A DNA stretch of 64,000 nucleotides from Polyangiaceae bacterium (GTDB taxonomy: Bacteria; Myxococcota_A; Polyangia; Polyangiales; Polyangiaceae), in contig JANXOF010000081.1 of NCBI GenBank assembly GCA_025353725.1, positions 62,001 through 126,000 of the forward strand, read 5' to 3'. The notes under the pieces were generated by a model, which was not told the DNA's origin, searched no databases, and worked only from the letters and a program-made list of their open reading frames with translations. Within the stretch, counting starts at the first letter, position 1, and the number at the start of each line of letters is the position of its first letter. A program made the translations under genes and the position numbers. Below, one piece after another: positions 1 to 64,000 of this stretch.

Positions 1-1
1 C

Positions 2-847
2 ACGCCCGACGCCGTCATCCATCTCGCTGCCGAGTCGCACGTGGATCGGTCGATTGATGGCCCCGCCGCATTCGTCCAAACCAACCTTGTGGGTACGTAT
101 ACGCTACTTCAAGCGGCCCGCACCCACTGGACGAGCCTTCCGTCCAATCAGCGCGACCTTTTCCGCTTCGTCAACGTTTCGACGGACGAAGTCTTTGGCT
201 CTCTGCCTCCCGACGGATGGTTCACGCCTCAGAGCGCATATGACCCCAATTCACCGTACTCCGCTACGAAAGCTGGGGCAGACCACCTTGTCCGGGCGTG
301 GCACGCCACGTTTAATCTGCCGACACTAACCACGAACTGTTCAAACAACTTCGGCCCGTTTCAGTTCCCAGAAAAGCTTATACCCGTGGTCATCTTAAAC
401 GCGCTCGAAGGGAATCCGTTGCCCGTTTACGGAGCCGGGGAGAATATTCGAGACTGGCTTTACGTGGACGATCACGCGGAAGCCCTTCTTGCCACACTCA
501 AGCGCGGTGTACCGGGCGAAACTTATCTCGTAGGTGCACGCAATCCGCGACGAAATATCGATGTCGTGCGAGCGCTGTGCGCGATTGTAGATGAGCTCGC
601 GCCAAGTCAAGCCATCGGGAAGCGCGAAACGCTCATTCACTTCGTGTCCGACCGACCGGGCCACGACTTTCGCTATGCTATCGACGCGACGGCTACCGAG
701 AAAGCTCTCGGTTGGCGTCCGAAGCATCCCTTCGAGGTCGCGCTCCGTGCGACGGTAGCCTGGTACCTCGAGAATCAATCCTGGTGCAAACGAATCGCTG
801 GCCGAAGTGGCCGGGAACGAATGGGCTTGGGGGCGCCGCGCTCGTGA
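2..847 (+). CDS. rfbB: dTDP-glucose 4,6-dehydratase, 5' end cut by window edge
   Basis: RfbB/RmlB converts dTDP-glucose to dTDP-4-keto-6-deoxyglucose in the cytoplasm, the branch point for many deoxysugars. The reading frame is open to the window edge and begins with [15 protein letters not shown], the typical short-chain dehydrogenase segment after the NAD-binding region, so roughly the first 70 residues lie outside. The catalytic Thr-Asp-Glu is seen in [10 protein letters not shown] and the YxxxK pair in PYSATKAG. The C-terminal [19 protein letters not shown] is typical of the family. The stop TGA overlaps the GTG start of rfbA (GTGA), indicating translational coupling. No rfbC or rfbD is visible, so the product need not become rhamnose. 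The identification is secure. Confidence 0.96.
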
Positions 848-1716
848 AGGGGATCATCCTGGCCGGCGGCGCGGGTACTCGCCTCTACCCCGCGACGCGG
901 ATCGTGAGCAAGCAGCTTCTGCCTGTCTATGACAAGCCGATGATCTACTATCCGCTTTCGACCCTAATGCTGGCTGGTATCCGGGAGATTCTCCTTATTT
1001 CCACGCCACAAGACCTCCCGCGATTCCAACAGTTGCTCGGCGATTGCCAGCAGTGGGGGCTTTCGATGACCTATGCCGAACAGGCGGTGCCTGATGGCTT
1101 GGCGAATGCCTTCGTCATCGGGCGGGACTTCGTCGGTAACGACTCCGTAGCGCTCATTTTAGGGGACAACATTTTTTATGGCGCAGGGTTGCATACAGCA
1201 CTAGCTGATGCGGCACGGCAGACGCATGGCGCTACAATATTTGGCTATTCCGTAAGTGACCCTGAGCGTTACGGCATCGTCGAACTTGATAAGAAAAATA
1301 ACGCATTATCTCTTGAGGAGAAGCCACAAAAACCGCGCTCCCACCAGGCCGTGGTCGGACTTTACTTTTACGACAATCAAGTTCTCGATTTCGCGACATC
1401 GCTCAAGCCTTCAGCGCGTGGCGAGTACGAGATTACAGACCTGAACCGAATTTATCTCGAGCGTAAAGCACTACGCGTAATTCGACTAGGGCGCGGAACA
1501 GCGTGGTTCGACACCGGCACTCACAAGTCACTACTCGACGCCTCGAGCTTCGTCGAGGTCATCGAGAGCCGACAAAATCAGAAGATCTCTTGCCCCGAAG
1601 AGATTGCTTGGCGCATGGGTTTCATCAACGATGGCGAACTCGCAAACCTCGCGGAGCCGCTGGCAAAGTCTTCGTATGGGCAGTACTTGTTGAAAATTCT
1701 TGAAGAAGGGCGCTAA
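844..1716 (+). CDS. rfbA: glucose-1-phosphate thymidylyltransferase
   Basis: RfbA/RmlA joins glucose-1-phosphate and dTTP to give dTDP-glucose, the substrate of the preceding dehydratase. The nucleotide-binding signature [15 protein letters not shown] follows the start directly, and [27 protein letters not shown] and EKPQKPRS are all family hallmarks. The GTG at 844 overlaps the rfbB stop by four bases and gives 290 residues, the usual RmlA length; an in-frame extension to 712 would add about 44 residues of unrelated sequence and was not used. With rfbB it forms a two-gene unit. The next gene is convergent, and no clear hairpin terminator is seen in the roughly 200 bases between them. Confidence 0.97.
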
Positions 1717-1919
1717 CTTTCGCCGCGCCTCGTAAAGTTTGACACGGCGTCGTCCCGCTCATTGCTGAAAGAGGCTCACCAAATGTGATGGCGCGGGAGC
1801 TCACCGCGCGGAGTATCTCCGCTGTCTTCATCGACGAGATTAACTCCGGTGAGTACTTCATCTTACGTGCCCTTGGCCTCGACCAGACGGGCGCGAAACA
1901 CGTGGCCGGAAGCGAGCGC

Positions 1920-3587
1920 TCAACGGACAAGGTAGACTGCATACGATGGGCGCGTCTCAGCGAGAAGGCTGAGGCTGACTATCGCTTGATTAAGGGGCAA
2001 CTGTGGATATGCGCGGTCCACCACGACAAGGTCACCTGACTTGGCGTGATTCCTGAAGTACGCGGCGTCTGCCTCCGCGCGAGACAGCAGAGGAAAGATC
2101 CAAGGCGATGCCGTCAGAGGCCGACGGTATGCCATAAGGTAGCCAGCGGGCAGATCGTAGATAAAGAGGGCACGCTCGCCACGGCCGTAGGCTTGAATAT
2201 CGGCGGCAAGCAAGCGAAGGAACTCTTGCTTGGCCGGCGACGTATAGATACCTTTGTACGGTCCTACTTTCATGAGGGCGGTCAGGTCATCAAGACGCCC
2301 GTCGCGATACACGCAATCCTGCGTAACGCAGAACTCCAACAGGCTCCAAACAACGAGCGCTGGCGATAAGGCGAGGTAAGGACGGACTCTCGGCCAACCA
2401 CCTAAACGCAGGGTTTGATCAATAAACATCGCGAGAAGCATCGCCGTAAGGATCGCGCCCGGGTAGAGACCCAATCCAACGGCGACAATCCCATTTGAGC
2501 TACTCAAACCTGCGACAGCCCCGGCCACGCCTGAAGGCAGCGCAATGCCAAACACCAATACGCGCGCGGTCCGTCGATCACGGAGCCCCAGGGAGAGGAC
2601 CGGCCCTAACAACGCGAAACAGCTCACGAAACCAAGGCTTGCGATCGAACCCGGCATTTGCGAGCCCAAGGCGAGCCTCGGAAGGAACATGACTCCAACT
2701 GCCGTAAGCAAGGGAAAGCGCCGAGCGACCGTCAGCGCCACGGCGCTAAGAAATGCGGCCAATGGAAGCTGCGGATGTTGCGCGAGGAAGGCCGTAAGTT
2801 TCGACGCCGCTTCGGGCCACGTAAACGCCGCGACCGAGCCCGAACCGCCGGAATAGGCGAAGACGGCGCGGAGATGCGAGCCTGCAGCGAGGAAAAGCGG
2901 TGAGACAGCCAAGCAAAACGCGACTCCGCCCAAAGCATAAGTACAGCTCGCGCGCAACCGTTCACAAAGCGCGAGAACGAAGAGGACGGCCAGCGTCGCG
3001 ACAACGCCCAGAAGAAGCGAGGGATACGCGAAACAGCTTCCGGCGTGCGCAACCCCAGCCCAAAAAAGTGGTGCGCGGAGAAGACCTCGCGTGGGGTTGC
3101 CTAAAAGAAGCCAACGCGCGACGACGAACAACCCAAGGGCAAAAAGCCCCATCGACAGCGTGTTGTAGCTTAGCCCGGGAAGCCCGTAGGGAATGAAGCA
3201 GAGGCACGCGGTACCGACGAGAAGCGCCGCAGGTGACGAAAGGCGCGTTCGCGCGAGAGCGAACGCAGACCATCCGACCAGCCCGAAGAACACGAGGTAG
3301 AGAAGGCGGATAAAGAGAAAAAGCCCGGTCGAACTCCCAACAGCAAAGGTGTATGCCCGAACGAACGGATAAATCAGCAATCCCGCCGTCTGCGCGATGT
3401 TGAGCTCGTCAACGAACGGCCGATCACCGAGCGCGAACCGAAGCGGAAGAGCGAGATAGAATGCTTCATCGGTGATATCGAGACCGCGACGCATTCGCCA
3501 GACCATCAGTGCGGCGGCCGCTAGGCTAACAAGTACCGCGATAACGCCGCTGGGCGTTCGAAGAGTCGACCCGCGCGGCATTATCAA
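1920..3587 (-). CDS. polytopic membrane protein, GT-C glycosyltransferase-like
   Basis: This 555-residue protein is predicted to lie in the inner membrane with about ten or more hydrophobic segments. An early loop DITDEAFYLALPLRFALGD holds acidic residues after the first membrane helix, as in GT-C (PMT/ArnT-like) transferases that use polyprenyl-phosphate sugars. The start is TTG at 3587, overlapping the stop of the upstream GT2 gene as TTGA; an ATG lies two codons in, at 3581. The pairing with a DPM1-like GT2 suggests that the GT2 charges undecaprenyl phosphate and this protein, or a partner, transfers the sugar on the periplasmic side. The class is inferred from topology and context; a flippase or ligase role is possible. 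Confidence 0.6.
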   Translation of the reverse strand: MIMPRGSTLRTPSGVIAVLVSLAAAALMVWRMRRGLDITDEAFYLALPLRFALGDRPFVDELNIAQTAGLLIYPFVRAYTFAVGSSTGLFLFIRLLYLVFFGLVGWSAFALARTRLSSPAALLVGTACLCFIPYGLPGLSYNTLSMGLFALGLFVVARWLLLGNPTRGLLRAPLFWAGVAHAGSCFAYPSLLLGVVATLAVLFVLALCERLRASCTYALGGVAFCLAVSPLFLAAGSHLRAVFAYSGGSGSVAAFTWPEAASKLTAFLAQHPQLPLAAFLSAVALTVARRFPLLTAVGVMFLPRLALGSQMPGSIASLGFVSCFALLGPVLSLGLRDRRTARVLVFGIALPSGVAGAVAGLSSSNGIVAVGLGLYPGAILTAMLLAMFIDQTLRLGGWPRVRPYLALSPALVVWSLLEFCVTQDCVYRDGRLDDLTALMKVGPYKGIYTSPAKQEFLRLLAADIQAYGRGERALFIYDLPAGYLMAYRRPLTASPWIFPLLSRAEADAAYFRNHAKSGDLVVVDRAYPQLPLNQAIVSLSLLAETRPSYAVYLVR

Positions 3588-4552
3588 GGCAAATGCCTCG
3601 AATTATCTCCCAGATCGCCGAATGTCTCGCGCACGACAAAAAGCGGGCGACCCTGGACCTCGGCGAGGATGCGCCCGATGTACAAACACGCTACGCCGGT
3701 CACCATGACCTGAATACCGCCGATCAGCACAATCGCCGTGATTGTCGACAAGTAGCCAGGCAGGAAGGCGCGAAAGAAAAGCTTATCGACAATGAGCGCA
3801 AGGAGGAGCAGTACGCCAATGAGCACCACCAAGAATCCCAGCTTGACGGTCACTTTAAGTGGAAAGTCAGAGAACGAGATCACCGAATCGAGGGCCATCC
3901 GAAAGCGCCTGCGGAAGTTGTAACTCGACTTTCCAACTTTGCGCCGTTGATGAGTCACCGGAACGTGCCCGTAACGAAATCCAAGCCAAAGCTCGAGCCC
4001 CGGCAAAAACCGACTTCGCTCGGTGAGCGCGTTGTAAGCGTCGAGAAACTTGCGGTTCATTACGCGGACCGTCGAAGCATTGACAGGGCTGTTGTAACCC
4101 GTGAGGCGGTTCAAAACTAAGTTGAAGAGATACGAAGTCACCTTAGCGAACAGCGGAACATCACGCTTTGCGTAGAGACCACCCACGATGTCGAAGGTCT
4201 CTGTCTTCAAGGCGTCAATAAGTAAAAGGAGCTGACTAGGAGGGTCTTCCTGGTCAACATTAAGCATCCCGACGAACTGCCCGCGAGCGAAGCGGTAGCC
4301 GCACGAGATCGCCACATGTTGCCCAAAGTTACGACTCAGAACGACAAGCTTCGCAAACGGGAACTCGTCGCAAGCCTCTTTCACGAGACGTGCGGAGTCA
4401 TTCCGGCTCCCGTCGTCGACGAAGAGAACCTCCACTGCGCCTTCAATCTGGTCGCTCATCAAGTACTCGCGAAAGACTTTTTGCAGCTCAACGCAAAAAT
4501 CCCTCGCAAGGGCTCCGTCCCCGTAGATTGGCACTACAAACGAATAGATCAT
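3584..4552 (-). CDS. GT2 glycosyltransferase, DPM1/ArnC-like with C-terminal membrane helices
   Basis: This is a predicted polyprenyl-phosphate sugar synthase. The N-terminal GT-A domain shows MIYSFVVPIYGDG, the FVDDGSRNDSA nucleotide-binding stretch, SRNFGQHVAISCGYRFA and a metal-binding region VGMLNVDQEDPP, in which NVDQE replaces the common DADLQ. After about residue 230 come two hydrophobic helices (VTVKLGFLVVLIGVLLLL and TITAIVLIGGIQVMVTGVA) and the conserved ending YIGRILAEVQGRPLFVVRE. The ATG at 4552 was chosen because it starts right at the fold; the frame stays open to 4591. It heads a two-gene minus-strand unit with the following membrane protein and diverges from the PhyH gene. The sugar is unknown. 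Confidence 0.85.
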   Translation of the reverse strand: MIYSFVVPIYGDGALARDFCVELQKVFREYLMSDQIEGAVEVLFVDDGSRNDSARLVKEACDEFPFAKLVVLSRNFGQHVAISCGYRFARGQFVGMLNVDQEDPPSQLLLLIDALKTETFDIVGGLYAKRDVPLFAKVTSYLFNLVLNRLTGYNSPVNASTVRVMNRKFLDAYNALTERSRFLPGLELWLGFRYGHVPVTHQRRKVGKSSYNFRRRFRMALDSVISFSDFPLKVTVKLGFLVVLIGVLLLLALIVDKLFFRAFLPGYLSTITAIVLIGGIQVMVTGVACLYIGRILAEVQGRPLFVVRETFGDLGDNSRHLP

Positions 4553-4689
4553 CAACGACTTGAGCCGCCGCACCGCGCGAACATCGCGCACGACCCTACC
4601 ATGTCGTGGCGCGCTCCGCAGCAGTGTCCACGCGCCGAACGTTGCGGACGACGTGCCTTCTCTGGCGGGTTTCGGCTAAGGTGCGACCT

Positions 4690-5475
4690 ATGGAAACGCG
4701 AGCCGTCGACTCCGCCGCCATCGCGAGTGCCATCGCGGAGGAGGGCTTCCTTGTGGTACCCGACGTCCTCTCTGCGGAGTTCGTGGCGCGCGCACGACGC
4801 GAACTCGAGGTTGCCATCGCGCGTGAGGCTGAGTACCACGGAGGCGCGGGCTACAAGGACTACGGCATGGTTCTTGTTTGCTCACTCTATGGGGGAGCTT
4901 TTCTCGATGTTTTCGACCATCCAAAGCTTCTCGCGCCCCTTAGCGCCGTGCTCGGCGAAGGCCACATTGTCTACGCGTACACGTCGTCATCGATGCCTCC
5001 CGGCCGAACGAACTACTCCCGTCGCATCCACCGGGACTGTCCGCGGATGATTCCGGGGTACTGCACCAACATGGGGGCGACCGTGCTCCTCGACGACTTT
5101 ACCGAAGACAATGGAGCGACCTACTACCTTCCAGGCTCCCACCGTCAGGCAGCGGCACCCTCAGACGAGGAGTTTACGCGAAACGCGCGGCGGCTGGTCG
5201 CGCCCGCTGGCTCGGTCCTGTTTTTCGACGCACTCCTTTGGCATGCAGGCGGCGACAACCGCACCTCTTCTTGGAGACACGCACTCACGCTAAACATGTG
5301 CCGGCCCTTCATGAAGCAGCGTCTGGACCTCCCGCGCATCATGGCGAACATGGACCTCAGCGGAGTCTCCAAAGTCGCGCTGCAAAAACTCGGATTTCTC
5401 GCGCAAGTTCCAGCCTCTTACGACGAATACTACGCACCCGCTGAAAAGCGCAAATACCAACAAACGGTGGAGTGA
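4690..5475 (+). CDS. phytanoyl-CoA dioxygenase (PhyH) family protein
   Basis: This is a predicted non-haem iron, 2-oxoglutarate-dependent oxygenase of 261 residues. The iron-binding facial triad is visible: His114 and Asp116 in RRIHRDCPR, and His185 in LLWHAGGDN; Arg196 in SWRHALTLN is placed to bind 2-oxoglutarate. DNGATYYLPGSHR is the family signature between them. The ATG at 4690 starts the fold (AIAEEGFLVVPDVLS), and the longer frame to 4606 has no similarity. It is the first gene of a coupled plus-strand run with methyltransferase, acetyltransferase, WbqC and aminotransferase genes, so it probably hydroxylates or oxidises a sugar or lipid intermediate of the surface glycan. The substrate cannot be read from the sequence. 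Confidence 0.85.
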   Translation: METRAVDSAAIASAIAEEGFLVVPDVLSAEFVARARRELEVAIAREAEYHGGAGYKDYGMVLVCSLYGGAFLDVFDHPKLLAPLSAVLGEGHIVYAYTSSSMPPGRTNYSRRIHRDCPRMIPGYCTNMGATVLLDDFTEDNGATYYLPGSHRQAAAPSDEEFTRNARRLVAPAGSVLFFDALLWHAGGDNRTSSWRHALTLNMCRPFMKQRLDLPRIMANMDLSGVSKVALQKLGFLAQVPASYDEYYAPAEKRKYQQTVE

Positions 5476-6332
5476 TGAGCGACAAGTACAACGATGTTAT
5501 CCAGGCGAACATCAAAGTTCATTCGAAGCTCGCGTCTCTCTACGCGAAAACTGAGCCTCACTTCAAGACTGAGAACCTTGCGATTGTTGATGCCGCACTC
5601 AAACTTCTCGCGTCAGAGACCAACGCGAAGCACCTCCTGGACCTAGGCTGCGGCACCGGGTTCATCATCAACCTAGCGAAGCACCACGTCGGACACATCG
5701 TTGGCGTCGATGTCACACGAGCGATGCTCGACCAGGTCGATACGAGTGGTCCCGCGACCATCGAGCTTCACGAGCATGACACGGGTACCTTTCCGGCGGA
5801 GCCTGGGTCTTTCGACCTCGTTACGGCGTACTCCTTCCTCCATCACCTTTACGATATCGCGCCGACTTGCAGCACCGCCGCGAAGGCTCTCCGCAAGGGC
5901 GGGAAGTTTTACGCCGACCTCGACCCCAATTTCTACTTTTGGGAGTCCGTCAAAGCGCTCGAAAGCCATTCCGTGGAGGTCGCTTATGACTCCATCGTTA
6001 CGCGAGAAATAGCCGCCGTCGCACATAAAGATGACCAGATGAACGAAGAATACGGCATTCCTAATGCCGTATTCAACGACGCTGAATACGGCAAAGATAT
6101 CGCCGGAGGCTTCAAAGAAGCGGAGGTTCGCAAGACGCTTCTCTCAGCTGGCTTCACCGACGTGAAATTTAAGTACTATTGGTACCTAGGGCAAGCGTCA
6201 GTCGTGAATGACCCGACGAAATCGCGCGAAGAACGCCTCGTCAACGCCGAACTCGTAGACTCCGTGCTTCAAAAGGTGATGCCGCTTTCGCGGGCGCTTT
6301 ACAAGTACATCGGTTTTGTCGCGACGAAGTAA
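5475..6332 (+). CDS. class I SAM-dependent methyltransferase
   Basis: The protein has a Rossmann-type methyltransferase core: LLDLGCGTGFIINLAK (motif I), VGVDVTRAMLDQV, and FDLVTAYSFLHHLYD (motif IV region), followed by LRKGGKFYADLDPN. The last 120 residues are longer than in minimal members and may form a substrate cap. The ATG at 5475 shares one base with the PhyH stop; a GTG one codon upstream at 5472 would give a GTGA overlap. The stop TAA overlaps the next ATG (TAATG). It sits in the sugar-modification run and probably methylates a glycan precursor, possibly at a hydroxyl made by the PhyH protein. The coding sequence contains a strong 12-base-arm palindrome, listed separately. Confidence 0.85.
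   Translation: MSDKYNDVIQANIKVHSKLASLYAKTEPHFKTENLAIVDAALKLLASETNAKHLLDLGCGTGFIINLAKHHVGHIVGVDVTRAMLDQVDTSGPATIELHEHDTGTFPAEPGSFDLVTAYSFLHHLYDIAPTCSTAAKALRKGGKFYADLDPNFYFWESVKALESHSVEVAYDSIVTREIAAVAHKDDQMNEEYGIPNAVFNDAEYGKDIAGGFKEAEVRKTLLSAGFTDVKFKYYWYLGQASVVNDPTKSREERLVNAELVDSVLQKVMPLSRALYKYIGFVATK
6048..6074. repeat. perfect 12-bp palindrome with 3-base loop inside methyltransferase gene
   Basis: GAATACGGCATT (6048-6059), loop CCT, then AATGCCGTATTC (6063-6074). A third direct copy of GAATACGGCA lies at 6084-6093. The element is inside the coding region, where it encodes parts of EEYGIPNAVFNDAEYG. In mRNA it would form a very stable stem-loop. No function is known. Confidence 0.8.
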
Positions 6333-6838
6333 TGGTGAACGTCAGGCTTACCGACCTGACAACGGCGCACGCAGGCTCGATGTTTCGCTGGATGTGCGAT
6401 CCCGACGTGAGCAGGCACGTCGGGCTTCGTTCGGAGCCCACGCTCGAGAAAACGCTCGCCTGGCTCGGGCGAGCAGCGAGCGACAACCGCGTTTCGGCGC
6501 GCGCCATTTTGTTCGACGACGCGCACGTCGGCAATGTTGTGCTCGATCAAATCGACCTCGTTACTTCTAAAGCCCGCCTCTCGATCTACATCGGCGAGGC
6601 GGAGGCGCGCGGACGAGGGGTCGGGCGGCGCGCCGCGACTCTCGCCGTCGATCTCGCGTTTGGGTCACTCGGTCTCCACAAGGTGTGGCTTACCGTCCAC
6701 ACCGGAAACCACGCGGCCATCGCGACTTATAAGGCCATCGGTTTCGTGGTCGAAGGCACGCACCGCGAGGAGTTCATCCTCGATGGTACGCGCGTCGATG
6801 AACTTTACATGGGTCTTCTTAGGAGCGACCTGCCGTGA
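6332..6838 (+). CDS. GNAT family N-acetyltransferase (RimJ/RimL or PseH/WecD-like role)
   Basis: A 168-residue acetyltransferase of the RimJ/RimL type. The acetyl-CoA pyrophosphate-binding loop is ARGRGVGRRAATLAVDLAF, and the late strand-helix LTVHTGNHAAIATYKAIGF is the usual motif B. It starts at ATG 6332, which overlaps the previous stop, and its own stop overlaps the GTG of the WbqC-like gene. Beside a WecE-type aminotransferase, the natural reading is N-acetylation of the new 4-amino group of a dTDP-sugar, the step done by WecD in enterobacterial common antigen synthesis, although this protein is shorter than WecD and closer in style to PseH. That role is inference from context. Confidence 0.8.
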   Translation: MVNVRLTDLTTAHAGSMFRWMCDPDVSRHVGLRSEPTLEKTLAWLGRAASDNRVSARAILFDDAHVGNVVLDQIDLVTSKARLSIYIGEAEARGRGVGRRAATLAVDLAFGSLGLHKVWLTVHTGNHAAIATYKAIGFVVEGTHREEFILDGTRVDELYMGLLRSDLP

Positions 6839-7539
6839 ACTGCGTCGTCCTGCAGCCTTCGTTTCTACCCTGGCGAGGCGTCTTTCACCTTATCCAGCGT
6901 GCCGACGTCTTTGTCTTCTATGACGACGTCCAGTACGACAAGCACGGCTGGCGTAATCGAAACCGCATCAAAACGGCCGCTGGAACACAATGGCTTACTG
7001 TGCCCGTACTCGCGAAGGGCAACGTAGACACCGGTCTACCTATCAACGAAGTTCGCCTCGGGCGCACGGAGAACTGGCCGCGGAAGCATCTCGCTAGCCT
7101 CCGCCAAAGCTATAAAAAGGCACCCTTTTTCGACAAGTACTGGCCACTCGTCGAGTCGTTCTACGCAAACACACCGGAGACTCTCGCAGACTTCACGATT
7201 GACACGACGAAACAGCTCGCGCAGGCACTCGGACTTGCCAAAACGAAGTTCCTCCGGTCGTCCGAGCTGCAGGTAGTTGGCGTCAGGAACGACCGTTTAC
7301 TTTCCCTTCTCCAGAAGGTAGGCGCAACCCACTACATTAGTGGTCCTTCGGCGCAATCCTACATCGACGCCAACGCGTTCGCCGCAGCTCAGATTTCGCT
7401 TGAGTATCAAGTGTATGACTATCCAGAATACGTCCAGCTTTATCCGCCGTACGATCCGCAAGTGTCGGTGCTCGACCTTTTATTCATGAAGGGTGACGCC
7501 GCAGGAGAATGGATATGGGGAGCCGAGGCCACGCGATGA
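6835..7539 (+). CDS. WbqC-like family protein
   Basis: A 234-residue cytoplasmic protein with the hallmark N-terminus of the WbqC family (PF08889): LQPSFLPWRGVFHLI, then VFYDDVQYDKHGWRNRNRIK and WLTVPVLAKGN. Later the conserved THYISGPSAQSYID and the C-terminal PQVSVLDLLF are present. Family members sit in O-antigen and capsule loci beside sugar aminotransferases; their biochemical role is not established, and acyl or aminoacyl modification of amino sugars is only a guess. The GTG start at 6835 overlaps the GNAT stop, and its stop overlaps the aminotransferase ATG, so four consecutive genes are translationally coupled. Confidence 0.88.
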   Translation: MNCVVLQPSFLPWRGVFHLIQRADVFVFYDDVQYDKHGWRNRNRIKTAAGTQWLTVPVLAKGNVDTGLPINEVRLGRTENWPRKHLASLRQSYKKAPFFDKYWPLVESFYANTPETLADFTIDTTKQLAQALGLAKTKFLRSSELQVVGVRNDRLLSLLQKVGATHYISGPSAQSYIDANAFAAAQISLEYQVYDYPEYVQLYPPYDPQVSVLDLLFMKGDAAGEWIWGAEATR

Positions 7540-8672
7540 TTCCCTTCAATCAACCTGCGCTCTTCGGACGCGAGCAAGCCTATGTAAGCGAGGCGCTCGC
7601 AAGCCGACGCCTCTCGGGTGATGGTCGGTTTTGCAGACGGGGCGAGAAGCTCCTCGAGGAGACGCTCGGCGTGAAACGCGCCCTCCTCACCACGTCGTGC
7701 ACGCACGCGCTCGAGCTGAGTGCTTTCCTCCTCGACGTCGGCCCGGGAGACGAGGTCATCGTGCCGTCGTTTACGTTCGTCTCCTCGGTAAACGCGTTCG
7801 CGATCCGTGGTGCGAAGGCCGTCTTCGCGGACGTTCGGCCCGACACCCTGAACCTCGACGAGCAAAAGCTCGAGGGTCTCATCACGCCAAAGACGAAAGC
7901 CATTGTTCCCGTGCACTATGCAGGTGTCGGGTGCGAAATGGACATAATTCTCGCGATCGCGGCGACGCGAGGCGTCGCCGTTGTGGAGGACAACGCTCAC
8001 GGGCTTTACGGCTTGTACCGCGGGCGTCCGCTCGGGACCTTCGGGGCACTCGCGACGCAGTCTTTTCATGAAACCAAGAACATCACCTGCGGCGAGGGCG
8101 GCGCTCTGCTTGTCAACGATTCGGGAGCTCACTCCTTCGCGGCAAGGGCCGAAATTCTTAGGGAAAAAGGCACCAACCGGAGCCAGTTCTTCCGCGGACA
8201 GGTGGACAAGTACACATGGGTCGATGTGGGGTCGAGCTACGTTCTCTCCGAGCTCCTTGGCGCCGTCCTACTCGCTCAGCTCGAAGCACGGGTAGAGATT
8301 CAGCAACGCCGACGGGTCGTATGGGAGCGTTACGCGAATGAACTTGCGACTTGGGCCGAGACGGAGGGCGTGTTTCTTCCTACGGTGCCTAAGCACTGCG
8401 AGCAGGCGTTCCACATGTTTTACATGCTCCTGCCCGACCTCGCGCGGCGGAGTGCGTTCATTGAGCACCTCAAAGAACGCGGCGCGGCTGCGGTCTTTCA
8501 CTACTTGCCGCTTCACCTCTCCCCGATGGGGTTACGCTCGGGCGGCCGCGCGGGCGATTGTCCAATTACGGAATCAGTGAGTGACAGACTTGTTCGTCTG
8601 CCGTTTTACACAGAACTTTCAGAGGGTGACCAGGTCAAGGTTATCGAAGCCGTGAGGTCGTTTCGTGTCTGA
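7536..8672 (+). CDS. wecE: dTDP-4-amino-4,6-dideoxygalactose transaminase (WecE/RffA type)
   Basis: This PLP-dependent DegT/DnrJ/EryC1/StrS aminotransferase should convert dTDP-4-keto-6-deoxyglucose, made by RfbB, to dTDP-Fuc4N using glutamate. It resembles WecE along its length: MIPFNQPALFGREQAYV, SFTFVSSVNAFAIRGAK, IVPVHYAGVGCEMD and REKGTNRSQFFRGQVDKYTW. The PLP lysine is Lys181 in SFHETKNITCGEGG, the same number as in E. coli WecE. VEDNAHG carries the cofactor-binding aspartate. The ATG at 7536 gives an ATGA overlap with the WbqC stop; an upstream in-frame start at 7509 is less likely. At 378 residues it has the normal length. Confidence 0.92.
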   Translation: MIPFNQPALFGREQAYVSEALASRRLSGDGRFCRRGEKLLEETLGVKRALLTTSCTHALELSAFLLDVGPGDEVIVPSFTFVSSVNAFAIRGAKAVFADVRPDTLNLDEQKLEGLITPKTKAIVPVHYAGVGCEMDIILAIAATRGVAVVEDNAHGLYGLYRGRPLGTFGALATQSFHETKNITCGEGGALLVNDSGAHSFAARAEILREKGTNRSQFFRGQVDKYTWVDVGSSYVLSELLGAVLLAQLEARVEIQQRRRVVWERYANELATWAETEGVFLPTVPKHCEQAFHMFYMLLPDLARRSAFIEHLKERGAAAVFHYLPLHLSPMGLRSGGRAGDCPITESVSDRLVRLPFYTELSEGDQVKVIEAVRSFRV

Positions 8673-9441
8673 TGACGTTAGCTACGATCCCTCCTACTTC
8701 GCTCCTATCGCGGAGGCCGAGGACAAGCACTTCTGGTTTAAGGCGCGCCGTACGATTCTCAAACGGCTGTTAGAGCAGATAAAGACGACGACGACGCCTG
8801 GGTCCCACGTGCTCGAGGTAGGCTGCGGAACTGGCAACGTCACCAGGGTCTTGGTCGATGTTTTCGGCTCTGCCTCCGTCATCGCGATGGACCCCTGGGA
8901 GAATGCGGTTCGCATCGCACAACGCAGACTTCCGTGCAAAGTGGTTGTCGGAGATCTCAACGCACGCGGACCGGAGGTCGAGGGCACCTTCGCGGTCGTC
9001 GGCATGTTTGACGTGCTCGAGCACTTGGAGCACGAGCGCGCCTCGCTCGATGCGGCGTACCAACTGGTTGCTCCAGGCGGTTGCCTCATACTCACTGTGC
9101 CTGCACACCAAAGTCTCTGGAGTTACTTCGATGAAGAGGCTGGTCATTTTCGTCGTTACGAGCGCGAAAGTCTTTCGGCCGCACTGGAGCGCTCTGGGTT
9201 CCGTGTCGAGTATGTGAGCGAGCTATTTCCTTTGCTTTTTCCTATGATGTGGCTTGGACGACGGCTCTCGACGTTGCGGGGAGACCAAAAGCCCGACAAG
9301 GAGAAGGTCCTCGGTGAACTCAAGACCGTTCCTATCGCGAACGAACTCCTCACGTGGGCGCTAAGTCGTCAGGCGTCGTGGGTCGAGAAGCGCCGCGAGA
9401 CACGCCTCGGAACCTCGGTGGTCGCGATTGCGAGGCGCTAA
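8665..9441 (+). CDS. class I SAM-dependent methyltransferase
   Basis: A 258-residue methyltransferase with motif I HVLEVGCGTGNVTRVL, GMFDVLEHLEHERASLDAA and the post-motif loop LVAPGGCLILTVPAHQSLWS followed by GHFRRYERESL. The last two are typical of methyltransferases found in polysaccharide and polyprenyl-lipid loci. A hydrophobic stretch LFPLLFPMMWLG near residue 190 could dip into the membrane. It starts at GTG 8665, overlapping the aminotransferase stop by eight bases. It is the last gene of the coupled run; the next gene is 77 bases away. The target is unknown: a sugar hydroxyl or a lipid-linked glycan. Confidence 0.82.
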   Translation: MSDDVSYDPSYFAPIAEAEDKHFWFKARRTILKRLLEQIKTTTTPGSHVLEVGCGTGNVTRVLVDVFGSASVIAMDPWENAVRIAQRRLPCKVVVGDLNARGPEVEGTFAVVGMFDVLEHLEHERASLDAAYQLVAPGGCLILTVPAHQSLWSYFDEEAGHFRRYERESLSAALERSGFRVEYVSELFPLLFPMMWLGRRLSTLRGDQKPDKEKVLGELKTVPIANELLTWALSRQASWVEKRRETRLGTSVVAIARR

Positions 9442-9518
9442 TCTGCAGCGTGTGCAGTCTTCCGATCCGCACAGCGCCGTCACGACGCGACTGGCGACGC
9501 GATGGATAACGGAACCCA

Positions 9519-11303
9519 ATGCGCGGTTCTGAGGCGACGCTTCGCCCGCGCGGGTTGCGGTTTGCGCTGATCCTAGCGCTCGCCTCCGTCATTTTCTTCG
9601 TGGTGTGGTGGCCCATGTTCCGGAACTACCCCGGGACGCCCATCGAAGACGGCCACTACTTTTTTCATCAAGTCGAGGTGAGCAAAGTGGCCCTTTGGCG
9701 GTTCCACGAACTTCCGCTGTGGAACCCGTTCGACTGTCGGGGGATCCCCATGTGGGACCATCCCGAGAACATCACGGCGTCACCGCTCTTTTATCTCACG
9801 CTGCCCTTTAGCGCCGGCGTGACGATCATCGTGTGGAACATGGCACACGCCGTCGTCGGTTTTTTCGGGATGTGGCTTCTTTGCCGCGACGACCTCAAGC
9901 TCTCGCGCGCCGCCACGTTCGTTGCGGCTGTCGCGTGGACGTTCGGGACCGTGCACAACCAGTATGCCGGCGAGCACGAAGCGTTTATTTCGTTTTATCA
10001 TGCGCCGCTGCTTCTTTTCGCGTGGCGGCGCGCGGAAACATCGTGGAACTGGGCGGTTGGCACGGGATTGCTGCTTGCGCTCATGGTCTACGATGGCGCG
10101 ACGTATCCGTTGCCGCTCACGGTGGTATTCCTCGGAATTGAGACGCTTACACGGCTCAGAACGCCACGGCGGGCATTGCGGCTAGCATGCGCGGCAGCCG
10201 TCGTTGGTCTCGTTTCGTTCTCCGTGGGCGCGAGTCGAATACTCACGATTCAAGACCAGTTCTCTTCACACAACCGCGTCATGGAGGACGACTGGGACCA
10301 CCTCGCGCGGATCAAAACCTGGGCCGATATGTACTTGCTCCGGTCGCCACACTGGCGATCCCGCGTCGCCGATCAGCAATACGTGCTTGGCGAATACCAC
10401 GCCTACATAGGTTTTTTAGGGCTCGCGCTGCTCGTTCTCGGCGTTGCGTCAACGCTCTTCGAGACGTGGTGGCTCCTCTTTACAGCATTGGTTCTCGTCG
10501 TTCTGATGCTTGGACATTTTTCGAGCTACGCACCGTGGACGCTTCTCCACACGCATGTCCCGCCCTTCAAAGCGATGCGTGTTCCCGCACGTTTCAGGTT
10601 GCTTCTCGCACTCCCGATTGCGCTCTACATGGGTTATGCGATCGACCGCGTTCCCGCTGCGTTTCGAAGATGGCTGGGTAAGCCTGGCCTCGCTGACGCC
10701 GTACGCGTCGCGCTTCTGGGGATAGGCATGGTCGCGGCGGGAGACAGCGCCGGACTCTTTACCGAAATTCTCGAATACCGCTTCACAGACCCAGCTCCCG
10801 TGCAGACAGCCTCCTCCACCCGTTTTTACTACGGCGGGTCGGATCTCTCACCCGACGTTGCCAATCAACCACGTCAAAACCACGCGTGGTTGGGATGCCG
10901 TGGGAGTTGGGCGTACAACGCCGATGCTCAGCTTTGGCAGGGTGACGTGCCACAAGCACGCGCAGTCGATGACGGCGCGACGGTCGAAGTCGCCAATCGT
11001 ACGCACAATACGTTCACTGTCGATGTCAACGTCACGCGGCCAAGCCGTATTCACCTCAATAGCGCGCACGAACGCGGATGGCAGTCGACGATGGGGACCG
11101 TCGTTGACGACAAGCATGTCCTTGCGCTTGACCTTCCCGTCGGGCACCACCGGGTGAGCCTTCGCTATTGGCCACGCCGCCTTACGATCGGCTTGTGGAT
11201 CTCCGCGCTCGGCTTTGTGGCATCCGTGGCTTTCCTCGTTCGGCAACGCGCCGCCGCACTGTGGCGACCGAAGCGGGAGCCTAGGGTTATGCCGTCACGA
11301 TGA
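9519..11303 (+). CDS. large membrane protein, YfhO/GT-C-like
   Basis: This 594-residue protein has about twelve predicted membrane helices and a soluble C-terminal beta-rich part (about residues 440-560) before a final helix. The loop after helix 1 reads HELPLWNPFDCRGIPMWD, a pattern typical of YfhO-like (PF09586) membrane proteins, which are thought to be GT-C fold transferases that modify teichoic acids or other glycans with polyprenyl-linked sugars. It follows the sugar-decoration run in the same direction. Its 3' end overlaps the convergent GT2 gene by nine bases. The C-terminal VDVNVTRPSRIHLNSAHERG and RVSLRYWPRRLTIG match the usual tail of this family. The exact reaction is not known. 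Confidence 0.7.
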   Translation: MRGSEATLRPRGLRFALILALASVIFFVVWWPMFRNYPGTPIEDGHYFFHQVEVSKVALWRFHELPLWNPFDCRGIPMWDHPENITASPLFYLTLPFSAGVTIIVWNMAHAVVGFFGMWLLCRDDLKLSRAATFVAAVAWTFGTVHNQYAGEHEAFISFYHAPLLLFAWRRAETSWNWAVGTGLLLALMVYDGATYPLPLTVVFLGIETLTRLRTPRRALRLACAAAVVGLVSFSVGASRILTIQDQFSSHNRVMEDDWDHLARIKTWADMYLLRSPHWRSRVADQQYVLGEYHAYIGFLGLALLVLGVASTLFETWWLLFTALVLVVLMLGHFSSYAPWTLLHTHVPPFKAMRVPARFRLLLALPIALYMGYAIDRVPAAFRRWLGKPGLADAVRVALLGIGMVAAGDSAGLFTEILEYRFTDPAPVQTASSTRFYYGGSDLSPDVANQPRQNHAWLGCRGSWAYNADAQLWQGDVPQARAVDDGATVEVANRTHNTFTVDVNVTRPSRIHLNSAHERGWQSTMGTVVDDKHVLALDLPVGHHRVSLRYWPRRLTIGLWISALGFVASVAFLVRQRAAALWRPKREPRVMPSR

Positions 11304-12041
11304 GCGAGAATTCTGCTCTTTACGCAGTCGAACGAGCTCGCCAAGCATCGAGACGCCATCGCGAAAGGCTCGCACCGTCGAGGCGCGTAACACGGGATCA
11401 GGCGTCACCGGCAGCTCGACGATCGACTCCCCAAGGCGCTCTGCAAAGTAACAAAGCTCGGTTGAATAGAAAAAGCCGCGCGAAGCGATCCGCGGAAGCA
11501 GCTCCGCGGCGAGATCAAGCCGGACGAAGACGCTACCCTGCGAATCGCCGACGCGCATACCGAGCGCGACCCGGCGCGCGACCCGGTAGGCTTCGGTCAT
11601 CAAGCGGCGCTTTGGGCTCGTTTTAATATGACTTAACGGATGCGCCTTTGAGCCCATGAGGATACGGCTTTGCGCGCGCTCAATACGGCCCCAAGCGCCT
11701 TCAAGATCGCTGAAACCGAACGGTAAATCGGACGCCGTAAGAACGGCCCACGTGGACGCGGACGGACCGAAGCGCGTCACCGCCTCGGTCATGCCTCGGT
11801 GATAGGCATAACCAATGCCGGCTTGCAGCTCGCGGAATGCGCGGAAGGGCGTGCCATGTGCAGGCGCACTTTGCTCTATCGCTTCCGCTATCGGCCAGGA
11901 ATCGTCCTTACTCCCATTCTCTACCGCGTAGACTTCGGATCCGGGGAACCGCTCGAGGAACGCCCGCGCCCGCGCGACGTTCGACGCGAGAATGCTCGCC
12001 TCATTGTGAACGGGTAAAACGTAGAGGAAAGAATTCGTCAT
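11295..12041 (-). CDS. GT2 family glycosyltransferase
   Basis: A 248-residue soluble GT2 enzyme. The N-terminus FLYVLPVHNEASILASNV and VYAVENGSKDDSW form the nucleotide-sugar fold; the expected Asp-Asp-Gly-Ser is replaced here by Glu-Asn-Gly-Ser, a variant seen in some dolichyl-phosphate-type transferases. The metal-binding region is LTASDLPFGFSD, and VGDSQGSVFVRLD is the later acceptor-side motif. There are no C-terminal membrane helices, unlike the two other GT2 proteins of the locus. It is the last gene of a five-gene minus-strand operon and lies 18 bases after the membrane protein gene. Donor and acceptor are unknown. Confidence 0.78.
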   Translation of the reverse strand: MTNSFLYVLPVHNEASILASNVARARAFLERFPGSEVYAVENGSKDDSWPIAEAIEQSAPAHGTPFRAFRELQAGIGYAYHRGMTEAVTRFGPSASTWAVLTASDLPFGFSDLEGAWGRIERAQSRILMGSKAHPLSHIKTSPKRRLMTEAYRVARRVALGMRVGDSQGSVFVRLDLAAELLPRIASRGFFYSTELCYFAERLGESIVELPVTPDPVLRASTVRAFRDGVSMLGELVRLRKEQNSRSS

Positions 12042-12059
12042 CGTGGTCTCCGCGCGTCT

Positions 12060-13886
12060 CTAAAACCATGGCTTCGGGCACGTGTCCCGAGGCGTACCCG
12101 TGGTCTTCGCTTCGTCCGCAAGGGCCTGCGCTTCGTTGCCCAAGACGCGGTCCAAGTCTGCCAGCGTAAACCACATGCAGGGCCGACGCGCGCCGTAGCG
12201 CTCGGCCTCGCTGCGAAGGCGCGTCAAGCGGTCGCGACCGGCCGGCTCCCAGCCGGCTGGAAAGCTGCGCGTACCCGCGAAGAGAACAAACAGCGGAGAG
12301 CCGTCGGCCGGGAGCGGGTAAAAGGCCGGGACAAGGCCGCCGCAAAGGCCCAGAGCAAAACACATGACGCGTGCAGCATACATGCGCCGGCGTTCGTGCG
12401 TCGGCCAGAGACCCGCCACGACGGGAGCCGCAAGCATCGCCGCACACGCGACGTACCAGAACGTTGCGCTCTGCCAACCGAACCACTCCCCGACGTGATG
12501 CGGAACGAATCCCGTACGTATCATCGGGATAGAGAATTGCGCGAACGGTCGCGCGATCGTCTCCGGCAGCGTGTCGATGACAAGGCTCACCGTCCCGATC
12601 GTGAGCACGCTGGCGAGGGCAAGACCCCCGCCCACGCCGCGCACCATCGCGCGCCTGAACGCACTCGCTCCCGCCACGCGTTCCATCGCGCATGCCGCAC
12701 CGAACGCGAAAAAAGGCGCGCACGGAACAAGGTAGCGGGGTCCGACCGTCCAGCCTCCGCGCCACTCGACGAAGCCTGCGTTCACGCCCAGAAGCGCCGC
12801 GCACGCGAGCGCCCAAACGAGCGTCGCCAGGCGCAGCGAAGGCCGCTCTTTCGGCGACACAATTAAAAGTGGGATCCCGAGCAACCCAAGCCACATGAAC
12901 GGGCTCATCCCAAAAAAGCCGAAGCCCGGGTCCACCGCGAGCGCTGTCACGTGCTCCCACGTCGGCCAAAGAATGCCCCACAGGCCTTGTTTGTGCTCCG
13001 CCGCGAACTGCGCGGTCTCCAGCATTTGATGACCCGGCGTGAACGGGTTTCCGTACGCCTTCCAGTGGAAATACATCACCGGTGGTACGTTGAGGAGACC
13101 TCCCGCCGCGAACGCCAAGAGGCGCGTAGGCCTCCAAAAGACGCTGAGGCCAAACGCGCTGAGGATGAGAATCGGGAACAGCGACTGGTACTCGAAGGCC
13201 ACGCAAGCGCTCGTGCAAAAGCCTGCGAGCGCCGCCCGCGTCCAACGCCTCGCCTTGGCGTTCCCGCGGGAGAGTCGCTTTTCGCGCTCGATCGTCGCGA
13301 ACGCGACAAAGGAGAGCGCCGCATAGACCGAATGGCTCGCGAACATATGAACGTACGCGAGAAAGTTCGTCCCGAGCCCGCATGCCGCCACGGCCGCGTA
13401 TCGAATCATCGGGTCGGGGGTGAACTCGCGCAGGTATGTCTCAAACCATAAAAGAAAGAGGAAACATGGGATACCCACGGTGAAAATCCGCAGGACCCAC
13501 GTGCTCATTCGGAGCCACCACAAGCGCTCCTCGAGCGAGGTCGTGACTGTCGGGTAGTGATGGCCGAGCATGGGCGCTATCACCTTTGAAAAGAGCACGT
13601 ACCCAGGGACGCTCGCATAAACGAGACCGGGTCCCTTCACCATGAAGTAGTGCGGAACGCCGTCTGTCTTCGACGGCACGCGCGCCATATCGTTTACCCA
13701 ACCCCAAAGCTGCACGGGCTCGTCGATCGAGAACGTATGGTTTTCGACGATGGCTATCGTCGTGAATACGCGCACGAATTCGTTGGGGTTATTAATTGCG
13801 CGCAGGTACGGAAAGACGCAGAGCATCGGCAAGAAAACGAAAAGAAAGAAGAGCCGCCGTGGCCCCTGCGAAGGAACACGTCTCAT
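12060..13886 (-). CDS. polytopic membrane protein, probable GT-C-type transferase partner
   Basis: A 608-residue inner-membrane protein with about eleven predicted helices and a soluble tail of about 80 residues. It opens with FFLFVFLPMLCVFPYLRAI followed by a periplasmic loop rich in aromatic and acidic residues (NHTFSIDEPVQLWGWVND). This layout fits the GT-C superfamily, but the family-defining motif is not clear. The ATG at 13886 overlaps the stop of the upstream GT2 gene (ATGA), so the two are made together, as in GtrB-type transferase and membrane partner pairs. Probable role: transfer of a polyprenyl-phosphate sugar to an envelope glycan. The assignment rests on topology and context. 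Confidence 0.6.
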   Translation of the reverse strand: MRRVPSQGPRRLFFLFVFLPMLCVFPYLRAINNPNEFVRVFTTIAIVENHTFSIDEPVQLWGWVNDMARVPSKTDGVPHYFMVKGPGLVYASVPGYVLFSKVIAPMLGHHYPTVTTSLEERLWWLRMSTWVLRIFTVGIPCFLFLLWFETYLREFTPDPMIRYAAVAACGLGTNFLAYVHMFASHSVYAALSFVAFATIEREKRLSRGNAKARRWTRAALAGFCTSACVAFEYQSLFPILILSAFGLSVFWRPTRLLAFAAGGLLNVPPVMYFHWKAYGNPFTPGHQMLETAQFAAEHKQGLWGILWPTWEHVTALAVDPGFGFFGMSPFMWLGLLGIPLLIVSPKERPSLRLATLVWALACAALLGVNAGFVEWRGGWTVGPRYLVPCAPFFAFGAACAMERVAGASAFRRAMVRGVGGGLALASVLTIGTVSLVIDTLPETIARPFAQFSIPMIRTGFVPHHVGEWFGWQSATFWYVACAAMLAAPVVAGLWPTHERRRMYAARVMCFALGLCGGLVPAFYPLPADGSPLFVLFAGTRSFPAGWEPAGRDRLTRLRSEAERYGARRPCMWFTLADLDRVLGNEAQALADEAKTTGTPRDTCPKPWF

Positions 13887-14935
13887 CGGTGGGTCGATCG
13901 CGCGTCGGTCCCAGATACGCTCGCATCTACATCGTTTTGGCCTGCATCTCCCGGTGAGAATGCGGAACCAAAATCGGCTGTTTTCACGCGTTTGCGAGGC
14001 TTTCGATGGCGAATACGCTCGCCGACGATGTAAAGAGGTCGGCCTTTCACCTCTTCGTAGATGCGACCCACGTACTCGCCAAGTACCCCGATCACGATGA
14101 GTTGCACGCTGGAGAGCGCGGACATAAGCACGACCGTCGTGGTCCAGCCCGGCACCGTAGCGTGGAACCCAAAGTGCGTAATGATGGCCGTAACCGCATA
14201 AAGCACGCTCGCCGCGCCGACCAACAAACCGAGGTACGTCGCGAGCCTTAGTGGCAAAATACTGAAAGACGCAATGCCGTCGAACGCAAAGGCTATCATT
14301 TTGCGAAACGGATACTTCGTTTCGCCGGCGGCGCGCGCGGCGCGATCATACTCGACCGCCGTCTGCTTGAACCCGACCCACGCCACGAGACCGCGCACGA
14401 ACCGGTGCGTCTCGCGAAGCTCGCGCATCGCGACCACGACGCGACGGCTCATCAGGCGAAAGTCTCCGGTATCGAGGGGCACTTCGATCGGGATCATCAA
14501 CGCGAACAGACGATAAAAGAGACGCGCAGAAACGAGCTTAAACCACGTCTCCCCTTCGCGCGAGCGACGACGACCGTAGACGACGTCGTAGCCCTCGCGC
14601 CATTTCGCGAGCATCTCGACAACCACTTCGGGCGGGTCTTGGAGGTCGGCGTCCATCACGACAATGGCTTTCCCGCGCGCGGCGTCCATGCCCGAGGTAA
14701 TCGCGCGCTGGTGGCCAAAGTTACGCGCGAACGAGATGACGCGATACCGCGGTTCGCGGGCGACCATGACGCGCAGGAGTTCGAGAGAGCGGTCTTTCGA
14801 TCCGTCGTCGACGAAGACCGTTTCGCAGTCCTCGCCTAGCGTTTTGAGCAGCTTCGTCAGGCGCTCGTCGAGCTGCGGGAGGACCTCTTCCTCGTTGTAA
14901 ATCGGAATCACGAGCGAAACTTCGGGACGCGGCAT
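13883..14935 (-). CDS. GT2 glycosyltransferase, DPM1/GtrB-like
   Basis: A polyprenyl-phosphate glycosyltransferase of 350 residues. The GT-A domain carries VSLVIPIYNEEEVLPQL, TVFVDDGSKDRSLELL, FARNFGHQRAITSGMD and the metal-binding VVMDADLQDPPEVV, all canonical. Two C-terminal helices (ATYLGLLVGAASVLYAV and TTVVLMSALSSVQLIVIG) precede the standard ending GEYVGRIYEEVKGRPLYIV and a poorly conserved 30-residue tail. The ATG at 14935 was chosen because it leaves eight bases after galE and starts just before the fold; the frame stays open to 14977. It is coupled to the downstream membrane protein. It probably makes undecaprenyl-phosphate-glucose or a similar donor. Confidence 0.88.
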   Translation of the reverse strand: MPRPEVSLVIPIYNEEEVLPQLDERLTKLLKTLGEDCETVFVDDGSKDRSLELLRVMVAREPRYRVISFARNFGHQRAITSGMDAARGKAIVVMDADLQDPPEVVVEMLAKWREGYDVVYGRRRSREGETWFKLVSARLFYRLFALMIPIEVPLDTGDFRLMSRRVVVAMRELRETHRFVRGLVAWVGFKQTAVEYDRAARAAGETKYPFRKMIAFAFDGIASFSILPLRLATYLGLLVGAASVLYAVTAIITHFGFHATVPGWTTTVVLMSALSSVQLIVIGVLGEYVGRIYEEVKGRPLYIVGERIRHRKPRKRVKTADFGSAFSPGDAGQNDVDASVSGTDARSTHR

Positions 14936-14943
14936 GGGGTGGG

Positions 14944-15930
14944 TTATCCAGGCTCTGCGCGTTGTTTCCAGGCCCACGCGTCGCTCACGATGCGCGAAAG
15001 GTCACGGTGCTTCGCGCGCCACCCGAGCACACGGGCGGCTCGTTCGACCTTGGCGACGAGAACGGCCGGATCGCCGGCGCGAGGCGGGGCGTCGACGCTC
15101 GCAATCGAGCGACCGGTCACGGCGCTCGCCGTCGCAATGACCGCCCGCACGGAGTGCCCCACGCCGGTGCCAAGGTTCAGCGCGCAGCTCTCGCCCCCGC
15201 GGAGCAAGTACTGGAGCGCGGCGAGATGGGCCTCGCAGAGATCGGTGACGTGAACGTAATCCCTCACGCAGGTCCCGTCGGGCGTCGGCCAAGACGTACC
15301 GTTGATCGCGACGAAAGCGCGCTTTCCTTCGGCCACCTCGAGCACGATCGGAATGAGATGCGTTTCGGGATCATGACGCTCGCCGAGTCCGGCCTCGTGG
15401 TCAGCCCCGGCCGCATTGAAGTAGCGGAGGGCGGACCAGCGCAACCCGTACGCGCGGCCGTAGGATTCGAGGGCGTGCTCGATCGCGAGTTTCGTGTGGC
15501 CATACGCGCTCGCGGGCCTCTTCGCGTGGTTTTCGTCCATCTCCCACGTGTCAGGCGCGCCGTACACCGCCGCGGTCGACGACTGAACGAACGCTTTCAC
15601 GGTCGAACCCGCACTGAGAACAACGTCGAGCAGCGAGAGCGTCGCCACGGCGTTGCCGCTCCAATACATGCGCGGATCGGTGACCGATTGCTCGACACGA
15701 CTTTTCGCGGCGAAGTTGAAGACCGCCCCGATCGCGTGCTCGCGGACGACGGACGCCATGTCGCCCGCGTTACCTATATCGGCGCGCACAAACGGAACGT
15801 TGGCAGGCACGGCGTCCCGGTGGCCGGTCGACAAATCATCGACGACTACGGCGTGATGCCCGGCGTCAACGAGTGCTTTCACCATGTGCGAGCCGACGTA
15901 GCCCGCGCCGCCCGTCACGAGTAGCCTCAC
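14944..15930 (-). CDS. galE: UDP-glucose 4-epimerase
   Basis: GalE interconverts UDP-glucose and UDP-galactose with bound NAD. The N-terminus MRLLVTGGAGYVGSHMV holds the GxxGxxG dinucleotide site. The active-site serines are in VQSSTAAVYG, and Tyr143 with Lys147 form the YxxxK pair in SAYGHTKLAIE. The ALRYFNAAGADHE and CVRDYVHVTDLCEAH segments are specific to GalE. Length is 328 residues, as usual. The gene overlaps the upstream methyltransferase by four bases. In this locus it would feed galactose, or an N-acetyl variant, into the polysaccharide, and it may also serve general galactose metabolism. Confidence 0.95.
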   Translation of the reverse strand: MRLLVTGGAGYVGSHMVKALVDAGHHAVVVDDLSTGHRDAVPANVPFVRADIGNAGDMASVVREHAIGAVFNFAAKSRVEQSVTDPRMYWSGNAVATLSLLDVVLSAGSTVKAFVQSSTAAVYGAPDTWEMDENHAKRPASAYGHTKLAIEHALESYGRAYGLRWSALRYFNAAGADHEAGLGERHDPETHLIPIVLEVAEGKRAFVAINGTSWPTPDGTCVRDYVHVTDLCEAHLAALQYLLRGGESCALNLGTGVGHSVRAVIATASAVTGRSIASVDAPPRAGDPAVLVAKVERAARVLGWRAKHRDLSRIVSDAWAWKQRAEPG

Positions 15931-16553
15931 GATCGAGGCACCTTCGGCACGAGCGCCATCAGGAAGTAACGCACGCGATCGTTGTCTGGGCTCGACGCGA
16001 CGGTGATGCCCGCCTCAAGCTCGAGACCGGCATGCCGCGCAAGCGCCGCGTAAGCGTCGGGATCACGGCAAAACCGCCCGCGATCCATCATCGCCAGGAC
16101 ATTATTAAAGAGCTTTCCCGGCAAAAAAACAATGTCGGACGTGACGAGACGCACGAGCGTAGGCGACGTGAGCGCGAGCCGAAGTACGCCTTCGGCCTCG
16201 TCGTTCGTCAAGTGATGAAGCACACCCGACAGGACCACCCCCGTAGGCGCAAAGTCCGTGACGTCCGCAGGCTGCAAGAATTTGCATTCGAAGCGCACGT
16301 TAGGGCGGTCACCGAACCGCCGCCGTGCCTCGCGGACCGCGACGGGATCGGTATCAATGCCGAGGTAGCGCTCGACCCCGTGCAGATGACGCAGCGCGTC
16401 TCCCGTCCCGCACCCGACGTCGAGCACGGCGCGCTTTGCGTCTGACCCCAACGAGTCGTAAAGCGACTGCATGTCGATGCCGCCGACGACCCTGGGGCGA
16501 ACCTGGTCGTAGACGAAAGGATGGCCGAGAACTTTTCGGAGCAACCCGAGCAT
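15927..16553 (-). CDS. class I SAM-dependent methyltransferase
   Basis: A 208-residue methyltransferase and the first gene of the five-gene minus-strand operon. Motif I is AVLDVGCGTGDALRHL, followed by YLGIDTDPVAVREA and VVLSGVLHHLTNDEAEGVL. The opening MLGLLRKVLGHPFVYDQVRP matches small methyltransferases common in glycan loci, which begin with a short amphipathic helix. The ATG at 16553 has no competing upstream start that looks better. It lies back-to-back with the tRNA promoter region. The substrate is unknown; a lipid-linked sugar is a reasonable guess from the neighbours. Confidence 0.8.
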   Translation of the reverse strand: MLGLLRKVLGHPFVYDQVRPRVVGGIDMQSLYDSLGSDAKRAVLDVGCGTGDALRHLHGVERYLGIDTDPVAVREARRRFGDRPNVRFECKFLQPADVTDFAPTGVVLSGVLHHLTNDEAEGVLRLALTSPTLVRLVTSDIVFLPGKLFNNVLAMMDRGRFCRDPDAYAALARHAGLELEAGITVASSPDNDRVRYFLMALVPKVPRS

Positions 16554-16646
16554 GGCCGGCGGAACCTTAGCCCAACGCGCGGACGCGAGAGGAGCGAAAA
16601 AGAGGCCGCAACGAGCGAGCGAATCGATTGATTTCGAGAGTCCTGC

Positions 16647-16675
16647 TTGACACGCTCGCCTACGAAAAGTAAACC
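16647..16675 (+). promoter_or_regulatory. probable sigma-70 promoter of tRNA-Lys
   Basis: A perfect TTGACA (16647-16652) is followed, after 17 bases, by TAAACC (16670-16675), a weak -10. Transcription would start about six bases before the mature tRNA. This is inferred from spacing and position only. Confidence 0.5.
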
Positions 16676-16687
16676 GCGCTCTCCTTC

Positions 16688-16760
16688 GGGGCGGTAGCTC
16701 AATTGGTAGAGCAGTGGACTCTTAATCCATTGGTTTCGGGTTCAAGTCCCGGTCGCCCCA
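16688..16760 (+). tRNA. tRNA-Lys (anticodon CTT)
   Basis: The 73-base cloverleaf is complete. The acceptor stem pairs GGGGCGG with TCGCCCC (one G-T pair) and the discriminator base is A. The D stem is GCTC/GAGC, the anticodon stem GTGGA/TCCAT with loop CTCTTAA, so the anticodon is CTT, reading AAG. The T arm carries TTCAAGT. The 3' CCA is not encoded. It stands alone, without neighbouring tRNA genes. Confidence 0.97.
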
Positions 16761-17114
16761 CTTCCCGGTTCATCTTCGTCTCCGTGTCCGGTTCCCGGTC
16801 TGTCGGCTAATCCACCGGAGAGACCGAGTCGAGTCGGTAGCCACGACCGAACGCGACCGAACTGAAGGGTCGCGGTAGCGATTGGGCGCATGTAGCTCCG
16901 CGCCCTTCTCGAAAACGCAGAGCGCTTCGCGCCGCCACTCTAAGTGGGCTCGAAGACATTCGTTTCCTAAGCCTTCGGTCACATCGCGTGCCGCCGTTTT
17001 CGGTTGACCCGACGTCCTGTCGGCATGAGCTGACCAATAGCGTCGCGGAAGTGAGGGGGCGAATGGCACGTATCCTACGACAATGTTCGATACACACTCG
17101 CTCAAGGAAGTCAC
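16761..17114. other. intergenic region, 354 bases
   Basis: This stretch separates the tRNA from a methyltransferase gene. No supported gene, repeat or clear hairpin is seen. A minus-strand open frame runs through it and on into the methyltransferase, but its sequence is arginine-rich and low in complexity, as expected of a shadow frame. Confidence 0.6.
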
Positions 17115-17897
17115 ATGACGGTGCACGAACTCGCTGCGGCGGGATATAGTCATTCCGCAGACGCCTATGAACGCGGCCGTCCAGAGTACCCGGCGGAAGC
17201 CACCCGACATTTGACGCACGCGCTCTGTCTTAGCGAAGACAGTTGCGTTCTCGATCTAGGAGCGGGTACCGGTAAGTTTACTCAATGGCTTGCTCGTATG
17301 TGCTCCAAAGTCATCGCGATTGAGCCTGTGGCTTCGATGCGCGAAAGACTCGCGGCAAACGTGCCGCGCGCAACGATTCTCGACGGTACGGCGGAGAAAA
17401 TCCCGCTCTCGGCCGGCCTTGCAGATGCGGTGACGGTCGCGCAAGCGTTTCACTGGTTCGATGGTGCGCTGGCCCTCGCGGAGATTCACCGCGTCTTGAA
17501 GCCAGGGGGCCGCCTCGGCCTCGTCTGGAATGTACGCGATGAGTCAGTCGAATGGTTAAACGCGCTCACGCGACTTATCGACCCCTACGAGGGGAATGCG
17601 CCCAGGCATCGAACGGGACAATGGAAAGATGCTTTCCGCACGACGCCGCTCTTTTCGCAGTTTGCTGCGACCGCATTCACGCATATTCACGAGTGCTCAC
17701 CAGAGGCTGTCGTCGATCGAGTGGCTTCCGTCAGCTTCATCTCCGCGCTCGCCCGCCCTGAACGAGCGCACGTACTCACGACCGTGCGGCGTCTCCTCGC
17801 GACACATCCCGAGACGCGCGACAAATCGGTCATCGCCATGCACTACCGCACACAGGTTTTCGTCGCCAACCGTCAAGACGCATGCGTGACCGAATAG
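17115..17897 (+). CDS. class I SAM-dependent methyltransferase (UbiE/SmtA-like)
   Basis: A 260-residue methyltransferase with VLDLGAGTGKFTQWLAR (motif I), VIAIEPVASMRERL, VTVAQAFHWFDGALALAEIHRVL and KPGGRLGLVWNVRDESVEW. This last set, with AFHWFD and WNxRD, is typical of a broad small-molecule methyltransferase group often named after SmtA or trans-aconitate methyltransferase. The N-terminal YSHSADAYERGRPEYP is also characteristic. It starts at ATG 17115 and stands alone, with no operon partner. The substrate cannot be told. A small stem-loop follows the stop. Confidence 0.83.
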   Translation: MTVHELAAAGYSHSADAYERGRPEYPAEATRHLTHALCLSEDSCVLDLGAGTGKFTQWLARMCSKVIAIEPVASMRERLAANVPRATILDGTAEKIPLSAGLADAVTVAQAFHWFDGALALAEIHRVLKPGGRLGLVWNVRDESVEWLNALTRLIDPYEGNAPRHRTGQWKDAFRTTPLFSQFAATAFTHIHECSPEAVVDRVASVSFISALARPERAHVLTTVRRLLATHPETRDKSVIAMHYRTQVFVANRQDACVTE

Positions 17898-17919
17898 CGC
17901 GTATTGTCGCTAATGCGCG
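17898..17919 (+). terminator. possible terminator hairpin after methyltransferase gene
   Basis: CGCGTATT (17898-17905) can pair with AATGCGCG (17912-17919), with one G-U pair and a six-base loop. It is followed by only three T residues (GTTTGGG), so termination strength is doubtful. Confidence 0.35.
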
Positions 17920-18105
17920 GTTTGGGTGGCACACTGCGGCTTGAACGGGGTTTACACGACTTCGGATTCTCGAGCGGATCGATCGTCAAGCCCTTGTCCT
18001 GGCGACGACAACCTTCAGTAGCTTCGATCGCGCGCGCGATCTGCTGCGAAGCCCCGGGCGGGTTTACGGAAGCGGTACGCGTGGCCCCGTGGCCCTTAAT
18101 CTGCT

Positions 18106-18843
18106 ATGGATTACGACGTGTCTGCGTACGCTCGTCAACGTCCTCGGCAGCTCCCAACCGACGTGCGGTACACGCGACCCGCCGTACCTTTGCATTTTCC
18201 AACCGAGGCCGAGATGCCCGAGACCACTGTTCATCTCGTGCTTCGAACGTTTCTGTACCAACTCCTCCGATTCGCATTCGGCGACTCGTGCTGTGTTGGC
18301 AGTGACCAATTTGTTTATTGGCGTGCCGCGGATCCGAAGACCTGTCTCGCGCCAGACCTCTTCTTGAAGCTGGGGGTTCCCGCCGCCCACTTCGATTCTT
18401 GGAAAACCTGGGAGCGCGGCACCCCAGAGCTCGCCGTCGAGATCGTCAGTCAGAGCGACCGCGAGGCCTGGGACGACAAACTTGCTAAGTACCAGGACCT
18501 CGGAGTTCGGGAGCTTTTGCGCTTCGACGCCGAAGCCCCGTCGGGTGCGCGTCTTCGCGCCTGGGACCGCGTCGACGATAACCTCGTTGAGCGCGCGCTC
18601 TCGGGCGACTCCGCCGAGAGCGTTGTCGTGGGGCGATTTTGGGTCGTAGCCGACGTCGACGGTACCCGCGGCCTGCGCCTAGCTAAGGACGCGGCCGGTC
18701 AGGTCCTGATTTCCTCCCATGTGGAGGCGGCCAACCGCGAAAAGGAAGAAGCCAACCGCGAAAAGGAAGAAGAGACGCGACGGCGCGAGAAAGCGGAGCA
18801 ACGCGTGCGGGAACTCGAAGCTGAACTTAAGCGCCGCGGCTAG
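18106..18843 (+). CDS. Uma2 family (DUF820) predicted endonuclease with C-terminal coiled coil
   Basis: A 245-residue protein of the Uma2/DUF820 family, which has a PD-(D/E)XK nuclease fold. The core is seen as CLAPDLFLKLGV, PELAVEIVSQSDRE, DDKLAKYQDLGVRELLRFD, supplying the acidic residues and the lysine of the fold. After about residue 205 comes a charged helix, ANREKEE twice then ETRRREKAEQRVRELEAEL, predicted to be a coiled coil and partly made by a perfect 21-base tandem duplication. Family members are very common in cyanobacteria and some myxobacteria, often in many copies; their cell role is unknown and mobile-element links have been suggested. The gene stands alone. Confidence 0.85.
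   Translation: MDYDVSAYARQRPRQLPTDVRYTRPAVPLHFPTEAEMPETTVHLVLRTFLYQLLRFAFGDSCCVGSDQFVYWRAADPKTCLAPDLFLKLGVPAAHFDSWKTWERGTPELAVEIVSQSDREAWDDKLAKYQDLGVRELLRFDAEAPSGARLRAWDRVDDNLVERALSGDSAESVVVGRFWVVADVDGTRGLRLAKDAAGQVLISSHVEAANREKEEANREKEEETRRREKAEQRVRELEAELKRRG
18730..18771 (+). repeat. perfect 21-bp tandem repeat, two copies, in coiled-coil coding region
   Basis: The 21-base unit beginning GCCAACCGCG occurs at 18730-18750 and again at 18751-18771 without mismatch. It encodes ANREKEE twice and lengthens the coiled coil of the Uma2-type protein in frame. Confidence 0.9.
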
Positions 18844-19045
18844 TACCTCGACACAAAGGATATGACTATATTCACGCGGCCGATCGATGGCCCATGATGT
18901 GGAAGGCTCGACGCGAGGGACCCACCACGCTGTCCGTCGCCTGAGCGTTCGGCTTCACGAAATCGACAGGCTCGAGAACTCCGTTTGAAGCGCGCTAGAT
19001 CCGAGCCGTGAAGACGGCGGTGGAACGAGACGAAAGGCGCGCGTC

Positions 19046-20200
19046 TCACGTCCATCGGTGGGCGTGTTGCGCGACTACTCGAGCCTCGTCGGCCGGTACG
19101 ACTCGCACCGGGATGCGGCTGGCGGAAGTACTTATCGTCGGCGCGTTCGCTTCGTTTCGTTTCGCGTCGAGCTCGACTCCCGCGAACTCAAGGCCTCGGC
19201 ACGCCTCCGCGCGAACTTCGGGCACGTGCTCGCCTATCCCGCCCGTGAAAACGAGCAGATCGAGCCCGCCGAGCGCGGCCGCGAACGCGCCAATGGCCTG
19301 GCGAACACGATAGCCAAACATCGCGACGGCGAGACGCGCGCGAGGGTCACTGGGAGCGTGCGCAACAAGCGACTTCATATCGGACGACCCACCCACTGCC
19401 AAAAGGCCTGATTCCAAATTCACGAGCCGCTCGAGAGCGTCGGTATCAAGGCCGTAGGTACGTGCGAGGTAGAGAAGCACGCCCGGATCCAGGTCGCCCA
19501 CGCGCGTTCCCATCGGTAGGCCGCCCGTTGGCGTGAACCCCATGGTCGTGTCCACGGAGCGTCCGTCCTTCACCGCGACAAGGCTCGCGCCGTTACCCAA
19601 GTGAGCGATGACCACGCGGCGGGGTACGTCAGGCCCGAGCGTCGACATGACATACTCGTAGGAGAGGCCGTGAAACCCGTAGCGGCGCACCTCGCTGAAC
19701 CGGTCAGGCAGGGAGAGCCTCCGCGCCACGTCAGGCAACGTCGCGTGAAACGCCGTATCGAAGCAAACGACTTGCGGCAATGAGGGATCACGCGCCGCGA
19801 CGGCCTCGATGCCTTTGAGACACGCCGGCATGTGAAGCGGCGCCAACGGGACGATACGGCGCAGACTCTCCAAAACTGCGGCATCGACACGAGCCGGCTG
19901 AATGTGCGATGGCCCGCCATGCACGACGCGATGACCGACCACGCGCACGTCGTTCGAGCCCAAACCCAGTCGATCGAACGCGAGCGCCAACGCCTCTTCG
20001 TGATGCTGAATCGCGACTAGGCGCTCCTCACTCGCGCTTCCACGCTTTACCCATAGGCGACCCGAGGTCCCGCCTATCCCCTCAATCGCGCCCTCCGCAA
20101 GCCGACGCGGGCTCCCCTCACCCGCTTCGACTCGCCGCTCAAACGAAAAAAGTGCGAACTTTAGCGACGATGAGCCGCTATTGAGCGCCAGTACAGTCAC
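19046..20200 (-). CDS. ackA: acetate kinase
   Basis: AckA converts acetyl phosphate and ADP to acetate and ATP. The phosphate-binding start [17 protein letters not shown] is diagnostic, as are [48 protein letters not shown] and [14 protein letters not shown]. The GTG at 20200 overlaps the phosphoketolase stop (GTGA) and begins exactly at the conserved N-terminus, giving 384 residues; a TTG at 20218 is in frame but would add six unsupported residues. Being coupled to xfp, it cashes in the acetyl phosphate made by phosphoketolase. No separate phosphotransacetylase gene is visible here. Confidence 0.97.
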
Positions 20201-22551
20201 GGGCTCGACCAGGTCCAATCCCGTATTTCAGGCATATCCTCAAAGTGCTCTCGCACGTAGGCGCGATGCCGTTTCAAAAGAGCATGGCATTCGTCGATAA
20301 GCAGGCTCGCGCGATCCGGAATCCTTCGGGCGCGCCGCAGCGCCTCGATCACGAGGTGAAACCTACTCGTCTCGTTGAGTACAACCATGTCAAAGGGGGT
20401 GGTGGTGGTTCCCTCCTCGCGGTAGCCTCGCACGTGAAAACGCTGAGCGTTGGGGCGCCCGTGGATCAACGAGTGAACGCCGCCCGGATAGCCGTGAAAC
20501 GCAAAAACAACGTCACACTCCTGCGTAAAAAGCTCCGCGAACTTGTCTTGCGGCATGCCGTGAGGATGCTCTGATGGCGAAAAAAGCGTCATCAAGTCAA
20601 CCACGTTGACGACGCGAACGCGAAGCTCGGGGGCGTGCTCTCGGAGCCACCACGCTGCGGCCAAAGTTTCGAGCGTGGCGCTATCGCCGGCACATCCGAG
20701 CACGATATCCGGCGATTCGCCGTGATTGTTCGAGGCCCACTCCCACACGGAGGCCCCCCGCGCACAATGCTCACGCGCCGCGTCGATGTCGAGCCACTGA
20801 AGCTGCGGCTGCTTGTCGATAATCACAAGGTTGACGTAGTTTTGGCTACGCAAGCAGTGGTCGGCGACCGAAAGCAGACAGTTCGCATCCGGCGGCAGGT
20901 AAATCCGCGCGACGGTCCCTTTTTTAGAGACCATCGTGTCCATGAAGCCCGGGCCTTGATGGCTAAACCCGTTGTGGTCGTTACGCCAGCAGGTCGACGT
21001 GAGAAGAATATTAAGCGACGGTATGGGCGCGCGCCACGCGAGCTCGCTGCACGCCTCAAGCCACTTAGCGTGCTGCGTGGTCATGGACGCGACGATGAGC
21101 GCAAAGGCTTCGTAAGTCGCAAAAAGGCCATGTCTGCCCGTGAGAAGGTAGCCTTCGAGCCAGCCTTCGCAGTTGTGCTCGCTTAGGACCTCCATCACGC
21201 GACCTCGCGCGGAAACGTGGTCGTCGTTCGGCAACGTCGGTAACGCAGAAGCGCGATTTTCGACCTCGAACACAGCCCCTAAGCGATTCGAGTTTGTCTC
21301 ATCCGGGCAAAAGAGCCGAAAGTTATGTGGGTTCAGCCGATAGATATCCCGAAGCATCAAACCCAGTTGCCGGGTGGACTCATGGAACGCAGCTCCCGGA
21401 TGAGGCACCGGTAGCGAATAAGACTTGAAGTCAGGCACATTCAGCGGCGTCGAGAGGCGGCCCCCGTTGCCGTGCGGATTGGCGCTCATTCGGCGCTCCC
21501 CCTTCGGAGCCAACGCTTGAAGGCGCGGAACCAACCGTCCGCGCGCGTCGAAAAGCGTATCGGGGTCGTAACTCTTCATCCAAGCTTCGAGAAGCGAAAG
21601 ATGACCCGGATTGGTCCGAACCGCCGAAACTGGCACTTGGTGCGAGCGAAACGTGCCTTCAATCGCCACACCGTCGACCTCTTTCGGGCCCGTCCAACCC
21701 TTCGGCGTGCGAAGGACGATGGCGGGCCAGCGCACGCGTCCACTTGCCGTCGCCCCGGCGCGGGCGCCTCGTTGAATCTCGCGAATCATCGCTAGGCTTT
21801 CTTCGAGCGCGATGGCGAACGCCTCGTGGACTGCGATCGGGTCGTCGCCGGTCACAAACGTCACGGCGTAGCCGTGGCCCGACAGGAGATGCCGGATGTC
21901 TTCGTCGGACGTCCGACCAAGCACGGTCGGGCCCGCAATCTTGTACCCGTTGAGATGCAAAATCGGGAGAACCGCACCATCGCTCACGGGATTCAAAAAG
22001 CTCACGCCCTTCCACGACCCCTCGAGCGGCGCGGTCTCAGCCTCACCATCGCCAACGACGGCAACGGCGATGAGATCAGGGCTGTCAAAGACGGCGCCAA
22101 ACGCGTGCGTGAGCACGTACCCGAGCTCCCCCCCTTCGTGAATCGAACCGGGCGTCGGTGGGCTCACGTGGCTTGGCACGCCACCGGGCGTCGAAAACTG
22201 CCGAAAAAAGCGGCGCAGCCCCGCGATGTCTTCGGTCACCGTCGGATATGTCTCCGAGTAGGTCCCTTCGAGATAAACGTTCGCGAGCACTGCAGGACCG
22301 CCGTGCCCCGGCCCCGCGAGGAAGATGACATTCAAATCATCACGACGAATCAATCGATTGAGGTGAACGTACACAAGGCTTAGGCCCGGCGATGTGCCCC
22401 AGTGTCCCAGCAGCCTCGGCTTAATGTGCTCCGGACGGAGAGACTCGCGCAAAAGCGGATTCTCTTGAAGGTAAATCTGGCCGACCGTGAGGTAGTTGGC
22501 CGCGCGCCACAGGGCATCAACATCGTTACGTTCTTCAAGAGATAAAGGCAT
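20197..22551 (-). CDS. xfp: xylulose-5-phosphate/fructose-6-phosphate phosphoketolase
   Basis: This thiamine-diphosphate enzyme splits xylulose 5-phosphate, or fructose 6-phosphate, with phosphate to acetyl phosphate and glyceraldehyde 3-phosphate, or erythrose 4-phosphate. The 784-residue length is normal. Recognisable segments are [53 protein letters not shown], the cofactor-binding [30 protein letters not shown], and in the second half [16 protein letters not shown] and [19 protein letters not shown]. It is the first gene of an xfp-ackA operon. Such pairs occur in heterofermenters and in many aerobic proteobacteria and myxobacteria as a carbon or energy overflow route. Confidence 0.98.
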
Positions 22552-22616
22552 TTACTCAGAGTCTCCACGATACCATCTCCGACACAAAACGACGTCGACA
22601 TCGACGTCGTTCCAAT

Positions 22617-23015
22617 CTACTTTGACCGGTCTCCCCCGAGATGCCCAGGGTGCTCGAAATATTTTCGAGAGTACGCGACGAGTTGACCGTCCGTCGGATG
22701 ATCAACGGTTTCGACGCCGACAATCTTCGATTCGAGAGCTTGCTGATATTTGTGCACATACCGAATGAAATCGAGTTTCGCTGTCGAGGGACCCACCACT
22801 AGAACCTTTTCACTGCCCTCAAGCGAACGCGCCACATCATGAAAGAAGCGTTTGGCATCGTCCGGATGCTCTTTTACGCCTTCGGGGCCTTTGGGGTGCT
22901 TGTGGTGAATATGATGCGGCGGAGCCATGACATGAGCACTCACAACGTGCTCCGGCTCGAGATGAAAGATTCGAGCTTCTTTGTGGTCAATCCAGATGGC
23001 CGCGTGTATCGACAT
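22617..23015 (-). CDS. small protein of the 'translational machinery protein' family (eRF1-domain-like)
   Basis: A 132-residue soluble protein beginning MSIHAAIWIDHKEARIFHLEP. It continues through a histidine-rich linker (PPHHIHHKHPKGPEG) and KEHPDDAKRFFHDVARSLEG, then VLVVGPSTAKLDFIRYVHK and VGVETVDHPTDGQLVAYSRKYF. This pattern occurs in a widespread bacterial family annotated as translational machinery protein, because the fold resembles domain 3 of eRF1/Pelota; no function is proven. The ATG at 23015 was chosen over a TTG two codons upstream. It lies 65 bases after xfp in divergent-free, same-strand order (upstream of it) and may share regulation with stress metabolism. Confidence 0.7.
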   Translation of the reverse strand: MSIHAAIWIDHKEARIFHLEPEHVVSAHVMAPPHHIHHKHPKGPEGVKEHPDDAKRFFHDVARSLEGSEKVLVVGPSTAKLDFIRYVHKYQQALESKIVGVETVDHPTDGQLVAYSRKYFEHPGHLGGDRSK

Positions 23016-23140
23016 GAACAATAAACCTCGCGACCTACGCGGAGCACGGACTGTGCCAACATCTAAAGTGTGTATTTTTCCGACGCTCCAGACGTCGTCT
23101 GTGGCGCTTCCGTACGGCCTCTAGCAGGACTGCCACAGTC

Positions 23141-24661
23141 TCAGGGTGACATGATCGCACGGCGAATTCCGGCGAGCGCGGCGTTTGCCTCGAGACGTAC
23201 ACGACCACGCGTGACCGTCACGCCGAGCGAAGCGAACAGCGCTCGAAGGTCAACGGATTCAGCCGCTAGGCCCATGCGCCGGTGCAACTCGCTCAACACC
23301 GTTACCCCTGTCACGCGGTCGGCAGCCGCAAGTACCTCCGCGAGAGGCCATCGGACAGCGTTCGTGGCACCCACGCGCTGAATCCCGCGCAGCGCGTCCT
23401 CAAGTCCTTTTCCGTTCGCCGTGCGCTTCCGAATCTCCACATCTGCGACGAGCCAAAACAGCGCACCGCCCCAGTAAGTACGGCCCCAGGTACGCGTGTA
23501 ATCGAGCCCTCGATCGTTGGGTCCAGGGAGGCCACGCGGCAGCCCTTCGACCAAACCACCCCACGCGTCTTCCTCACTCAAGAGACCCGCGCGAACGCGT
23601 GCCAACGGCTCGAGGTACGTCGCTAACCCCTCTTCGGCCCAATCGTGCTCCCGCGCGACAGACGGGAACGCAAGATGAATCATTTCGTGGATCAATACCC
23701 AATCGTCGCGGTAGGCCTTCGAGGTCACGTCTTCGCCGAGGCGCACGAGCACGGTACCGCCTCCCCCCGAAAGCGTGCGACCACTCCCAATCCAGGATCC
23801 ATGCGCGAAGAGCAGAAGGACGAGGGCGCCAGGCATCGGAAAGTGGTCGTAGATGCCACTTACCGCGCTCGCACTCGTGGCGACCCACTGCGCGAGTTCG
23901 TCATCCGTGACAACACTCTTGCCAGGCCCAATGGCAAGTTGAACGGCGCCGCCGCTTACACTGATTGAGCGTACGCGCAACGGACCGAAGGCTGAATACG
24001 GGGACGTCCAAAGGTCGTCGATCGAGATATCCCACGCGTCAGCGGCCTCCGCGGAGTGAAAGACGCCCGTTACAAACGTCGACCCAGGCGGGCACGCGAC
24101 TCGAAAGCGGACGCGGACGCTCTTCGCGGCGCGAGTCGGCGTGAGCAACCATGCCGACGGAGGCGCCTCGACCACCTCGCCCTCATCACTTGCCACGTCA
24201 ACATCGTCGATCTTCTTCGCGGCGCTTCGAAGGGCTACGCGGTAGCGAATACGGCACGCGTGAGCCGCACAAGCCGACGCCTCGAAGGAGTTCCCCAGGC
24301 GCGCGACGGAAGCCCACCGAGCGCCGTCGCGGTCTTCCGACATTTCGGCCGCACTCACGAAGTCCGCCGCGTCACGCTCAATGCCAAAGTTTGTCCCGAC
24401 CGCAGCGACGAAGCGCGCTTCAATCGTGACTGCCCCTGAAACTGGCTCCCATTTTGCGCTGTACTCGCCGACGACAACGGCCTCTGCGAAGGCACGCGGG
24501 CTCGCTTCGGTCGGCACCCGTGGTGGCGTGGCACGCCCCGAAGCCGAGGCCGCGACAGACGAACGCGTCGGAGCGGGCGCTGCACAACCGGTGCAGCCTG
24601 CATGGACCGCTCCGAGCGTCGCCAACACCGCGAGCACCGCCCCCCGCAGCGCGCACGTCAT
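23141..24661 (-). CDS. putative secreted metalloprotease lipoprotein (gluzincin, M61-like)
   Basis: A 506-residue envelope protein. The N-terminal segment LRGAVLAVLATLGAVHAGC is a lipoprotein signal ending at a cysteine. Near residue 325 the sequence VLIHEMIHLAFPSVAREHDWAEEGLATYLEP contains the zinc motif HEMIH and a downstream WAEEGLA glutamate, the gluzincin arrangement seen in M1/M61 peptidases. (The quoted stretch is split: VLIHEMIHLAF, then DWAEEGLATYLEP.) The N-terminal half is beta-rich, like the M61 propeptide-like domain. ATG 24661 has an AGGAG ten bases upstream; a GTG at 24679 is also in frame. It follows the DUF6918-like gene by 27 bases and may be cotranscribed. Substrate unknown. 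Confidence 0.72.
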   Translation of the reverse strand: MTCALRGAVLAVLATLGAVHAGCTGCAAPAPTRSSVAASASGRATPPRVPTEASPRAFAEAVVVGEYSAKWEPVSGAVTIEARFVAAVGTNFGIERDAADFVSAAEMSEDRDGARWASVARLGNSFEASACAAHACRIRYRVALRSAAKKIDDVDVASDEGEVVEAPPSAWLLTPTRAAKSVRVRFRVACPPGSTFVTGVFHSAEAADAWDISIDDLWTSPYSAFGPLRVRSISVSGGAVQLAIGPGKSVVTDDELAQWVATSASAVSGIYDHFPMPGALVLLLFAHGSWIGSGRTLSGGGGTVLVRLGEDVTSKAYRDDWVLIHEMIHLAFPSVAREHDWAEEGLATYLEPLARVRAGLLSEEDAWGGLVEGLPRGLPGPNDRGLDYTRTWGRTYWGGALFWLVADVEIRKRTANGKGLEDALRGIQRVGATNAVRWPLAEVLAAADRVTGVTVLSELHRRMGLAAESVDLRALFASLGVTVTRGRVRLEANAALAGIRRAIMSP

Positions 24662-24688
24662 TCGCAGCGAGCTCCTCACGCGTTTGGG

Positions 24689-25126
24689 TCAGACGCCGTG
24701 CTTCTCGATGAGCTTTCCGAGACGCGTCGCAGCCTGTTCGACGTTCTTCTTGGCGGACCCGCGAAGCTTATCGTAAGCGCCCTTTGCCACGGCGCTCTTG
24801 GCCCGTTGCGCCTTCACATCCGTGATGGCCAAAAGAGCGTCCGCGACGCGACTCGCATGAGACGCAAAAAACTCAGACACGTTCTTGTTCAGCGCCTTTG
24901 CGTCCGCATAAATCGGGTCAAGCGCCTTTGCGAACTCGGGCAGAAGGTCTTCGACCGTATGCTGAACGAAGCCGGGCTTGATGCCTTTGACCGCGCCGTA
25001 ACCGGCTTTGATTGCGAGCCCCGAGATCCCGCCCTTGTCTTTCACTTCTTGGTCAATCAACTCGCACGCGTCTTTGACGATGAGAGGCTTCTTGGATGGG
25101 TCGGTGAGGGCATCAGCCAAAGACAT
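24689..25126 (-). CDS. small helical protein, DUF6918-like
   Basis: A 145-residue soluble, lysine-rich helical protein: MSLADALTDPSKKPLIV, CELIDQEVKDKGGISGLAIK, GAVKGIKPGFVQHTVEDLL, then LLPEFAKALDPIYADAKALN and a basic tail ending in AATRLGKLIEKHGV. It resembles an actinobacterial and myxobacterial family I recall as DUF6918; function unknown. The conserved PGFV and the end near ARLIEKH fit that family. The frame continues upstream for more than 1200 bases only because it runs antisense to fadI; ATG 25126 is the sensible start. It lies back-to-back with fadI and just before the metalloprotease gene. Confidence 0.7.
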   Translation of the reverse strand: MSLADALTDPSKKPLIVKDACELIDQEVKDKGGISGLAIKAGYGAVKGIKPGFVQHTVEDLLPEFAKALDPIYADAKALNKNVSEFFASHASRVADALLAITDVKAQRAKSAVAKGAYDKLRGSAKKNVEQAATRLGKLIEKHGV

Positions 25127-25303
25127 CGTGCGGTCCTCGCGGCTCGCGACTCGAAAGAGAGCCGAAGAGCAGTAGAAAGGTTCATAAAACCAGCGTTTCG
25201 GTGCCAGGCCGTGATAACACACCCTGCCCGCCAGCGGGCACCTCACAGCCTTGACGCGATGCAATACGTAGGAGAGTGTGTAGGACAGCGTTAAGCTGGA
25301 TCG

Positions 25304-26629
25304 ATGCAAAGCGAGAGTCGTAGTGAGAGCCTCCGCGATTCCACGAATCAAAAACGAATCGCGCTTGTGGCCGGGCTGCGAACCCCCTTCGCCAAGCAAG
25401 GGTCGGTTTACCAACGCATGTCCGCGCTCGACCTCGGGTGCCTCGTAGTACGCGAGCTCTGCTACCGGTCTGCGATTGACCACCGCGAGATCGGCCTCGT
25501 CGTCTACGGGTCGGCCGTGCCGAGCCCGCTCGCACCGAACATCGCGCGTGAAGTCGTTCTCGGCAGTGGCCTTCCCAAAACCGTCGAGGCCTTCAGTGTC
25601 GTACGCGCGTGTGCGACCTCGTTCCAGGCCGCCACAAGTGCGGCGGAGGCGATCCTCGCCGGTCAGCACGACGTCGCTCTTGTGGGCGGCGCCGACAGCG
25701 CGAGCGACGTTCCCATCACGGTCTCGAAGGCCCTCGCGTCTGCGCTCCTCGCGGCGCAAAAGGCACGCTCGTTCCGAGACAAAATTCGGGCATTCAGCCA
25801 CGTAGCGCTGCAGGACCTTGTGCCTTCGCCACCCGCCCTGCGGGAACGCTCCACGGGCTTGACGATGGGTGAACACGCTGAAAAAATGGCCAAAGAGGCC
25901 GGAGTAACGCGCGCTGAGCAAGACGCGTTCGCGCATCGAAGCCATCGGCTCGCCGCCGCCGCGTGGCAAGCGAGACTCTTCGACGCGGAGGTCATGCACG
26001 TCCTGCCACCGCCGGCGTTCGATAGCCCTGTGGTTCAAGACAACCTGGTGCGCTTCGATTCCGCCCTCGAGAGCTACGGCAAGCTCGCACCGGTGTTCGA
26101 CCGGAGCCACGGCAGCGTGACCGCGGGGAACTCGTCGCCGCTCAGCGACGGCGCGAGCGCGCTGCTTCTCATGCACGAGGAAAAAGCGCACGCGCTCGGC
26201 TACGTGCCGCTCGGCTACCTTCGCTCGTGGGCCTACGCCGCCCTCGATCCGGCCGACGGGCTTCTCATGGGGCCCGCGTACGCGAGCCCGCTTGCTCTCG
26301 ACCGCGCGGGCCTGAGCCTCGCCGACATGGATCTCGTCGACATGCACGAGGCCTTTGCGGCGCAAGTCATTTGCAATCGCAAAGCGTTTGCCTCACGGCG
26401 CTTCGCCGAGGAGAAACTCGGGCGCAGCCGTCCCCTTGGCGAAATCGACGACGACCGGTTCAACGTCCGCGGCGGGTCGATCTCGCTGGGGCATCCATTT
26501 GCCGCAACTGGAGCGCGTATGATGCTCACGGTCCTTCACGAACTAAAACGGCGAGGAGGTCAGTTTGGCCTCGCGACGGCGTGCGCAGCCGGTGGCCTCG
26601 GAGCCGCCGTCGTACTGGAGGTCGCATGA
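25304..26629 (+). CDS. fadI: acetyl-CoA C-acyltransferase (3-ketoacyl-CoA thiolase)
   Basis: This thiolase carries out the last step of fatty acid beta-oxidation, releasing acetyl-CoA. The acyl-enzyme cysteine is Cys103 in VVRACATSFQAA. The base histidine is in GGSISLGHPFAATGARM, and the second cysteine in ATACAAGGLGAAVV. HEAFAAQV supplies the other conserved active-site histidine. Length (441 residues) and the RACATSFQA variant fit FadI more than FadA. It is followed at once by the fadJ-like gene with an ATGA overlap, the standard fadI-fadJ order. An unstructured 17-residue N-terminus precedes KRIALVAGLRTPFAKQ. Confidence 0.93.
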   Translation: MQSESRSESLRDSTNQKRIALVAGLRTPFAKQGSVYQRMSALDLGCLVVRELCYRSAIDHREIGLVVYGSAVPSPLAPNIAREVVLGSGLPKTVEAFSVVRACATSFQAATSAAEAILAGQHDVALVGGADSASDVPITVSKALASALLAAQKARSFRDKIRAFSHVALQDLVPSPPALRERSTGLTMGEHAEKMAKEAGVTRAEQDAFAHRSHRLAAAAWQARLFDAEVMHVLPPPAFDSPVVQDNLVRFDSALESYGKLAPVFDRSHGSVTAGNSSPLSDGASALLLMHEEKAHALGYVPLGYLRSWAYAALDPADGLLMGPAYASPLALDRAGLSLADMDLVDMHEAFAAQVICNRKAFASRRFAEEKLGRSRPLGEIDDDRFNVRGGSISLGHPFAATGARMMLTVLHELKRRGGQFGLATACAAGGLGAAVVLEVA

Positions 26630-28800
26630 CGTGGGTGACGCGTCCCGACGCCGTCGCCGTGATCGCGCTCTGCGCCACGCGGGCTGAAGACCGCATCCTC
26701 TTTGCCGACGCGTTCCGTGCCGCGGAAGCCGAAGCGGGCGTGAAGGCGCTCGTTTTGAGCAACGTCGCGACGACCCCTATGTCTCCTGGCGTCGAGCGCG
26801 CGGCGAACGAGGACGAACAGCCCAAAGCCATGCGGTTTGCGTCCGACGCGGCCGACGCCTCGCGTGAAATGGCAAATCTGTTCGCACGGGTTGCAGCCTC
26901 GCAGAAGCCCGTCGTCGCTTGCCTCCAAGGCCGCACACTCGGCACGAATTTCGAGCTCGCGCTCGCTTGCCGAGCGATCATCGCGACGGACGAGGACGCT
27001 ACCGAGGTGGGTCTTCCAGCCGTCACGGTCGGCCTCCTACCTGCCGGCAACGGGCTTCTCCGGGTCGCCGCACGCGCCGGCCTTAACGTCGCGATAGACC
27101 TCGGAGTGAGGGGCCTGCGCGTTTCCGCCCACGAGGCCTTCAATCTTGGTTTACTCGACGAGGTCGTCGCTCCGAGCGTCGCACTCGAGGTGGCATGTCG
27201 CCGTGCGCTTTGGCTCAACGCGTCGCCGTTGCCGCATGCCCGTCGGCCCACGCGTTCGCCGCAAGCCTTCGGACGCGGCTGGGTCACCGAACGCGTGCAC
27301 TATGCACAACGCATACTTTTCGAGAATACCGCCCCCGGTCGCTCGCTTCTTTTCAAGCGAGCGCGCGTTGAGGCAGCGGAGGCGACGCACGGGCACCAGC
27401 CCGCCGCGCTTCGAATCCTCGACGTGCTCGAGCGCTATAGCCACAAGGGTTTTGCGCCCGCTGCGGCACTCGAGGCGCAGCTCTTTGGCGAACTTGTCGT
27501 CAGCGAGACGTCCCATCGCCTCATCGAGCTCGCCTTGGCTCACGATCTCTGCAAGCGAGATCCTGGCGTCGAGGCCACAGAGACTCAGCTCGCGCGGCCG
27601 TACGCCGTGGAGCGCCTCGCCGTCGTTGGCGCAGGCATGATGGGCGCAGGGATTGCGTACGTAAGCGTCGATGCGGGCCTTCCCGTTCGGATAAAAGACG
27701 CGACTGACGTAGCCCTCGGCCGCGGCCTGAAATACGTTCGAGAACGGCTCGACGAGCGGGTCAGGCATGGCGCCCTCTTGGCCCGCGAGCGCGATCAACG
27801 ATTTGCGCTCCTCTCCGGCACCATCGACTACGCCGGAGTAGCCTCGGCCGATTTAGTCATCGAAGCGGTGTTCGAGGATCTCACTCTTAAACAACAGGTT
27901 TTGCGCGACATCGACAACCTCGCCAAAGACAGCTGCGTCATCGCATCAAACACTTCGGCCTTACCGATCACGAAGATCGCGGAGGCGTCGGCTCGTCCGG
28001 ATCGCATCGTGGGGATGCACTACTTCAGCCCCGTGCACCGTCGGCAGCTCCTCGAGGTCGTGCGGACGCCGCTAAGCGACCCGCGCGCGATCGCAACGGC
28101 GGTGGCGCTCGGCAAACGTCAGGGTAAGACCGTCCTGGTCGTGCGCGACGGCACGGGCTTCTACACGACACGCATTTTCGCACCGTACTTGAATGAAGCT
28201 GCGCAGCTTCTCACTGAAGGAGTGTCGATTGGTAACGTCGATCAGGCACTCGCCGATTGGGGCTTTCCGGACGGCCCGCTTCACGTCCTCGACGAGATGG
28301 GCATCGACATCGCCTCGCACGTCGCCGCAGAAATGCAGCAAGCGTTCGGAGATCGCCTGCGGGCGCCCGATGCGCTCGCGGCGCTTTTGGCAGACCACCG
28401 CTACGGCCGAAAAAACGGGCGCGGGTTTTACCTTTACGGGCGCGGTCACAAAGCCGAGAAGCGTGTCGACGATACGGTTTATCAAGCCCTCCGGATTCGC
28501 CCCTACGCGAAGCCCATGCCGGAGGAAATCACCCTTCGCTGCTCCATAGCCCTCGTGAACGAGGCGCTTCGCTGTCTCGACGAGGGCATTCTCCGAAGCC
28601 CGCGGGACGGTGACGTGGGCGCCGTTTTTGGCGTCGGTTTCCCTTCGTTTCGTGGAGGTCCCTTTCGGTACGTCGACATCCTAGGCGCCCCGGAGGTGCT
28701 GAAGCGAACGCGCTCGCTCGAGCAACGCTTCGGCGCGCGCTTCGAGCCCGCCCCGCTACTCGTAGAGATGGCCCGCAAAGGAAAGCGCTTCTACAACTAG
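26626..28800 (+). CDS. fadJ: FadJ-like enoyl-CoA hydratase/3-hydroxyacyl-CoA dehydrogenase, hydratase site degenerate
   Basis: A 724-residue two-domain beta-oxidation protein, partner of the thiolase. The C-terminal dehydrogenase looks intact: the NAD-binding LAVVGAGMMGAGIAYVS, ASNTSALPITKIAEA, the catalytic region MHYFSPVHRRQLLEVV and VVRDGTGFYTTRI. The N-terminal crotonase-like domain (about 1-190) is odd. One catalytic glutamate is kept (Glu110 in LGTNFELALAC) but the second is alanine (Ala132 in VGLPAVTVGLLP, where LPE is expected). The oxyanion glycines are also altered. It may therefore be hydratase-poor or use unusual substrates. ATG 26626 overlaps the fadI stop; the longer frame upstream is antisense-like and unrelated. 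Confidence 0.88.
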   Translation: MTWVTRPDAVAVIALCATRAEDRILFADAFRAAEAEAGVKALVLSNVATTPMSPGVERAANEDEQPKAMRFASDAADASREMANLFARVAASQKPVVACLQGRTLGTNFELALACRAIIATDEDATEVGLPAVTVGLLPAGNGLLRVAARAGLNVAIDLGVRGLRVSAHEAFNLGLLDEVVAPSVALEVACRRALWLNASPLPHARRPTRSPQAFGRGWVTERVHYAQRILFENTAPGRSLLFKRARVEAAEATHGHQPAALRILDVLERYSHKGFAPAAALEAQLFGELVVSETSHRLIELALAHDLCKRDPGVEATETQLARPYAVERLAVVGAGMMGAGIAYVSVDAGLPVRIKDATDVALGRGLKYVRERLDERVRHGALLARERDQRFALLSGTIDYAGVASADLVIEAVFEDLTLKQQVLRDIDNLAKDSCVIASNTSALPITKIAEASARPDRIVGMHYFSPVHRRQLLEVVRTPLSDPRAIATAVALGKRQGKTVLVVRDGTGFYTTRIFAPYLNEAAQLLTEGVSIGNVDQALADWGFPDGPLHVLDEMGIDIASHVAAEMQQAFGDRLRAPDALAALLADHRYGRKNGRGFYLYGRGHKAEKRVDDTVYQALRIRPYAKPMPEEITLRCSIALVNEALRCLDEGILRSPRDGDVGAVFGVGFPSFRGGPFRYVDILGAPEVLKRTRSLEQRFGARFEPAPLLVEMARKGKRFYN

Positions 28801-28802
28801 TG

Positions 28803-28844
28803 TTCCCCGGCGATTTAAACACTCAGTACGCGAACGCCGGGGAA
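28803..28844. terminator. 10-bp perfect inverted repeat between convergent fadJ and toxin genes
   Basis: TTCCCCGGCG (28803-28812) and CGCCGGGGAA (28835-28844) are perfectly complementary with a 22-base loop. The repeat begins two bases after the fadJ stop and its right arm lies within the last codons of the convergent PIN gene. A shared two-way terminator is likely; a binding site is possible. No T-run follows on either side. Confidence 0.5.
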
Positions 28845-29204
28845 GTACTCCGTAAGAAGCTCCAGATCGGTGACGTCACTCGTGTAGACTACGGCGCCCC
28901 CAAACGTCGCTGCAAAGGCCATTACCATGGCGTCGATGGAGAGAGTCGCTCCCCGTTGACCCTTAACCTGCGCAAGCGCCACTCCTGCGGCTTCAGCAGC
29001 CTCGCGAGGAAAAGGAACGAAAGTCACCGCTAGCTTCATTCGCTCGCGCACGTCTGTCCTCCCTCGCCACCACTCACTCAAAGTCGGAGTGATGGCCATA
29101 AGTTGCGCACGATGTTCTTTGGCCGCTCGGAGCAGCATCATTCCGCGCTCTTTCTTTTTCTCGATGGCGACAAGGGCGCCAGCGTCGAGGGTAACGACAA
29201 TCAT
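28815..29204 (-). CDS. PIN-domain toxin (VapC-like)
   Basis: A 129-residue PIN-domain protein, probably a ribonuclease toxin. It begins MIVVTLDAGALVAIEKKKE, with the first acidic metal ligand in LDAGAL, then a central conserved glutamate in TLSEWWRG (the usual T-x-x-E), and a late SIDAMVMAFAA and VYTSDVTDLELL holding the last two aspartates. The ATG at 29204 overlaps the antitoxin stop (ATGA); a longer frame to 29303 would overlap most of the antitoxin and is rejected. The order antitoxin then toxin is the usual VapBC layout. It lies convergent to fadJ. Confidence 0.85.
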   Translation of the reverse strand: MIVVTLDAGALVAIEKKKERGMMLLRAAKEHRAQLMAITPTLSEWWRGRTDVRERMKLAVTFVPFPREAAEAAGVALAQVKGQRGATLSIDAMVMAFAATFGGAVVYTSDVTDLELLTEYFPGVRVLSV

Positions 29205-29467
29205 GCTGCGCGCGACGCTCGCTTCTTTTTTGGCGCCGCCATTTCCTTCATGAAGGCTTCGAACGCCGTGGCCTCGATGGGTGCGGCATGACGAATAAGC
29301 CACTCGATGGCGTCTTGTCGGTCCGCCTCGAGAGCTACAGCCTCGATGAGCGCAGACACATTTCCACCGAACGAACGCAAGGCCGCTTTGCGAAGTCGCG
29401 TTTTTGTCTCCGAAGACACGGAGACCGAAAAAGTTTCCATTTTCCCGGTTCGCTTGAGTCTTGCCAT
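29201..29467 (-). CDS. ribbon-helix-helix antitoxin
   Basis: An 88-residue protein starting MARLKRTGKMETFSVSVS, then SETKTRLRKAALRSFGGNVS and ALIEAVALEADRQDAIEWLI. The short beta strand TFSVSV followed by two helices is the ribbon-helix-helix DNA-binding fold (CopG/MetJ type). The basic tail APKKKRASRAA is likely to contact the toxin or DNA. ATG 29467 was chosen, as it leaves a 155-base gap to the divergent purB for a promoter; a second in-frame ATG is at 29440, and the frame stays open to 29605. Such antitoxins bind their own promoter, so autoregulation is expected. Confidence 0.75.
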   Translation of the reverse strand: MARLKRTGKMETFSVSVSSETKTRLRKAALRSFGGNVSALIEAVALEADRQDAIEWLIRHAAPIEATAFEAFMKEMAAPKKKRASRAA

Positions 29468-29622
29468 GTACTCTTTGCTATCAGGATAACAAAACGAGTC
29501 AACCCAACGCTCGGTACGTTCGTCTCGTTCAACGTGGGGGCATTCGGCTCGCATCGTCTGCTCCAGGCGAGCCAATGACGAGAGCCCGCAGCCGTCCGCC
29601 ATCATGCTAGAAGGCTCACGGC

Positions 29623-30921
29623 ATGATCCCGCGTTACACGCCGCCAGATTTCACGGTTCTCTGGTCTTCAGAACGCCGGTACCAGATATGGCTCGAGGTC
29701 GAGCTCGCGGCATGTGACGCCATGGAGAGTGCCGGCGTCGTGCCAGGGGGTACGGCCGCACGCATCCGGGCCATGGGGCTAATGCTCGACGCCGCGCGCA
29801 TTGACGAAATCGAGCGAACCACGAAGCACGATGTCATCGCGTTTCTCACCCACGTCGAGGAGCTCGCAGGGGCCGACGCCCGTTGGCTCCATCGCGGGAT
29901 GACATCGAGCGACGTCCTCGATACGGCCTTCGCGGTCGTGCTCCGCGACGCTGCGGACAGCTTGGTGACCCGCACGACTGCGCTTCTCGATGCCCTCGCC
30001 AAGCGCGCGCGTGAGCACGCAAAAACACCGATGATCGGCCGAAGTCATGGCATTTTCGCAGAGCCCGTGACCTTCGGCCTCGCGCTGGCGGGGCATCACG
30101 CGGAGATGGCCCGAGGGCGCGAGCGACTCCTTCGCGCGAGAGACCAAATTGCCGTCGGTAAGATCGCCGGCGCCGTGGGAACGTACGCGCATCTTTCGCC
30201 CGCCATCGAGCAGCAAGCGCTTACCGCGCTCGGACTGCGCGCCGAGACAGTCAGCACGCAGATCGTAGCGCGCGACCGCCACGCCGAGTTTTTCACGGCG
30301 ATGGCGCTCGTGGCGGCGGGCATTGAGCGTTTGGCAACCAGCGTGCGGCACTGGCAACGCTCCGAAGTCGGCGAGGCCGAGGAGGCTTTCACGGCAGGGC
30401 AAAAAGGCTCGAGCGCCATGCCTCACAAGCGGAACCCGATTCTTAGCGAAAATCTCTGCGGGCTGGCTCGCGTCGTCCGCGCGGCTTGCATCCCCGCCCT
30501 CGAGAACATCGCCCTTTGGCACGAGCGCGACATCTCTCACTCATCGGTCGAGCGAATGATCGCGCCAGACACGACAGCAACCCTCGCGTTCATGCTCGAC
30601 CGCTCGCGAAGCCTCGTCGAGGGCCTTGTCGTCTACCCGGAGCGCCTCAATGAGAACCTCGGCCGAGCCGCGGAGCTCTATTTTTCCGAGGCCGTACTAC
30701 TCGCGCTCGTCGAGACAGGCCTCGGGCGACAGGACGCGTACGTCCTCGTGCAGCGCAACGCGATGCGCGCCTGGCGGGGCGACGGCGCGTTCCGAGCCAA
30801 CCTCGCCGCCGATGCCGACGTTAGCTCCAGACTCCCGACGGACGTCCTGGAGCGGCTCTTCGACCTGAACCACGCGTTGCAGCACGTACCGGGGATTGTG
30901 GAGCGAGCCTTAGGCCAGTAA
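29623..30921 (+). CDS. purB: adenylosuccinate lyase
   Basis: PurB works twice in purine synthesis, releasing fumarate from SAICAR and from adenylosuccinate. The 432-residue protein has [20 protein letters not shown], the substrate-binding [40 protein letters not shown] with a catalytic histidine, and the fumarase/lyase signature [13 protein letters not shown] containing the catalytic serine loop. [14 protein letters not shown] also fits. It is followed after 20 bases by a GNAT gene, probably in the same transcript. Length and motifs are normal. Confidence 0.96.
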
Positions 30922-30941
30922 GCGGACGAAAAGGAGACACC

Positions 30942-31412
30942 ATGCTCGTTGACGCAACCGACGCCGACTTCGCAGCGCTCTCGGCGGGAACAGCCCCGCG
31001 CGGTCTTCGGCTTCCCGACGGCCCTCTCGAAGCGCCGGAGGTCCTTCACATGCTCCGCGAGCTCGCCTTCTCCCTTCGGCCTGGGTTTTCGCCCGCCGCT
31101 TGGATGATTATCGAAGGCGAGGAGATCGTCGGCTTGTGCTCACTGGTCAAAGCGCCCGCCTCGAGCGGTATCGATATTGGCTATGGCATCACGGCTACCC
31201 GACGAAAGCGGGGAGCTGCGACCCGTGCGGTGGCGGCGTTGGTCGAATGGGCACAATCCGACTCGCGCGTTGACGTTGTGCGCGCCGAAACGTCCGTCGA
31301 CAACCTCCCCTCCCAGCGCGTTTTAGAGCGCAATGACTTCGTACGAGGAGGCGAGCGCATGGATGCCGAAGACGGCGCGCTTGTCTGTTGGCTTCGAACG
31401 TTACGTGCGTGA
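30942..31412 (+). CDS. GNAT family N-acetyltransferase
   Basis: A 156-residue acetyltransferase with the acetyl-CoA loop in TRRKRGAATRAVAALVEWA and the following ETSVDNLPSQRVLERNDFV, the usual pair in RimJ/RimL-like proteins. The start at 30942 is preceded by AAAAGGAGAC, a strong ribosome-binding site. It lies 20 bases after purB and may be cotranscribed. The substrate, small amine or protein N-terminus, cannot be told. The next gene is convergent 15 bases away. Confidence 0.8.
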   Translation: MLVDATDADFAALSAGTAPRGLRLPDGPLEAPEVLHMLRELAFSLRPGFSPAAWMIIEGEEIVGLCSLVKAPASSGIDIGYGITATRRKRGAATRAVAALVEWAQSDSRVDVVRAETSVDNLPSQRVLERNDFVRGGERMDAEDGALVCWLRTLRA

Positions 31413-31427
31413 CGCTTCGGCAAAGCC

Positions 31428-32513
31428 TTATTCGTCGTCGGGAAGGCTCACGTCAATACGACTGTTCGTGTTGAAGTTTTCGGCACCGCAGCAGTAGCAA
31501 CCTGTCACCAGCGACCCGCATCGCATGCCGGGTGCAGAAGCGATTTTAGCCACACGTGTCGAGGCGTCGGCGACGCCTCCAAGGTCGGTCGTCGCGACTC
31601 CCCCACAGCCTGCGCTATCCTTGTATTGCGCACACAAAGAACTGCAACTCTCTCCTTCCGTACCTTCGCCGACAAACTTTCGAGAGTTGCACGTGACTTT
31701 TCCGCTCTTGGCCCACGCACCGTTTGAGCACTGGCCGGCGTCGCGAAGCGGATCCCGACATGCCGCGGTTTTGGGCCATTTTACTTCTCCGTTCGCACCG
31801 CACGAGGCCTCGGGGCCAGAGGTAACATTCATGCGCGTAGTACCCCCGGATGCGCTTTCGCCGAGCGGGCGAACACTCAGCGCGCTCGTGCCCTCCTCGG
31901 AGCCGCCGTCTTCGACATCAAAGCTGCTGAGTAGAAGCTGCGTAACTTCCGTGAGCAAGGCGGTTGTTCCGCCGACAAGCAAGCTTCCGTCGCTCGCGCT
32001 TTCATCGCCTGCACTCGCCTTGTCGCCCGGTGCGCCAGCCTTCTGGCTACCCGGTTTAGGCAATACCGTTCCGCACTGCGGGTGAATCGATAGATCGATC
32101 TCAACCCCCTGAGAACGGAGCGCGCTCGGTCTCACTGCGCTCAAGGTCGGTGAGGACGCCTTTGCTCGAATCGTCGCCGCGCTCTTCGCGTCAGGAACAA
32201 AGGCGAGCGATTCCACGACGCCGTCGTAACGGAGCGTTAGGCGCTTCGCGTTCGCGTCCATGACAAAGGTTCCTGCAATGTCGCAGCTCGCGCGGCAGTT
32301 CGCTTTCGTGGCCTTGAACTTGTCTGATCCGTCCGTGAAAGACAGCTGAGCGAAGCGCGTGCCTGAGGCGAGGGCGGCGGGACTATAGGTGCCAGAAAGA
32401 GTGTACGTAGTCGCGGAGTCGCTCTTTGTGGTTTCTGTGCTGCTTCCGCAAGCCACAAGCCCACTGAAGAACACAATTCCGCTTAGGTAACGACCGCACT
32501 TCGCAAGCGTCAT
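31428..32513 (-). CDS. cysteine-rich lipoprotein of unknown function
   Basis: A 361-residue predicted lipoprotein. The signal YLSGIVFFSGLVACGSS ends in a clear lipobox (LVAC). After a serine/threonine-rich linker comes a beta-rich half (YTLSGTYSPAALASGTRFAQ, then repeated strands). The last 120 residues hold about fourteen cysteines (for example CRDPLRDAGQCSNGAW and GCYCCGAENFN), suggesting a disulfide-stabilised domain. I do not recognise a family; similar proteins with long Cys-rich tails are common in myxobacteria. It is convergent with the GNAT gene and the upstream 186 bases hold no gene. Confidence 0.65.
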   Translation of the reverse strand: MTLAKCGRYLSGIVFFSGLVACGSSTETTKSDSATTYTLSGTYSPAALASGTRFAQLSFTDGSDKFKATKANCRASCDIAGTFVMDANAKRLTLRYDGVVESLAFVPDAKSAATIRAKASSPTLSAVRPSALRSQGVEIDLSIHPQCGTVLPKPGSQKAGAPGDKASAGDESASDGSLLVGGTTALLTEVTQLLLSSFDVEDGGSEEGTSALSVRPLGESASGGTTRMNVTSGPEASCGANGEVKWPKTAACRDPLRDAGQCSNGAWAKSGKVTCNSRKFVGEGTEGESCSSLCAQYKDSAGCGGVATTDLGGVADASTRVAKIASAPGMRCGSLVTGCYCCGAENFNTNSRIDVSLPDDE

Positions 32514-32699
32514 ACAGGCTTAACTCCATGGCTTTGGGCCTCGCGGCCAAGCGTCTTCGGCGCTCTCAAGCGAGACGCGTGCCAAGAGACGGCGTGGCGC
32601 CATTTGCCGAACATCGTAGCGGAGCCAGAGGCCGTGTTGCAGACCTGAGGAACTCGTAGTTCCGGAGGCGGCACGTTCAGATCCGCGCAGCTGCGCAAA

Positions 32700-33302
32700 T
32701 CAACGCAGCGTGAGCGCGGCAATCGCAATGGCGCTCACGAGACACATGGTGAGTGCCGTCATGACGGTGAGCGCCCAGCGCGCGTCGGAGGAGTAACGCT
32801 TGCTGCTCCATACGGCCGCGAGGCCAATCGGCGGAGCCAAGATGAGGAGCGACCCGAGTGCGACAGGGTCTTCCCACCACGCGCTTTGGACCGAGGCGAC
32901 GAGCTCCCTTTTACGTGTATCTTGCACATGGCGAAGGTACGGCTGCCCCGCGCCTTGGGCCGCTCGACTCACCTCCGGGGCGTACGCCGGGAATTCTCGC
33001 GCAACCTTGTGCGGGTCGCACTTCCGACGCTCCACCGCGGGTCTCGGAGCCTCCTTGAGTTGCGGTTGCGGGCTCGGAGACACCTGCGGGTCTCGGGGCA
33101 TGAACTGCGGGAGAAGGCGCAATAGCTCTGGCGGCACTTGCAGAAACACACGCCTACGAAGGTCCGCCTTGCTGTGGAGGTTCCAGGACGCGAACGGCCA
33201 AGGCCTTCCAGTGCCGTAGCCCTCCCGAAGCCACCCGTTTCCGGTCAGCGTGTCGACGCTTCGCTTCCCAGCTGGAGGAGTGCGACTCCGCGTGTTTCGC
33301 AT
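32700..33302 (-). CDS. small membrane protein with two C-terminal helices
   Basis: The last 60 residues are convincing: WWEDPVALGSLLILAPPIGL, then a basic turn SSKRYSSDARW and a second helix LTVMTALTMCLVSAIAIAAL. The WWxxPxxLxxLLxxPPxGL pattern recurs in small bacterial inner-membrane proteins of unknown role. The N-terminal part is proline- and arginine-rich without recognisable features, so the start is uncertain: 33302 is the longest option, and ATG 33101 (MPRDPQVSPSPQPQLKE) is a good alternative giving 133 residues. It lies between a GT2 gene and the lipoprotein gene on the same strand. Confidence 0.5.
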   Translation of the reverse strand: MRNTRSRTPPAGKRSVDTLTGNGWLREGYGTGRPWPFASWNLHSKADLRRRVFLQVPPELLRLLPQFMPRDPQVSPSPQPQLKEAPRPAVERRKCDPHKVAREFPAYAPEVSRAAQGAGQPYLRHVQDTRKRELVASVQSAWWEDPVALGSLLILAPPIGLAAVWSSKRYSSDARWALTVMTALTMCLVSAIAIAALTLR

Positions 33303-33381
33303 GCCTCACTCAAGAATGAACGATCCGCAGCTTTCCGCAAGCGTTCGTTGCCCGAGAGACAATCATCGTCAACGACACGTC

Positions 33382-34107
33382 CTACCGTGCAGGTCGAATG
33401 CGAACGCGTACTGCGGCGCGCGCAATAAGCCAGAAAATAGGCGGAAGGTGACGAAGTCGGAGCTTGCTTATCTCGTTTCCATACATCGGCGTAATAGGGA
33501 CTTCCGCGATCCTGAATCGTTGAGCTGCGAGCTGACCAAGGAGATCGTTCGGATAACCAAAACTTGGCCAAAGGCCGTCTAAGTCGAGTTCCGCTGCGGC
33601 ACTTCGCGCGAGCGCCGTGAAGCCACACTGGCTGTCCGCGAGAGGTTGCCTTATCGCGGCCGAGGTGAGCCATGTAAACACCTGCCCGCCTATCCACCGG
33701 GGAGTTCCCATCGAGGCGCGGACGCGGGGATCGGCGAAGCGGTCACCCTTCACGTAGTCGGCCACGCCGCGCACAATGGGAAGCGCTACCGACTCGAGCT
33801 CGCGCGGGTCCATCTGGCCGTCGCCCGCCATGACGCAAAGGGCGTCGGTCGGCGACGAGGTCATGGCAAGCGCGCGGCGGTAACCCGTCGTCAACGCAGC
33901 TCCAACGCCGCGTCTCGAGCGATGCCGCGAGACCACGAGCCGACGGTCACGGACGTCGAGGGCGCACTCGGACGTCCTGTCGAGACTGCCGTCATCGACG
34001 ACCACAATCGCGTCGACGAACGCCGGCATCGACGCCACGACGCCGGCAACGAAAGCCTCTTCTTGGAACGCCGGCACCACAACCACGATTTTTGAGCCCT
34101 CAAGCAT
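33382..34107 (-). CDS. GT2 glycosyltransferase (dolichyl-phosphate mannose synthase-like)
   Basis: A 241-residue GT2 enzyme without clear C-terminal membrane helices. Motifs: VVVVPAFQEEAFVAGVV, IVVVDDGSLDRTSECAL, RGVGAALTTGYRRAL, and the metal-binding VMAGDGQMDPRELESV. LADSQCGFTALAR is the conserved acceptor-side motif of Und-P or dolichyl-P sugar synthases. The ending SKLRLRHLPPIFWLIARA may lie on the membrane surface. It is divergent from phoB, with 74 bases between start codons. It probably makes a polyprenyl-phosphate sugar or a glycosylated lipid; the sugar is unknown. Confidence 0.82.
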   Translation of the reverse strand: MLEGSKIVVVVPAFQEEAFVAGVVASMPAFVDAIVVVDDGSLDRTSECALDVRDRRLVVSRHRSRRGVGAALTTGYRRALAMTSSPTDALCVMAGDGQMDPRELESVALPIVRGVADYVKGDRFADPRVRASMGTPRWIGGQVFTWLTSAAIRQPLADSQCGFTALARSAAAELDLDGLWPSFGYPNDLLGQLAAQRFRIAEVPITPMYGNEISKLRLRHLPPIFWLIARAAVRVRIRPAR

Positions 34108-34181
34108 GCAGTCGACCCTCCCGGCCTACGAAGACGCCGTCATGACACCTACCCGTCACATGACTAGAGTATCGCCGTGTC

Positions 34182-34883
34182 ATGGCGCGAATCTTGGTCA
34201 TCGAGGATGAGCCCGACATCCAACAGGTCCTCGAGTACAACCTCCGCGAGAAGGGCCACAAGGTCTTCGTCGCGGGAAAAGGGGAAGAAGGTCTTCGGCT
34301 CGCACGCGAGAAACGTCCAGACCTCATCTTGCTCGACCTCATGCTTCCGGACATGGCCGGAACGGAGATCTGCCGCACGCTCAAGGGTGACGCTGCAACG
34401 CGGACCATCCAGATCATCATGCTCACCGCGAAGGGCGAGGAGATCGACCGCGTCGTCGGGTTCGAGCTTGGTGCCGACGACTACGTCGTCAAGCCATTCA
34501 GCGTTCGGGAGTTGCTTCTTCGCGTGCAAGCGATTCTTCGTCGCTCGCAGGGCAGCGAGCATGGAGCCGCGCAGGGCTTTCAATTCGGCACGCTGCGCGT
34601 CGACCGGGAGGCCCATCGCGTGTGGGCAGCAGACACCGAGCTCGAGCTTACGGCGCTCGAGTTCAAGCTTCTGATGATGCTCTACGACCGAAAAAACAGG
34701 GTGCAGACGCGCTCCGCACTTCTCAGCGACGTCTGGGGAATCGACGCCGACATCACCACGCGCACCGTCGATACGCACGTAAAACGCTTACGCGAGAAAC
34801 TCGGCGACGCCGGCGTTTACATCGAAACTGTACGCGGCGTCGGCTATCGCTTTGCCGATAACCCCGAAGAGACGAGCGGGTGA
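34182..34883 (+). CDS. phoB: phosphate-type response regulator, OmpR/PhoB family
   Basis: A 233-residue regulator with an N-terminal receiver domain (RILVIEDEPDIQQVLEYN) and a C-terminal winged helix. The phospho-acceptor is Asp52 in LILLDLMLPD, with Thr82 in IIMLTAKGEE and Lys104 in DYVVKPFSVREL. The DNA-binding domain shows LTALEFKLLMML, RTRSALL-like recognition helix region and TVDTHVKRLREKLGDAG, YIETVRGVGYRF. Directly coupled to the kinase gene (GTGA) and followed by phoU, it is best called PhoB, controlling phosphate-starvation genes. No pst transporter is in view. A clear Pho box could not be recognised upstream. Confidence 0.88.
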   Translation: MARILVIEDEPDIQQVLEYNLREKGHKVFVAGKGEEGLRLAREKRPDLILLDLMLPDMAGTEICRTLKGDAATRTIQIIMLTAKGEEIDRVVGFELGADDYVVKPFSVRELLLRVQAILRRSQGSEHGAAQGFQFGTLRVDREAHRVWAADTELELTALEFKLLMMLYDRKNRVQTRSALLSDVWGIDADITTRTVDTHVKRLREKLGDAGVYIETVRGVGYRFADNPEETSG

Positions 34884-36343
34884 GAGGGCAGATCCGCGGC
34901 CGACTGCTGGCCGCTTCGTCCCTCCTGGTCGCCGCGTGCACGTACGGCGGCGTTAGGACGTTGGGCTCGTCGGGGCCGGCGACGGTACTCGTTGCCTCCC
35001 TCATACTAGGCGCCTTCGTCGGCCTCATCGTGAGCACGCTTGCGATGCGCGGCTTCGACCAAGCCGTGCGCCCGCTGACAGAGGCGGCGCGTCTCATGTA
35101 CGAGGGCGACCTCACGGTGCGTGCGCGTATCGACGCCGACGAGGACGTCGGAAAGCTCGGCGCCGCGTTCGACAAGCTCGCGGGAAGCCTGTCTCGCTCC
35201 GTCGGAGAGCTTCGCGCAGAACGCGACCTCGTGAGCCATATCCTCGACGGGATGCAAGAGGGGGTCCTCTTGCTCGACGAAGACGGGAAGGTCGCATTGA
35301 TGAACCCCGCGCTGCGCGAAATGCTTCTTTTGCGCGCCGATCAGGTGGGCCACCCACTCCTCGAAGTGGTGAGGCACGCCGAGCTCAAAGAGCTGCTCGA
35401 CCGCGCGCGCACGACACGCACGACGTGTTCGGGCGAAGTCGAACTCGGGGGTCTCAAACCGCGGCGCTTGCTCGTCCGAGGTACGGCTTTTAGTCAGCGC
35501 AAAAGCCTGTCACCAGGGCGCTCGGCGCGAGGCCACGCCGTCACTAGCCAGACGGGGATGCTTGCCGTTTTCTTCGATGTCACCGACATCAGGCGCCTGG
35601 AGTCGCTTCGTCGTGATTTCGTCGCGAACGTCTCGCACGAACTCCGCACTCCCGTCACCGCCATTCTTTCCGCCGCGGAAACGATGAATGTCGCGCTCTC
35701 CAAAGATCCCGAAGGCGCGAGAGTCTTTCTCGCGATGGTCGAACGAAACGCCGCTCGGTTGCAGCGTCTTATCGAAGATCTGCTCGACTTGTCGCGCATC
35801 GAGTCGCGCGAGCTTCGGTTGCGACACGACCGATTTGCGTTCGAGCCGTTCGCCGCACACTTATTAGGCATGTTCCGCGAACGAGCCGACAAGCGGAAGA
35901 TTACCCTTTCGCTCGCGTCGCTCAAAGGCCTTCAGATCGACGCCGACCGCCGTGCGCTCGAACAGGTGCTTACGAACCTCGTCGACAACGCCGTCAAGTA
36001 TTGCCCGGAGGGCTCGACCGTCACGCTTCGCGCAAGCCTCGCAGAAGCCCCTCAGAGCGGGGTACATTTACGCGTCGAAGACGACGGAGCCGGCATCGAG
36101 GAGAAGCATTTCGCGCGACTTTTCGAGCGTTTCTATCGCGTCGACGCCGGGCGCTCCCGCGAAATGGGCGGCACCGGGCTCGGGCTATCCATCGTAAAGC
36201 ACCTTGTCGAAGCCATGGGGGGAGCCATCGAAGTTGCAAGTACCGTGGGCCAAGGCACGACGTTCGACGTCACGCTCCCTCACGCGGGCGCAAAGGTGCC
36301 CGACCGCTCCTCAGGCGACGTGAACCGCGACGGAGCCACGTGA
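34880..36343 (+). CDS. phoR: sensor histidine kinase, PhoR-type
   Basis: A 487-residue membrane kinase. Two N-terminal helices (about 8-28 and 34-55) are followed by a HAMP-like segment (to about 110) and a PAS domain (about 113-235; ILDGMQEGVLLLDEDG). The HisKA box RRDFVANVSHELRTPVT holds the phosphorylated His253. The ATPase domain shows the N box NLVDNAVKY, G1 DDGAGI, F box LFERFYRVD and G2 GGTGLGLSIVKHL. There is almost no periplasmic sensor loop, as in PhoR, which listens through PhoU and the Pst system. GTG start overlaps phoB stop. Confidence 0.88.
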   Translation: MRGQIRGRLLAASSLLVAACTYGGVRTLGSSGPATVLVASLILGAFVGLIVSTLAMRGFDQAVRPLTEAARLMYEGDLTVRARIDADEDVGKLGAAFDKLAGSLSRSVGELRAERDLVSHILDGMQEGVLLLDEDGKVALMNPALREMLLLRADQVGHPLLEVVRHAELKELLDRARTTRTTCSGEVELGGLKPRRLLVRGTAFSQRKSLSPGRSARGHAVTSQTGMLAVFFDVTDIRRLESLRRDFVANVSHELRTPVTAILSAAETMNVALSKDPEGARVFLAMVERNAARLQRLIEDLLDLSRIESRELRLRHDRFAFEPFAAHLLGMFRERADKRKITLSLASLKGLQIDADRRALEQVLTNLVDNAVKYCPEGSTVTLRASLAEAPQSGVHLRVEDDGAGIEEKHFARLFERFYRVDAGRSREMGGTGLGLSIVKHLVEAMGGAIEVASTVGQGTTFDVTLPHAGAKVPDRSSGDVNRDGAT

Positions 36344-36436
36344 GAGCTCGCACGGGCGAGCAACCACTCGCGCGTGGCCATTGTGAGATAGTCTGTGGGT
36401 CGGCGTAAGTCGCCCATCCGTCGAGTGCCCACGAAC

Positions 36437-37225
36437 ATGCCCCGAGTCCACACAGATCAAGCGTACGAAGGCGAGCTCCGGCGTATTCGCGAAATGCTGC
36501 TTACGATGGGGGCTAAAGTCGAAGAGATGCTTAGCCATGCCATGAAAGCGTTGGTCGAGCGCGACAGCGAGCTCGCCGAAAAAACGCTCTACATTGATCG
36601 TCAGATCAATCGCCTCGAGCTGCAAGTCGACAATCTTTGCTTGAGTGTTCTTGCGCGTCGGCAGCCCGTCGCCAGTGATCTCCGGTTCATCACGATGGCG
36701 CTTAAAGTCGTCACGGATCTGGAGCGGATGGGCGACCTCGGCGTTAATATTTGCGAGCGCGTGCTCGAGCTGAATCAAGAGCCGCCGTTGAAGCCGTACA
36801 TCGAAGTGGTCAACATGGCGGAGGTGGCGCAAGAGATGTTGCGCGAAGGCCTCGATGCGTTTGTCGCCGGAGACGCCGACCGCGCCACAGCCATCATTGC
36901 GCGCGACGCCACTGTCGACGCACACTACGCTTCTATCTTCCGCGAACTCCTGACTTATATGATGGAGAACCCGCGAAACATTTACCGAGCGACTCGCGAA
37001 CAATCCATCGCGAAGTACCTCGAACGAATCGCCGACCATGCGACAAACGTGGCGGAGATGGTCGTTTTCATGGTGCACGGTAAAGACATTCGCCACGTCG
37101 GAAAGCTCGAACGGCGACCTTCCGTCCACCCGGCACCTCCCGTAGCGGAGCCGGCGGCCGCTCGAGATAGCGACGCCTCATTGCGCGACCTCGCAGGAGC
37201 CGTTGCGTCAAGGCGAACGACGTAA
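36437..37225 (+). CDS. phoU: phosphate signalling regulator
   Basis: PhoU is a cytoplasmic all-helical protein that represses PhoR signalling when phosphate is plentiful. Two repeats of the three-helix PhoU domain are seen; the metal-binding signatures are in the helices ALKVVTDLERMGDLGVNI and SIAKYLERIADHATNVAEMV, each with the E/D-R-x-G/A-D core. ATG 36437 (MPRVHTDQAYEGELRRI) was preferred to 36395, since the family starts here. A tail of about 45 residues after HGKDIRHVG is unusual and low in complexity. The 3' end overlaps the convergent BrkB gene by 18 bases. Confidence 0.93.
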   Translation: MPRVHTDQAYEGELRRIREMLLTMGAKVEEMLSHAMKALVERDSELAEKTLYIDRQINRLELQVDNLCLSVLARRQPVASDLRFITMALKVVTDLERMGDLGVNICERVLELNQEPPLKPYIEVVNMAEVAQEMLREGLDAFVAGDADRATAIIARDATVDAHYASIFRELLTYMMENPRNIYRATREQSIAKYLERIADHATNVAEMVVFMVHGKDIRHVGKLERRPSVHPAPPVAEPAAARDSDASLRDLAGAVASRRTT

Positions 37226-38056
37226 ACGACTCAGCGCGCGCGCGCGGCGCAGAAGTCGCCACCATTGGTTGACCGCGAGACCGAGGAGCACCGAGAGAAC
37301 GTAGAGATAAGTCAGCGTCATTGTGACGCCAATCGTCGCGAGCCCGGCGAGGTACGCGCTGCCGTCGCCGGCCGTTCGCACCCAGAGACCGTACCCGAAC
37401 CCAAGAAGCGCTTGGAGGACCGTGGCAAATGCCGCGCCGGGGAGAATCGGCCACGACCGTCGGCGTGTAAACGGCAAACCAAGCGAGTAGAGCCCCGCCA
37501 CACTGGCGAAAATGACAAAGGCGCCGCCTACGAGGCGAAATGTCACGCTTAGAAAGGGCGCGAGCGCTGGTGAAATGTCGGGGCCCTGCCCTCGCGCCCA
37601 CGTCACCACGCCCGCAAGGAGCGCCATAGAGCCGCCCCCGAGAGACAAGCTTAGGCAGGCGATAAGCGCCATCAGTCGCTTTCGCAGCCATGAGCGCGGA
37701 GTGTGCGTCATCGTGTCAAACGCTTCAAAAAGAGCGTGAAGTCCGCTGGCTGCGAGCCAAACGAAGACCATGGCGACGAGAGGTCCGAAGGCGCCGTCTT
37801 TCAATGCGGCGACCTTTGATAGCTCCGCCGTGACGAAGTCGCGCATAGCGACAGGAATCCCCGATAGCCATGAACCAACCGCCTCGCGGTAACCGACCAT
37901 GACTTTGGCTGCGATCATGCCCCCGACCGCGGCGAGCGGGAGAAGCGAAAGAAAGAGCCAAAAAGCCACCTCGGCCGCGAGGCCTGCGACACGTCGCCGA
38001 ACAACATAATGTCGCAGCCATCGGGCGCCATGCACGCTAACTGCCAAAAACGTCAT
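37208..38056 (-). CDS. YihY/BrkB family inner-membrane protein
   Basis: A protein of about 282 residues with six predicted membrane helices. The family pattern is visible: RRVAGLAAEVAFWLFLSLLP near the start, FGPLVAMVFVWLAASGLHAL, the loop DTMTHTPRSWLRKRLMALIA, and AFATVLQALLGFGYGLWV then TLTYLYVLSVLLGLAVNQWW at the end. These match the BrkB/YihY family (once called RNase BN by mistake). The function is unknown; envelope or transport roles are assumed. ATG 38056 was preferred to a TTG four codons upstream. It diverges from csbD; a small palindrome CGAGTCA-N10-TGACTCG lies between (38086-38109). Confidence 0.85.
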   Translation of the reverse strand: MTFLAVSVHGARWLRHYVVRRRVAGLAAEVAFWLFLSLLPLAAVGGMIAAKVMVGYREAVGSWLSGIPVAMRDFVTAELSKVAALKDGAFGPLVAMVFVWLAASGLHALFEAFDTMTHTPRSWLRKRLMALIACLSLSLGGGSMALLAGVVTWARGQGPDISPALAPFLSVTFRLVGGAFVIFASVAGLYSLGLPFTRRRSWPILPGAAFATVLQALLGFGYGLWVRTAGDGSAYLAGLATIGVTMTLTYLYVLSVLLGLAVNQWWRLLRRARALSRLRRSP

Positions 38057-38085
38057 GATAGCGAGCAACGCAAGACGAGGACCCG

Positions 38086-38109
38086 CGAGTCACTGAACGC
38101 CATGACTCG
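38086..38109. promoter_or_regulatory. inverted repeat in brkB-csbD divergent region
   Basis: CGAGTCA (38086-38092) and TGACTCG (38103-38109) are perfect inverted arms around a 10-base spacer. It lies upstream of both divergent genes, so a regulator-binding site is possible. Only position and symmetry support this. Confidence 0.3.
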
Positions 38110-38216
38110 TTGACGCATAAGCGTCCGGCGTAGTGGCATGAGCCCTGCACGTCAACTCTGCAGAACGGAACCATACGCGGACTGGTTCAAATCGAAACAC
38201 GACGGAGAACTCGAAA

Positions 38217-38444
38217 ATGAATTGGACTCAAATTGAAGGCCAGTGGCACCAAGTGGCCGGGCAAGTAAAATCTCAGTGGGCGAAACTTACCGACGACGAC
38301 GTAAAAAACGTCGCGGGCAAAAAAGACCAGTTGGTCGGCAAAGTGCAAGAACGATACGGCATCCTAAAAGAAGAAGCAGAAGACCAGGTAAACGGATGGA
38401 TTTCTCGTTTTCTATCCGAGCCTAAAGCAAACAATTCTAAGTAG
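38217..38444 (+). CDS. CsbD family stress-response protein
   Basis: A 75-residue hydrophilic protein: MNWTQIEGQWHQVAGQVKSQ, WAKLTDDDVKNVAGKKDQL and QERYGILKEEAEDQVNGW. This is the CsbD signature (N-W-x-x-I-x-G-x-W-x-x-x-K/Q-G and G-K-x-D-Q-L). Such proteins accumulate under general stress; their mechanism is unknown. It heads a run of four same-direction genes for exported proteins, and the low-GC, AAAA-rich codon choice is a little unlike its neighbours. Confidence 0.92.
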   Translation: MNWTQIEGQWHQVAGQVKSQWAKLTDDDVKNVAGKKDQLVGKVQERYGILKEEAEDQVNGWISRFLSEPKANNSK

Positions 38445-38488
38445 CGCGCTTACCCACGGCATCTACTCAACCCGGGAAAGATTATACC

Positions 38489-39043
38489 ATGCATAAGTCA
38501 CTTATAGGCTTCCTGTCTGCCTCCGCTCTCACCCTCACAGTGGGTGTCGCCGCCGCGGCGGATCCGCCTCTACCCGTCATCACAGATACGCAGATGACGC
38601 CGACGTCGTCCACGTTGGACATGAGTGGCTCTCAGCCTTCCGACCTTCCTGCGCCCGACACAACGTCGTGGGTCAATCGCCCCTTGTTAGTGACGGGTGC
38701 TATCGTGCTTGTCGCCTCGTATGTCCCCGCAGCAAGCGTGGCGTTCACCAGCGACAGACCGGCAGACCAGACAAACCTCTATTATCCCGTCGTCGGTCCG
38801 TGGATGAACCTTGCCGATCGTCAGTGCGGCGATCGGCCATGTGACAACGAAGGACTCACGAAGACGCTGCTCGTGGCCGACGGTATCGCTCAAGGTCTAG
38901 GCGCATTAGCCGTAGTTTCGAGTCTTTTCTTACCTGGGAAGACGACTCGGCATTGGTATCTCATCGGCGACGACAAGACGCACGCGGGACCTACTCGTGT
39001 CGGCGTAGCGGGCTACGGATTTGGCGCGAGTGGAACATTTTAG
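38489..39043 (+). CDS. exported membrane-associated protein of unknown function
   Basis: A 184-residue protein with a signal peptide (IGFLSASALTLTVGVAAAADP, likely cut after AAA), a short threonine/serine/proline-rich stretch, then two hydrophobic segments (PLLVTGAIVLVASYVPAAS and LVADGIAQGLGALAVVSSLF) separated by a loop with the pair RQCGDRPCDNEG, which may form a disulfide. The end VGVAGYGFGASGTF is typical of small outer-surface myxobacterial proteins. I recognise no named family. It sits between csbD and the two DUF4398-like lipoproteins, with 11 bases to the next gene. Confidence 0.65.
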   Translation: MHKSLIGFLSASALTLTVGVAAAADPPLPVITDTQMTPTSSTLDMSGSQPSDLPAPDTTSWVNRPLLVTGAIVLVASYVPAASVAFTSDRPADQTNLYYPVVGPWMNLADRQCGDRPCDNEGLTKTLLVADGIAQGLGALAVVSSLFLPGKTTRHWYLIGDDKTHAGPTRVGVAGYGFGASGTF

Positions 39044-39054
39044 AGGAGACGCAC

Positions 39055-39429
39055 ATGAACCTAATCTTAGCCCTGACTTCGGTTTCCCTAATTGCAATGA
39101 CCACCGCTTGCGGGGCGAGTTACCCCGTACCTACGCAGCGTATGGCTGACGCCCAGTCGGCTCAGCGCAGCGCAAAAGAATTAGGAGCAGAAAAGGAACC
39201 CGACGCGCAGTTGCATCTCAAACTTGCGGAGGAGCAGATCGCAAAAGCGAATACTATTCTCAAGGACGAAGACAACAGACGCGCTGACTTCATGCTCATC
39301 CGCGCCAAGGCCGACGCAGAACTCGCTCTTGCTATTGCCCATGAGCAAGTGAGCAAGGGCGAGGCTAAAAAAGCAATCGAAATGGCGAATACGCAATCTG
39401 ACACGAACGTAAATCAAGGAGCACGGTGA
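39055..39429 (+). CDS. DUF4398-like helical lipoprotein
   Basis: A 124-residue predicted lipoprotein: the signal NLILALTSVSLIAMTTACG ends in a lipobox (TTAC), followed by two long helices (QRMADAQSAQRSAKELGAEK and DAQLHLKLAEEQIAKANTIL). This is the DUF4398 pattern, a periplasmic helical hairpin that commonly precedes OmpA-type domains. ATG 39055 has AGAGGAGA upstream. The stop is immediately followed by the next gene (GTGATG), so the two are coupled. Likely role: envelope scaffold or partner of the OmpA-type protein. Confidence 0.78.
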   Translation: MNLILALTSVSLIAMTTACGASYPVPTQRMADAQSAQRSAKELGAEKEPDAQLHLKLAEEQIAKANTILKDEDNRRADFMLIRAKADAELALAIAHEQVSKGEAKKAIEMANTQSDTNVNQGAR

Positions 39430-40289
39430 TGAAAGCCTCTCGAATCTTTGGCCTTCTAGTGTTGTTCACCGCGGCCTGCGGAGCGGCAGTGCCGCAGGAG
39501 TTGGTCAGCGCACGCACGGCGTACGAGCGGGCGAGTCACGGACCTGCGGCGCAGCTCAATCCGGCGGGCTTGCACTCCGCGAAGCAAACGCTTGATGTCG
39601 CCGAGCATTCGTTTTCGGAGGAGGGCGATTCGCAGGAGACGAAAGATTTAGCCTACACCGCCGAACGCCGTGCGCAGACGGCAGAAGTGCGCGCAAGCGA
39701 TCTCCAGTCGGTCAAGCTCAAGGAACAGACGATGGCTCAAATGCATTCGTCGCAGGCCTCCCAGGTGCAGCTCACTTCAGCAGAGCTTGGGCGCGCAAAG
39801 GCGCAACTCCAAAACCAAGCCCAGGAGCTTCAAACGGAGCGCGAGAGGCGCGATGAAGCCGAGAAGCGCGCCGCATCCGCGGGTGCGGCGCTCGCGGGTC
39901 TCGCGACGGTCAAACAAGAACCGCGTGGGATGGTGATCACGCTGTCGGGAGGCGTCCTTTTTGCCTCGAACAAGTCGGACCTCTTGCCAGCAGCGCACCG
40001 CAAACTCGATGAAGTTGCGAATGCGCTGACGAAGCAAAGTCCGGAGTCTAAAATCGTCGTGGAAGGCCACGCAGACTCTATGGGCGCTGCCGCCTACAAT
40101 CAGGAGCTCTCGCAACGACGTGCAGAATCAGTGCGACAATACCTTGTATCCCGCGGCTTATCGGGAGATCGTGTCGTCGCCGAAGGCTTTGGGGTCACGC
40201 GCCCGATCGCTGACAATGCCTCGCCCGAAGGTCGAGCGAACAATAGGCGCGTGGAGATCGTCGTGCAGCCTAGCATCACGAATCCGTAG
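39429..40289 (+). CDS. OmpA family lipoprotein (DUF4398-like plus peptidoglycan-binding domain)
   Basis: A 286-residue lipoprotein (signal ASRIFGLLVLFTAACGAA). The first half is helical and DUF4398-like (ELVSARTAYERASHG, LHSAKQTLDVAEHSF), then a coiled coil with many Gln/Glu (about 100-165). The C-terminal OmpA domain binds peptidoglycan: VLFASNKSDLLPAAHRKLDE, IVVEGHADSMGAAAYNQELS, QRRAESVRQYLV and GRANNRRVEIVV. The binding signature NxxLSxxRAxxVxxxL is present as NQELSQRRAESVRQYL. It starts at ATG 39429 (or GTG 39426) and tethers the outer envelope to the cell wall. Confidence 0.9.
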   Translation: MKASRIFGLLVLFTAACGAAVPQELVSARTAYERASHGPAAQLNPAGLHSAKQTLDVAEHSFSEEGDSQETKDLAYTAERRAQTAEVRASDLQSVKLKEQTMAQMHSSQASQVQLTSAELGRAKAQLQNQAQELQTERERRDEAEKRAASAGAALAGLATVKQEPRGMVITLSGGVLFASNKSDLLPAAHRKLDEVANALTKQSPESKIVVEGHADSMGAAAYNQELSQRRAESVRQYLVSRGLSGDRVVAEGFGVTRPIADNASPEGRANNRRVEIVVQPSITNP

Positions 40290-40309
40290 ACGTCGGCGTG
40301 ACCGCGGCG

Positions 40310-41809
40310 TTAGCGGCTGGGGTCGCCGGCCAAAGCATGAGCCTCGATATGAGTGCGAATCGCGGTGAGTGGCGGCGTGCGCTTGGCCTTGAGGTCAAGG
40401 GCGTCCGCCGCAGCGTGTAATGCCTGAATTTGTTCCTCGACGCGCTCGGGAGCAGTTCCACCTGCGCTCTTTTTCGCGCGAACGGCGACCTTCGGATCGA
40501 GCACGTCGAGGACACCCTGATCAAAAGCGGCGTGCACGATGGCCGCGTCAATCAGCGTGACTGACGCCAAATCTACGCCCTTCTGACGGGCTAAGTGGAC
40601 AAGTTCGCCGGTCGCTTTGTATGCCTCTCTGAACGGTATGCCCTTTCGCACGAGTGCCTCGGCGACGTCTGTGGCCTGCGTCGAGCCATCGGCCACGGCC
40701 CGCAAGCCGCGTTCGCGGTCAAACGTAAGGTGGGGCAACGCGGCGCGAACGGCGCGCACCGCCCCGCGCACGAGCGGGCCAGTGTCGAGGCTGGGCTGCC
40801 TGTCGTCTTGAAGATCGCGTGCGTAGCCGGAAGGCAGACCTTTGACGAGCGTAAGCATGTGAGACACGTGGCCAATGCCTCGTGCCGTCTTCCCGCGTAC
40901 GAGCTCGAACACATCCGGGTTCTTCTTTTGCGGCATCATGCTCGACCCCGCCGCGATGGCATCGCCGATCAGCAAAAATCCGAATTCACTTGTCGTAAAG
41001 TCGATTACGTCGGTAGCGAGCCGACTCAACGCAAGCAGCACGCGTGCGCCTCCCCACGTCCAATCGAGGGTAAAATCGCGGTCTCCAATCGTATCGAGCG
41101 CATTCAACGTCATGCCATTGAACTGTAGTAGCCCGCTCACAAGAGAGCGGTCGATAGGCAACGATGTTCCTGAACACGCTCCGCATCCAAGCGGCGAAAC
41201 GTCGGCTCGCTCGATGGCGACAGCTACGCAATCGGCGGCGCGAAGGAGCTGCGTCCCCCATGCGACCATCAGAAAGGCAGCGGTGATAGGCTGCGCACGC
41301 TGCCGATGGGTGTAGGCGGGCAACACGACGTCGCACTCGACCGTCGCCCGTTCGGCGAGTTCAGCCACCAGACGGGCGACCTCTTCCAGCGTACGCGCGG
41401 CCTGATCGCGAACATGCAATCGCAACGCGGTTGCGACTTGGTCGTTTCGTGAACGCGCGGCGTGGAGGCGCTGACCGACTTGCCCCAAGTCACGCGTGAG
41501 GCGCGACTCGATCGCCATGTGCACATCCTCTTCGCCGTCTGCGAGGAGAAGAGTGCCTGCGGTAGCCTCGTCGAACATCGCGAAGAGCGCGCCTCGCAAT
41601 CTCTCAGCGTCGACTTTGGAGAGCAGGTTTACGGCCCGAAGCATCGTCACGTGCGCGGCACTGCCGAGCAAGTCCTCGCGCACGAGGGATCGGTCGTGTT
41701 CGAGCGACGTTGTCCACGCGAGCAATTCGGGAAGCATCTCGGCGCGACCGGTAGCGTCTGTCCGAGCGACGCTTCCTCCGGCACGACGTTCAGGCTGTAG
41801 CGGCACCAT
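40310..41809 (-). CDS. argH: argininosuccinate lyase
   Basis: ArgH splits argininosuccinate into arginine and fumarate. At 499 residues it is longer than the usual ~460. Diagnostic segments are HAARSRNDQVATALRL, YTHRQRAQPITAAF with the catalytic histidine, DFTLDWTWGGARVLLALSR, the signature loop GSSMMPQKKNPDVFELVRGK, and SGYARDLQDDRQP. The usual N-terminal WGGRF motif is absent; instead a poorly conserved 27-residue stretch precedes LPELLAWTTSLEHDRSL. The insertion and variant start may mark a subfamily. ATG 41809 has GAGGGG seven bases upstream. Confidence 0.93.
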   Translation of the reverse strand: MVPLQPERRAGGSVARTDATGRAEMLPELLAWTTSLEHDRSLVREDLLGSAAHVTMLRAVNLLSKVDAERLRGALFAMFDEATAGTLLLADGEEDVHMAIESRLTRDLGQVGQRLHAARSRNDQVATALRLHVRDQAARTLEEVARLVAELAERATVECDVVLPAYTHRQRAQPITAAFLMVAWGTQLLRAADCVAVAIERADVSPLGCGACSGTSLPIDRSLVSGLLQFNGMTLNALDTIGDRDFTLDWTWGGARVLLALSRLATDVIDFTTSEFGFLLIGDAIAAGSSMMPQKKNPDVFELVRGKTARGIGHVSHMLTLVKGLPSGYARDLQDDRQPSLDTGPLVRGAVRAVRAALPHLTFDRERGLRAVADGSTQATDVAEALVRKGIPFREAYKATGELVHLARQKGVDLASVTLIDAAIVHAAFDQGVLDVLDPKVAVRAKKSAGGTAPERVEEQIQALHAAADALDLKAKRTPPLTAIRTHIEAHALAGDPSR

Positions 41810-41874
41810 CACTTACCCCTCTGCGCGTTGAGCGAAATTTACGAGAACCGAACGCGTAGACCCGCCGTCGGCGT

Positions 41875-42081
41875 TCAGTGTCCCCTTGGTGCGGCTCGTA
41901 ACGGAGCAGCGTCTCTCGCCCCACTCGCAGGACGTTGCCCCAGCCCAGGCTTCATCTCGGTCGCCGGAGCGCGCAGCGCCCACAGCAGACCGACACCGAG
42001 GAACAGAAGTGCCCCGACTGCCGGCAGCCACATCGGAGTAGCGGGCTCGGAGGGCTCGTGCTTGTCATTTGTCGCGCTCAT
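41875..42081 (-). CDS. small single-pass membrane protein
   Basis: A 68-residue protein: a charged N-terminus (MSATNDKHEPSEPATP), one membrane helix (MWLPAVGALLFLGVGLLWAL) and a basic, proline-rich tail. The ATG at 42081 is preceded by GGAAGGG, a good ribosome-binding site, and the composition is unlike a shadow frame. It lies 65 bases upstream of argH in the same direction. Function unknown; no family recognised. Confidence 0.5.
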   Translation of the reverse strand: MSATNDKHEPSEPATPMWLPAVGALLFLGVGLLWALRAPATEMKPGLGQRPASGARDAAPLRAAPRGH

Positions 42082-42315
42082 GGCTCACCCTTCCAGATGT
42101 TTCCCACCGTTCGGAACGTCGTGTCAAGGCGCGTCCTTGACTCGACCCCTTATGGAAACGGAGTGGGCGACAAATCGGAGATCGCTTGAGCGACTCCTTC
42201 GAAGCGGTGGATCAACGGACCGCTCGCATTGACTCGATCGCGTCGCAATTAGGCTACAAACGAAGCACTTCGTCGACGGCAGGTCGAAGGCCCGAGAGTT
42301 GCCAGAGGTAGGGCC

Positions 42316-43596
42316 ATGGCGCACCACCAACTTCTTTCGACGACCTTGCTTACACTCGCACTCGGTAGCTGTGCGCTAGCCTGCGCCACATTGCCGCCCG
42401 AAGAACGCACCGATGACAGGGCGGACAACAATGCCGTGGGGCGGCTGGAAGACCCCGAACGCCTCGGCGCGACGCTTGGCGGTCCTTTTTCCTGGAAGCT
42501 TGCCGCCAACATCGACGCCCAGGACGTCGGACGAACATTCGGAGTCGAAGACAGTCAGATCCCGTACCCGGACACGTACTGGCCAATGGAACGAGACGGA
42601 ATCAATGATCGCTGGAACGGAGTCGCTTCGCCACTCGAAAAATACATGACTTTAACAGACCCCGCCAACCTGCGAAACGCACTCAGCTGGAACAGTCTCA
42701 ACGCCGGCAAATCCGTTAATGGCATACAGTATTGGAACGGATTCTGTGACGGCTGGTCAGCTGCGGCGATCGCAGAATCGCCCATTAAGCACGCAATTTT
42801 TGCTCAGGTGAGTGAAAATGTCGCAACAAAGTGTAGCGCGCGCGACGAAGGAAAGGATGGGTGCGTGAAGTTCGAGATAGGCGACCTAAATGCTCTCATG
42901 GCAATCATGTACTCCTCCGTACCAAAACGAATGACCGGGTCTGGATGCAATACGGATCCCAACTTGGTCCAGCGTGATGGGAATGGTCGAGTTTTGCCCG
43001 AGCGCGAGGGGGCGGGATGCAAAGGCCTGAACCCCGGTGCCCTCCTTGTGATTCTTAGTCATCGAATGAAAAGAGACAAAAAAGCTATCGTCATCAACAA
43101 CCAGGGCTTCGACGAGGAGACCGGCCAGTGGCGCACAAACGAGATTTGGAACCAGCCCGCTTACCGCTATACAGTCAATCGCTTCGAACCCGTCTCATCT
43201 AAGGAGGCGGCAAATCTCACGATCACGGGTGAACGCACGGGGAGCGAGACAACCTATCGCTGGAACAACGCGGCAAAGGCTTTTGCGTATGTCGACTTCA
43301 CCGTACACTGGGTAGGCGAGACGGAAAAAGCGAATATAAATTTTGTATCTGGAAAGACACAGAGCGAAGAGACTCGAATGACCGCGGTCATTGAGCTTAA
43401 CCAGGAAGCGACATCGCCAAACTCGACGATCCTCGGTGGCGAGCTTACGGAGGATCGAGGCGCGGGAACGCATCGCCTCAAAAACCATCCTTATGTTTGG
43501 CTCCCTTCAGCCCCCCCTCAAGACGGACCTACAAAATTCAACCAATTTGTGAAGCCGTCCATCGTACGACAGCTCCTGAAGTTTGGTCGCGAGTAG
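42316..43596 (+). CDS. secreted lipoprotein resembling transglutaminase-elicitor proteins
   Basis: A 426-residue exported protein with signal LLSTTLLTLALGSCALAC, probably a lipoprotein. The mature region contains YPDTYWPMERDGINDRW, YWNGFCDGWSAAAIAESP, GDLNALMAIMYSS, LNPGALLVILSHRM and TNEIWNQPAYRYTVNRFE. The GFCDGW cysteine (Cys144) and the NPGA and EIWNQP motifs resemble the transglutaminase-elicitor family (PF16683-type), known from oomycete elicitors and some bacteria. The histidine expected after NPGxx seems replaced by leucine, so activity is uncertain. GC content looks lower than in the neighbours (many AAA, TTT, ATA codons), suggesting transfer. The gene is alone and followed by a long hairpin. 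Confidence 0.62.
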   Translation: MAHHQLLSTTLLTLALGSCALACATLPPEERTDDRADNNAVGRLEDPERLGATLGGPFSWKLAANIDAQDVGRTFGVEDSQIPYPDTYWPMERDGINDRWNGVASPLEKYMTLTDPANLRNALSWNSLNAGKSVNGIQYWNGFCDGWSAAAIAESPIKHAIFAQVSENVATKCSARDEGKDGCVKFEIGDLNALMAIMYSSVPKRMTGSGCNTDPNLVQRDGNGRVLPEREGAGCKGLNPGALLVILSHRMKRDKKAIVINNQGFDEETGQWRTNEIWNQPAYRYTVNRFEPVSSKEAANLTITGERTGSETTYRWNNAAKAFAYVDFTVHWVGETEKANINFVSGKTQSEETRMTAVIELNQEATSPNSTILGGELTEDRGAGTHRLKNHPYVWLPSAPPQDGPTKFNQFVKPSIVRQLLKFGRE

Positions 43597-43664
43597 CCGC
43601 CAGGCGACGACGGTTGACGGCGATTCGCGCTCTGCCTTCGTCCACCGGGCAAAGAGTGACACGG

Positions 43665-43703
43665 GCACCGAACCTCAGGAAGCTAAACCTTCAGGTTCGG
43701 TGC
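43665..43703. terminator. long hairpin (11-bp perfect outer stem) after the elicitor-like gene
   Basis: GCACCGAACCT (43665-43675) pairs perfectly with AGGTTCGGTGC (43693-43703). Inside, GAAG (43679-43682) can pair with CTTC (43689-43692) after a three-base bulge. It lies between convergent genes (stops at 43596 and 43740), as expected for a two-way terminator, though no T-run follows. Confidence 0.55.
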
Positions 43704-43739
43704 ACGCTAGAGCTGGTACCGCCCTACCCGCCTGGGCGT

Positions 43740-44006
43740 CTAAGCTGCGATCCTTTGGCGCAACTGAATGCGCATCAGATCGAAGCTCGGCGCACTTAAC
43801 CCTCTTGCACGACGAAGCAAAAAGAGTGCATGATGCACTTCGGGTTCGTCGGGTTCGTCGGGTTCGGCATCCCCTCCGTCAAGCAAGTTACGATCGCTCG
43901 CTAGCGCGTAGGCCGCGCCGAGCTCGTCTCCGTCTGCAGAGTCGAGGTAAGCCAGGGCATCTTTGAGTGAAATCGTGTCGACAGACGCGATAATGGTGCT
44001 GGTCAT
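43740..44006 (-). CDS. small acidic protein with DEP repeats
   Basis: An 88-residue protein: MTSTIIASVDTISLKDALAY, LDSADGDELGAAYALASDRN, then an acidic repeat DAEPDEPDEPEV and a basic C-terminal helix HHALFLLRRARGLSAPSFDL followed by MRIQLRQRIAA. The DEP repeats come from a nine-base unit repeated in the DNA. The C-terminal LLRRARGLxAPSFDxMR resembles small uncharacterised myxobacterial proteins I have seen, but no function is known. The two-part layout (acidic head, basic helix) would also suit a regulator or a precursor peptide. An AGGACTG/CAGTCCT hairpin lies 13-32 bases upstream of the start. Confidence 0.55.
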   Translation of the reverse strand: MTSTIIASVDTISLKDALAYLDSADGDELGAAYALASDRNLLDGGDAEPDEPDEPEVHHALFLLRRARGLSAPSFDLMRIQLRQRIAA

Positions 44007-44367
44007 CCGTATACCTCAAGGACTGACTTCCCAGTCCTGTTCTTCGGTCATCAATCGTCAATGAGCAACCTCGAGGTCGAAGTTGGCTAGGGGTTAGGTG
44101 CGCCCAAAAGCGGTGGGTCTTACGCTGGCGCCGCGTTTGGGCAGCGCGTGCGAGCCGACCAAAGAACCGCCCGTTGCGGAGGCGCTCTACAGTGCTCGCA
44201 GTGCTGAGTGAGGGGAGACCGACTACTCCTCATTTCCCTAATCTACTCTGTGTTGGAGGTACAGACCAGTCGCTGTGCGCGTTTTGAGGCGTGCATGTAG
44301 GCGTTCGGCGTCGACACTTTGGGAGTCCAGTTCAGCAAAGCGTGGGCCAGTTTACAAGGCGCATGAT
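44007..44367. other. intergenic region with small hairpin, 361 bases
   Basis: This stretch lies upstream of the small acidic gene and downstream of the minus-strand operon that ends at 44368. AGGACTG (44019-44025) and CAGTCCT (44032-44038) form a seven-base-pair hairpin close to the small gene's start, possibly in its leader. No gene or tRNA is seen in the rest. Confidence 0.5.
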
Positions 44368-46047
44368 TTAGTGGGCTCGTAGGGGCAACTCGAGCCAGCG
44401 CGCCATCATACTGCCAGCGTGTTGTGCGTAATCGATCCGAAGTTGCATGTCGACTACGCTCGCGGGAAGAGCACCCAACGCGTCTTCGGGAGCTGCGAAT
44501 AAATGCCTCGACTCGTGGCGTATTTGTCTGCGAACGACAAAGGCCAGGGCGCGGTCAAGCTCGTCTTCGAGAGACAGTATAGCTTCGGCGCGAGCCCGGG
44601 CGCTCAGGGTTCCCGCGTTAGGGTCGCGCATCATGACGTCGAGTGCCGCTGCGGCTGCCTCGCCGCGGCTCGATGTCGGAGTTACGCGAGGCGTGAGGAG
44701 TGGGCCGAAGCTGAACGAGCCGTCGGCGTCAAACGCGGACTCGCCCTCAGCGAATTGGAGCGTTCGCTGAATTTCGTGCCATCGGAGGCAGAACGCGAGT
44801 GCTTCGCGATTTGGCGCGCGATCCCAAAGTTCGCTCATGGCTTGGCACGTCCAGTGCTCTTCGCTCATGTAGTAGCGACTTCCAAAAAAGCTCCACCCTG
44901 GACCCACAGCATAGCTGAGTGCACGCGTGGCGGCGTCAAGGTCTTTGGCGTCACCCGTAATTCGATGCGCGCGCGCGAGACCGAGTGCGGCCTCGCCGGT
45001 CGAGTAGAGAAACTGGACATCCGCGCGGGTGCCGCTCGTGCGATTGAAGAGGTGCATCAGTTCACCATCGGCACGCTGTTGCGACCGCAGGAACTGAGCA
45101 AGTTCGATAATGGCGGGGCGGTAGGACGCATCCGCGCCTGTTCGAACAATTTCCGAGAACGCGATGAGCGCGAGCGCCGATGAACCCACGTCGGCGTCGT
45201 CACCGTCAGCAATGCACGCATTTGAGCCGCATGGCTTCATGCGTTCCGCTCGAAGGAGAGAGGCCGCCCGCAAGCAGGCAAAGCGGAGCGCCGAATCATC
45301 CGTCAGTGCTGCGGCCTGGGCTAGGAAGTACGTCGTGCCTGCGTGGCGTGGCCAGTTGTAACTGACGCGGTCCCTATTGGTGGTAGCGTCTACGAGGTAG
45401 CGAAAGCGACCGGTCGCGTCGACACCGCGCGCGAGGTGGGAAGCGGCGGCGTGCATCGCCTGACGTACCACCGCCGGTGTGAGGTCTCTCCCCGTGACCT
45501 TCGTAGGAAGAGGCGCTTCAGGTCCCGTCGCTGAATGAAATCGCACACGCTTTACGCGAGCTTCACGCTCGACCGAAGCGACTGAGACCCCGAGGTCCGT
45601 CGCGAGAAGCTGAAGCACGACCGCGCGATGAGTGCCAATCCCGAGGCTCGGATCGAGAAGCGATGTAGCACTATCGTAGGCCTGCGCCGCGACGAGATCG
45701 TCAGGAGTCGCAAACGCTCGAACGCCGCCGAGTTCCGCCATCACCCCGTCACGGGCGGGTACGAGCGCGAGAGCGAAACGAGCTGCGTCAAAAGACAGTG
45801 GGCCTTCAGCGATCACGGTCTCGCAAACCCATGTCCCCTCAGGATCCGGTGACGTGCAGGCCGACCCCTCCCCGGGTTGCATGATCGTCCGTGCGACGCG
45901 CCGTCCGTTCACCCACCGGCTCGCGATCGTTCGTCGCTCGGCGGGCTCGATCGCGCGGAGCGACGTGTAGCGATGAAGAGCGAGGCACGCGAAAAACAGA
46001 GTCAGAGCATACCCCATGAGAATGCGAGCGAGGCCGCGTCCGTTCAT
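44368..46047 (-). CDS. membrane-anchored protein with predicted alpha/alpha barrel
   Basis: A 559-residue protein with one N-terminal membrane helix (LARILMGYALTLFFACLAL) and a large periplasmic part. The first third is mixed alpha/beta; from about residue 195 onward repeated helical hairpins appear (QAMHAAASHLARGVDATGRF, SSALALIAFSEIVRTG, YSTGEAALGLARAHRITGD, EEHWTCQAMSELWDRAP), typical of alpha/alpha toroids found in polysaccharide-active enzymes and terpene-cyclase-like folds. A conserved ATGRFRYLVD and SYNWPRHAGTTYFLA may line the cavity. ATG 46047 overlaps the upstream stop (ATGA). It is the last gene of the MBOAT operon, so a glycan-modifying role is likely, but it is not assigned to a family. 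Confidence 0.65.
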   Translation of the reverse strand: MNGRGLARILMGYALTLFFACLALHRYTSLRAIEPAERRTIASRWVNGRRVARTIMQPGEGSACTSPDPEGTWVCETVIAEGPLSFDAARFALALVPARDGVMAELGGVRAFATPDDLVAAQAYDSATSLLDPSLGIGTHRAVVLQLLATDLGVSVASVEREARVKRVRFHSATGPEAPLPTKVTGRDLTPAVVRQAMHAAASHLARGVDATGRFRYLVDATTNRDRVSYNWPRHAGTTYFLAQAAALTDDSALRFACLRAASLLRAERMKPCGSNACIADGDDADVGSSALALIAFSEIVRTGADASYRPAIIELAQFLRSQQRADGELMHLFNRTSGTRADVQFLYSTGEAALGLARAHRITGDAKDLDAATRALSYAVGPGWSFFGSRYYMSEEHWTCQAMSELWDRAPNREALAFCLRWHEIQRTLQFAEGESAFDADGSFSFGPLLTPRVTPTSSRGEAAAAALDVMMRDPNAGTLSARARAEAILSLEDELDRALAFVVRRQIRHESRHLFAAPEDALGALPASVVDMQLRIDYAQHAGSMMARWLELPLRAH

Positions 46048-46451
46048 GGTGCGGGCTCGAGACGCCACGGTCCGACCCACACGAGAAGGGCGACCGGCAA
46101 AACGACCAAGTACGGAAGGATCAAGAGCACGACGAGACCGAAAATGGCTGCTCCGCCCTTCCCTACGGGCCCGTAAACGCCCACGAGCCAGCTCAGCGTC
46201 AGGGCAAGGATGGCCACGGTCGCGAGGCCCACGGCGAGCACCACGCGCGCGACGATACGCGTCAAGGGTACTGCAAGGCGGTGATTGGCAAGAAGTGAGA
46301 AGCCCGACATCACCAGCCCGGCGACGACGACGGCCGCGCCTGAATCAACGACCCACCACCGCGTGGGCAAACCAAAATAAATGCACGATGCTAACAGCGA
46401 CGCGACGAAGAGGTTCGCCAAGCCAAATCCGATGCGCGCTTTTTTCTTCAT
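46044..46451 (-). CDS. small polytopic membrane protein
   Basis: A 135-residue protein with four predicted membrane helices: ARIGFGLANLFVASLLASCI, VVDSGAAVVVAGLVMSGFSL, ARVVLAVGLATVAILALTLS and the last, AIFGLVVLLILPYLVVLPVA. It starts at ATG 46451 (MKKKARIG), 29 bases after the MBOAT gene; the frame is open upstream but there overlaps the MBOAT gene. It is coupled to the next gene by ATGA. I recognise no family. It may be an accessory subunit of the acyltransfer complex. Confidence 0.65.
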   Translation of the reverse strand: MKKKARIGFGLANLFVASLLASCIYFGLPTRWWVVDSGAAVVVAGLVMSGFSLLANHRLAVPLTRIVARVVLAVGLATVAILALTLSWLVGVYGPVGKGGAAIFGLVVLLILPYLVVLPVALLVWVGPWRLEPAP

Positions 46452-46480
46452 CTCGCCTGCTCGCTGCGCTGGAATGCGCT

Positions 46481-47989
46481 CTAAAACTGACCGTAGATGA
46501 ACGGCTCGGCCTTCGCACCGGAAGCGAAGTGCAGGAGGTAGGCGACGACCGCGAGTACCAAGCCTTGGGCAACGGCCGGGCTCGCGACGAAGTGTTCGCG
46601 CAGCCCGTTGAACCACCGACGTGGAAGAAAGTGGGCGGTAAAGCCGAGACCAAGAATGCCAAGGACTCTCGGGGCGAGATTCGGTGATGCGAAGGAGAGC
46701 TTACCGATCCGCGAGAAGATGAGCATCGCGTGGGCGAGGCTTGGTGCGCGGAAGAAAATCCAGGCGAAACACACAAAATGAAACGTCGCGAATGTAGACA
46801 CGAAGACGGTCAAATATCGTTCCGCGGCACGTGGTTCGCCCGACGCCTGCGCCGCGCGCGCACCGGGTCGTCTCAACCACGCGCGATGGGTGGCGAGGGC
46901 TACGCCGTGAAGTGCACCCCAGATTACAAAAGTCCAGGAGGCCCCGTGCCACAAGCCTCCGAGCACCATCGTGGCCATGAGGTTGCGGTACGTTTTCCAA
47001 GTCGCACCGCGGTTACCGCCGAGCGAGATATAGAGATAGTCGCGAAGCCAAGACGATAGCGAGATGTGCCATCTATGCCAGAAATCTTGGAGGCTGCGTG
47101 CCGTGTAAGGAGCGTTAAAGTTGGTCGGCAACTCGTATCCGAAGAGCTTGGCACTGCCTATCGCCACATCCGTGTACCCGGAAAAATCTGCGTATATTTT
47201 GATGGCGTAAGCATAAACTGCGACAGTGACTTCGAGAGAAGAATAGCGCTCCGGATTATCAAACACTCGATTCACTAAATTGATACCGAGCGTATCGCCG
47301 ATGAGTATTTTTTTGCAGAGCCCGCTTGCGATTTGAAAAAGACCTTCGGCTTTCATCGCGTCGCTGGCGACCGGCTCGGCTGCAAGCTGCGGGAGCATGG
47401 ATGCCGGGCGAACGATCGGCCCCGCGACGAGGTGCGGAAAGAAAGAAACGAAGAGCAGGTAGTCCAAATAGCGATCCGCAGGCGGAATCTCTCGCCGGTA
47501 CACGTCGATCGTGTAGCTCATGGTTTCGAAGGTAAAAAACGAGATGCCAAAGGGCAACGCGAGGCGAATGTGCGTAGGCGAGATGTGTAGTCCGGCCAGC
47601 CCCGCGAGCTCCGCGAAGGAATCTGCCGCGAAGTTGAAGTACTTAAAGAGTGACAACACCCCGAGGTAATAAACAACCGACACGAGCAGGAGCGCGCGAC
47701 GCCAGCGCGGAGTTTCCGTACGGCCCAGCAGTCGCCCAAGATAGAAGTCGAGTGAGCTTCCAATGAAGATGATGGCTACGCAGAGCACGGTCCAGCGAAG
47801 CGACCCAAGCGGCACTTCTTGGTCGGTGCTCTCGCTGTCGAGCGCGGACCCGTAAGTACCCACCACGTAAAACAGGTAGCTGGCGAGGGTGAGAAAGAGT
47901 CGCCGGAGAAGCGATCGGCGGCGCAACGCCCAGAACGCAACGTAGGTAACCAACAGGAAGGCGCCGTAGAGAGGGCTGTTGAACAGCAT
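46481..47989 (-). CDS. MBOAT family O-acyltransferase (AlgI-like)
   Basis: A 502-residue integral membrane acyltransferase of the MBOAT family, the group that moves acetyl groups across the membrane for alginate, peptidoglycan or other glycans. Characteristic segments: MLFNSPLYGAFLLVTYVAFW, FKYFNFAADSF, LPFGISFFTFETMSYTIDVY, FPHLVAGPIVRP, ADFSGYTDVAIGSAKLFGY, and the conserved pair SLQDFWHRWHISLSSWLRDY and LGGLWHGASWTFVIWGALHG, with the catalytic His348. It begins a run of three minus-strand genes, and a further small membrane gene lies 59 bases upstream. With two SGNH proteins nearby, it resembles AlgI plus AlgJ/AlgX-type systems. Confidence 0.93.
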   Translation of the reverse strand: MLFNSPLYGAFLLVTYVAFWALRRRSLLRRLFLTLASYLFYVVGTYGSALDSESTDQEVPLGSLRWTVLCVAIIFIGSSLDFYLGRLLGRTETPRWRRALLLVSVVYYLGVLSLFKYFNFAADSFAELAGLAGLHISPTHIRLALPFGISFFTFETMSYTIDVYRREIPPADRYLDYLLFVSFFPHLVAGPIVRPASMLPQLAAEPVASDAMKAEGLFQIASGLCKKILIGDTLGINLVNRVFDNPERYSSLEVTVAVYAYAIKIYADFSGYTDVAIGSAKLFGYELPTNFNAPYTARSLQDFWHRWHISLSSWLRDYLYISLGGNRGATWKTYRNLMATMVLGGLWHGASWTFVIWGALHGVALATHRAWLRRPGARAAQASGEPRAAERYLTVFVSTFATFHFVCFAWIFFRAPSLAHAMLIFSRIGKLSFASPNLAPRVLGILGLGFTAHFLPRRWFNGLREHFVASPAVAQGLVLAVVAYLLHFASGAKAEPFIYGQF

Positions 47990-48048
47990 AGGAGACCCGT
48001 GTCCGGGAGACCCCTCTTACCAGATCGACTCCACGAGTGAACGCGTTC

Positions 48049-48612
48049 TCAGCCACGCTTACGAAGCGGGAGCTCGAGCGACACAACCACCGCGTAGACA
48101 ACGCTTGCGACGAGGATGGCAGGCGTTACCGAGACGCCGAAGCCGTGCCCGTACACAGCGGAGCCCGCGAGCAACAGCATGGTCAGGCTCGCGAAAAAAA
48201 CGATGGCCCAAAACATCAGAGGCAGAAAGCGACGTAAGTGCTTGGTAAGTCCCGCGAAGGCTGACCCAACCGCGGCTCCTGCCACGGCGGCCACGAGGTA
48301 AGCTGCCGGAAGTGCAACGTCCGAAGGCAGTCCGATGGAAGCGGTGAGCCGTTCTGCACCTTGCGAAACGAGGACAACGTGCATCGCATGGACTACGCCG
48401 AGACCGGCAGCGCCGGCCAAGAGTCCCATCAGTGCACCTGCTGAGGCAGGCGAAAGGCGGTCGCGGATTCGGCTCTCACGGTAATCGCGCCGCAGAGGTG
48501 CTTCCGTTGGGACGCGCAAGGGAGCGCCGACCACAGTTTTGGCGTTCGGGCGCGCGGAGGTCCGGTGGAGCAGGGGAAGGGGAAGCTCTTCGTCGGTGTA
48601 GGCGCGCGTCAT
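48049..48612 (-). CDS. small membrane protein upstream of MBOAT gene
   Basis: A 187-residue protein with a charged cytoplasmic N-terminus of about 55 residues and four predicted helices (LMGLLAGAAGLGVVHAMHVV, PAAYLVAAVAGAAVGSAFAG, FLPLMFWAIVFFASLTMLLL and ILVASVVYAVVVSLELPL). It is the first gene of the minus-strand operon that holds the MBOAT acyltransferase and diverges from the SGNH gene at 48723. Family not recognised; an accessory membrane role is likely from position only. Confidence 0.6.
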   Translation of the reverse strand: MTRAYTDEELPLPLLHRTSARPNAKTVVGAPLRVPTEAPLRRDYRESRIRDRLSPASAGALMGLLAGAAGLGVVHAMHVVLVSQGAERLTASIGLPSDVALPAAYLVAAVAGAAVGSAFAGLTKHLRRFLPLMFWAIVFFASLTMLLLAGSAVYGHGFGVSVTPAILVASVVYAVVVSLELPLRKRG

Positions 48613-48722
48613 CCTGAAGCTACTAGAAGCACGGATCGGTCCAAGAGTCCCGAGATCGGAGGCACATAAGCTGCCTCAGGAGCCTGGGCGGGCGAATTCA
48701 GAATTCGTACAGCGGGGACGGA

Positions 48723-50246
48723 ATGGGGCGCCGCGTAGGAGTTGATGCAAGACGGGCTGCGTTCTACATGTCGAACGTGTTTAGTCCGTTTTCCGATAAG
48801 ACATCGAAAGCCCTCAGCGTGATGCTCGCTCTCCTCGCCGTCCCGTACGTCGCGCCTGGGCTTGCCCGTTTTCGAGTCACGCGCGCACCGTGGGACCGCG
48901 CGGTGGCAGTGGCCGAGACTGAGGCGGCGGCGGCGGCGGCGGCGGCGGTGCCAACCCCAACCCCGCAGCCGGCGCAGGGAGAGGCGTCACTCAAGGCCTC
49001 GAAAAATGAGGCGACCGTCACCAATGCGCTTCCCGACGCGCCGCTGCCGGCGAAGGCTGCGGACGCACGTTCGGGGACGACCGCACCCTCGAAGTCCAAA
49101 GTCTTCATTGCGATTGAAGACGAGACGACGCATGCGCTCGACGCGTTTTATACGTCTCTCGCGAAAACCCGAGCCAAGAAAAGCGGGGCCGTGACGCGCA
49201 TACTTCACTACGGAGACAGCGTTATTACGAGCGACTACATTTCTGGAACCCTACGAAGAAAGCTCCAGACTGAGTTCGGGGATGCGGGGCATGGCTTTAT
49301 TTTGATTGCCAATCCGTGGGAATGGTATTTCCATAATGATGTTGCGCACGGGTCCGCCGAAGGGTGGAACTCGAGCCGCATGACAGGGCCGAATGCAAAG
49401 GACGGAATGTACGGCGTCGGTAGCGTCAGCTTTACGGGCACCACGGGCGCAAGTGCGTTCTTCGGGACAGCTGAACGCGGGTCGTATGGGAAAAAAGTCT
49501 CGCGCTTCGACGTGTACTACTTGGAAACCGTGGCAGGTGGCGAGCTCGAGGTAAAGATTGGAATGACCACGTCACGCTTCTCCACCAAGGGCGAGGACAA
49601 GGTGTCGCGTGTCCAATCCTTTCCCGTACCCGACGGAGAAGCCAAGCTAACGCTTCGCGTAGTCGCCGGCACACCGCGTCTTTTTGGAGTCGCGCTCGAG
49701 CGCGATGAGCCAGGCGTTATTTACGATGCGCTCGGTGCGAACGGAGCGCGCGCGGAGTCGCTCGCATCCATGAATAGTGCGCATTTTAGAGAACAGATGG
49801 CACTACGAAAGCCTGCCCTCATCGTTCTCCAATACGGTACCAACGAGAGCGAAGCGCCCGGCATCGCGCAAAACTACGAAGCGACGCTCGGCAGCGTTGT
49901 CGGAATGGTCAAAGCCGCTGCCCCGTTTGCCTCCATTCTCATCGCGGCGCCGCTCGACCGGGCGGAGGCCGTTGAAAGCGGCACGCTCCGGACCAAGCCC
50001 GTGATCAAGAAGCTCATCGCGGCGCAGAAGAGCGTCGCAAAAGCGAGCGGGATCGCGTTTTGGAATACCTTCGAGGCTATGGGCGGCGAAGGCTCGATGG
50101 CGAAGTGGGTCAAGGCTGGCCTCGGTGGCAGCGATCTCACGCACCCGTCGACGCAAGGCGCGGAGATCATCGGCGATCACTTTGCGAAAGCGCTTACGGC
50201 TGGGTTCGAGTTATGGCGTGCAACCCATCCTGACGCTGCGAAGTAG
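48723..50246 (+). CDS. membrane-anchored SGNH/GDSL hydrolase-like protein (O-acetylation partner)
   Basis: A 507-residue protein with one N-terminal membrane helix (KALSVMLALLAVPYVAPGLA), an alanine/proline linker and a periplasmic SGNH domain. Block I is RILHYGDSVITSDY (Ser166), block III-like IVLQYGTNESEAPG, and the His block GSDLTHPSTQGAEII with Asp and His. A beta-rich insert (about 235-330) sits between blocks I and III, as in AlgX/AlgJ-type acetyltransferases. With the divergent MBOAT gene it forms a likely O-acyl transfer pair: MBOAT moves the acyl group out and this protein loads it on the glycan. ATG 48768 is an alternative start. Eight consecutive GCG codons encode an alanine run. 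Confidence 0.8.
   Translation: MGRRVGVDARRAAFYMSNVFSPFSDKTSKALSVMLALLAVPYVAPGLARFRVTRAPWDRAVAVAETEAAAAAAAAVPTPTPQPAQGEASLKASKNEATVTNALPDAPLPAKAADARSGTTAPSKSKVFIAIEDETTHALDAFYTSLAKTRAKKSGAVTRILHYGDSVITSDYISGTLRRKLQTEFGDAGHGFILIANPWEWYFHNDVAHGSAEGWNSSRMTGPNAKDGMYGVGSVSFTGTTGASAFFGTAERGSYGKKVSRFDVYYLETVAGGELEVKIGMTTSRFSTKGEDKVSRVQSFPVPDGEAKLTLRVVAGTPRLFGVALERDEPGVIYDALGANGARAESLASMNSAHFREQMALRKPALIVLQYGTNESEAPGIAQNYEATLGSVVGMVKAAAPFASILIAAPLDRAEAVESGTLRTKPVIKKLIAAQKSVAKASGIAFWNTFEAMGGEGSMAKWVKAGLGGSDLTHPSTQGAEIIGDHFAKALTAGFELWRATHPDAAK
48924..48947 (+). repeat. (GCG)8 microsatellite in SGNH gene
   Basis: Eight perfect GCG triplets encode Ala8 in the linker after the membrane anchor, followed by PTPTPQPAQ. 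Slippage in units of three would only change linker length. Confidence 0.9.
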
Positions 50247-50277
50247 AGGCTCGCGGCGGAGAGCGCGGGGTCTACCG

Positions 50278-51654
50278 CTAGCGCTGAACTTTCATGCCGG
50301 CGTCGTGCCGCCACGCGAGGTAGGCGGTGATGAGCGAAGCCGCGAACGTAGTCCCAAGCTGTGCGTAGCTGTCGCGTGCAAAATGCACGCGGTCCTTCGA
50401 GGCCCGAGGTGGATCTTCCTCCGCCCAACGCGCAACCGTTCCTACGCCGCCCATGGCCGCGAACTGGTCGTAAAAAGAACATCCGGCGGCCTCGGCCACG
50501 CGCCTCTGGGAGGCGATGATCTCGAGGAGCTTCGGTGACGTTGTCCACGAGCGGCCATCGTTCGTCGTCGCGCGATCAGGCGGACCCAAAAGCAGGCACG
50601 ACGCCGCGGGAACAGCCCTGGCCATGCGACCGAGAAGATCCACAAGGCGTTGCTCGTAAACTTGCGGCGTCGTGCGCGGGTCTGCGGACTCGTTCGTCCC
50701 GTACGCCAGCACGACGAGTGCGGGCGCGCGATGCGTCAATTGCTCAGACCAATGAGCTTCATTCCACTGTAGGCAAGTCGCAGCACGTGCGCCATTGATT
50801 CCGAGCGCATCAAGGACAATGCCATGTTGCGATCGTTCGAGTGAGACTCCAAACATTCGCACTTCTCCGTCGCCGCTCGCACGAATTCCGATTTGGTGAG
50901 CCCCCCCTTCGCTCATTTCAAAAGCACGGAATGCGCTCGACGCTCTGACTCCACGCGTTGCGATACGTCCGACACACGCGTTGTCGATAAAGACATCGAA
51001 AGAGCCGCCATGGGGCTGTTCAAGATAGGCTAGCTCGGCGCGAGACGTCCGCGCATGGATGTCGGTCCACGCGCGGGCTGCGTAGTGCTTCGCCTCGACA
51101 CTGATACCTGCAAGTCCGTAGAGCCCGTCGCCTTTGAATTTGCCTTTTGCGAAAACGCCGCGTTCGGCCGACCACTGACTCGACATCCCTGATCGGACGC
51201 CTTCCTGACGGTATCCCGAGAACGGCTTTCCGATAGCGACGAATCCGCGACCGCCGTCACCGAACCGGTCTTGAAGTGTGCGTCGTGTCGCTGCTGTCTC
51301 GATGTCCGCTGCGGTGTGGGAGTCTCCGAACTGGACGATGCGCACGTCGCCTTGTGCCTGCCCGGCCTCGAGTCGCGCGATCGATTCGAAAAATCGGCCA
51401 AGCCTAAGCGGCCACTCGACTCCGGCACCTGCACCAGCACCGACAGGCATTGCGGGGGTCGGCGGTCCTTCTGTCGTTGGGGCTTCAACGCGCGCTATCG
51501 ACGTGTCGCGCGCGGCATTGTTCGCAGGCTCCGCGAAGGCGCTAAGAGTCTCGACGCTCGCCGGCTTCGCCTTCGCCACGGCGTCTCCGCACGCAGCAAG
51601 GAGAAGGAGAACGGGAACGAAACCAAGCCCAAATCCGGCAAATCCGGCTCTCAC
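50278..51654 (-). CDS. SGNH/GDSL hydrolase-like lipoprotein, paralogue of the convergent SGNH gene
   Basis: A 458-residue periplasmic lipoprotein. Starting at GTG 51654 gives a clean signal, MRAGFAGFGLGFVPVLLLLA followed by ACGD, so the frame extending to 51816 is not used. The SGNH blocks are RIVQFGDSHTAADIETAATR (Ser112), VVLAYGTNESADP and DRVHFARDSYAQLG with the last Asp and His. YDQFAAMGG and LGPPDRATT match YNTFEAMGG-like and IAAPLDRAE of the neighbouring SGNH protein, so the two are paralogues, arranged tail to tail, 31 bases apart. An esterase or acyltransferase acting on the same glycan is likely; which of the two adds and which removes groups is unknown. Confidence 0.8.
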   Translation of the reverse strand: MRAGFAGFGLGFVPVLLLLAACGDAVAKAKPASVETLSAFAEPANNAARDTSIARVEAPTTEGPPTPAMPVGAGAGAGVEWPLRLGRFFESIARLEAGQAQGDVRIVQFGDSHTAADIETAATRRTLQDRFGDGGRGFVAIGKPFSGYRQEGVRSGMSSQWSAERGVFAKGKFKGDGLYGLAGISVEAKHYAARAWTDIHARTSRAELAYLEQPHGGSFDVFIDNACVGRIATRGVRASSAFRAFEMSEGGAHQIGIRASGDGEVRMFGVSLERSQHGIVLDALGINGARAATCLQWNEAHWSEQLTHRAPALVVLAYGTNESADPRTTPQVYEQRLVDLLGRMARAVPAASCLLLGPPDRATTNDGRSWTTSPKLLEIIASQRRVAEAAGCSFYDQFAAMGGVGTVARWAEEDPPRASKDRVHFARDSYAQLGTTFAASLITAYLAWRHDAGMKVQR

Positions 51655-51849
51655 CGACGGGGGAACGAGAGAGGGAGAGCTGCGAACCCGCACTTCGCGG
51701 AGAGCGTTGCACGGCGCGCGAATCGGGGAAAGTTTCTTTCGTACGCCCGCGGACGGCTCGCAAGGTGGCAAGTGAGCCGAGGCTACCTCCACGACCCGGG
51801 GCGAAAGATCGTGCACGGCGGCACGGCTCGAACGAAGCTCGGGCTAAGC

Positions 51850-52995
51850 ATGATACGCCTGGCCTCGTGCACTGGCCCCATTTTGGACGCCCCGTACGCG
51901 GCCGAGGGCCGTGACTTGACGCGGCGGGTATCTGGCTTCGGCGACTTGAGCCGCGACTCGTTCGTCGACGGTTACGCGTTAGGTCCCGTGCGCGTCGCGC
52001 TAGGCGGACTGCTGGCGTGGCACGCCCTCGCGTCGACGGCAGAGTTCGAGAGCGAAGCTTCCTTAGGACAGGCTTTTCAAGCAACCCTGGTGCCGACGGC
52101 GCTTCTTCCATCGGCTCGCGTCTACGGTGTAATTCTTGCCCTGCGCGTTTGCCTCGCAGTGATGGTGGTGTTCGCCATCGGCGCAAGGAGTGCCCTGTTC
52201 GTAAGCGCGTTTATTGGTTCTTGGTTACTCGCGTGTGAGAGCGCGCACGTTCAAGCCGCGCCTCTCGCTCTCTATGGCTTTTCGCTTCTCCTCTCGCTTA
52301 CGCCGTGCGACCGATCATGGCGCTCTTCCGAGCTCAACGACCCGGTACCTCGGACGCGCAAGGGCCAGTTCTCGGCGGCGCGTCTGGCTCAGCTTCAAGT
52401 CTCGTTCCTCTATTTCGTATCCGGCGTCGGACACATTCTCGACTCAGAATGGCGTAGCGGTCTGGGGTTTGCCTCCGTCGTACTCCGACCCGATCTGTCC
52501 AGCGCATTGGCGAAACTGACCATCATGAGTGAATTCGCGATCTGCGGTGCGCTCGCATGGCACCCAACACGCGTAGTTGCTCTGTGGTGGGGGGTTTGGT
52601 TCCACTTGGGACTCGCCGCTGCGCTCGGCGTCGATGTGACGAAGCTTCGCTACGGATTGCCGCTGTGGCTGACATTCGCGCTTTACGGGCTCTTTGTGAC
52701 CCCCGATTTTCGAGCGCGCAAGGTACGGTTCGACCCGTTGCGCTTTTGGGGGAAAGCGACACTCATTCTGGTTCCCTGGTTCGATTGGTTCGGGCGCTTC
52801 GACCTGGCGCCGTGGGAGCCGGACTGCCACCTTGGTCACTCCGTCGTCGTCGAGCGCCGCGACGGTGAAAAAGTGACGGGGATCAGGGCGTTGGCGATGG
52901 TCGCTCGGTGTATTCCAATGCTCTTTCCGTTTTGGGGACCTCTCGCGCTCGTTGCGAGCTTCACGCGCAAAGGCGACCTCACCCCGTCAAGCTAA
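51850..52995 (+). CDS. HTTM domain membrane protein (vitamin K-dependent carboxylase-like)
   Basis: A 381-residue membrane protein with about eight predicted helices. It matches the HTTM family, related to the membrane part of vitamin K-dependent gamma-carboxylase: ALGPVRVALGGLLAWHAL, ARLAQLQVSFLYFVSGVGHI, DSEWRSGLGFASVVLRPDLS and the helix pair WWGVWFHLGLAAALGVDVTK with LPLWLTFALYGLFV. There is no soluble carboxylase part, as is usual for short bacterial HTTM proteins, whose function is unknown. ATG 51850 was used; the frame upstream overlaps the divergent lipoprotein gene antisense. It is convergent with nadE, nine bases apart. Confidence 0.78.
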   Translation: MIRLASCTGPILDAPYAAEGRDLTRRVSGFGDLSRDSFVDGYALGPVRVALGGLLAWHALASTAEFESEASLGQAFQATLVPTALLPSARVYGVILALRVCLAVMVVFAIGARSALFVSAFIGSWLLACESAHVQAAPLALYGFSLLLSLTPCDRSWRSSELNDPVPRTRKGQFSAARLAQLQVSFLYFVSGVGHILDSEWRSGLGFASVVLRPDLSSALAKLTIMSEFAICGALAWHPTRVVALWWGVWFHLGLAAALGVDVTKLRYGLPLWLTFALYGLFVTPDFRARKVRFDPLRFWGKATLILVPWFDWFGRFDLAPWEPDCHLGHSVVVERRDGEKVTGIRALAMVARCIPMLFPFWGPLALVASFTRKGDLTPSS

Positions 52996-53003
52996 GATAG
53001 GCG

Positions 53004-54917
53004 TCATCCCCACTCAGTCCGCTGTACAACCGGAAGTTGCAGGGCACGCTCACGATCGAGATCAAGGTTGCCGACGTGAAGCGAGAGTGGAGTCTGCACC
53101 CATTTGTATATCGATTGGGTAAAAAGCCGAGCAAAGCGAGTAGACCAACCGTCAATCAACGATCTTTCATACTCGGGAAACATAAGACGCAAGACATCAC
53201 AAACCTCGGTCGGTGACATCTTTTCACCCGCGTAGAGCGCGAAGCATGCGTCGAGAACGGGGAAAGGCATGAGCTCCTTTTCGTCCTCTTGGTTGTCGGC
53301 GAGCTCGGCCGACGCAGGCTTTTTTAGCGTGAGTTCGATCCCTGTCATGCGCGTCGTTTCGAAAAGGTAATCAAGAAGGTAGTTCACAACCGTTTTCGGA
53401 ACGTTCGCAATGACGCTCAATGCGCCCTCCATGTCGCCGCCGATCGTCGTGTAACCTACCGACTTTTCGCTCATGTTGCTGGTTTGCAGAAAGAGTCCGT
53501 GTGCGCTGTTTGCCCATGTCCACATACGGAGGGCTCGGATGCGAGCTTGTGCATTTTGTGCGCCCATCAGGCCGAGCGTCTCTCCGGGTTGGAGCATGGT
53601 TGCGACGCGCGCAAGTTCGGGCTCGAAGGCGTCGTCGATCGAAACGATCGCGAAGGGTGTGTCGAGGTCCTTCGCGGCCTGTTCCGCCGCCGCCCGCGTC
53701 GCGCTGGACGAGTAGCGCGATGGCATAAAGAAAGCTCGAAGGATCTCGTGCGCTTTTGCTTTCTCCCCTGCGGCTCCGAGTGCGCCGTAGCGCGACGCAA
53801 TCCATCTCCGTGCGAGAATGAGGCATAAGAGGCTATCGCGCCCTCCAGACAGCGCGACGCCTATGGTTTTAAAAGCGCCAGTCTTCTCGAAGTAATCGCC
53901 GAGTCCGAGCGCAAGGGCATCGAGTAAGTCTTCGCAAAAGGCCGTGCGCGGCGGCGACGCGGGCGCCTCGGCGGGAAGGAAAAAGCTTCGATTGGTAGGA
54001 AGCGGGTAAGTGAGTCTTTCGCGATTTTCTGTCGGGTTGCGCGCGAAGACGCGGCGAATCCTCGGTGCGGTCGACTCGAAGGCTTGTTGATCGTCGCGCC
54101 AAGTCGTGGCCTCGTTGCGAAGACGCCGCGTGCGGTCGAGGTCAAGGGTGACCGCCGTAAACCCTTCACGGTAGCGCGGTGCTTCGAGTGCGAGCCGTCC
54201 ATTCTGCGCGACGAATCCCCCGCCGTCGAAAATCAGACCATCATTGCCACCGACGAGATTCGCATAGGCAAGAACGCATTGATTATCGGCTGCGCGAGTG
54301 GCTATCATCTCACGACGCGTGGCATTTACACCGAGCCGATACGGCGATGCGGAGAGATTGACGATGACCTCGGCGCCGGCGTACGAGCGACGACGCATGG
54401 GACCGTCAGGTGACCAAAGGTCTTCGCAGATCTCGAGGCCGATCGAAGCAACGTCGAAGTCGAACACGAGGTCTCCGAAGGGCACACCGTCATGAACTTC
54501 ATCGCTTAGCCCCGCACACCCGCGTGCGAAGACGCGCGACTCATAAAACACGTTGTACGTAGGCAGCTTCTCTTTCGGCACAACTCCGAGGATGGCGCCC
54601 TTGTGAACCATGGCTGCGGCATTGTAAACGTGAGACCCACGCGCGACGGTGAGACCTATCGCGAACGCCGGTGCGAGGTCCGCCGTCTCTTTCGCGAAGC
54701 GCTCGAGCTCGGTCCACTGAGCGTCGACGAAAGCGCGCCAGTGCACCAAATCTTCCGGGGAGTATCCCGCGATAAGCTGCTCATTCAGCACGACGATCGT
54801 AGCGAGGTTGTCTGCGGCTGCTCTTGCGACGCGAACGGCTCGGTCGACGTTCGAGCGTACAGCGCCAACGGTACTGTTGACACTGGCGACGGCGATTCGG
54901 ATGAGCCTCATGCGCAT
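53004..54917 (-). CDS. nadE: glutamine-dependent NAD+ synthase
   Basis: This 637-residue enzyme makes NAD from nicotinate adenine dinucleotide, ATP and glutamine. The N-terminal nitrilase-type glutaminase domain shows the triad Glu46 (VVLNEQLIAGYSPEDL), Lys115 (GVVPKEKLPTYNVFYE) and Cys164 (IGLEICEDLWSPDG). The synthetase domain begins near residue 345; its ATP loop is GVALSGGRDSLLCL, in which arginine sits where Ile, Val or Met is more common. TSNMSEKSVGYTTIGGDMEG and ELMPFPVLD are standard. The long, glutamine-using type fits the 600+ residue length. It starts at ATG 54917 and is convergent with the HTTM gene. Confidence 0.95.
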   Translation of the reverse strand: MRMRLIRIAVASVNSTVGAVRSNVDRAVRVARAAADNLATIVVLNEQLIAGYSPEDLVHWRAFVDAQWTELERFAKETADLAPAFAIGLTVARGSHVYNAAAMVHKGAILGVVPKEKLPTYNVFYESRVFARGCAGLSDEVHDGVPFGDLVFDFDVASIGLEICEDLWSPDGPMRRRSYAGAEVIVNLSASPYRLGVNATRREMIATRAADNQCVLAYANLVGGNDGLIFDGGGFVAQNGRLALEAPRYREGFTAVTLDLDRTRRLRNEATTWRDDQQAFESTAPRIRRVFARNPTENRERLTYPLPTNRSFFLPAEAPASPPRTAFCEDLLDALALGLGDYFEKTGAFKTIGVALSGGRDSLLCLILARRWIASRYGALGAAGEKAKAHEILRAFFMPSRYSSSATRAAAEQAAKDLDTPFAIVSIDDAFEPELARVATMLQPGETLGLMGAQNAQARIRALRMWTWANSAHGLFLQTSNMSEKSVGYTTIGGDMEGALSVIANVPKTVVNYLLDYLFETTRMTGIELTLKKPASAELADNQEDEKELMPFPVLDACFALYAGEKMSPTEVCDVLRLMFPEYERSLIDGWSTRFARLFTQSIYKWVQTPLSLHVGNLDLDRERALQLPVVQRTEWG

Positions 54918-55163
54918 ACCCCGAGCGATGTGTGGACCAGCATGGTGTGCAAGAGCCTACCTCACACTGCAAGGAAAGCGCATGCCCATCTCACCGCGTA
55001 AGTGAGTACCGGCGTTCGTCGAATGTTGTCCGGCGGTCGCGCGACTTCGCGTTCAATGAGCGCTTATGGAGTACGTGTAACACGCAGTTAACGGATTGGG
55101 GTATGGCACCCTTTAGAATTTCGTCGTCTGCACTTCGTAGGAGAACCAACCATTCTAAGAGGT

Positions 55164-55607
55164 ATGCGACGGTCCTCTTTCGCTCGATTGCGCGCGCGCG
55201 CGGGTTGCCTTAGCGCGTTCTTCGCCACGACAGCATGCTCTACGGAGAGAGGCTTGGGGTCGCCTCCATCCACAGTCGATCCAACCGCGGATGCGGCAGC
55301 CGGAACCGTCGGATGTCCGATAGCGGAAGTGCAGGACTCACCCGTAAGGCGACTGACTCGGTGGGAGTACGATAACGTCGTTCGCGATGTCTTGGGCGAC
55401 ACGTCGCAGCCCGGAAGGAGCTTTCTGGCCGAGTCGCGCCAACTCGGATTTACCAACGCGACTTCAAACCGCTCATCCCCAGTGCACCTTGGAACAGGCA
55501 ATCCTGTCCGGCCAACATTGACTCTTGCTCGGGCGGACTCAATGCAGCGCAGCATACGATTTCTCACATTCCCCCGGGAGCCGCGGGAGGTATTCCCCCC
55601 AATCTGA
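55164..55607 (+). pseudogene. truncated DUF1592-type lipoprotein (N-terminal fragment)
   Basis: The frame encodes a lipoprotein-like start (FARLRARAGCLSAFFATTAC) and then RLTRWEYDNVVRDVLGDTSQ followed by LGFTNATSNRS. This is the N-terminal signature of large (500-700 residue) myxobacterial DUF1592-type proteins, which begin with RRLTxxEYxxTVxDLLGD and a GFDN motif. After about position 55470 the similarity ends and the frame continues with unrelated sequence to a stop at 55607. The rest, roughly 450 residues, is missing. AGAGGT precedes the ATG. Together with the next fragment it marks a deletion. Confidence 0.7.
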
Positions 55608-55978
55608 GCGACCCGCAAGTGCAATCACTAGCGTGTCTTACTGCGATCGCTCGCTTCTATAGCGAACAGCTCGCCGCGTTCGCGACCTCGCTGGCCGACA
55701 CACCTGATCCGCAGGGTGGCTCGCTTTTAGACAACACGATCATCCTCTGTGTGAGCGAGATCGCCGAAGGCTCGACCCACTCCTATCAAAATATGCCGTT
55801 TCTCCTCGTGGGGGGTGGAGGCGGAACGCTGAAGCCTGGCCACTATGACTTGAACAATACCCGTTCAATGAATGACCTCTTCGTTACGGTTGCACAGGCG
55901 TTGGGGCAACGAGAGGTTTCTACGTTCGGGGCTGCCGAATTCGTCAAAGGGCCAATCTCCGATTTGCTCGTTGCCTAA
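55472..55978 (+). pseudogene. C-terminal fragment of a DUF1552-type protein
   Basis: In the second frame, open from before 55466, the sequence reads AQHTISHIPPGAAGG, then LACLTAIARFYSEQLAAFAT, LADTPDPQGGSLLDNTIILC and SEIAEGSTHSYQNMPFLLVG, ending DLFVTVAQALGQREVSTFGA and EFVKGPISDLLVA. This is the C-terminal third of DUF1552 proteins, whose gene normally follows a DUF1592 gene in myxobacteria. No start codon with upstream DUF1552 sequence exists; the 5' part is lost and the frame runs out of the DUF1592 fragment. The left limit given is approximate, at the likely junction. Translation from an internal ATG is possible but would give a partial protein. Confidence 0.72.
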
Positions 55979-56049
55979 CAGAATCCGTTGGTCGTTAGGG
56001 CGAAGGATCCTCGGTCAGGCCCCGCTCGCGGAAGCGGCACGACTGAACG

Positions 56050-56748
56050 CTACGGCGGCGCGCTCACGACAGTCGCCTGAGCCGCTTCCGGGGGCGCTAG
56101 ACTCGCATCGACCGCGTCCGGAATCGTGCGATAGCGCCGATAGAATTTTGACACCTTCACAACGTAGTCGCGTGTCTGCAAAAACGGAGGAATACCGCCG
56201 TGGGTCATCACCGCTTGTTCGCCAGCGTTGTAACCCGCGACCGTGAGTTCGAGGTCGCCATTGAACATATTCGCGAGTACACGGAGGTAGCGAACGCCTC
56301 CGAAGATGTTTTCGCGTGGGTCGTTGATGTCTTTGACCTGCATGCGGTTCGCCGTCTCGGGCATGAGCTGCATCAGGCCTCGTGCTCCCGCATAGCTCAC
56401 CGCGCGAGGGTCGTAATCGCTCTCTACCTTGATGACGGCGCGGACAAGCTGCTCGGGAATTTGGTAGAGGGTCGAGGCTTGCCGAATGTACTCGTCGTAG
56501 CGCGTATACCGGGTCGGGTCGCGGTCCTGAGGCGCGAAAGGTGTGACACCTGGCCGCACCGCGCTCGCTGCAGCGCTCTTCATGTAGACTTTCGCCCCCG
56601 GTTTCGACGTCGCCCGATTCGTGAAGTGTGCCACTCCGTCCGCATCAGTCCATTGATAGATGTCTGCACCCGCAGGCTGTGACCACACGAACCAAGCAGC
56701 GCCGCAGAGCCAAGGTAGCGTGCGGGCGAACGATGACCTGAACCTCAC
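56050..56748 (-). CDS. lytic transglycosylase (DUF4124 plus SLT domain)
   Basis: A 232-residue exported cell-wall enzyme. A signal peptide (WLCGAAWFVWSQPAGA) is followed by a DUF4124 segment (IYQWTDADGVAHFTNR) and an SLT domain: IPEQLVRAVIKVESDYDPRA with the catalytic Glu109, then VSYAGARGLMQLMPETANRM and VAGYNAGEQAVMTHGGIPPF. It cleaves peptidoglycan to anhydromuropeptides. The arrangement resembles Slt35/MltE-like soluble enzymes of deltaproteobacteria. It is divergent from the lipoprotein gene at 57048, about 300 bases away, and convergent with the decayed DUF1552 fragment. Confidence 0.92.
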   Translation of the reverse strand: MRFRSSFARTLPWLCGAAWFVWSQPAGADIYQWTDADGVAHFTNRATSKPGAKVYMKSAAASAVRPGVTPFAPQDRDPTRYTRYDEYIRQASTLYQIPEQLVRAVIKVESDYDPRAVSYAGARGLMQLMPETANRMQVKDINDPRENIFGGVRYLRVLANMFNGDLELTVAGYNAGEQAVMTHGGIPPFLQTRDYVVKVSKFYRRYRTIPDAVDASLAPPEAAQATVVSAPP

Positions 56749-57047
56749 CGATGAAGGGTGCCGGATCTCTGAGACCGTCGCAACTTATCCCGTGCGGGTG
56801 AGAAGGCGTAGCGCCCGAAGCATCCAAACATCCCAATTTTTCACGACTTCGTTCGTCCGTTGGTTCGGAAGCGCAACGGTCTAAATCGCCACGGAACGCC
56901 GCGTCGTGAGGCCGTTCTCCCCTAGGGAACGTCGGCATCTTGCGCCTATCCTTGCCCTAACTCCACCTCGTCGAAGTTTTCGTCGCACGGCACATGTATT
57001 GCTGTCTGCGCTCCGAACACGAAACCACTTGTTCGAGGGAGCACTTC
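56749..57047. other. divergent intergenic region, 299 bases
   Basis: This lies between the starts of the lytic transglycosylase and the coiled-coil lipoprotein and must hold both promoters. No clear -35/-10 pair, hairpin or further gene could be recognised. Confidence 0.5.
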
Positions 57048-57545
57048 ATGATTCGAGCTTCGAAGATTACGCACACGTCCATGGCGCTCATTCTAACGCT
57101 CGCGGTCACCGCTGGCTGCGATAAGGCTGCGGATGATCAGCAGAGAGCCAACGCGGCGCAGGCCGAGGCGGATAAGAAGATAGCCGATTTGAACCGAGAG
57201 GCCGTTACGAACACGACCAGTGCTCAGCTCGAGGCCGACAAGAAGATTGCCGCCGCTTCGAGCGACTTTGCGAAGCGACGTGAGGACTACAGACACAAAA
57301 TCCAGACCGATCTTGTTGAGTTAGACAACAAGATTGATCGACTCGAGGCAAAGTCAAAGGCCGCGACTGGCAAAGTGAAGTCGGACCTCGACATGAGCCT
57401 TACGCAAATTCGCACGCGTCGCGCAGCCTTTACGGCCGACATGGCGGGAATCGAAACGGCAACTGCCGTCCAGTGGGACGCAACGAAAGACCGAATGGAT
57501 AAAGTTTGGACAGATCTCAAGTCGCTGGTTGAAAAAGCTTACTGA
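57048..57545 (+). CDS. coiled-coil lipoprotein of unknown function
   Basis: A 165-residue predicted lipoprotein: signal HTSMALILTLAVTAGCDKA with a VTAGC lipobox, then a long helical region rich in Ala, Lys, Asp and Glu (AEADKKIADLNREAVTNTTS, VELDNKIDRLEAKSKAATGK) that should form a periplasmic coiled coil, resembling small Lpp-like or membrane-bound helical spacers. ADKKIA appears twice, at ADKKIADL and ADKKIAAA, hinting at an internal repeat. ATG 57048 follows CGAGGGAG, a good ribosome-binding site. It stands alone. No family recognised. Confidence 0.7.
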   Translation: MIRASKITHTSMALILTLAVTAGCDKAADDQQRANAAQAEADKKIADLNREAVTNTTSAQLEADKKIAAASSDFAKRREDYRHKIQTDLVELDNKIDRLEAKSKAATGKVKSDLDMSLTQIRTRRAAFTADMAGIETATAVQWDATKDRMDKVWTDLKSLVEKAY

Positions 57546-57581
57546 TCAACCCGGCCGACGAAGGCGTGGCTTGGCCTAGGT

Positions 57582-58685
57582 TCACGGAGCCACGGGCGCG
57601 CTCACCTGTCGTCGAAGGCGCACTAGCCATGCGAGGCCTATCAGGAGCAGGACGACAAAGACGCCCACGACGATGCGCTCGATTTTCCACGCGAGCGCAT
57701 CGCGCTCAGCGGCCTCGCTAAGGCACATCACTGTCGTTTCCGGCATCTTCCACGTGAGGGGGGTGCAGTGGCGACGGCGAAGCGATAGCCAATCCATGAG
57801 CGCCGCCACCGTAATGTGAACCAAAAAACCCTGATAAATGCTTTTGGTTTTCATCGATAGCGAGCCGAGCGCAATACCGGCTACGATCGCCCCTACCGCT
57901 TCGAGGTAGGGCTTTCCAAAGTGAATCATGCAGTAAGGAACAGCCATGGCAAAAATGGCGCCTGAACCGAAGCTCCGGCGAAGCGCGCCGAGCCAGAAGC
58001 CGCGAAAAAACATCTCGAGCGCAAAAAACTGCGCAAAGTACATCGCCTCCCACACGAGAAAATCAAACCAGCTTCGCGACGCCGATTTGTAAAATGGGTA
58101 ATAACTTCCGAAGTCGGGTTGGGCACTCACGAGTAGCATCAAAGGCAAAACAATCGCGAGGAAGAGCCCGTATATCCACGCGTGCTTGAAGAATCCGCGG
58201 GTACGAAGTCCAAAGTCCAAGAGGGAGTCCCGTCGAAACGCGAGGCCCCAGACGACGAACGGCAACGTATACCCACCGATGCGTGTCCCTGCCCACCACG
58301 CAAACCCAAGTAGCTCGTCGTATTTCGCGAGCGTCACGATCAACTCAGAGGAGAAGTGCGTAGCCAAGGCCGGATAGAACTGCTGCTCGAAGAACGCGCG
58401 GCCCCCGTAGTATTCTTGCATCGCCAGAACGAGCGCGCACAAGACGAGCGCGACCATCGGTCGAGGGTCCGTTTTTCCGGTAGCGACAAGCTCGGCTCGG
58501 TGCCGAAGCGATTCTTCGTCGATCTCGCGCCACATATCTTTGAAGAAGAGCCACGCGATAGGAAGAATAAAGAGCAGCGCCGGAATCGGGACCAGGGGCT
58601 TTACCGTTTCGAGAAACGCTGAAAACCCAGTCAAGCCCTGAGGGGAAGCCGCCAGCGCAACCGGACGTAGGATCGAGGCGAACAC
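57582..58685 (-). CDS. CPBP family intramembrane metalloprotease (Abi/CAAX-type)
   Basis: A 367-residue membrane protein with eight to nine predicted helices. The CPBP motifs are the first site EMFFRGFWLGALRRSFG (the usual EExxxR with a variant first Glu), FxxxH as YCMIHFGKP, and the third site LVHITVAALMDWLS. These form the metal-binding centre of CAAX-protease/bacteriocin-processing-type enzymes. The start is GTG 58685; gltX ends six bases upstream, so the two are cotranscribed. Substrate unknown. A weak CGTGGCT/AGCCACG inverted repeat lies between this gene and the convergent lipoprotein (57565-57594). Confidence 0.85.
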   Translation of the reverse strand: MFASILRPVALAASPQGLTGFSAFLETVKPLVPIPALLFILPIAWLFFKDMWREIDEESLRHRAELVATGKTDPRPMVALVLCALVLAMQEYYGGRAFFEQQFYPALATHFSSELIVTLAKYDELLGFAWWAGTRIGGYTLPFVVWGLAFRRDSLLDFGLRTRGFFKHAWIYGLFLAIVLPLMLLVSAQPDFGSYYPFYKSASRSWFDFLVWEAMYFAQFFALEMFFRGFWLGALRRSFGSGAIFAMAVPYCMIHFGKPYLEAVGAIVAGIALGSLSMKTKSIYQGFLVHITVAALMDWLSLRRRHCTPLTWKMPETTVMCLSEAAERDALAWKIERIVVGVFVVLLLIGLAWLVRLRRQVSAPVAP

Positions 58686-58691
58686 GGCGAC

Positions 58692-60152
58692 CTAAATCGA
58701 GAGGCGATCGGCCATCGAAGCGGCTCGCGATAGTCGCGCGAGCGAGACGTCGCGTCCGAGTACGAAAAGCACTTGATACAAGCTCGGACTCGCAGTGCGC
58801 CCGGTGAGCGCGACACGAACGGACTGCCCCACGACCTTCATTTCGAGTCCACTTTCGGCAAGCCAAGCGTTGACGCTCGCTTCGAGGGCGCCTTCCGTCC
58901 ACTCTGCTGCTCTGGCGACAGCTTCACGGAACCCAGCGATTCGCGGTGCAGCCTCCTTGATGAGGAACTTCGCTGCGGCCTTTTCGTCCATCACCGGCGG
59001 TTCTCGGAAGAAGGGATCGAGCATGTCCGCCGCTTGACCGAACGTCGTGGCGCGTTCGCGAATCATGTAGAGCGCAGACGTCACGGCCTTTTCGGTTATG
59101 CGGGCTTCAGACTGGACCCCGATCGCTCGCTTCTTGAGAAACGGGACCGTCCGAGATGCGTAATCCCCGTCCGTCGTCAGACCCGGCGTCTTGAGGTGCT
59201 CGTGATTGATGGCGAGAAACTTTTTCGCGTCAAACTTACCGTCGCCGCGCCCGCACGACTCCCACGAAAAGGCGTGAATGAGTTCTTCTTTCGAGAACAC
59301 TTCTTGATCGCCGTGCGACCACCCGAAACGCGCGAGATAATTGAGTACCGCGTCGGGCGTATAGCCGGTTTCAGCGTATTCGCTCACGCTCACGGCTCCG
59401 TGCCGCTTTGAAAGTTTTTCCCCGCTTGGCGCGAGCATCATCGGAAGGTGAGCAAACTCGGGAACCTTTACCCCGAATGCTTCGTAAAGCATGATCTGGG
59501 GCGGCGTGTTCACCATGTGATCTCGCCCGCGGGCGACGAGCGAAACCTCCATCATCATGTCGTCGACAACAGCACCAAAGTTGTAGAGTGGGACGCCTCC
59601 TTCGCGGAGCAGCACAAAGTCTTGTTGCTCGATGTTAGGGGTGACGATCTCGCCGAACACCTTGTCGACGTAGCGAACGGAGCCGCCCCGAAACGTCTTA
59701 AAACGCACAACGTAGGGGAGGTTAGGTTCGTCCGTGCGTTCGCGGCACGTCCCGGGGTACTTGAACTGCGCCTTGGGATCTTTCGCTTTTAGCGCCTCCC
59801 GCTGCAGATCGAGCTCGGCTTTCGTGCAGTAGCATCGGAACGCCTTTTTCGCGCGAACAAGCTCCTCCGCTTTCGCTTGGTAGAGGGAAAGGCGCTCCAT
59901 TTGCGTGTAGGGCCCATGTTCGCCCCCTTTTCCTGGTCCTTCGTCCCAGTCAAGGCCGAGCCAGTTCAACGACTCGAAGATGACCGCGCGGCTCGCGTCG
60001 GTCGAGCGCTCCTGGTCGGTGTCCTCAACGCGCAGAATGAAAGTCCCCCCCGTTTTGCGCGCCCAAAGCCAGTTGAAAAGCGCGGTTCGCACGCCACCAA
60101 TGTGCAGGTAACCCGTGGGGGACGGAGCGAAACGGAGGCGCGGCTTGGACAT
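58692..60152 (-). CDS. gltX: glutamyl-tRNA synthetase
   Basis: A class I aminoacyl-tRNA synthetase charging tRNA-Glu. MSKPRLRFAPSPTGYLHIGG carries the HIGH-type site (YLHIGG), and GEKLSKRHGAVSV the KMSKS-type loop. YCTKAELDLQREAL and FKTFRGGSVRYVDKVFGEI are standard GltX1 segments. At 486 residues it has the usual length. ATG 60152 begins at the conserved N-terminus; the frame to 60203 adds no family sequence. It lies upstream of the CPBP protease gene and is divergent from the acyltransferase gene. Confidence 0.97.
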   Translation of the reverse strand: MSKPRLRFAPSPTGYLHIGGVRTALFNWLWARKTGGTFILRVEDTDQERSTDASRAVIFESLNWLGLDWDEGPGKGGEHGPYTQMERLSLYQAKAEELVRAKKAFRCYCTKAELDLQREALKAKDPKAQFKYPGTCRERTDEPNLPYVVRFKTFRGGSVRYVDKVFGEIVTPNIEQQDFVLLREGGVPLYNFGAVVDDMMMEVSLVARGRDHMVNTPPQIMLYEAFGVKVPEFAHLPMMLAPSGEKLSKRHGAVSVSEYAETGYTPDAVLNYLARFGWSHGDQEVFSKEELIHAFSWESCGRGDGKFDAKKFLAINHEHLKTPGLTTDGDYASRTVPFLKKRAIGVQSEARITEKAVTSALYMIRERATTFGQAADMLDPFFREPPVMDEKAAAKFLIKEAAPRIAGFREAVARAAEWTEGALEASVNAWLAESGLEMKVVGQSVRVALTGRTASPSLYQVLFVLGRDVSLARLSRAASMADRLSI

Positions 60153-60454
60153 CAGCGCCCACGAGTAGCAGGAGACGGCTCCAGGCTCCAGACCTGCTCG
60201 CACACGGATTCACGCCCTTGGGGGCGAGGTCGTCGCTCGGCCATCACCTGTGACGTCCCATCGCGCCTACCGAGTCGATAGCCTGCCGTGGCACCATCGC
60301 GACCCCTTCGGCCGTCTGATTCTCGCTCAGTCGTTGGTGGAGCGATTGCCCGTGCTTACGGCCGATGAGCAGATGCCGCGCTACAAGACTCCTCACGTCG
60401 ACGCTCGGCGCTAGCCCAACGGCCCTTCGCGGATGCGCTATCCTTCAATCTACC
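60153..60454. other. divergent intergenic region, 302 bases
   Basis: The gap between gltX and the acyltransferase starts holds both promoters. The frame of the acyltransferase stays open back to 60365, but the extra residues (MSRCRATRLLTSTLGAS) show no conserved content. No hairpin, repeat or RNA gene is seen. Confidence 0.5.
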
Positions 60455-61330
60455 ATGCGTCCTGACGAAGCCTCCGTCGCTCGGCGCCTCGAAGATCTTT
60501 CAGTCGCGGAAATCGTCTCGGCTGTAGGCACCTCGAGCGCGCCAGCTTCCGTTCGTCGCGCGATGGCGCTTGCCGCGCGCCTACCAAGTCGCCGCTTAGG
60601 CAAGATGCTCGCGCGCTTCGATTCACGTATTCCGTTGCTCGGCCTCGGGGCCGCCGCCCGGGAGATGTTGCACGCGTGTGGCGCGACGGTCGACGTCTCG
60701 GGGCCAGTCCCCTCGAAGGGCGGCGTGCTTGTCGTGACCAATCACCCTGGCGCGTACGATGCGCTGGCCATGATGGCGGCTCTCGGGCGAGATGACGTCG
60801 CGCTCGTCGCGGCCGACCGCGAGTTTCTACGCGCAATGCCTCGATTGTCGGACCACCTCGTCTTCGTCGCAGAAGCGCGCGCCGGAGCCAGTCCATTGGC
60901 GCGTGCGGGAGGTCTCCGCAAGGCATTGACGTGGCTTGATGCGGGTCATGCGCTCGTTCAGTTTGGCGCGGGTTCGATCGAACCGGACCCCCGTTTCGCG
61001 CAGCCTGGCGAGGACGTGCTCGGCGCTTGGTCGGACGGAAGCAGCTTGCTTGCGATGCGCGCCCTTGCAAGCTCCGCGTCAATCGTACCCGCCCTCGTGT
61101 CGGGGGTGCATTCACGACGCGCAAAGCGCCTCTTGCTCGTACGCTGGGCCGAGCGGAGAGGGATAACGACGCTTAGCCCGCTTCTCCAAGCCACCCTTCC
61201 AGGATTTCACGACGTTGGCGTGCACGTGCGCTTCGGCGCTCGTGCTGACGGTGAAAAGCTCGCTCAGCTGAAAGGCCATTCCGCACGAACGGCAGCTCTC
61301 CGTTCGTTGGTCGCCATGCTCGCCTCGTAA
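60455..61330 (+). CDS. PlsC-like acyltransferase
   Basis: A 291-residue protein of the lysophospholipid acyltransferase superfamily. The catalytic NHxxxxD-type box is LVVTNHPGAYDALAMMA, followed by a later block LVQFGAGSIEPDPRF that stands where a FPEG-like motif is expected, and IVPALVSGVH, the usual IVPV-type strand. The first 50 residues form an amphipathic N-terminal region. It would acylate glycerol-3-phosphate derivatives, ornithine lipids or similar at the membrane. ATG 60455 was preferred to 60365. It is convergent with the lipoprotein gene, stops four bases apart. Confidence 0.75.
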   Translation: MRPDEASVARRLEDLSVAEIVSAVGTSSAPASVRRAMALAARLPSRRLGKMLARFDSRIPLLGLGAAAREMLHACGATVDVSGPVPSKGGVLVVTNHPGAYDALAMMAALGRDDVALVAADREFLRAMPRLSDHLVFVAEARAGASPLARAGGLRKALTWLDAGHALVQFGAGSIEPDPRFAQPGEDVLGAWSDGSSLLAMRALASSASIVPALVSGVHSRRAKRLLLVRWAERRGITTLSPLLQATLPGFHDVGVHVRFGARADGEKLAQLKGHSARTAALRSLVAMLAS

Positions 61331-61333
61331 GGC

Positions 61334-62269
61334 TTACAGGCAGCCGACAAGTGCGTCGTAAAACGACGTGTTCTGCCCGGGAAGCTGAGCCTGCAACGGG
61401 TCGTCGACCGCGAGCGCAAGGGTCAACTCCGCCGCGCTCGCGTCGATGGCGATAGGGCAGGTCATAAGCTTCGTTCCGGCCGTAAGGTGTCCCCGAGAAT
61501 CGACGGCCGTATCGGCCGCGGCAAACGACCAGGTGCACTTCGCCACGCGGTCAGTCGTCTGCTCGACTGCGCACGATAGCCCGAGGCCCGCGATGTCGGA
61601 ATAGTCGCCTTCGCAAAACGAGTCGCCACAGACGTCTTCAAAGCGCTCGTTGAGTCGACGTTTTGTTACCGTCCAATGGGCCCCCCCCGCGCGTCGACGG
61701 TCGCCGAGATCCGTGAAGGTTCCCAGAGTCTCGTCGGGGGCCGGATTCGGAGTCGCGCCGCGCACGCAGCTCGACAGAGCGTCTTCGAACGATCGCGATG
61801 TCCCCGGGAGCGGCGTCCGGAATGCGTTTTCTCCCGCGGCTTCGAGTACGTCGAGCATGACCTTCGCGAATCCGGTCACGGGGACGTGGCAGGTCCATAC
61901 GCGGGTATCGTTCGTCATCGTTCCGTCGGCCGCGTCTACGTACTCGAGGCTTGCGCCGAGTACCCAGACGCAGTCCTTCATTTTATGCGCCAAACGAGTT
62001 GACGAACACGCGAGTCGCACAGAGGCCAATCTCCCATAGGCGCCGTTGCACAACGCTCCGTCGCACGTGCGCTCAAACCCCTCACGGAGCGACGCGCTCA
62101 CGGCGAACCATCGGTCGAGATCTTTCCCCTCCAGCGTCTCGGCAACGTCTGCATAGGTCGCGCGGAGGAACGCCTCTTCCTCGCCGAGGTTCTCGGAGGG
62201 TGATGCGCCGCAAGCCCCTATAAGGGGCAAAGTAATCGCAAAGAGGACGTAGCGCAGTTCCTGCTTCAT
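61334..62269 (-). CDS. lipoprotein with two six-cysteine repeat domains
   Basis: A 311-residue lipoprotein (signal RYVLFAITLPLIGACG, Cys20 lipidated). Residues 53-169 and 199-310 are homologous repeats. Each has six cysteines with near-identical spacing: 69, 74, 88, 100, 127, 168 and 214, 219, 233, 245, 271, 310. Both share RxxFExxC, YxxxAxxxLxC, KxCxW and LPGxxxSFxDALxxC. The pattern implies three disulfides per domain in the periplasm or on the surface. I know no family with this pattern. ATG 62269 is preceded by AAGGGAG and starts the signal; the frame upstream is not used. The neighbours do not hint at a job. Confidence 0.75.
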   Translation of the reverse strand: MKQELRYVLFAITLPLIGACGASPSENLGEEEAFLRATYADVAETLEGKDLDRWFAVSASLREGFERTCDGALCNGAYGRLASVRLACSSTRLAHKMKDCVWVLGASLEYVDAADGTMTNDTRVWTCHVPVTGFAKVMLDVLEAAGENAFRTPLPGTSRSFEDALSSCVRGATPNPAPDETLGTFTDLGDRRRAGGAHWTVTKRRLNERFEDVCGDSFCEGDYSDIAGLGLSCAVEQTTDRVAKCTWSFAAADTAVDSRGHLTAGTKLMTCPIAIDASAAELTLALAVDDPLQAQLPGQNTSFYDALVGCL

Positions 62270-62435
62270 ATCTCCCTTTCTGCAACGCGTATGCCGCCGG
62301 CGCAAGTCCACTTTGTAGGCCGATAGTCCTCCGCGCTACACGTCCGGGCCAGTGTTTCGACTGTCCTGACTCATCCCGCCGACGACGCTCGGTTCGACGA
62401 CGCAAGGCCCTTTGGAGACGACTCGGGGCGAAGGC

Positions 62436-63542
62436 CTAAACGTCGAGCTCTTTGCGGAAGGCCGCGGCGCAACCTTGCCACGTCGGCATGTTGCAAGATG
62501 CAGCCTGGGCTGCCGCGCGCATCGCCGCGCGGAGCTCGGTGGTGGTGGCAAAGTCTTGCATGATGCACGCGAGCGAGGTTTCGTCGTCGGCAAAGAAGCA
62601 TGCGGCAGGGCATGGCGCGAGCGCCTCTTCTAATCCCTGAGCGCGCGCCGCTATCACGGGTACTCCAGCGTAAATCGCCTCCGTGGCTGCGATGCCGTAT
62701 CCCTCGAGCGACGAGGGCATGACAAGCACATCTGCGCTGTTCAGCGCCCGGGCGACGCCAGCTTCAGTGAGCTCTCCTTTCATTTCGATACAACGTTCGA
62801 GGCCGAGCGTTTTGACCACGCGTCGGACTTCGGCGACGTACGTGGGGTCGCAGGTCGTACTGCCGACAAGGAGGAGCGTGGCGCCGCCGTTCGCCTCGTA
62901 CGCAGCTCGAAACGCGCGCACGAGCGTCACGACGCGCTTTCGTGCGATGAGAGCTCCGATAAAAACGAAACGTACGCCGTTCGCGTGTTCGAGGCGTAAA
63001 GCCCTCGGTAGGCGGTCTGCCCCTGGCCAGACGACCGCTATGGGCTTTCGCGTTCCCTCGGCCAACAGTCGGTTTCGGGTCGTTAGACTCGTCGTAATAA
63101 GCTTACAGCTCGCCTCGACAGCGTAGCCCTCGACCGCGCGAAACAAGCGCCTCTGGAGGAGAGGCCGCTCGGTCTCCCACGCCGTCAAGTGGTGCACGAG
63201 CAACACGCGCTTTGGACTGCCCGTTTTAGTTCTGCGCCCCCGAAAGGCGACCGCCAACTCAGCGAAGCAAAGCTCATCGCCCACCACCACGTCCGGCGCC
63301 AAAGCCGCGATTCGTCGGGCTAGGTCGAGCCCTCGCTTGACGACCCCGAAGGCCTGTCCCAAACGCGGCCATGGGATGCCGAAGCCCGCCGTTACGGATC
63401 GCGTTTCGTTGGCGAGCTCGAGTGCATGTACGTCGTCGCCTCCGCGGCGCAACCCCGCGACCACCTCGGCATCGTAAATGGTCCCGCCCGTCCGCCGCTC
63501 GAGGCTTCCGTACAAGACCCATGCAATACGCAACGATCTCAT
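62436..63542 (-). CDS. GT4 glycosyltransferase
   Basis: A 368-residue GT-B fold glycosyltransferase of the GT4 family. The C-terminal nucleotide-sugar domain is clear: VRFVFIGALIARKRVVTLVR, ADVLVMPSSLEGYGIAATEA and IYAGVPVIAARAQGLEEAL, with the EX7E pair (Glu in SLEGYG and in ATEAIY). The N-terminal half begins RIAWVLYGSLERRTGGTIYD, the glycine-rich acceptor loop. It follows the QueD/PTPS-like gene by 60 bases on the same strand. Clusters pairing such a GT4 with a PTPS-like protein are known in actinobacteria and some other bacteria, but the product is not established. Function inferred only as sugar transfer. Confidence 0.88.
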   Translation of the reverse strand: MRSLRIAWVLYGSLERRTGGTIYDAEVVAGLRRGGDDVHALELANETRSVTAGFGIPWPRLGQAFGVVKRGLDLARRIAALAPDVVVGDELCFAELAVAFRGRRTKTGSPKRVLLVHHLTAWETERPLLQRRLFRAVEGYAVEASCKLITTSLTTRNRLLAEGTRKPIAVVWPGADRLPRALRLEHANGVRFVFIGALIARKRVVTLVRAFRAAYEANGGATLLLVGSTTCDPTYVAEVRRVVKTLGLERCIEMKGELTEAGVARALNSADVLVMPSSLEGYGIAATEAIYAGVPVIAARAQGLEEALAPCPAACFFADDETSLACIMQDFATTTELRAAMRAAAQAASCNMPTWQGCAAAFRKELDV

Positions 63543-63602
63543 AGCCGCTTCACCAGTCGGGAACCGATGGAAGTCGTGCGTCGGTCGCGGTTTCGGTCGC
63601 GG

Positions 63603-64000
63603 TTAGAGAGGGCGCTCGTGAGAGGCCCAAGCGACGGGCGACTCGCGCAGCAGAACGCGCAGCGTAGCGCCGCGCGCCGCCTTCGCGTCGAGAGGCAGTG
63701 CTGCAAACGCCTTCGCGAGCTCGTCGGCGACGTACTCCGCGACGCGCTCGGTGGTAGAGGTTCGGCCTGGAAAAGAAGCATGTTCGTCGAGGTTCGTGTA
63801 GTCCATGGCCGCGAGTACCTCGCGTAGGATCGAACGCATCGCGCCGATGTCCATGACGACGTGATGCGAGTTGAGCAACGGAGCGCGCACCTCCGCTTCA
63901 ATCGCATACGTCGCCCCGTGCAAGCGCTGCGCGGGTCCGAAGGTTGGGTCCGCGAAGCTGTGCGCGATCATCACGTGGTCCGAAACGCCTACCGAAAACA
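63603..64000 (-). CDS. 6-pyruvoyl-tetrahydropterin synthase/QueD-like protein, 5' end cut by window edge
   Basis: The frame is open to the window edge, and reads FSVGVSDHVMIAHSFADPTF, then GPAQRLHGATYAIEAEVR, VVMDIGAMRSILREVLAAMD, YTNLDEHASFPGRTSTTERV. This matches the T-fold PTPS/QueD family: AHSF gives one zinc histidine and RLHGATY the next, but the second His of the usual HGH is Ala (HGA). A subfamily with HGAT is known from bacterial clusters with glycosyltransferases, so it may have another activity than QueD. The conserved STTE replaces the usual PTxE. Only the first few residues are missing. It is the upstream partner of the GT4 gene. Confidence 0.82.
   Translation of the reverse strand, partial: FSVGVSDHVMIAHSFADPTFGPAQRLHGATYAIEAEVRAPLLNSHHVVMDIGAMRSILREVLAAMDYTNLDEHASFPGRTSTTERVAEYVADELAKAFAALPLDAKAARGATLRVLLRESPVAWASHERPL

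Follow-up and report, generated by a model that had tools for sequence, protein, structure and literature searches.

A recurring gene cassette with a predicted BshC-like WbqC protein: a possible route to decorated aminoacyl amino sugars

We analyzed a 64,000-nucleotide stretch of a Polyangiaceae bacterium contig (JANXOF010000081.1, positions 62,001 to 126,000; hereafter, the window), in which six open reading frames lie on the forward strand between 4690 and 9441 (Table 1). The first-pass annotation of this DNA had described a run of six genes in one direction with five overlapping junctions, and direct reading of the sequence confirmed both points; the junctions are TGATG (5473-5477), TAATG (6330-6334), GTGA (6835-6838), ATGA (7536-7539), and an 8-base overlap (8665-8672). 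Pfam returned the same enzyme families: PhyH, two class I methyltransferases (MT1 and MT2), GNAT, WbqC, and DegT. RfbA and RfbB, previously proposed to supply the sugar precursor from upstream, are a plausible feed judging by two sister neighborhoods: in L155, an RfbA orthologue heads the operon immediately 5′ of PhyH, and in L156, RfbA/RfbB lie near the cassette. In the window, however, a minus-strand GT2 gene and a minus-strand membrane protein gene separate them from it. Neither this membrane protein nor the one following MT2 had a Pfam match.

Table 1. Genes of the cassette and its surroundings in the window
Feature	Coordinates	Strand	Basis or remark
RfbB, dTDP-glucose 4,6-dehydratase, C-terminal part	1..847	+	NCBIfam NF007582/TIGR01181 matches; start upstream of window, continues in L096
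RfbA, glucose-1-phosphate thymidylyltransferase	844..1716	+	TIGR01207, 462.8 bits
Membrane protein, polytopic; candidate GT-C glycosyltransferase, coupled to GT2	1920..3587	-	Overlap with GT2 stop
GT2 resembling ArnC/PgfS, a polyprenyl-phosphate sugar transferase; divergent from PhyH	3584..4552	-	Pfam and NCBIfam
PhyH-family Fe(II)/2-oxoglutarate oxygenase	4690..5475	+	PF05721, 82.2 bits
MT1, class I SAM methyltransferase, PhyH partner	5475..6332	+	Pfam
GNAT N-acyltransferase, PseH-like	6332..6838	+	Pfam, NCBIfam
WbqC, predicted HUP/BshC-like protein, GTG start	6835..7539	+	PF08889, 253.6 bits
WecE, dTDP-4-amino-4,6-dideoxygalactose transaminase	7536..8672	+	NF008687, TIGR02379; Pfam DegT
MT2, SAM methyltransferase (Pfam: class I), GTG start	8665..9441	+	Pfam
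YfhO/GT-C-like membrane protein, possible transferase	9519..11303	+	L096 paralogue, 26.9%

Orthologues of PhyH and MT1 were found in seven genomes (G000, the Cytophagales genome G058, G071, G213, G812, G822, and G843). All seven also carry WbqC and WecE, the co-occurrence that the first-pass annotation had proposed to check. The order of the genes differs between loci. An N-acyltransferase is present in each except G822, whose contig stops inside WecE. The orthologous set of PhyH, MT1, WbqC, WecE, and N-acyltransferase ranges from Myxococcota-like bacteria to one member of the Cytophagales and recurs in six genomes besides the window; the module is therefore more than a chance arrangement, and confinement to a single genome, which would have weakened the cassette idea, does not apply. 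WbqC is otherwise rare, occurring in 12 of 188 phylum members. We considered locus L157 of G812 (GT2-MT1-PhyH, without WbqC) as counterevidence to the link and rejected it, because GNAT-WbqC-WecE lies elsewhere in the same genome. Division of the set between two loci, L157 and L258, implies that the link is functional and not merely positional.

Membership of the cassette differs from that first proposed. The divergent GT2 is a core member, with copies adjoining PhyH/MT1 in L016, L137, and L156 that are 54 to 66% identical, and MT1 adjoins PhyH in L016, L138, L155, and L157. MT2 is coupled to the other genes in the window, but its counterparts elsewhere are just 28 to 33% conserved; given this weak conservation, we rejected it as a core member, and its place in the module is not clear. 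The architecture of GT2 is similar to that of the PgfS and ArnC polyprenyl-phosphate glycosyltransferases, but its scores fall below both NCBIfam equivalog cut-offs (177.2 versus 500 and 141 versus 529, respectively). The L155 cassette has a PMT_2 membrane protein as its neighbor. Together, GT2 and the flanking membrane proteins suggest that the cassette yields a lipid-linked sugar for extracytoplasmic use, not necessarily an O-antigen repeat.

By the known chemistry of their families, RfbA and RfbB would generate dTDP-4-keto-6-deoxyglucose, which WecE would aminate to dTDP-Fuc4N. RfbA from the window exceeds its NCBIfam cut-off (TIGR01207, 462.8 versus 360.65 bits). WecE, to which this amination had already been assigned, is of the Fuc4N type, exceeding both NCBIfam transaminase cut-offs (NF008687, 535.8 versus 375; TIGR02379, 499.9 versus 434.85), as do all four complete sister copies tested.

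WbqC, placed well above the PF08889 gathering cut-off (253.6 versus 21.3 bits), has no function assigned in the family libraries used, and its sequence had no credible match among solved structures. Its AF2 model (pLDDT 92.8) had no Foldseek match at E ≤ 0.001; a second look with VIA-align alone returned BshC (4wbd) as the best solved match (Z 14.3, 219 of 234 residues, rmsd 3.3), followed by class I LysRS (Z 12.4) and TyrRS (Z about 10). The predicted fold of WbqC is thus HUP/class-I-aaRS-like over most of the protein. BshC joins cysteine to a glucosamine derivative, and WbqC would resemble it and the MshC-like ligases derived from class I aaRSs in both fold and amino-sugar substrate. Unlike BshC, however, WbqC lacks the GQQ motif and is less than half as long, and comparison of the two profiles was not significant (hhalign probability 0.3%), a Y-[IV]-x-G-x-x segment being the sole match. 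Neither PF10079 (BshC; E limit 10) nor the Pfam models of aaRSs matched WbqC. The class I HIGH signature is absent, and a conserved N-terminal QP-x3-P-x2-G stands in its place. In a literature search that left subscription journals and most O-antigen reviews outside its scope, so that an earlier suggestion is possible, no title or abstract dealt with WbqC and no ligase for aminoacyl sugars was found.

The distribution of WbqC in Escherichia coli connects it with aminoacyl sugars. A DNA search of 5426 genomes, which may miss divergent WbqC, located the gene only in 13 O121-type and 10 O123/O186-type genomes, so that the correlation rests on two O-types. In both, a DegT gene immediately precedes WbqC, overlapping it by 4 bases, and a GNAT gene lies one or two genes further on. 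The unit of Shigella dysenteriae 7/O121 carries Qui4N with an N-acetylglycyl group and that of O123 carries Qui4N with N-[(S)-3-hydroxybutanoyl]-D-alanyl (PMC10609480, PMC3210612). WbqC was absent from the E. coli VioA clusters of O7, O39, O49, and O116. Outside these species, N-acyl-aminoacyl Qui4N is known from Providencia O4, O33, and O35 and from Vibrio cholerae O43. These O121 and O123/O186 clusters share with the cassette RfbA/RfbB, the overlapping aminotransferase-WbqC pair, GNAT, and a 4-amino-4,6-dideoxyhexose; they differ in that the aminotransferase is VioA/DesI-like (Qui4N) rather than of the WecE type (Fuc4N), and the stretch read contains no PhyH, methyltransferase, or ArnC-like GT2. 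The window's WbqC shares just 26 and 25% identity with its O121 and O123 counterparts and appears to belong to a different subgroup. Also counting against the proposed role, 16 of 27 gammaproteobacterial WbqC loci had no DegT gene within 1.5 kb on either side.

The PhyH protein (PF05721, 82.2 bits) retains the iron triad and 2OG-binding arginine (H114, D116, H185, and R196), invariant in 17 sequences. The AF2 model of PhyH (pLDDT 89), for which one row from a plasmid record and one row with masked letters were left out of the input, matches many 2OG oxygenases about equally, at Z 22 to 26, and so does not indicate a substrate. AviO1, EvdMO1, and kanamycin B dioxygenase are among its solved relatives and act on sugar-containing molecules. 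PhyH scored far below the ectoine hydroxylase cut-off (TIGR02408, 23.7 versus 336.5; NCBIfam) and matched nothing in annotated phages; nor is it orthologous to a known unrelated enzyme, a relationship that would have counted against the cassette. GNAT is nearest to PseH yet under the NCBIfam cut-off (TIGR03585, 61.3 versus 93.1), and may work like PseH despite this score. In L016, L137, and L138, an unrelated NeuD/VioB-type acetyltransferase (NeuD/PglB/VioB-like) replaces it.

On the strength of the predicted BshC-like fold and the E. coli correlation, we propose that WbqC is an amino-acid:amino-sugar ligase. Using ATP, it would activate an amino acid or a similar acid and join it to the 4-amine of the dTDP-Fuc4N that RfbA, RfbB, and WecE would provide. 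GNAT, or the NeuD/VioB-type enzyme in sister loci, would then acylate the free amine of the amino acid, by analogy with O121/O123. GNAT had been assigned to the WecE-made amine; its target is probably the amino acid added by WbqC, and the enzyme is exchangeable. PhyH would hydroxylate and MT1 methylate the product, with the amino-acid part as the likeliest site, although these reactions may instead fall on the sugar ring; this is the weakest step of the model. GT2 would transfer the finished sugar to undecaprenyl phosphate, and a GT-C enzyme would use it outside the cytoplasm. We give an even chance to the cassette making a Fuc4N unit whose 4-amine bears a decorated amino acid. The hydroxylated, methylated Fuc4NAc derivative first suggested would then be right in its Fuc4N type but better read as Fuc4N with a modified N-acyl-aminoacyl group. 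Slightly more tentative is the general reading, in which WbqC (PF08889) proteins are widespread, tRNA-independent, aaRS-like ligases charging nucleotide amino sugars with amino acids, here giving an aminoacyl-Fuc4N that PhyH hydroxylates and MT1 methylates into an undescribed sugar. Many bacterial surface sugars bear amide-linked amino acids, and WbqC is common near genes for such sugars; if correct, this reading would explain how aminoacyl groups are attached and make aminoacyl sugars predictable from genomes, the PhyH/MT1 pair predicting hydroxylated, methylated ones. The fold match, the E. coli correlation, and the conserved cassette define a concrete WbqC assay.

A rather unlikely alternative keeps to the earlier scheme: GNAT makes Fuc4NAc, PhyH and MT1/MT2 modify the sugar itself, and WbqC is an unrelated helper. 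In its favor, the solved PhyH relatives named above act on sugar-containing molecules. PseH, closest to GNAT, is a 4-amine acetyltransferase, and the NeuD/PglB/VioB-like substitutes belong to families with sugar 4-amine acetylation as their activity. Direct acetylation of the sugar amine by such a GNAT would be equally conceivable and would leave WbqC without its proposed substrate. The enterobacterial common antigen (ECA) WecE/WecD branch to dTDP-Fuc4NAc shares the RfbA/RfbB precursors and WecE family cut-offs, but the cassette adds WbqC, PhyH, MT1, and an ArnC/PgfS-kind GT2. The sole genetic precedent, VioM of Pseudomonas syringae, acts on modified viosamine and methylates the sugar (2-O-methylviosamine; PMC3927599). 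That flagellin viosamine island (VioA, VioB, VioM, VioT) yields an N-acylated, methylated 4-amino-4,6-dideoxyhexose resembling the proposed product, but ACP/ketoacyl enzymes build its acyl group, and no WbqC or PhyH is named (PMC3927599). Against this alternative, plain O-methylation of Fuc4NAc would need no oxygenase; WbqC, kept in every copy, is left unexplained; and in E. coli, the presence of WbqC goes with aminoacyl and not with plain acyl groups.

It is improbable that the product is a small soluble metabolite or peptide-like molecule instead of a surface glycan, with PhyH, MT1, and WbqC acting on amino-acid-like intermediates and RfbA/RfbB incidental. The nearest solved PhyH relatives are natural-product oxygenases, and in Wenzhouxiangella (L019), WbqC lies with two PhyH genes, two GNAT genes, and Mur-ligase-like, LysA-like decarboxylase, and ATP-grasp genes but no DegT; yet every genome found keeps a Fuc4N-type WecE alongside the cassette, the ArnC/PgfS-similar GT2 adjoins it, and RfbA heads the L155 operon. 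Equally improbable is that WbqC transfers or ligates acyl or aminoacyl groups to a sugar hydroxyl or another amine, in which case our parts would be right and the order of steps wrong. Its predicted fold is class I aaRS-like, the best-known members of that class form esters on sugar hydroxyls, and GNAT or NeuD could block the 4-amine beforehand; in both solved E. coli structures, however, the amino acid is amide-linked at N-4 (PMC10609480). Chemical precedent for the proposed modifications comes from the glycans of Vibrio anguillarum V-123, Plesiomonas shigelloides O74, and Vibrio cholerae O5, which carry hydroxylated, methylated oxoprolyl groups on 3- or 4-amino-dideoxy sugars (PMC10609480).

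The six plus-strand genes of the cassette and their five overlapping junctions, as read from the sequence, match the first-pass annotation exactly, and Pfam and NCBIfam confirmed the gene families. The window covers positions 62001-126000 of contig C51 in G000, an assembly of 98 contigs (6.6 Mb) that, by its general resemblance, probably belongs to Myxococcota. RfbA and RfbB do lie upstream, as first described, but do not adjoin the cassette directly: an ArnC/PgfS-like GT2 (Pfam/NCBIfam) and a membrane protein, both on the minus strand, intervene. PhyH and GT2 are head to head, with 137 bases from PhyH to the likely GT2 start. Two large, mutually related membrane proteins, possible GT-C transferases, flank the cassette region.

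Gene content and coordinates of the cassette, its relatives and other loci
Locus	Coordinates	Genes	Arrangement
Window cassette	4690-9441 (+)	PhyH, MT1, GNAT, WbqC, WecE, MT2	one direction
L155 (G843)		RfbA, PhyH, MT1, GNAT, WbqC, WecE	same order as window
L016 (Cytophagales contig)		GT2, PhyH, MT1, WbqC, hexapeptide acetyltransferase, WecE	all one direction
L156 (G822)		WecE-WbqC, PhyH	divergent; MT1-GT2 and RfbA/RfbB within 13 kb
L137 (G213), L138 (G071)		core genes	NeuD/VioB-like acetyltransferase in place of GNAT
L157, L258 (G812)		GT2-MT1-PhyH (L157), GNAT-WbqC-WecE (L258)	separate places
Second PhyH, L137	16228-17049	diverged PhyH	adjoins NeuD-like acetyltransferase
Membrane proteins, window; L096	9519-11303; 8784-10397		flank cassette region
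L238; L239	6717-11319; 6004-10606	DegT, PhyH, methyltransferase, WbqC, unknown protein, GNAT	single run
L019 (Wenzhouxiangella)	3753-12419	Mur-ligase-like, WbqC, two GNAT, two PhyH, LysA-like decarboxylase, PylC-like ATP-grasp	without DegT
L254 (E. coli AB66 plasmid 5)	5971-9417	DegT-GNAT-ACC-deaminase-like-ATP-grasp	cluster

The gene set recurs in other genomes, and L155 keeps the order of the window as well; an order unique to one genome was what the first-pass annotation had named as weakening the cassette idea. The PhyH of L016 is 62% identical to that of the window, and whole-genome searches recovered further relatives in G843 (69%), G213 (64%), G071 (61%), G822 (54%) and G812 (45%), beyond which identity falls to 37% or less among full-length matches. 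MT1 orthologues share 40-77% identity. The L138 contig starts at PhyH, so that any GT2 beyond would be out of view. Since the loci differ in order, strand and even linkage, it is the set of functions that stays constant. In some loci NeuD/VioB-like enzymes stand in for GNAT, which shows that N-acyl transfer is kept without being tied to one fold. Every complete cassette WecE tested passed the Fuc4N transaminase cut-offs, which points to Fuc4N as the most likely base sugar. The second PhyH in the G213 cassette is 27% identical to that of the window.

WbqC was found in 0 of 11 genus mates searched, as was a PhyH of this kind (0 of 11), which suggests that the cassette was gained by transfer; 12 of 188 phylum genomes have WbqC. 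A 96-kb IMG/VR sequence classed as viral (IMGVR_UViG_3300037264_006128; L171-L174) carries adjacent GNAT and WbqC genes (46% and 58% identity to those of the window). The genes next to them resemble glycosyltransferases, and one short gene is DegT-like.

The AlphaFold2 model of WbqC, built from 23 homologues, has a mean pLDDT of 92.8. Foldseek returned no significant match; the top VIA-align match was BshC (Z 14.3, 219 of 234 residues), followed by class I LysRS (Z 12.4) and TyrRS (about Z 10), well above the 7-8 quoted as typical of unmatched models. The reaction of BshC is the coupling of cysteine to a glucosamine derivative. Profile comparison of WbqC against 23 BshC sequences gave no significant similarity, so the probable relation between them is one of fold only. 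WbqC may be regarded as a putative ligase that would add an amino acid to the 4-amine of Fuc4N; the order of the biosynthetic steps and the use of an undecaprenyl-phosphate sugar are likewise putative.

In PhyH, the iron triad and the 2OG arginine are invariant in the alignment, and its model (pLDDT 89) matched natural-product 2OG oxygenases at Z 22-26. The sites at which PhyH would hydroxylate and MT1 would methylate are presumptive: amino sugars whose oxoprolyl substituents are hydroxylated and methylated offer chemical precedent (PMC10609480), and VioM, which methylates modified viosamine, is precedent for the alternative, action on the sugar (PMC3927599).

Every genome found with this PhyH also has WbqC, in G812 at a separate locus, but for WbqC in general PhyH is optional (present in 3 of 27 gammaproteobacterial loci). 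A DegT gene lies within about 1.5 kb of WbqC, often overlapping, in 11 of these 27. The L238 and L239 runs adjoin flagellin-like genes and are likely flagellin glycan genes. Together with Cupriavidus metallidurans, in which DegT-WbqC and PhyH-methyltransferase lie within 5 kb, they indicate that PhyH and a methyltransferase joined WbqC more than once. The L019 group looks like a small peptide pathway.

In E. coli, WbqC genotype correlates with glycan structure, a correlation resting on two WbqC-positive O-types. Among 5426 complete genomes, DNA search found 23 with WbqC, of which 13 have an O121-type cluster and the other 10 carry O123/O186 genes; since the two genes do not recover each other, other divergent copies may be missed. 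Both clusters have a 4-base DegT-WbqC overlap, with GNAT one or two genes further. In the published repeat units, Qui4N bears N-acetylglycyl in S. dysenteriae 7/E. coli O121, whereas its substituent in O123 is N-[(S)-3-hydroxybutanoyl]-D-alanyl (PMC10609480; PMC3210612). A VioA-type aminotransferase matched in 171 E. coli genomes. The four clusters read (O7, O39, O49 and O116) contain VioA and no annotated WbqC; an acyltransferase gene adjoins VioA in three of them, and the O116 group is acetyl (as cited in PMC3210612). E. coli ML775 (NZ_CP193495.1) is named O103 yet has O121-type DegT-WbqC-GNAT genes, so that either its label is at odds with its cluster or two clusters are present. The ATP-grasp enzyme of L254 may stand in for WbqC as an amino-acid ligase.
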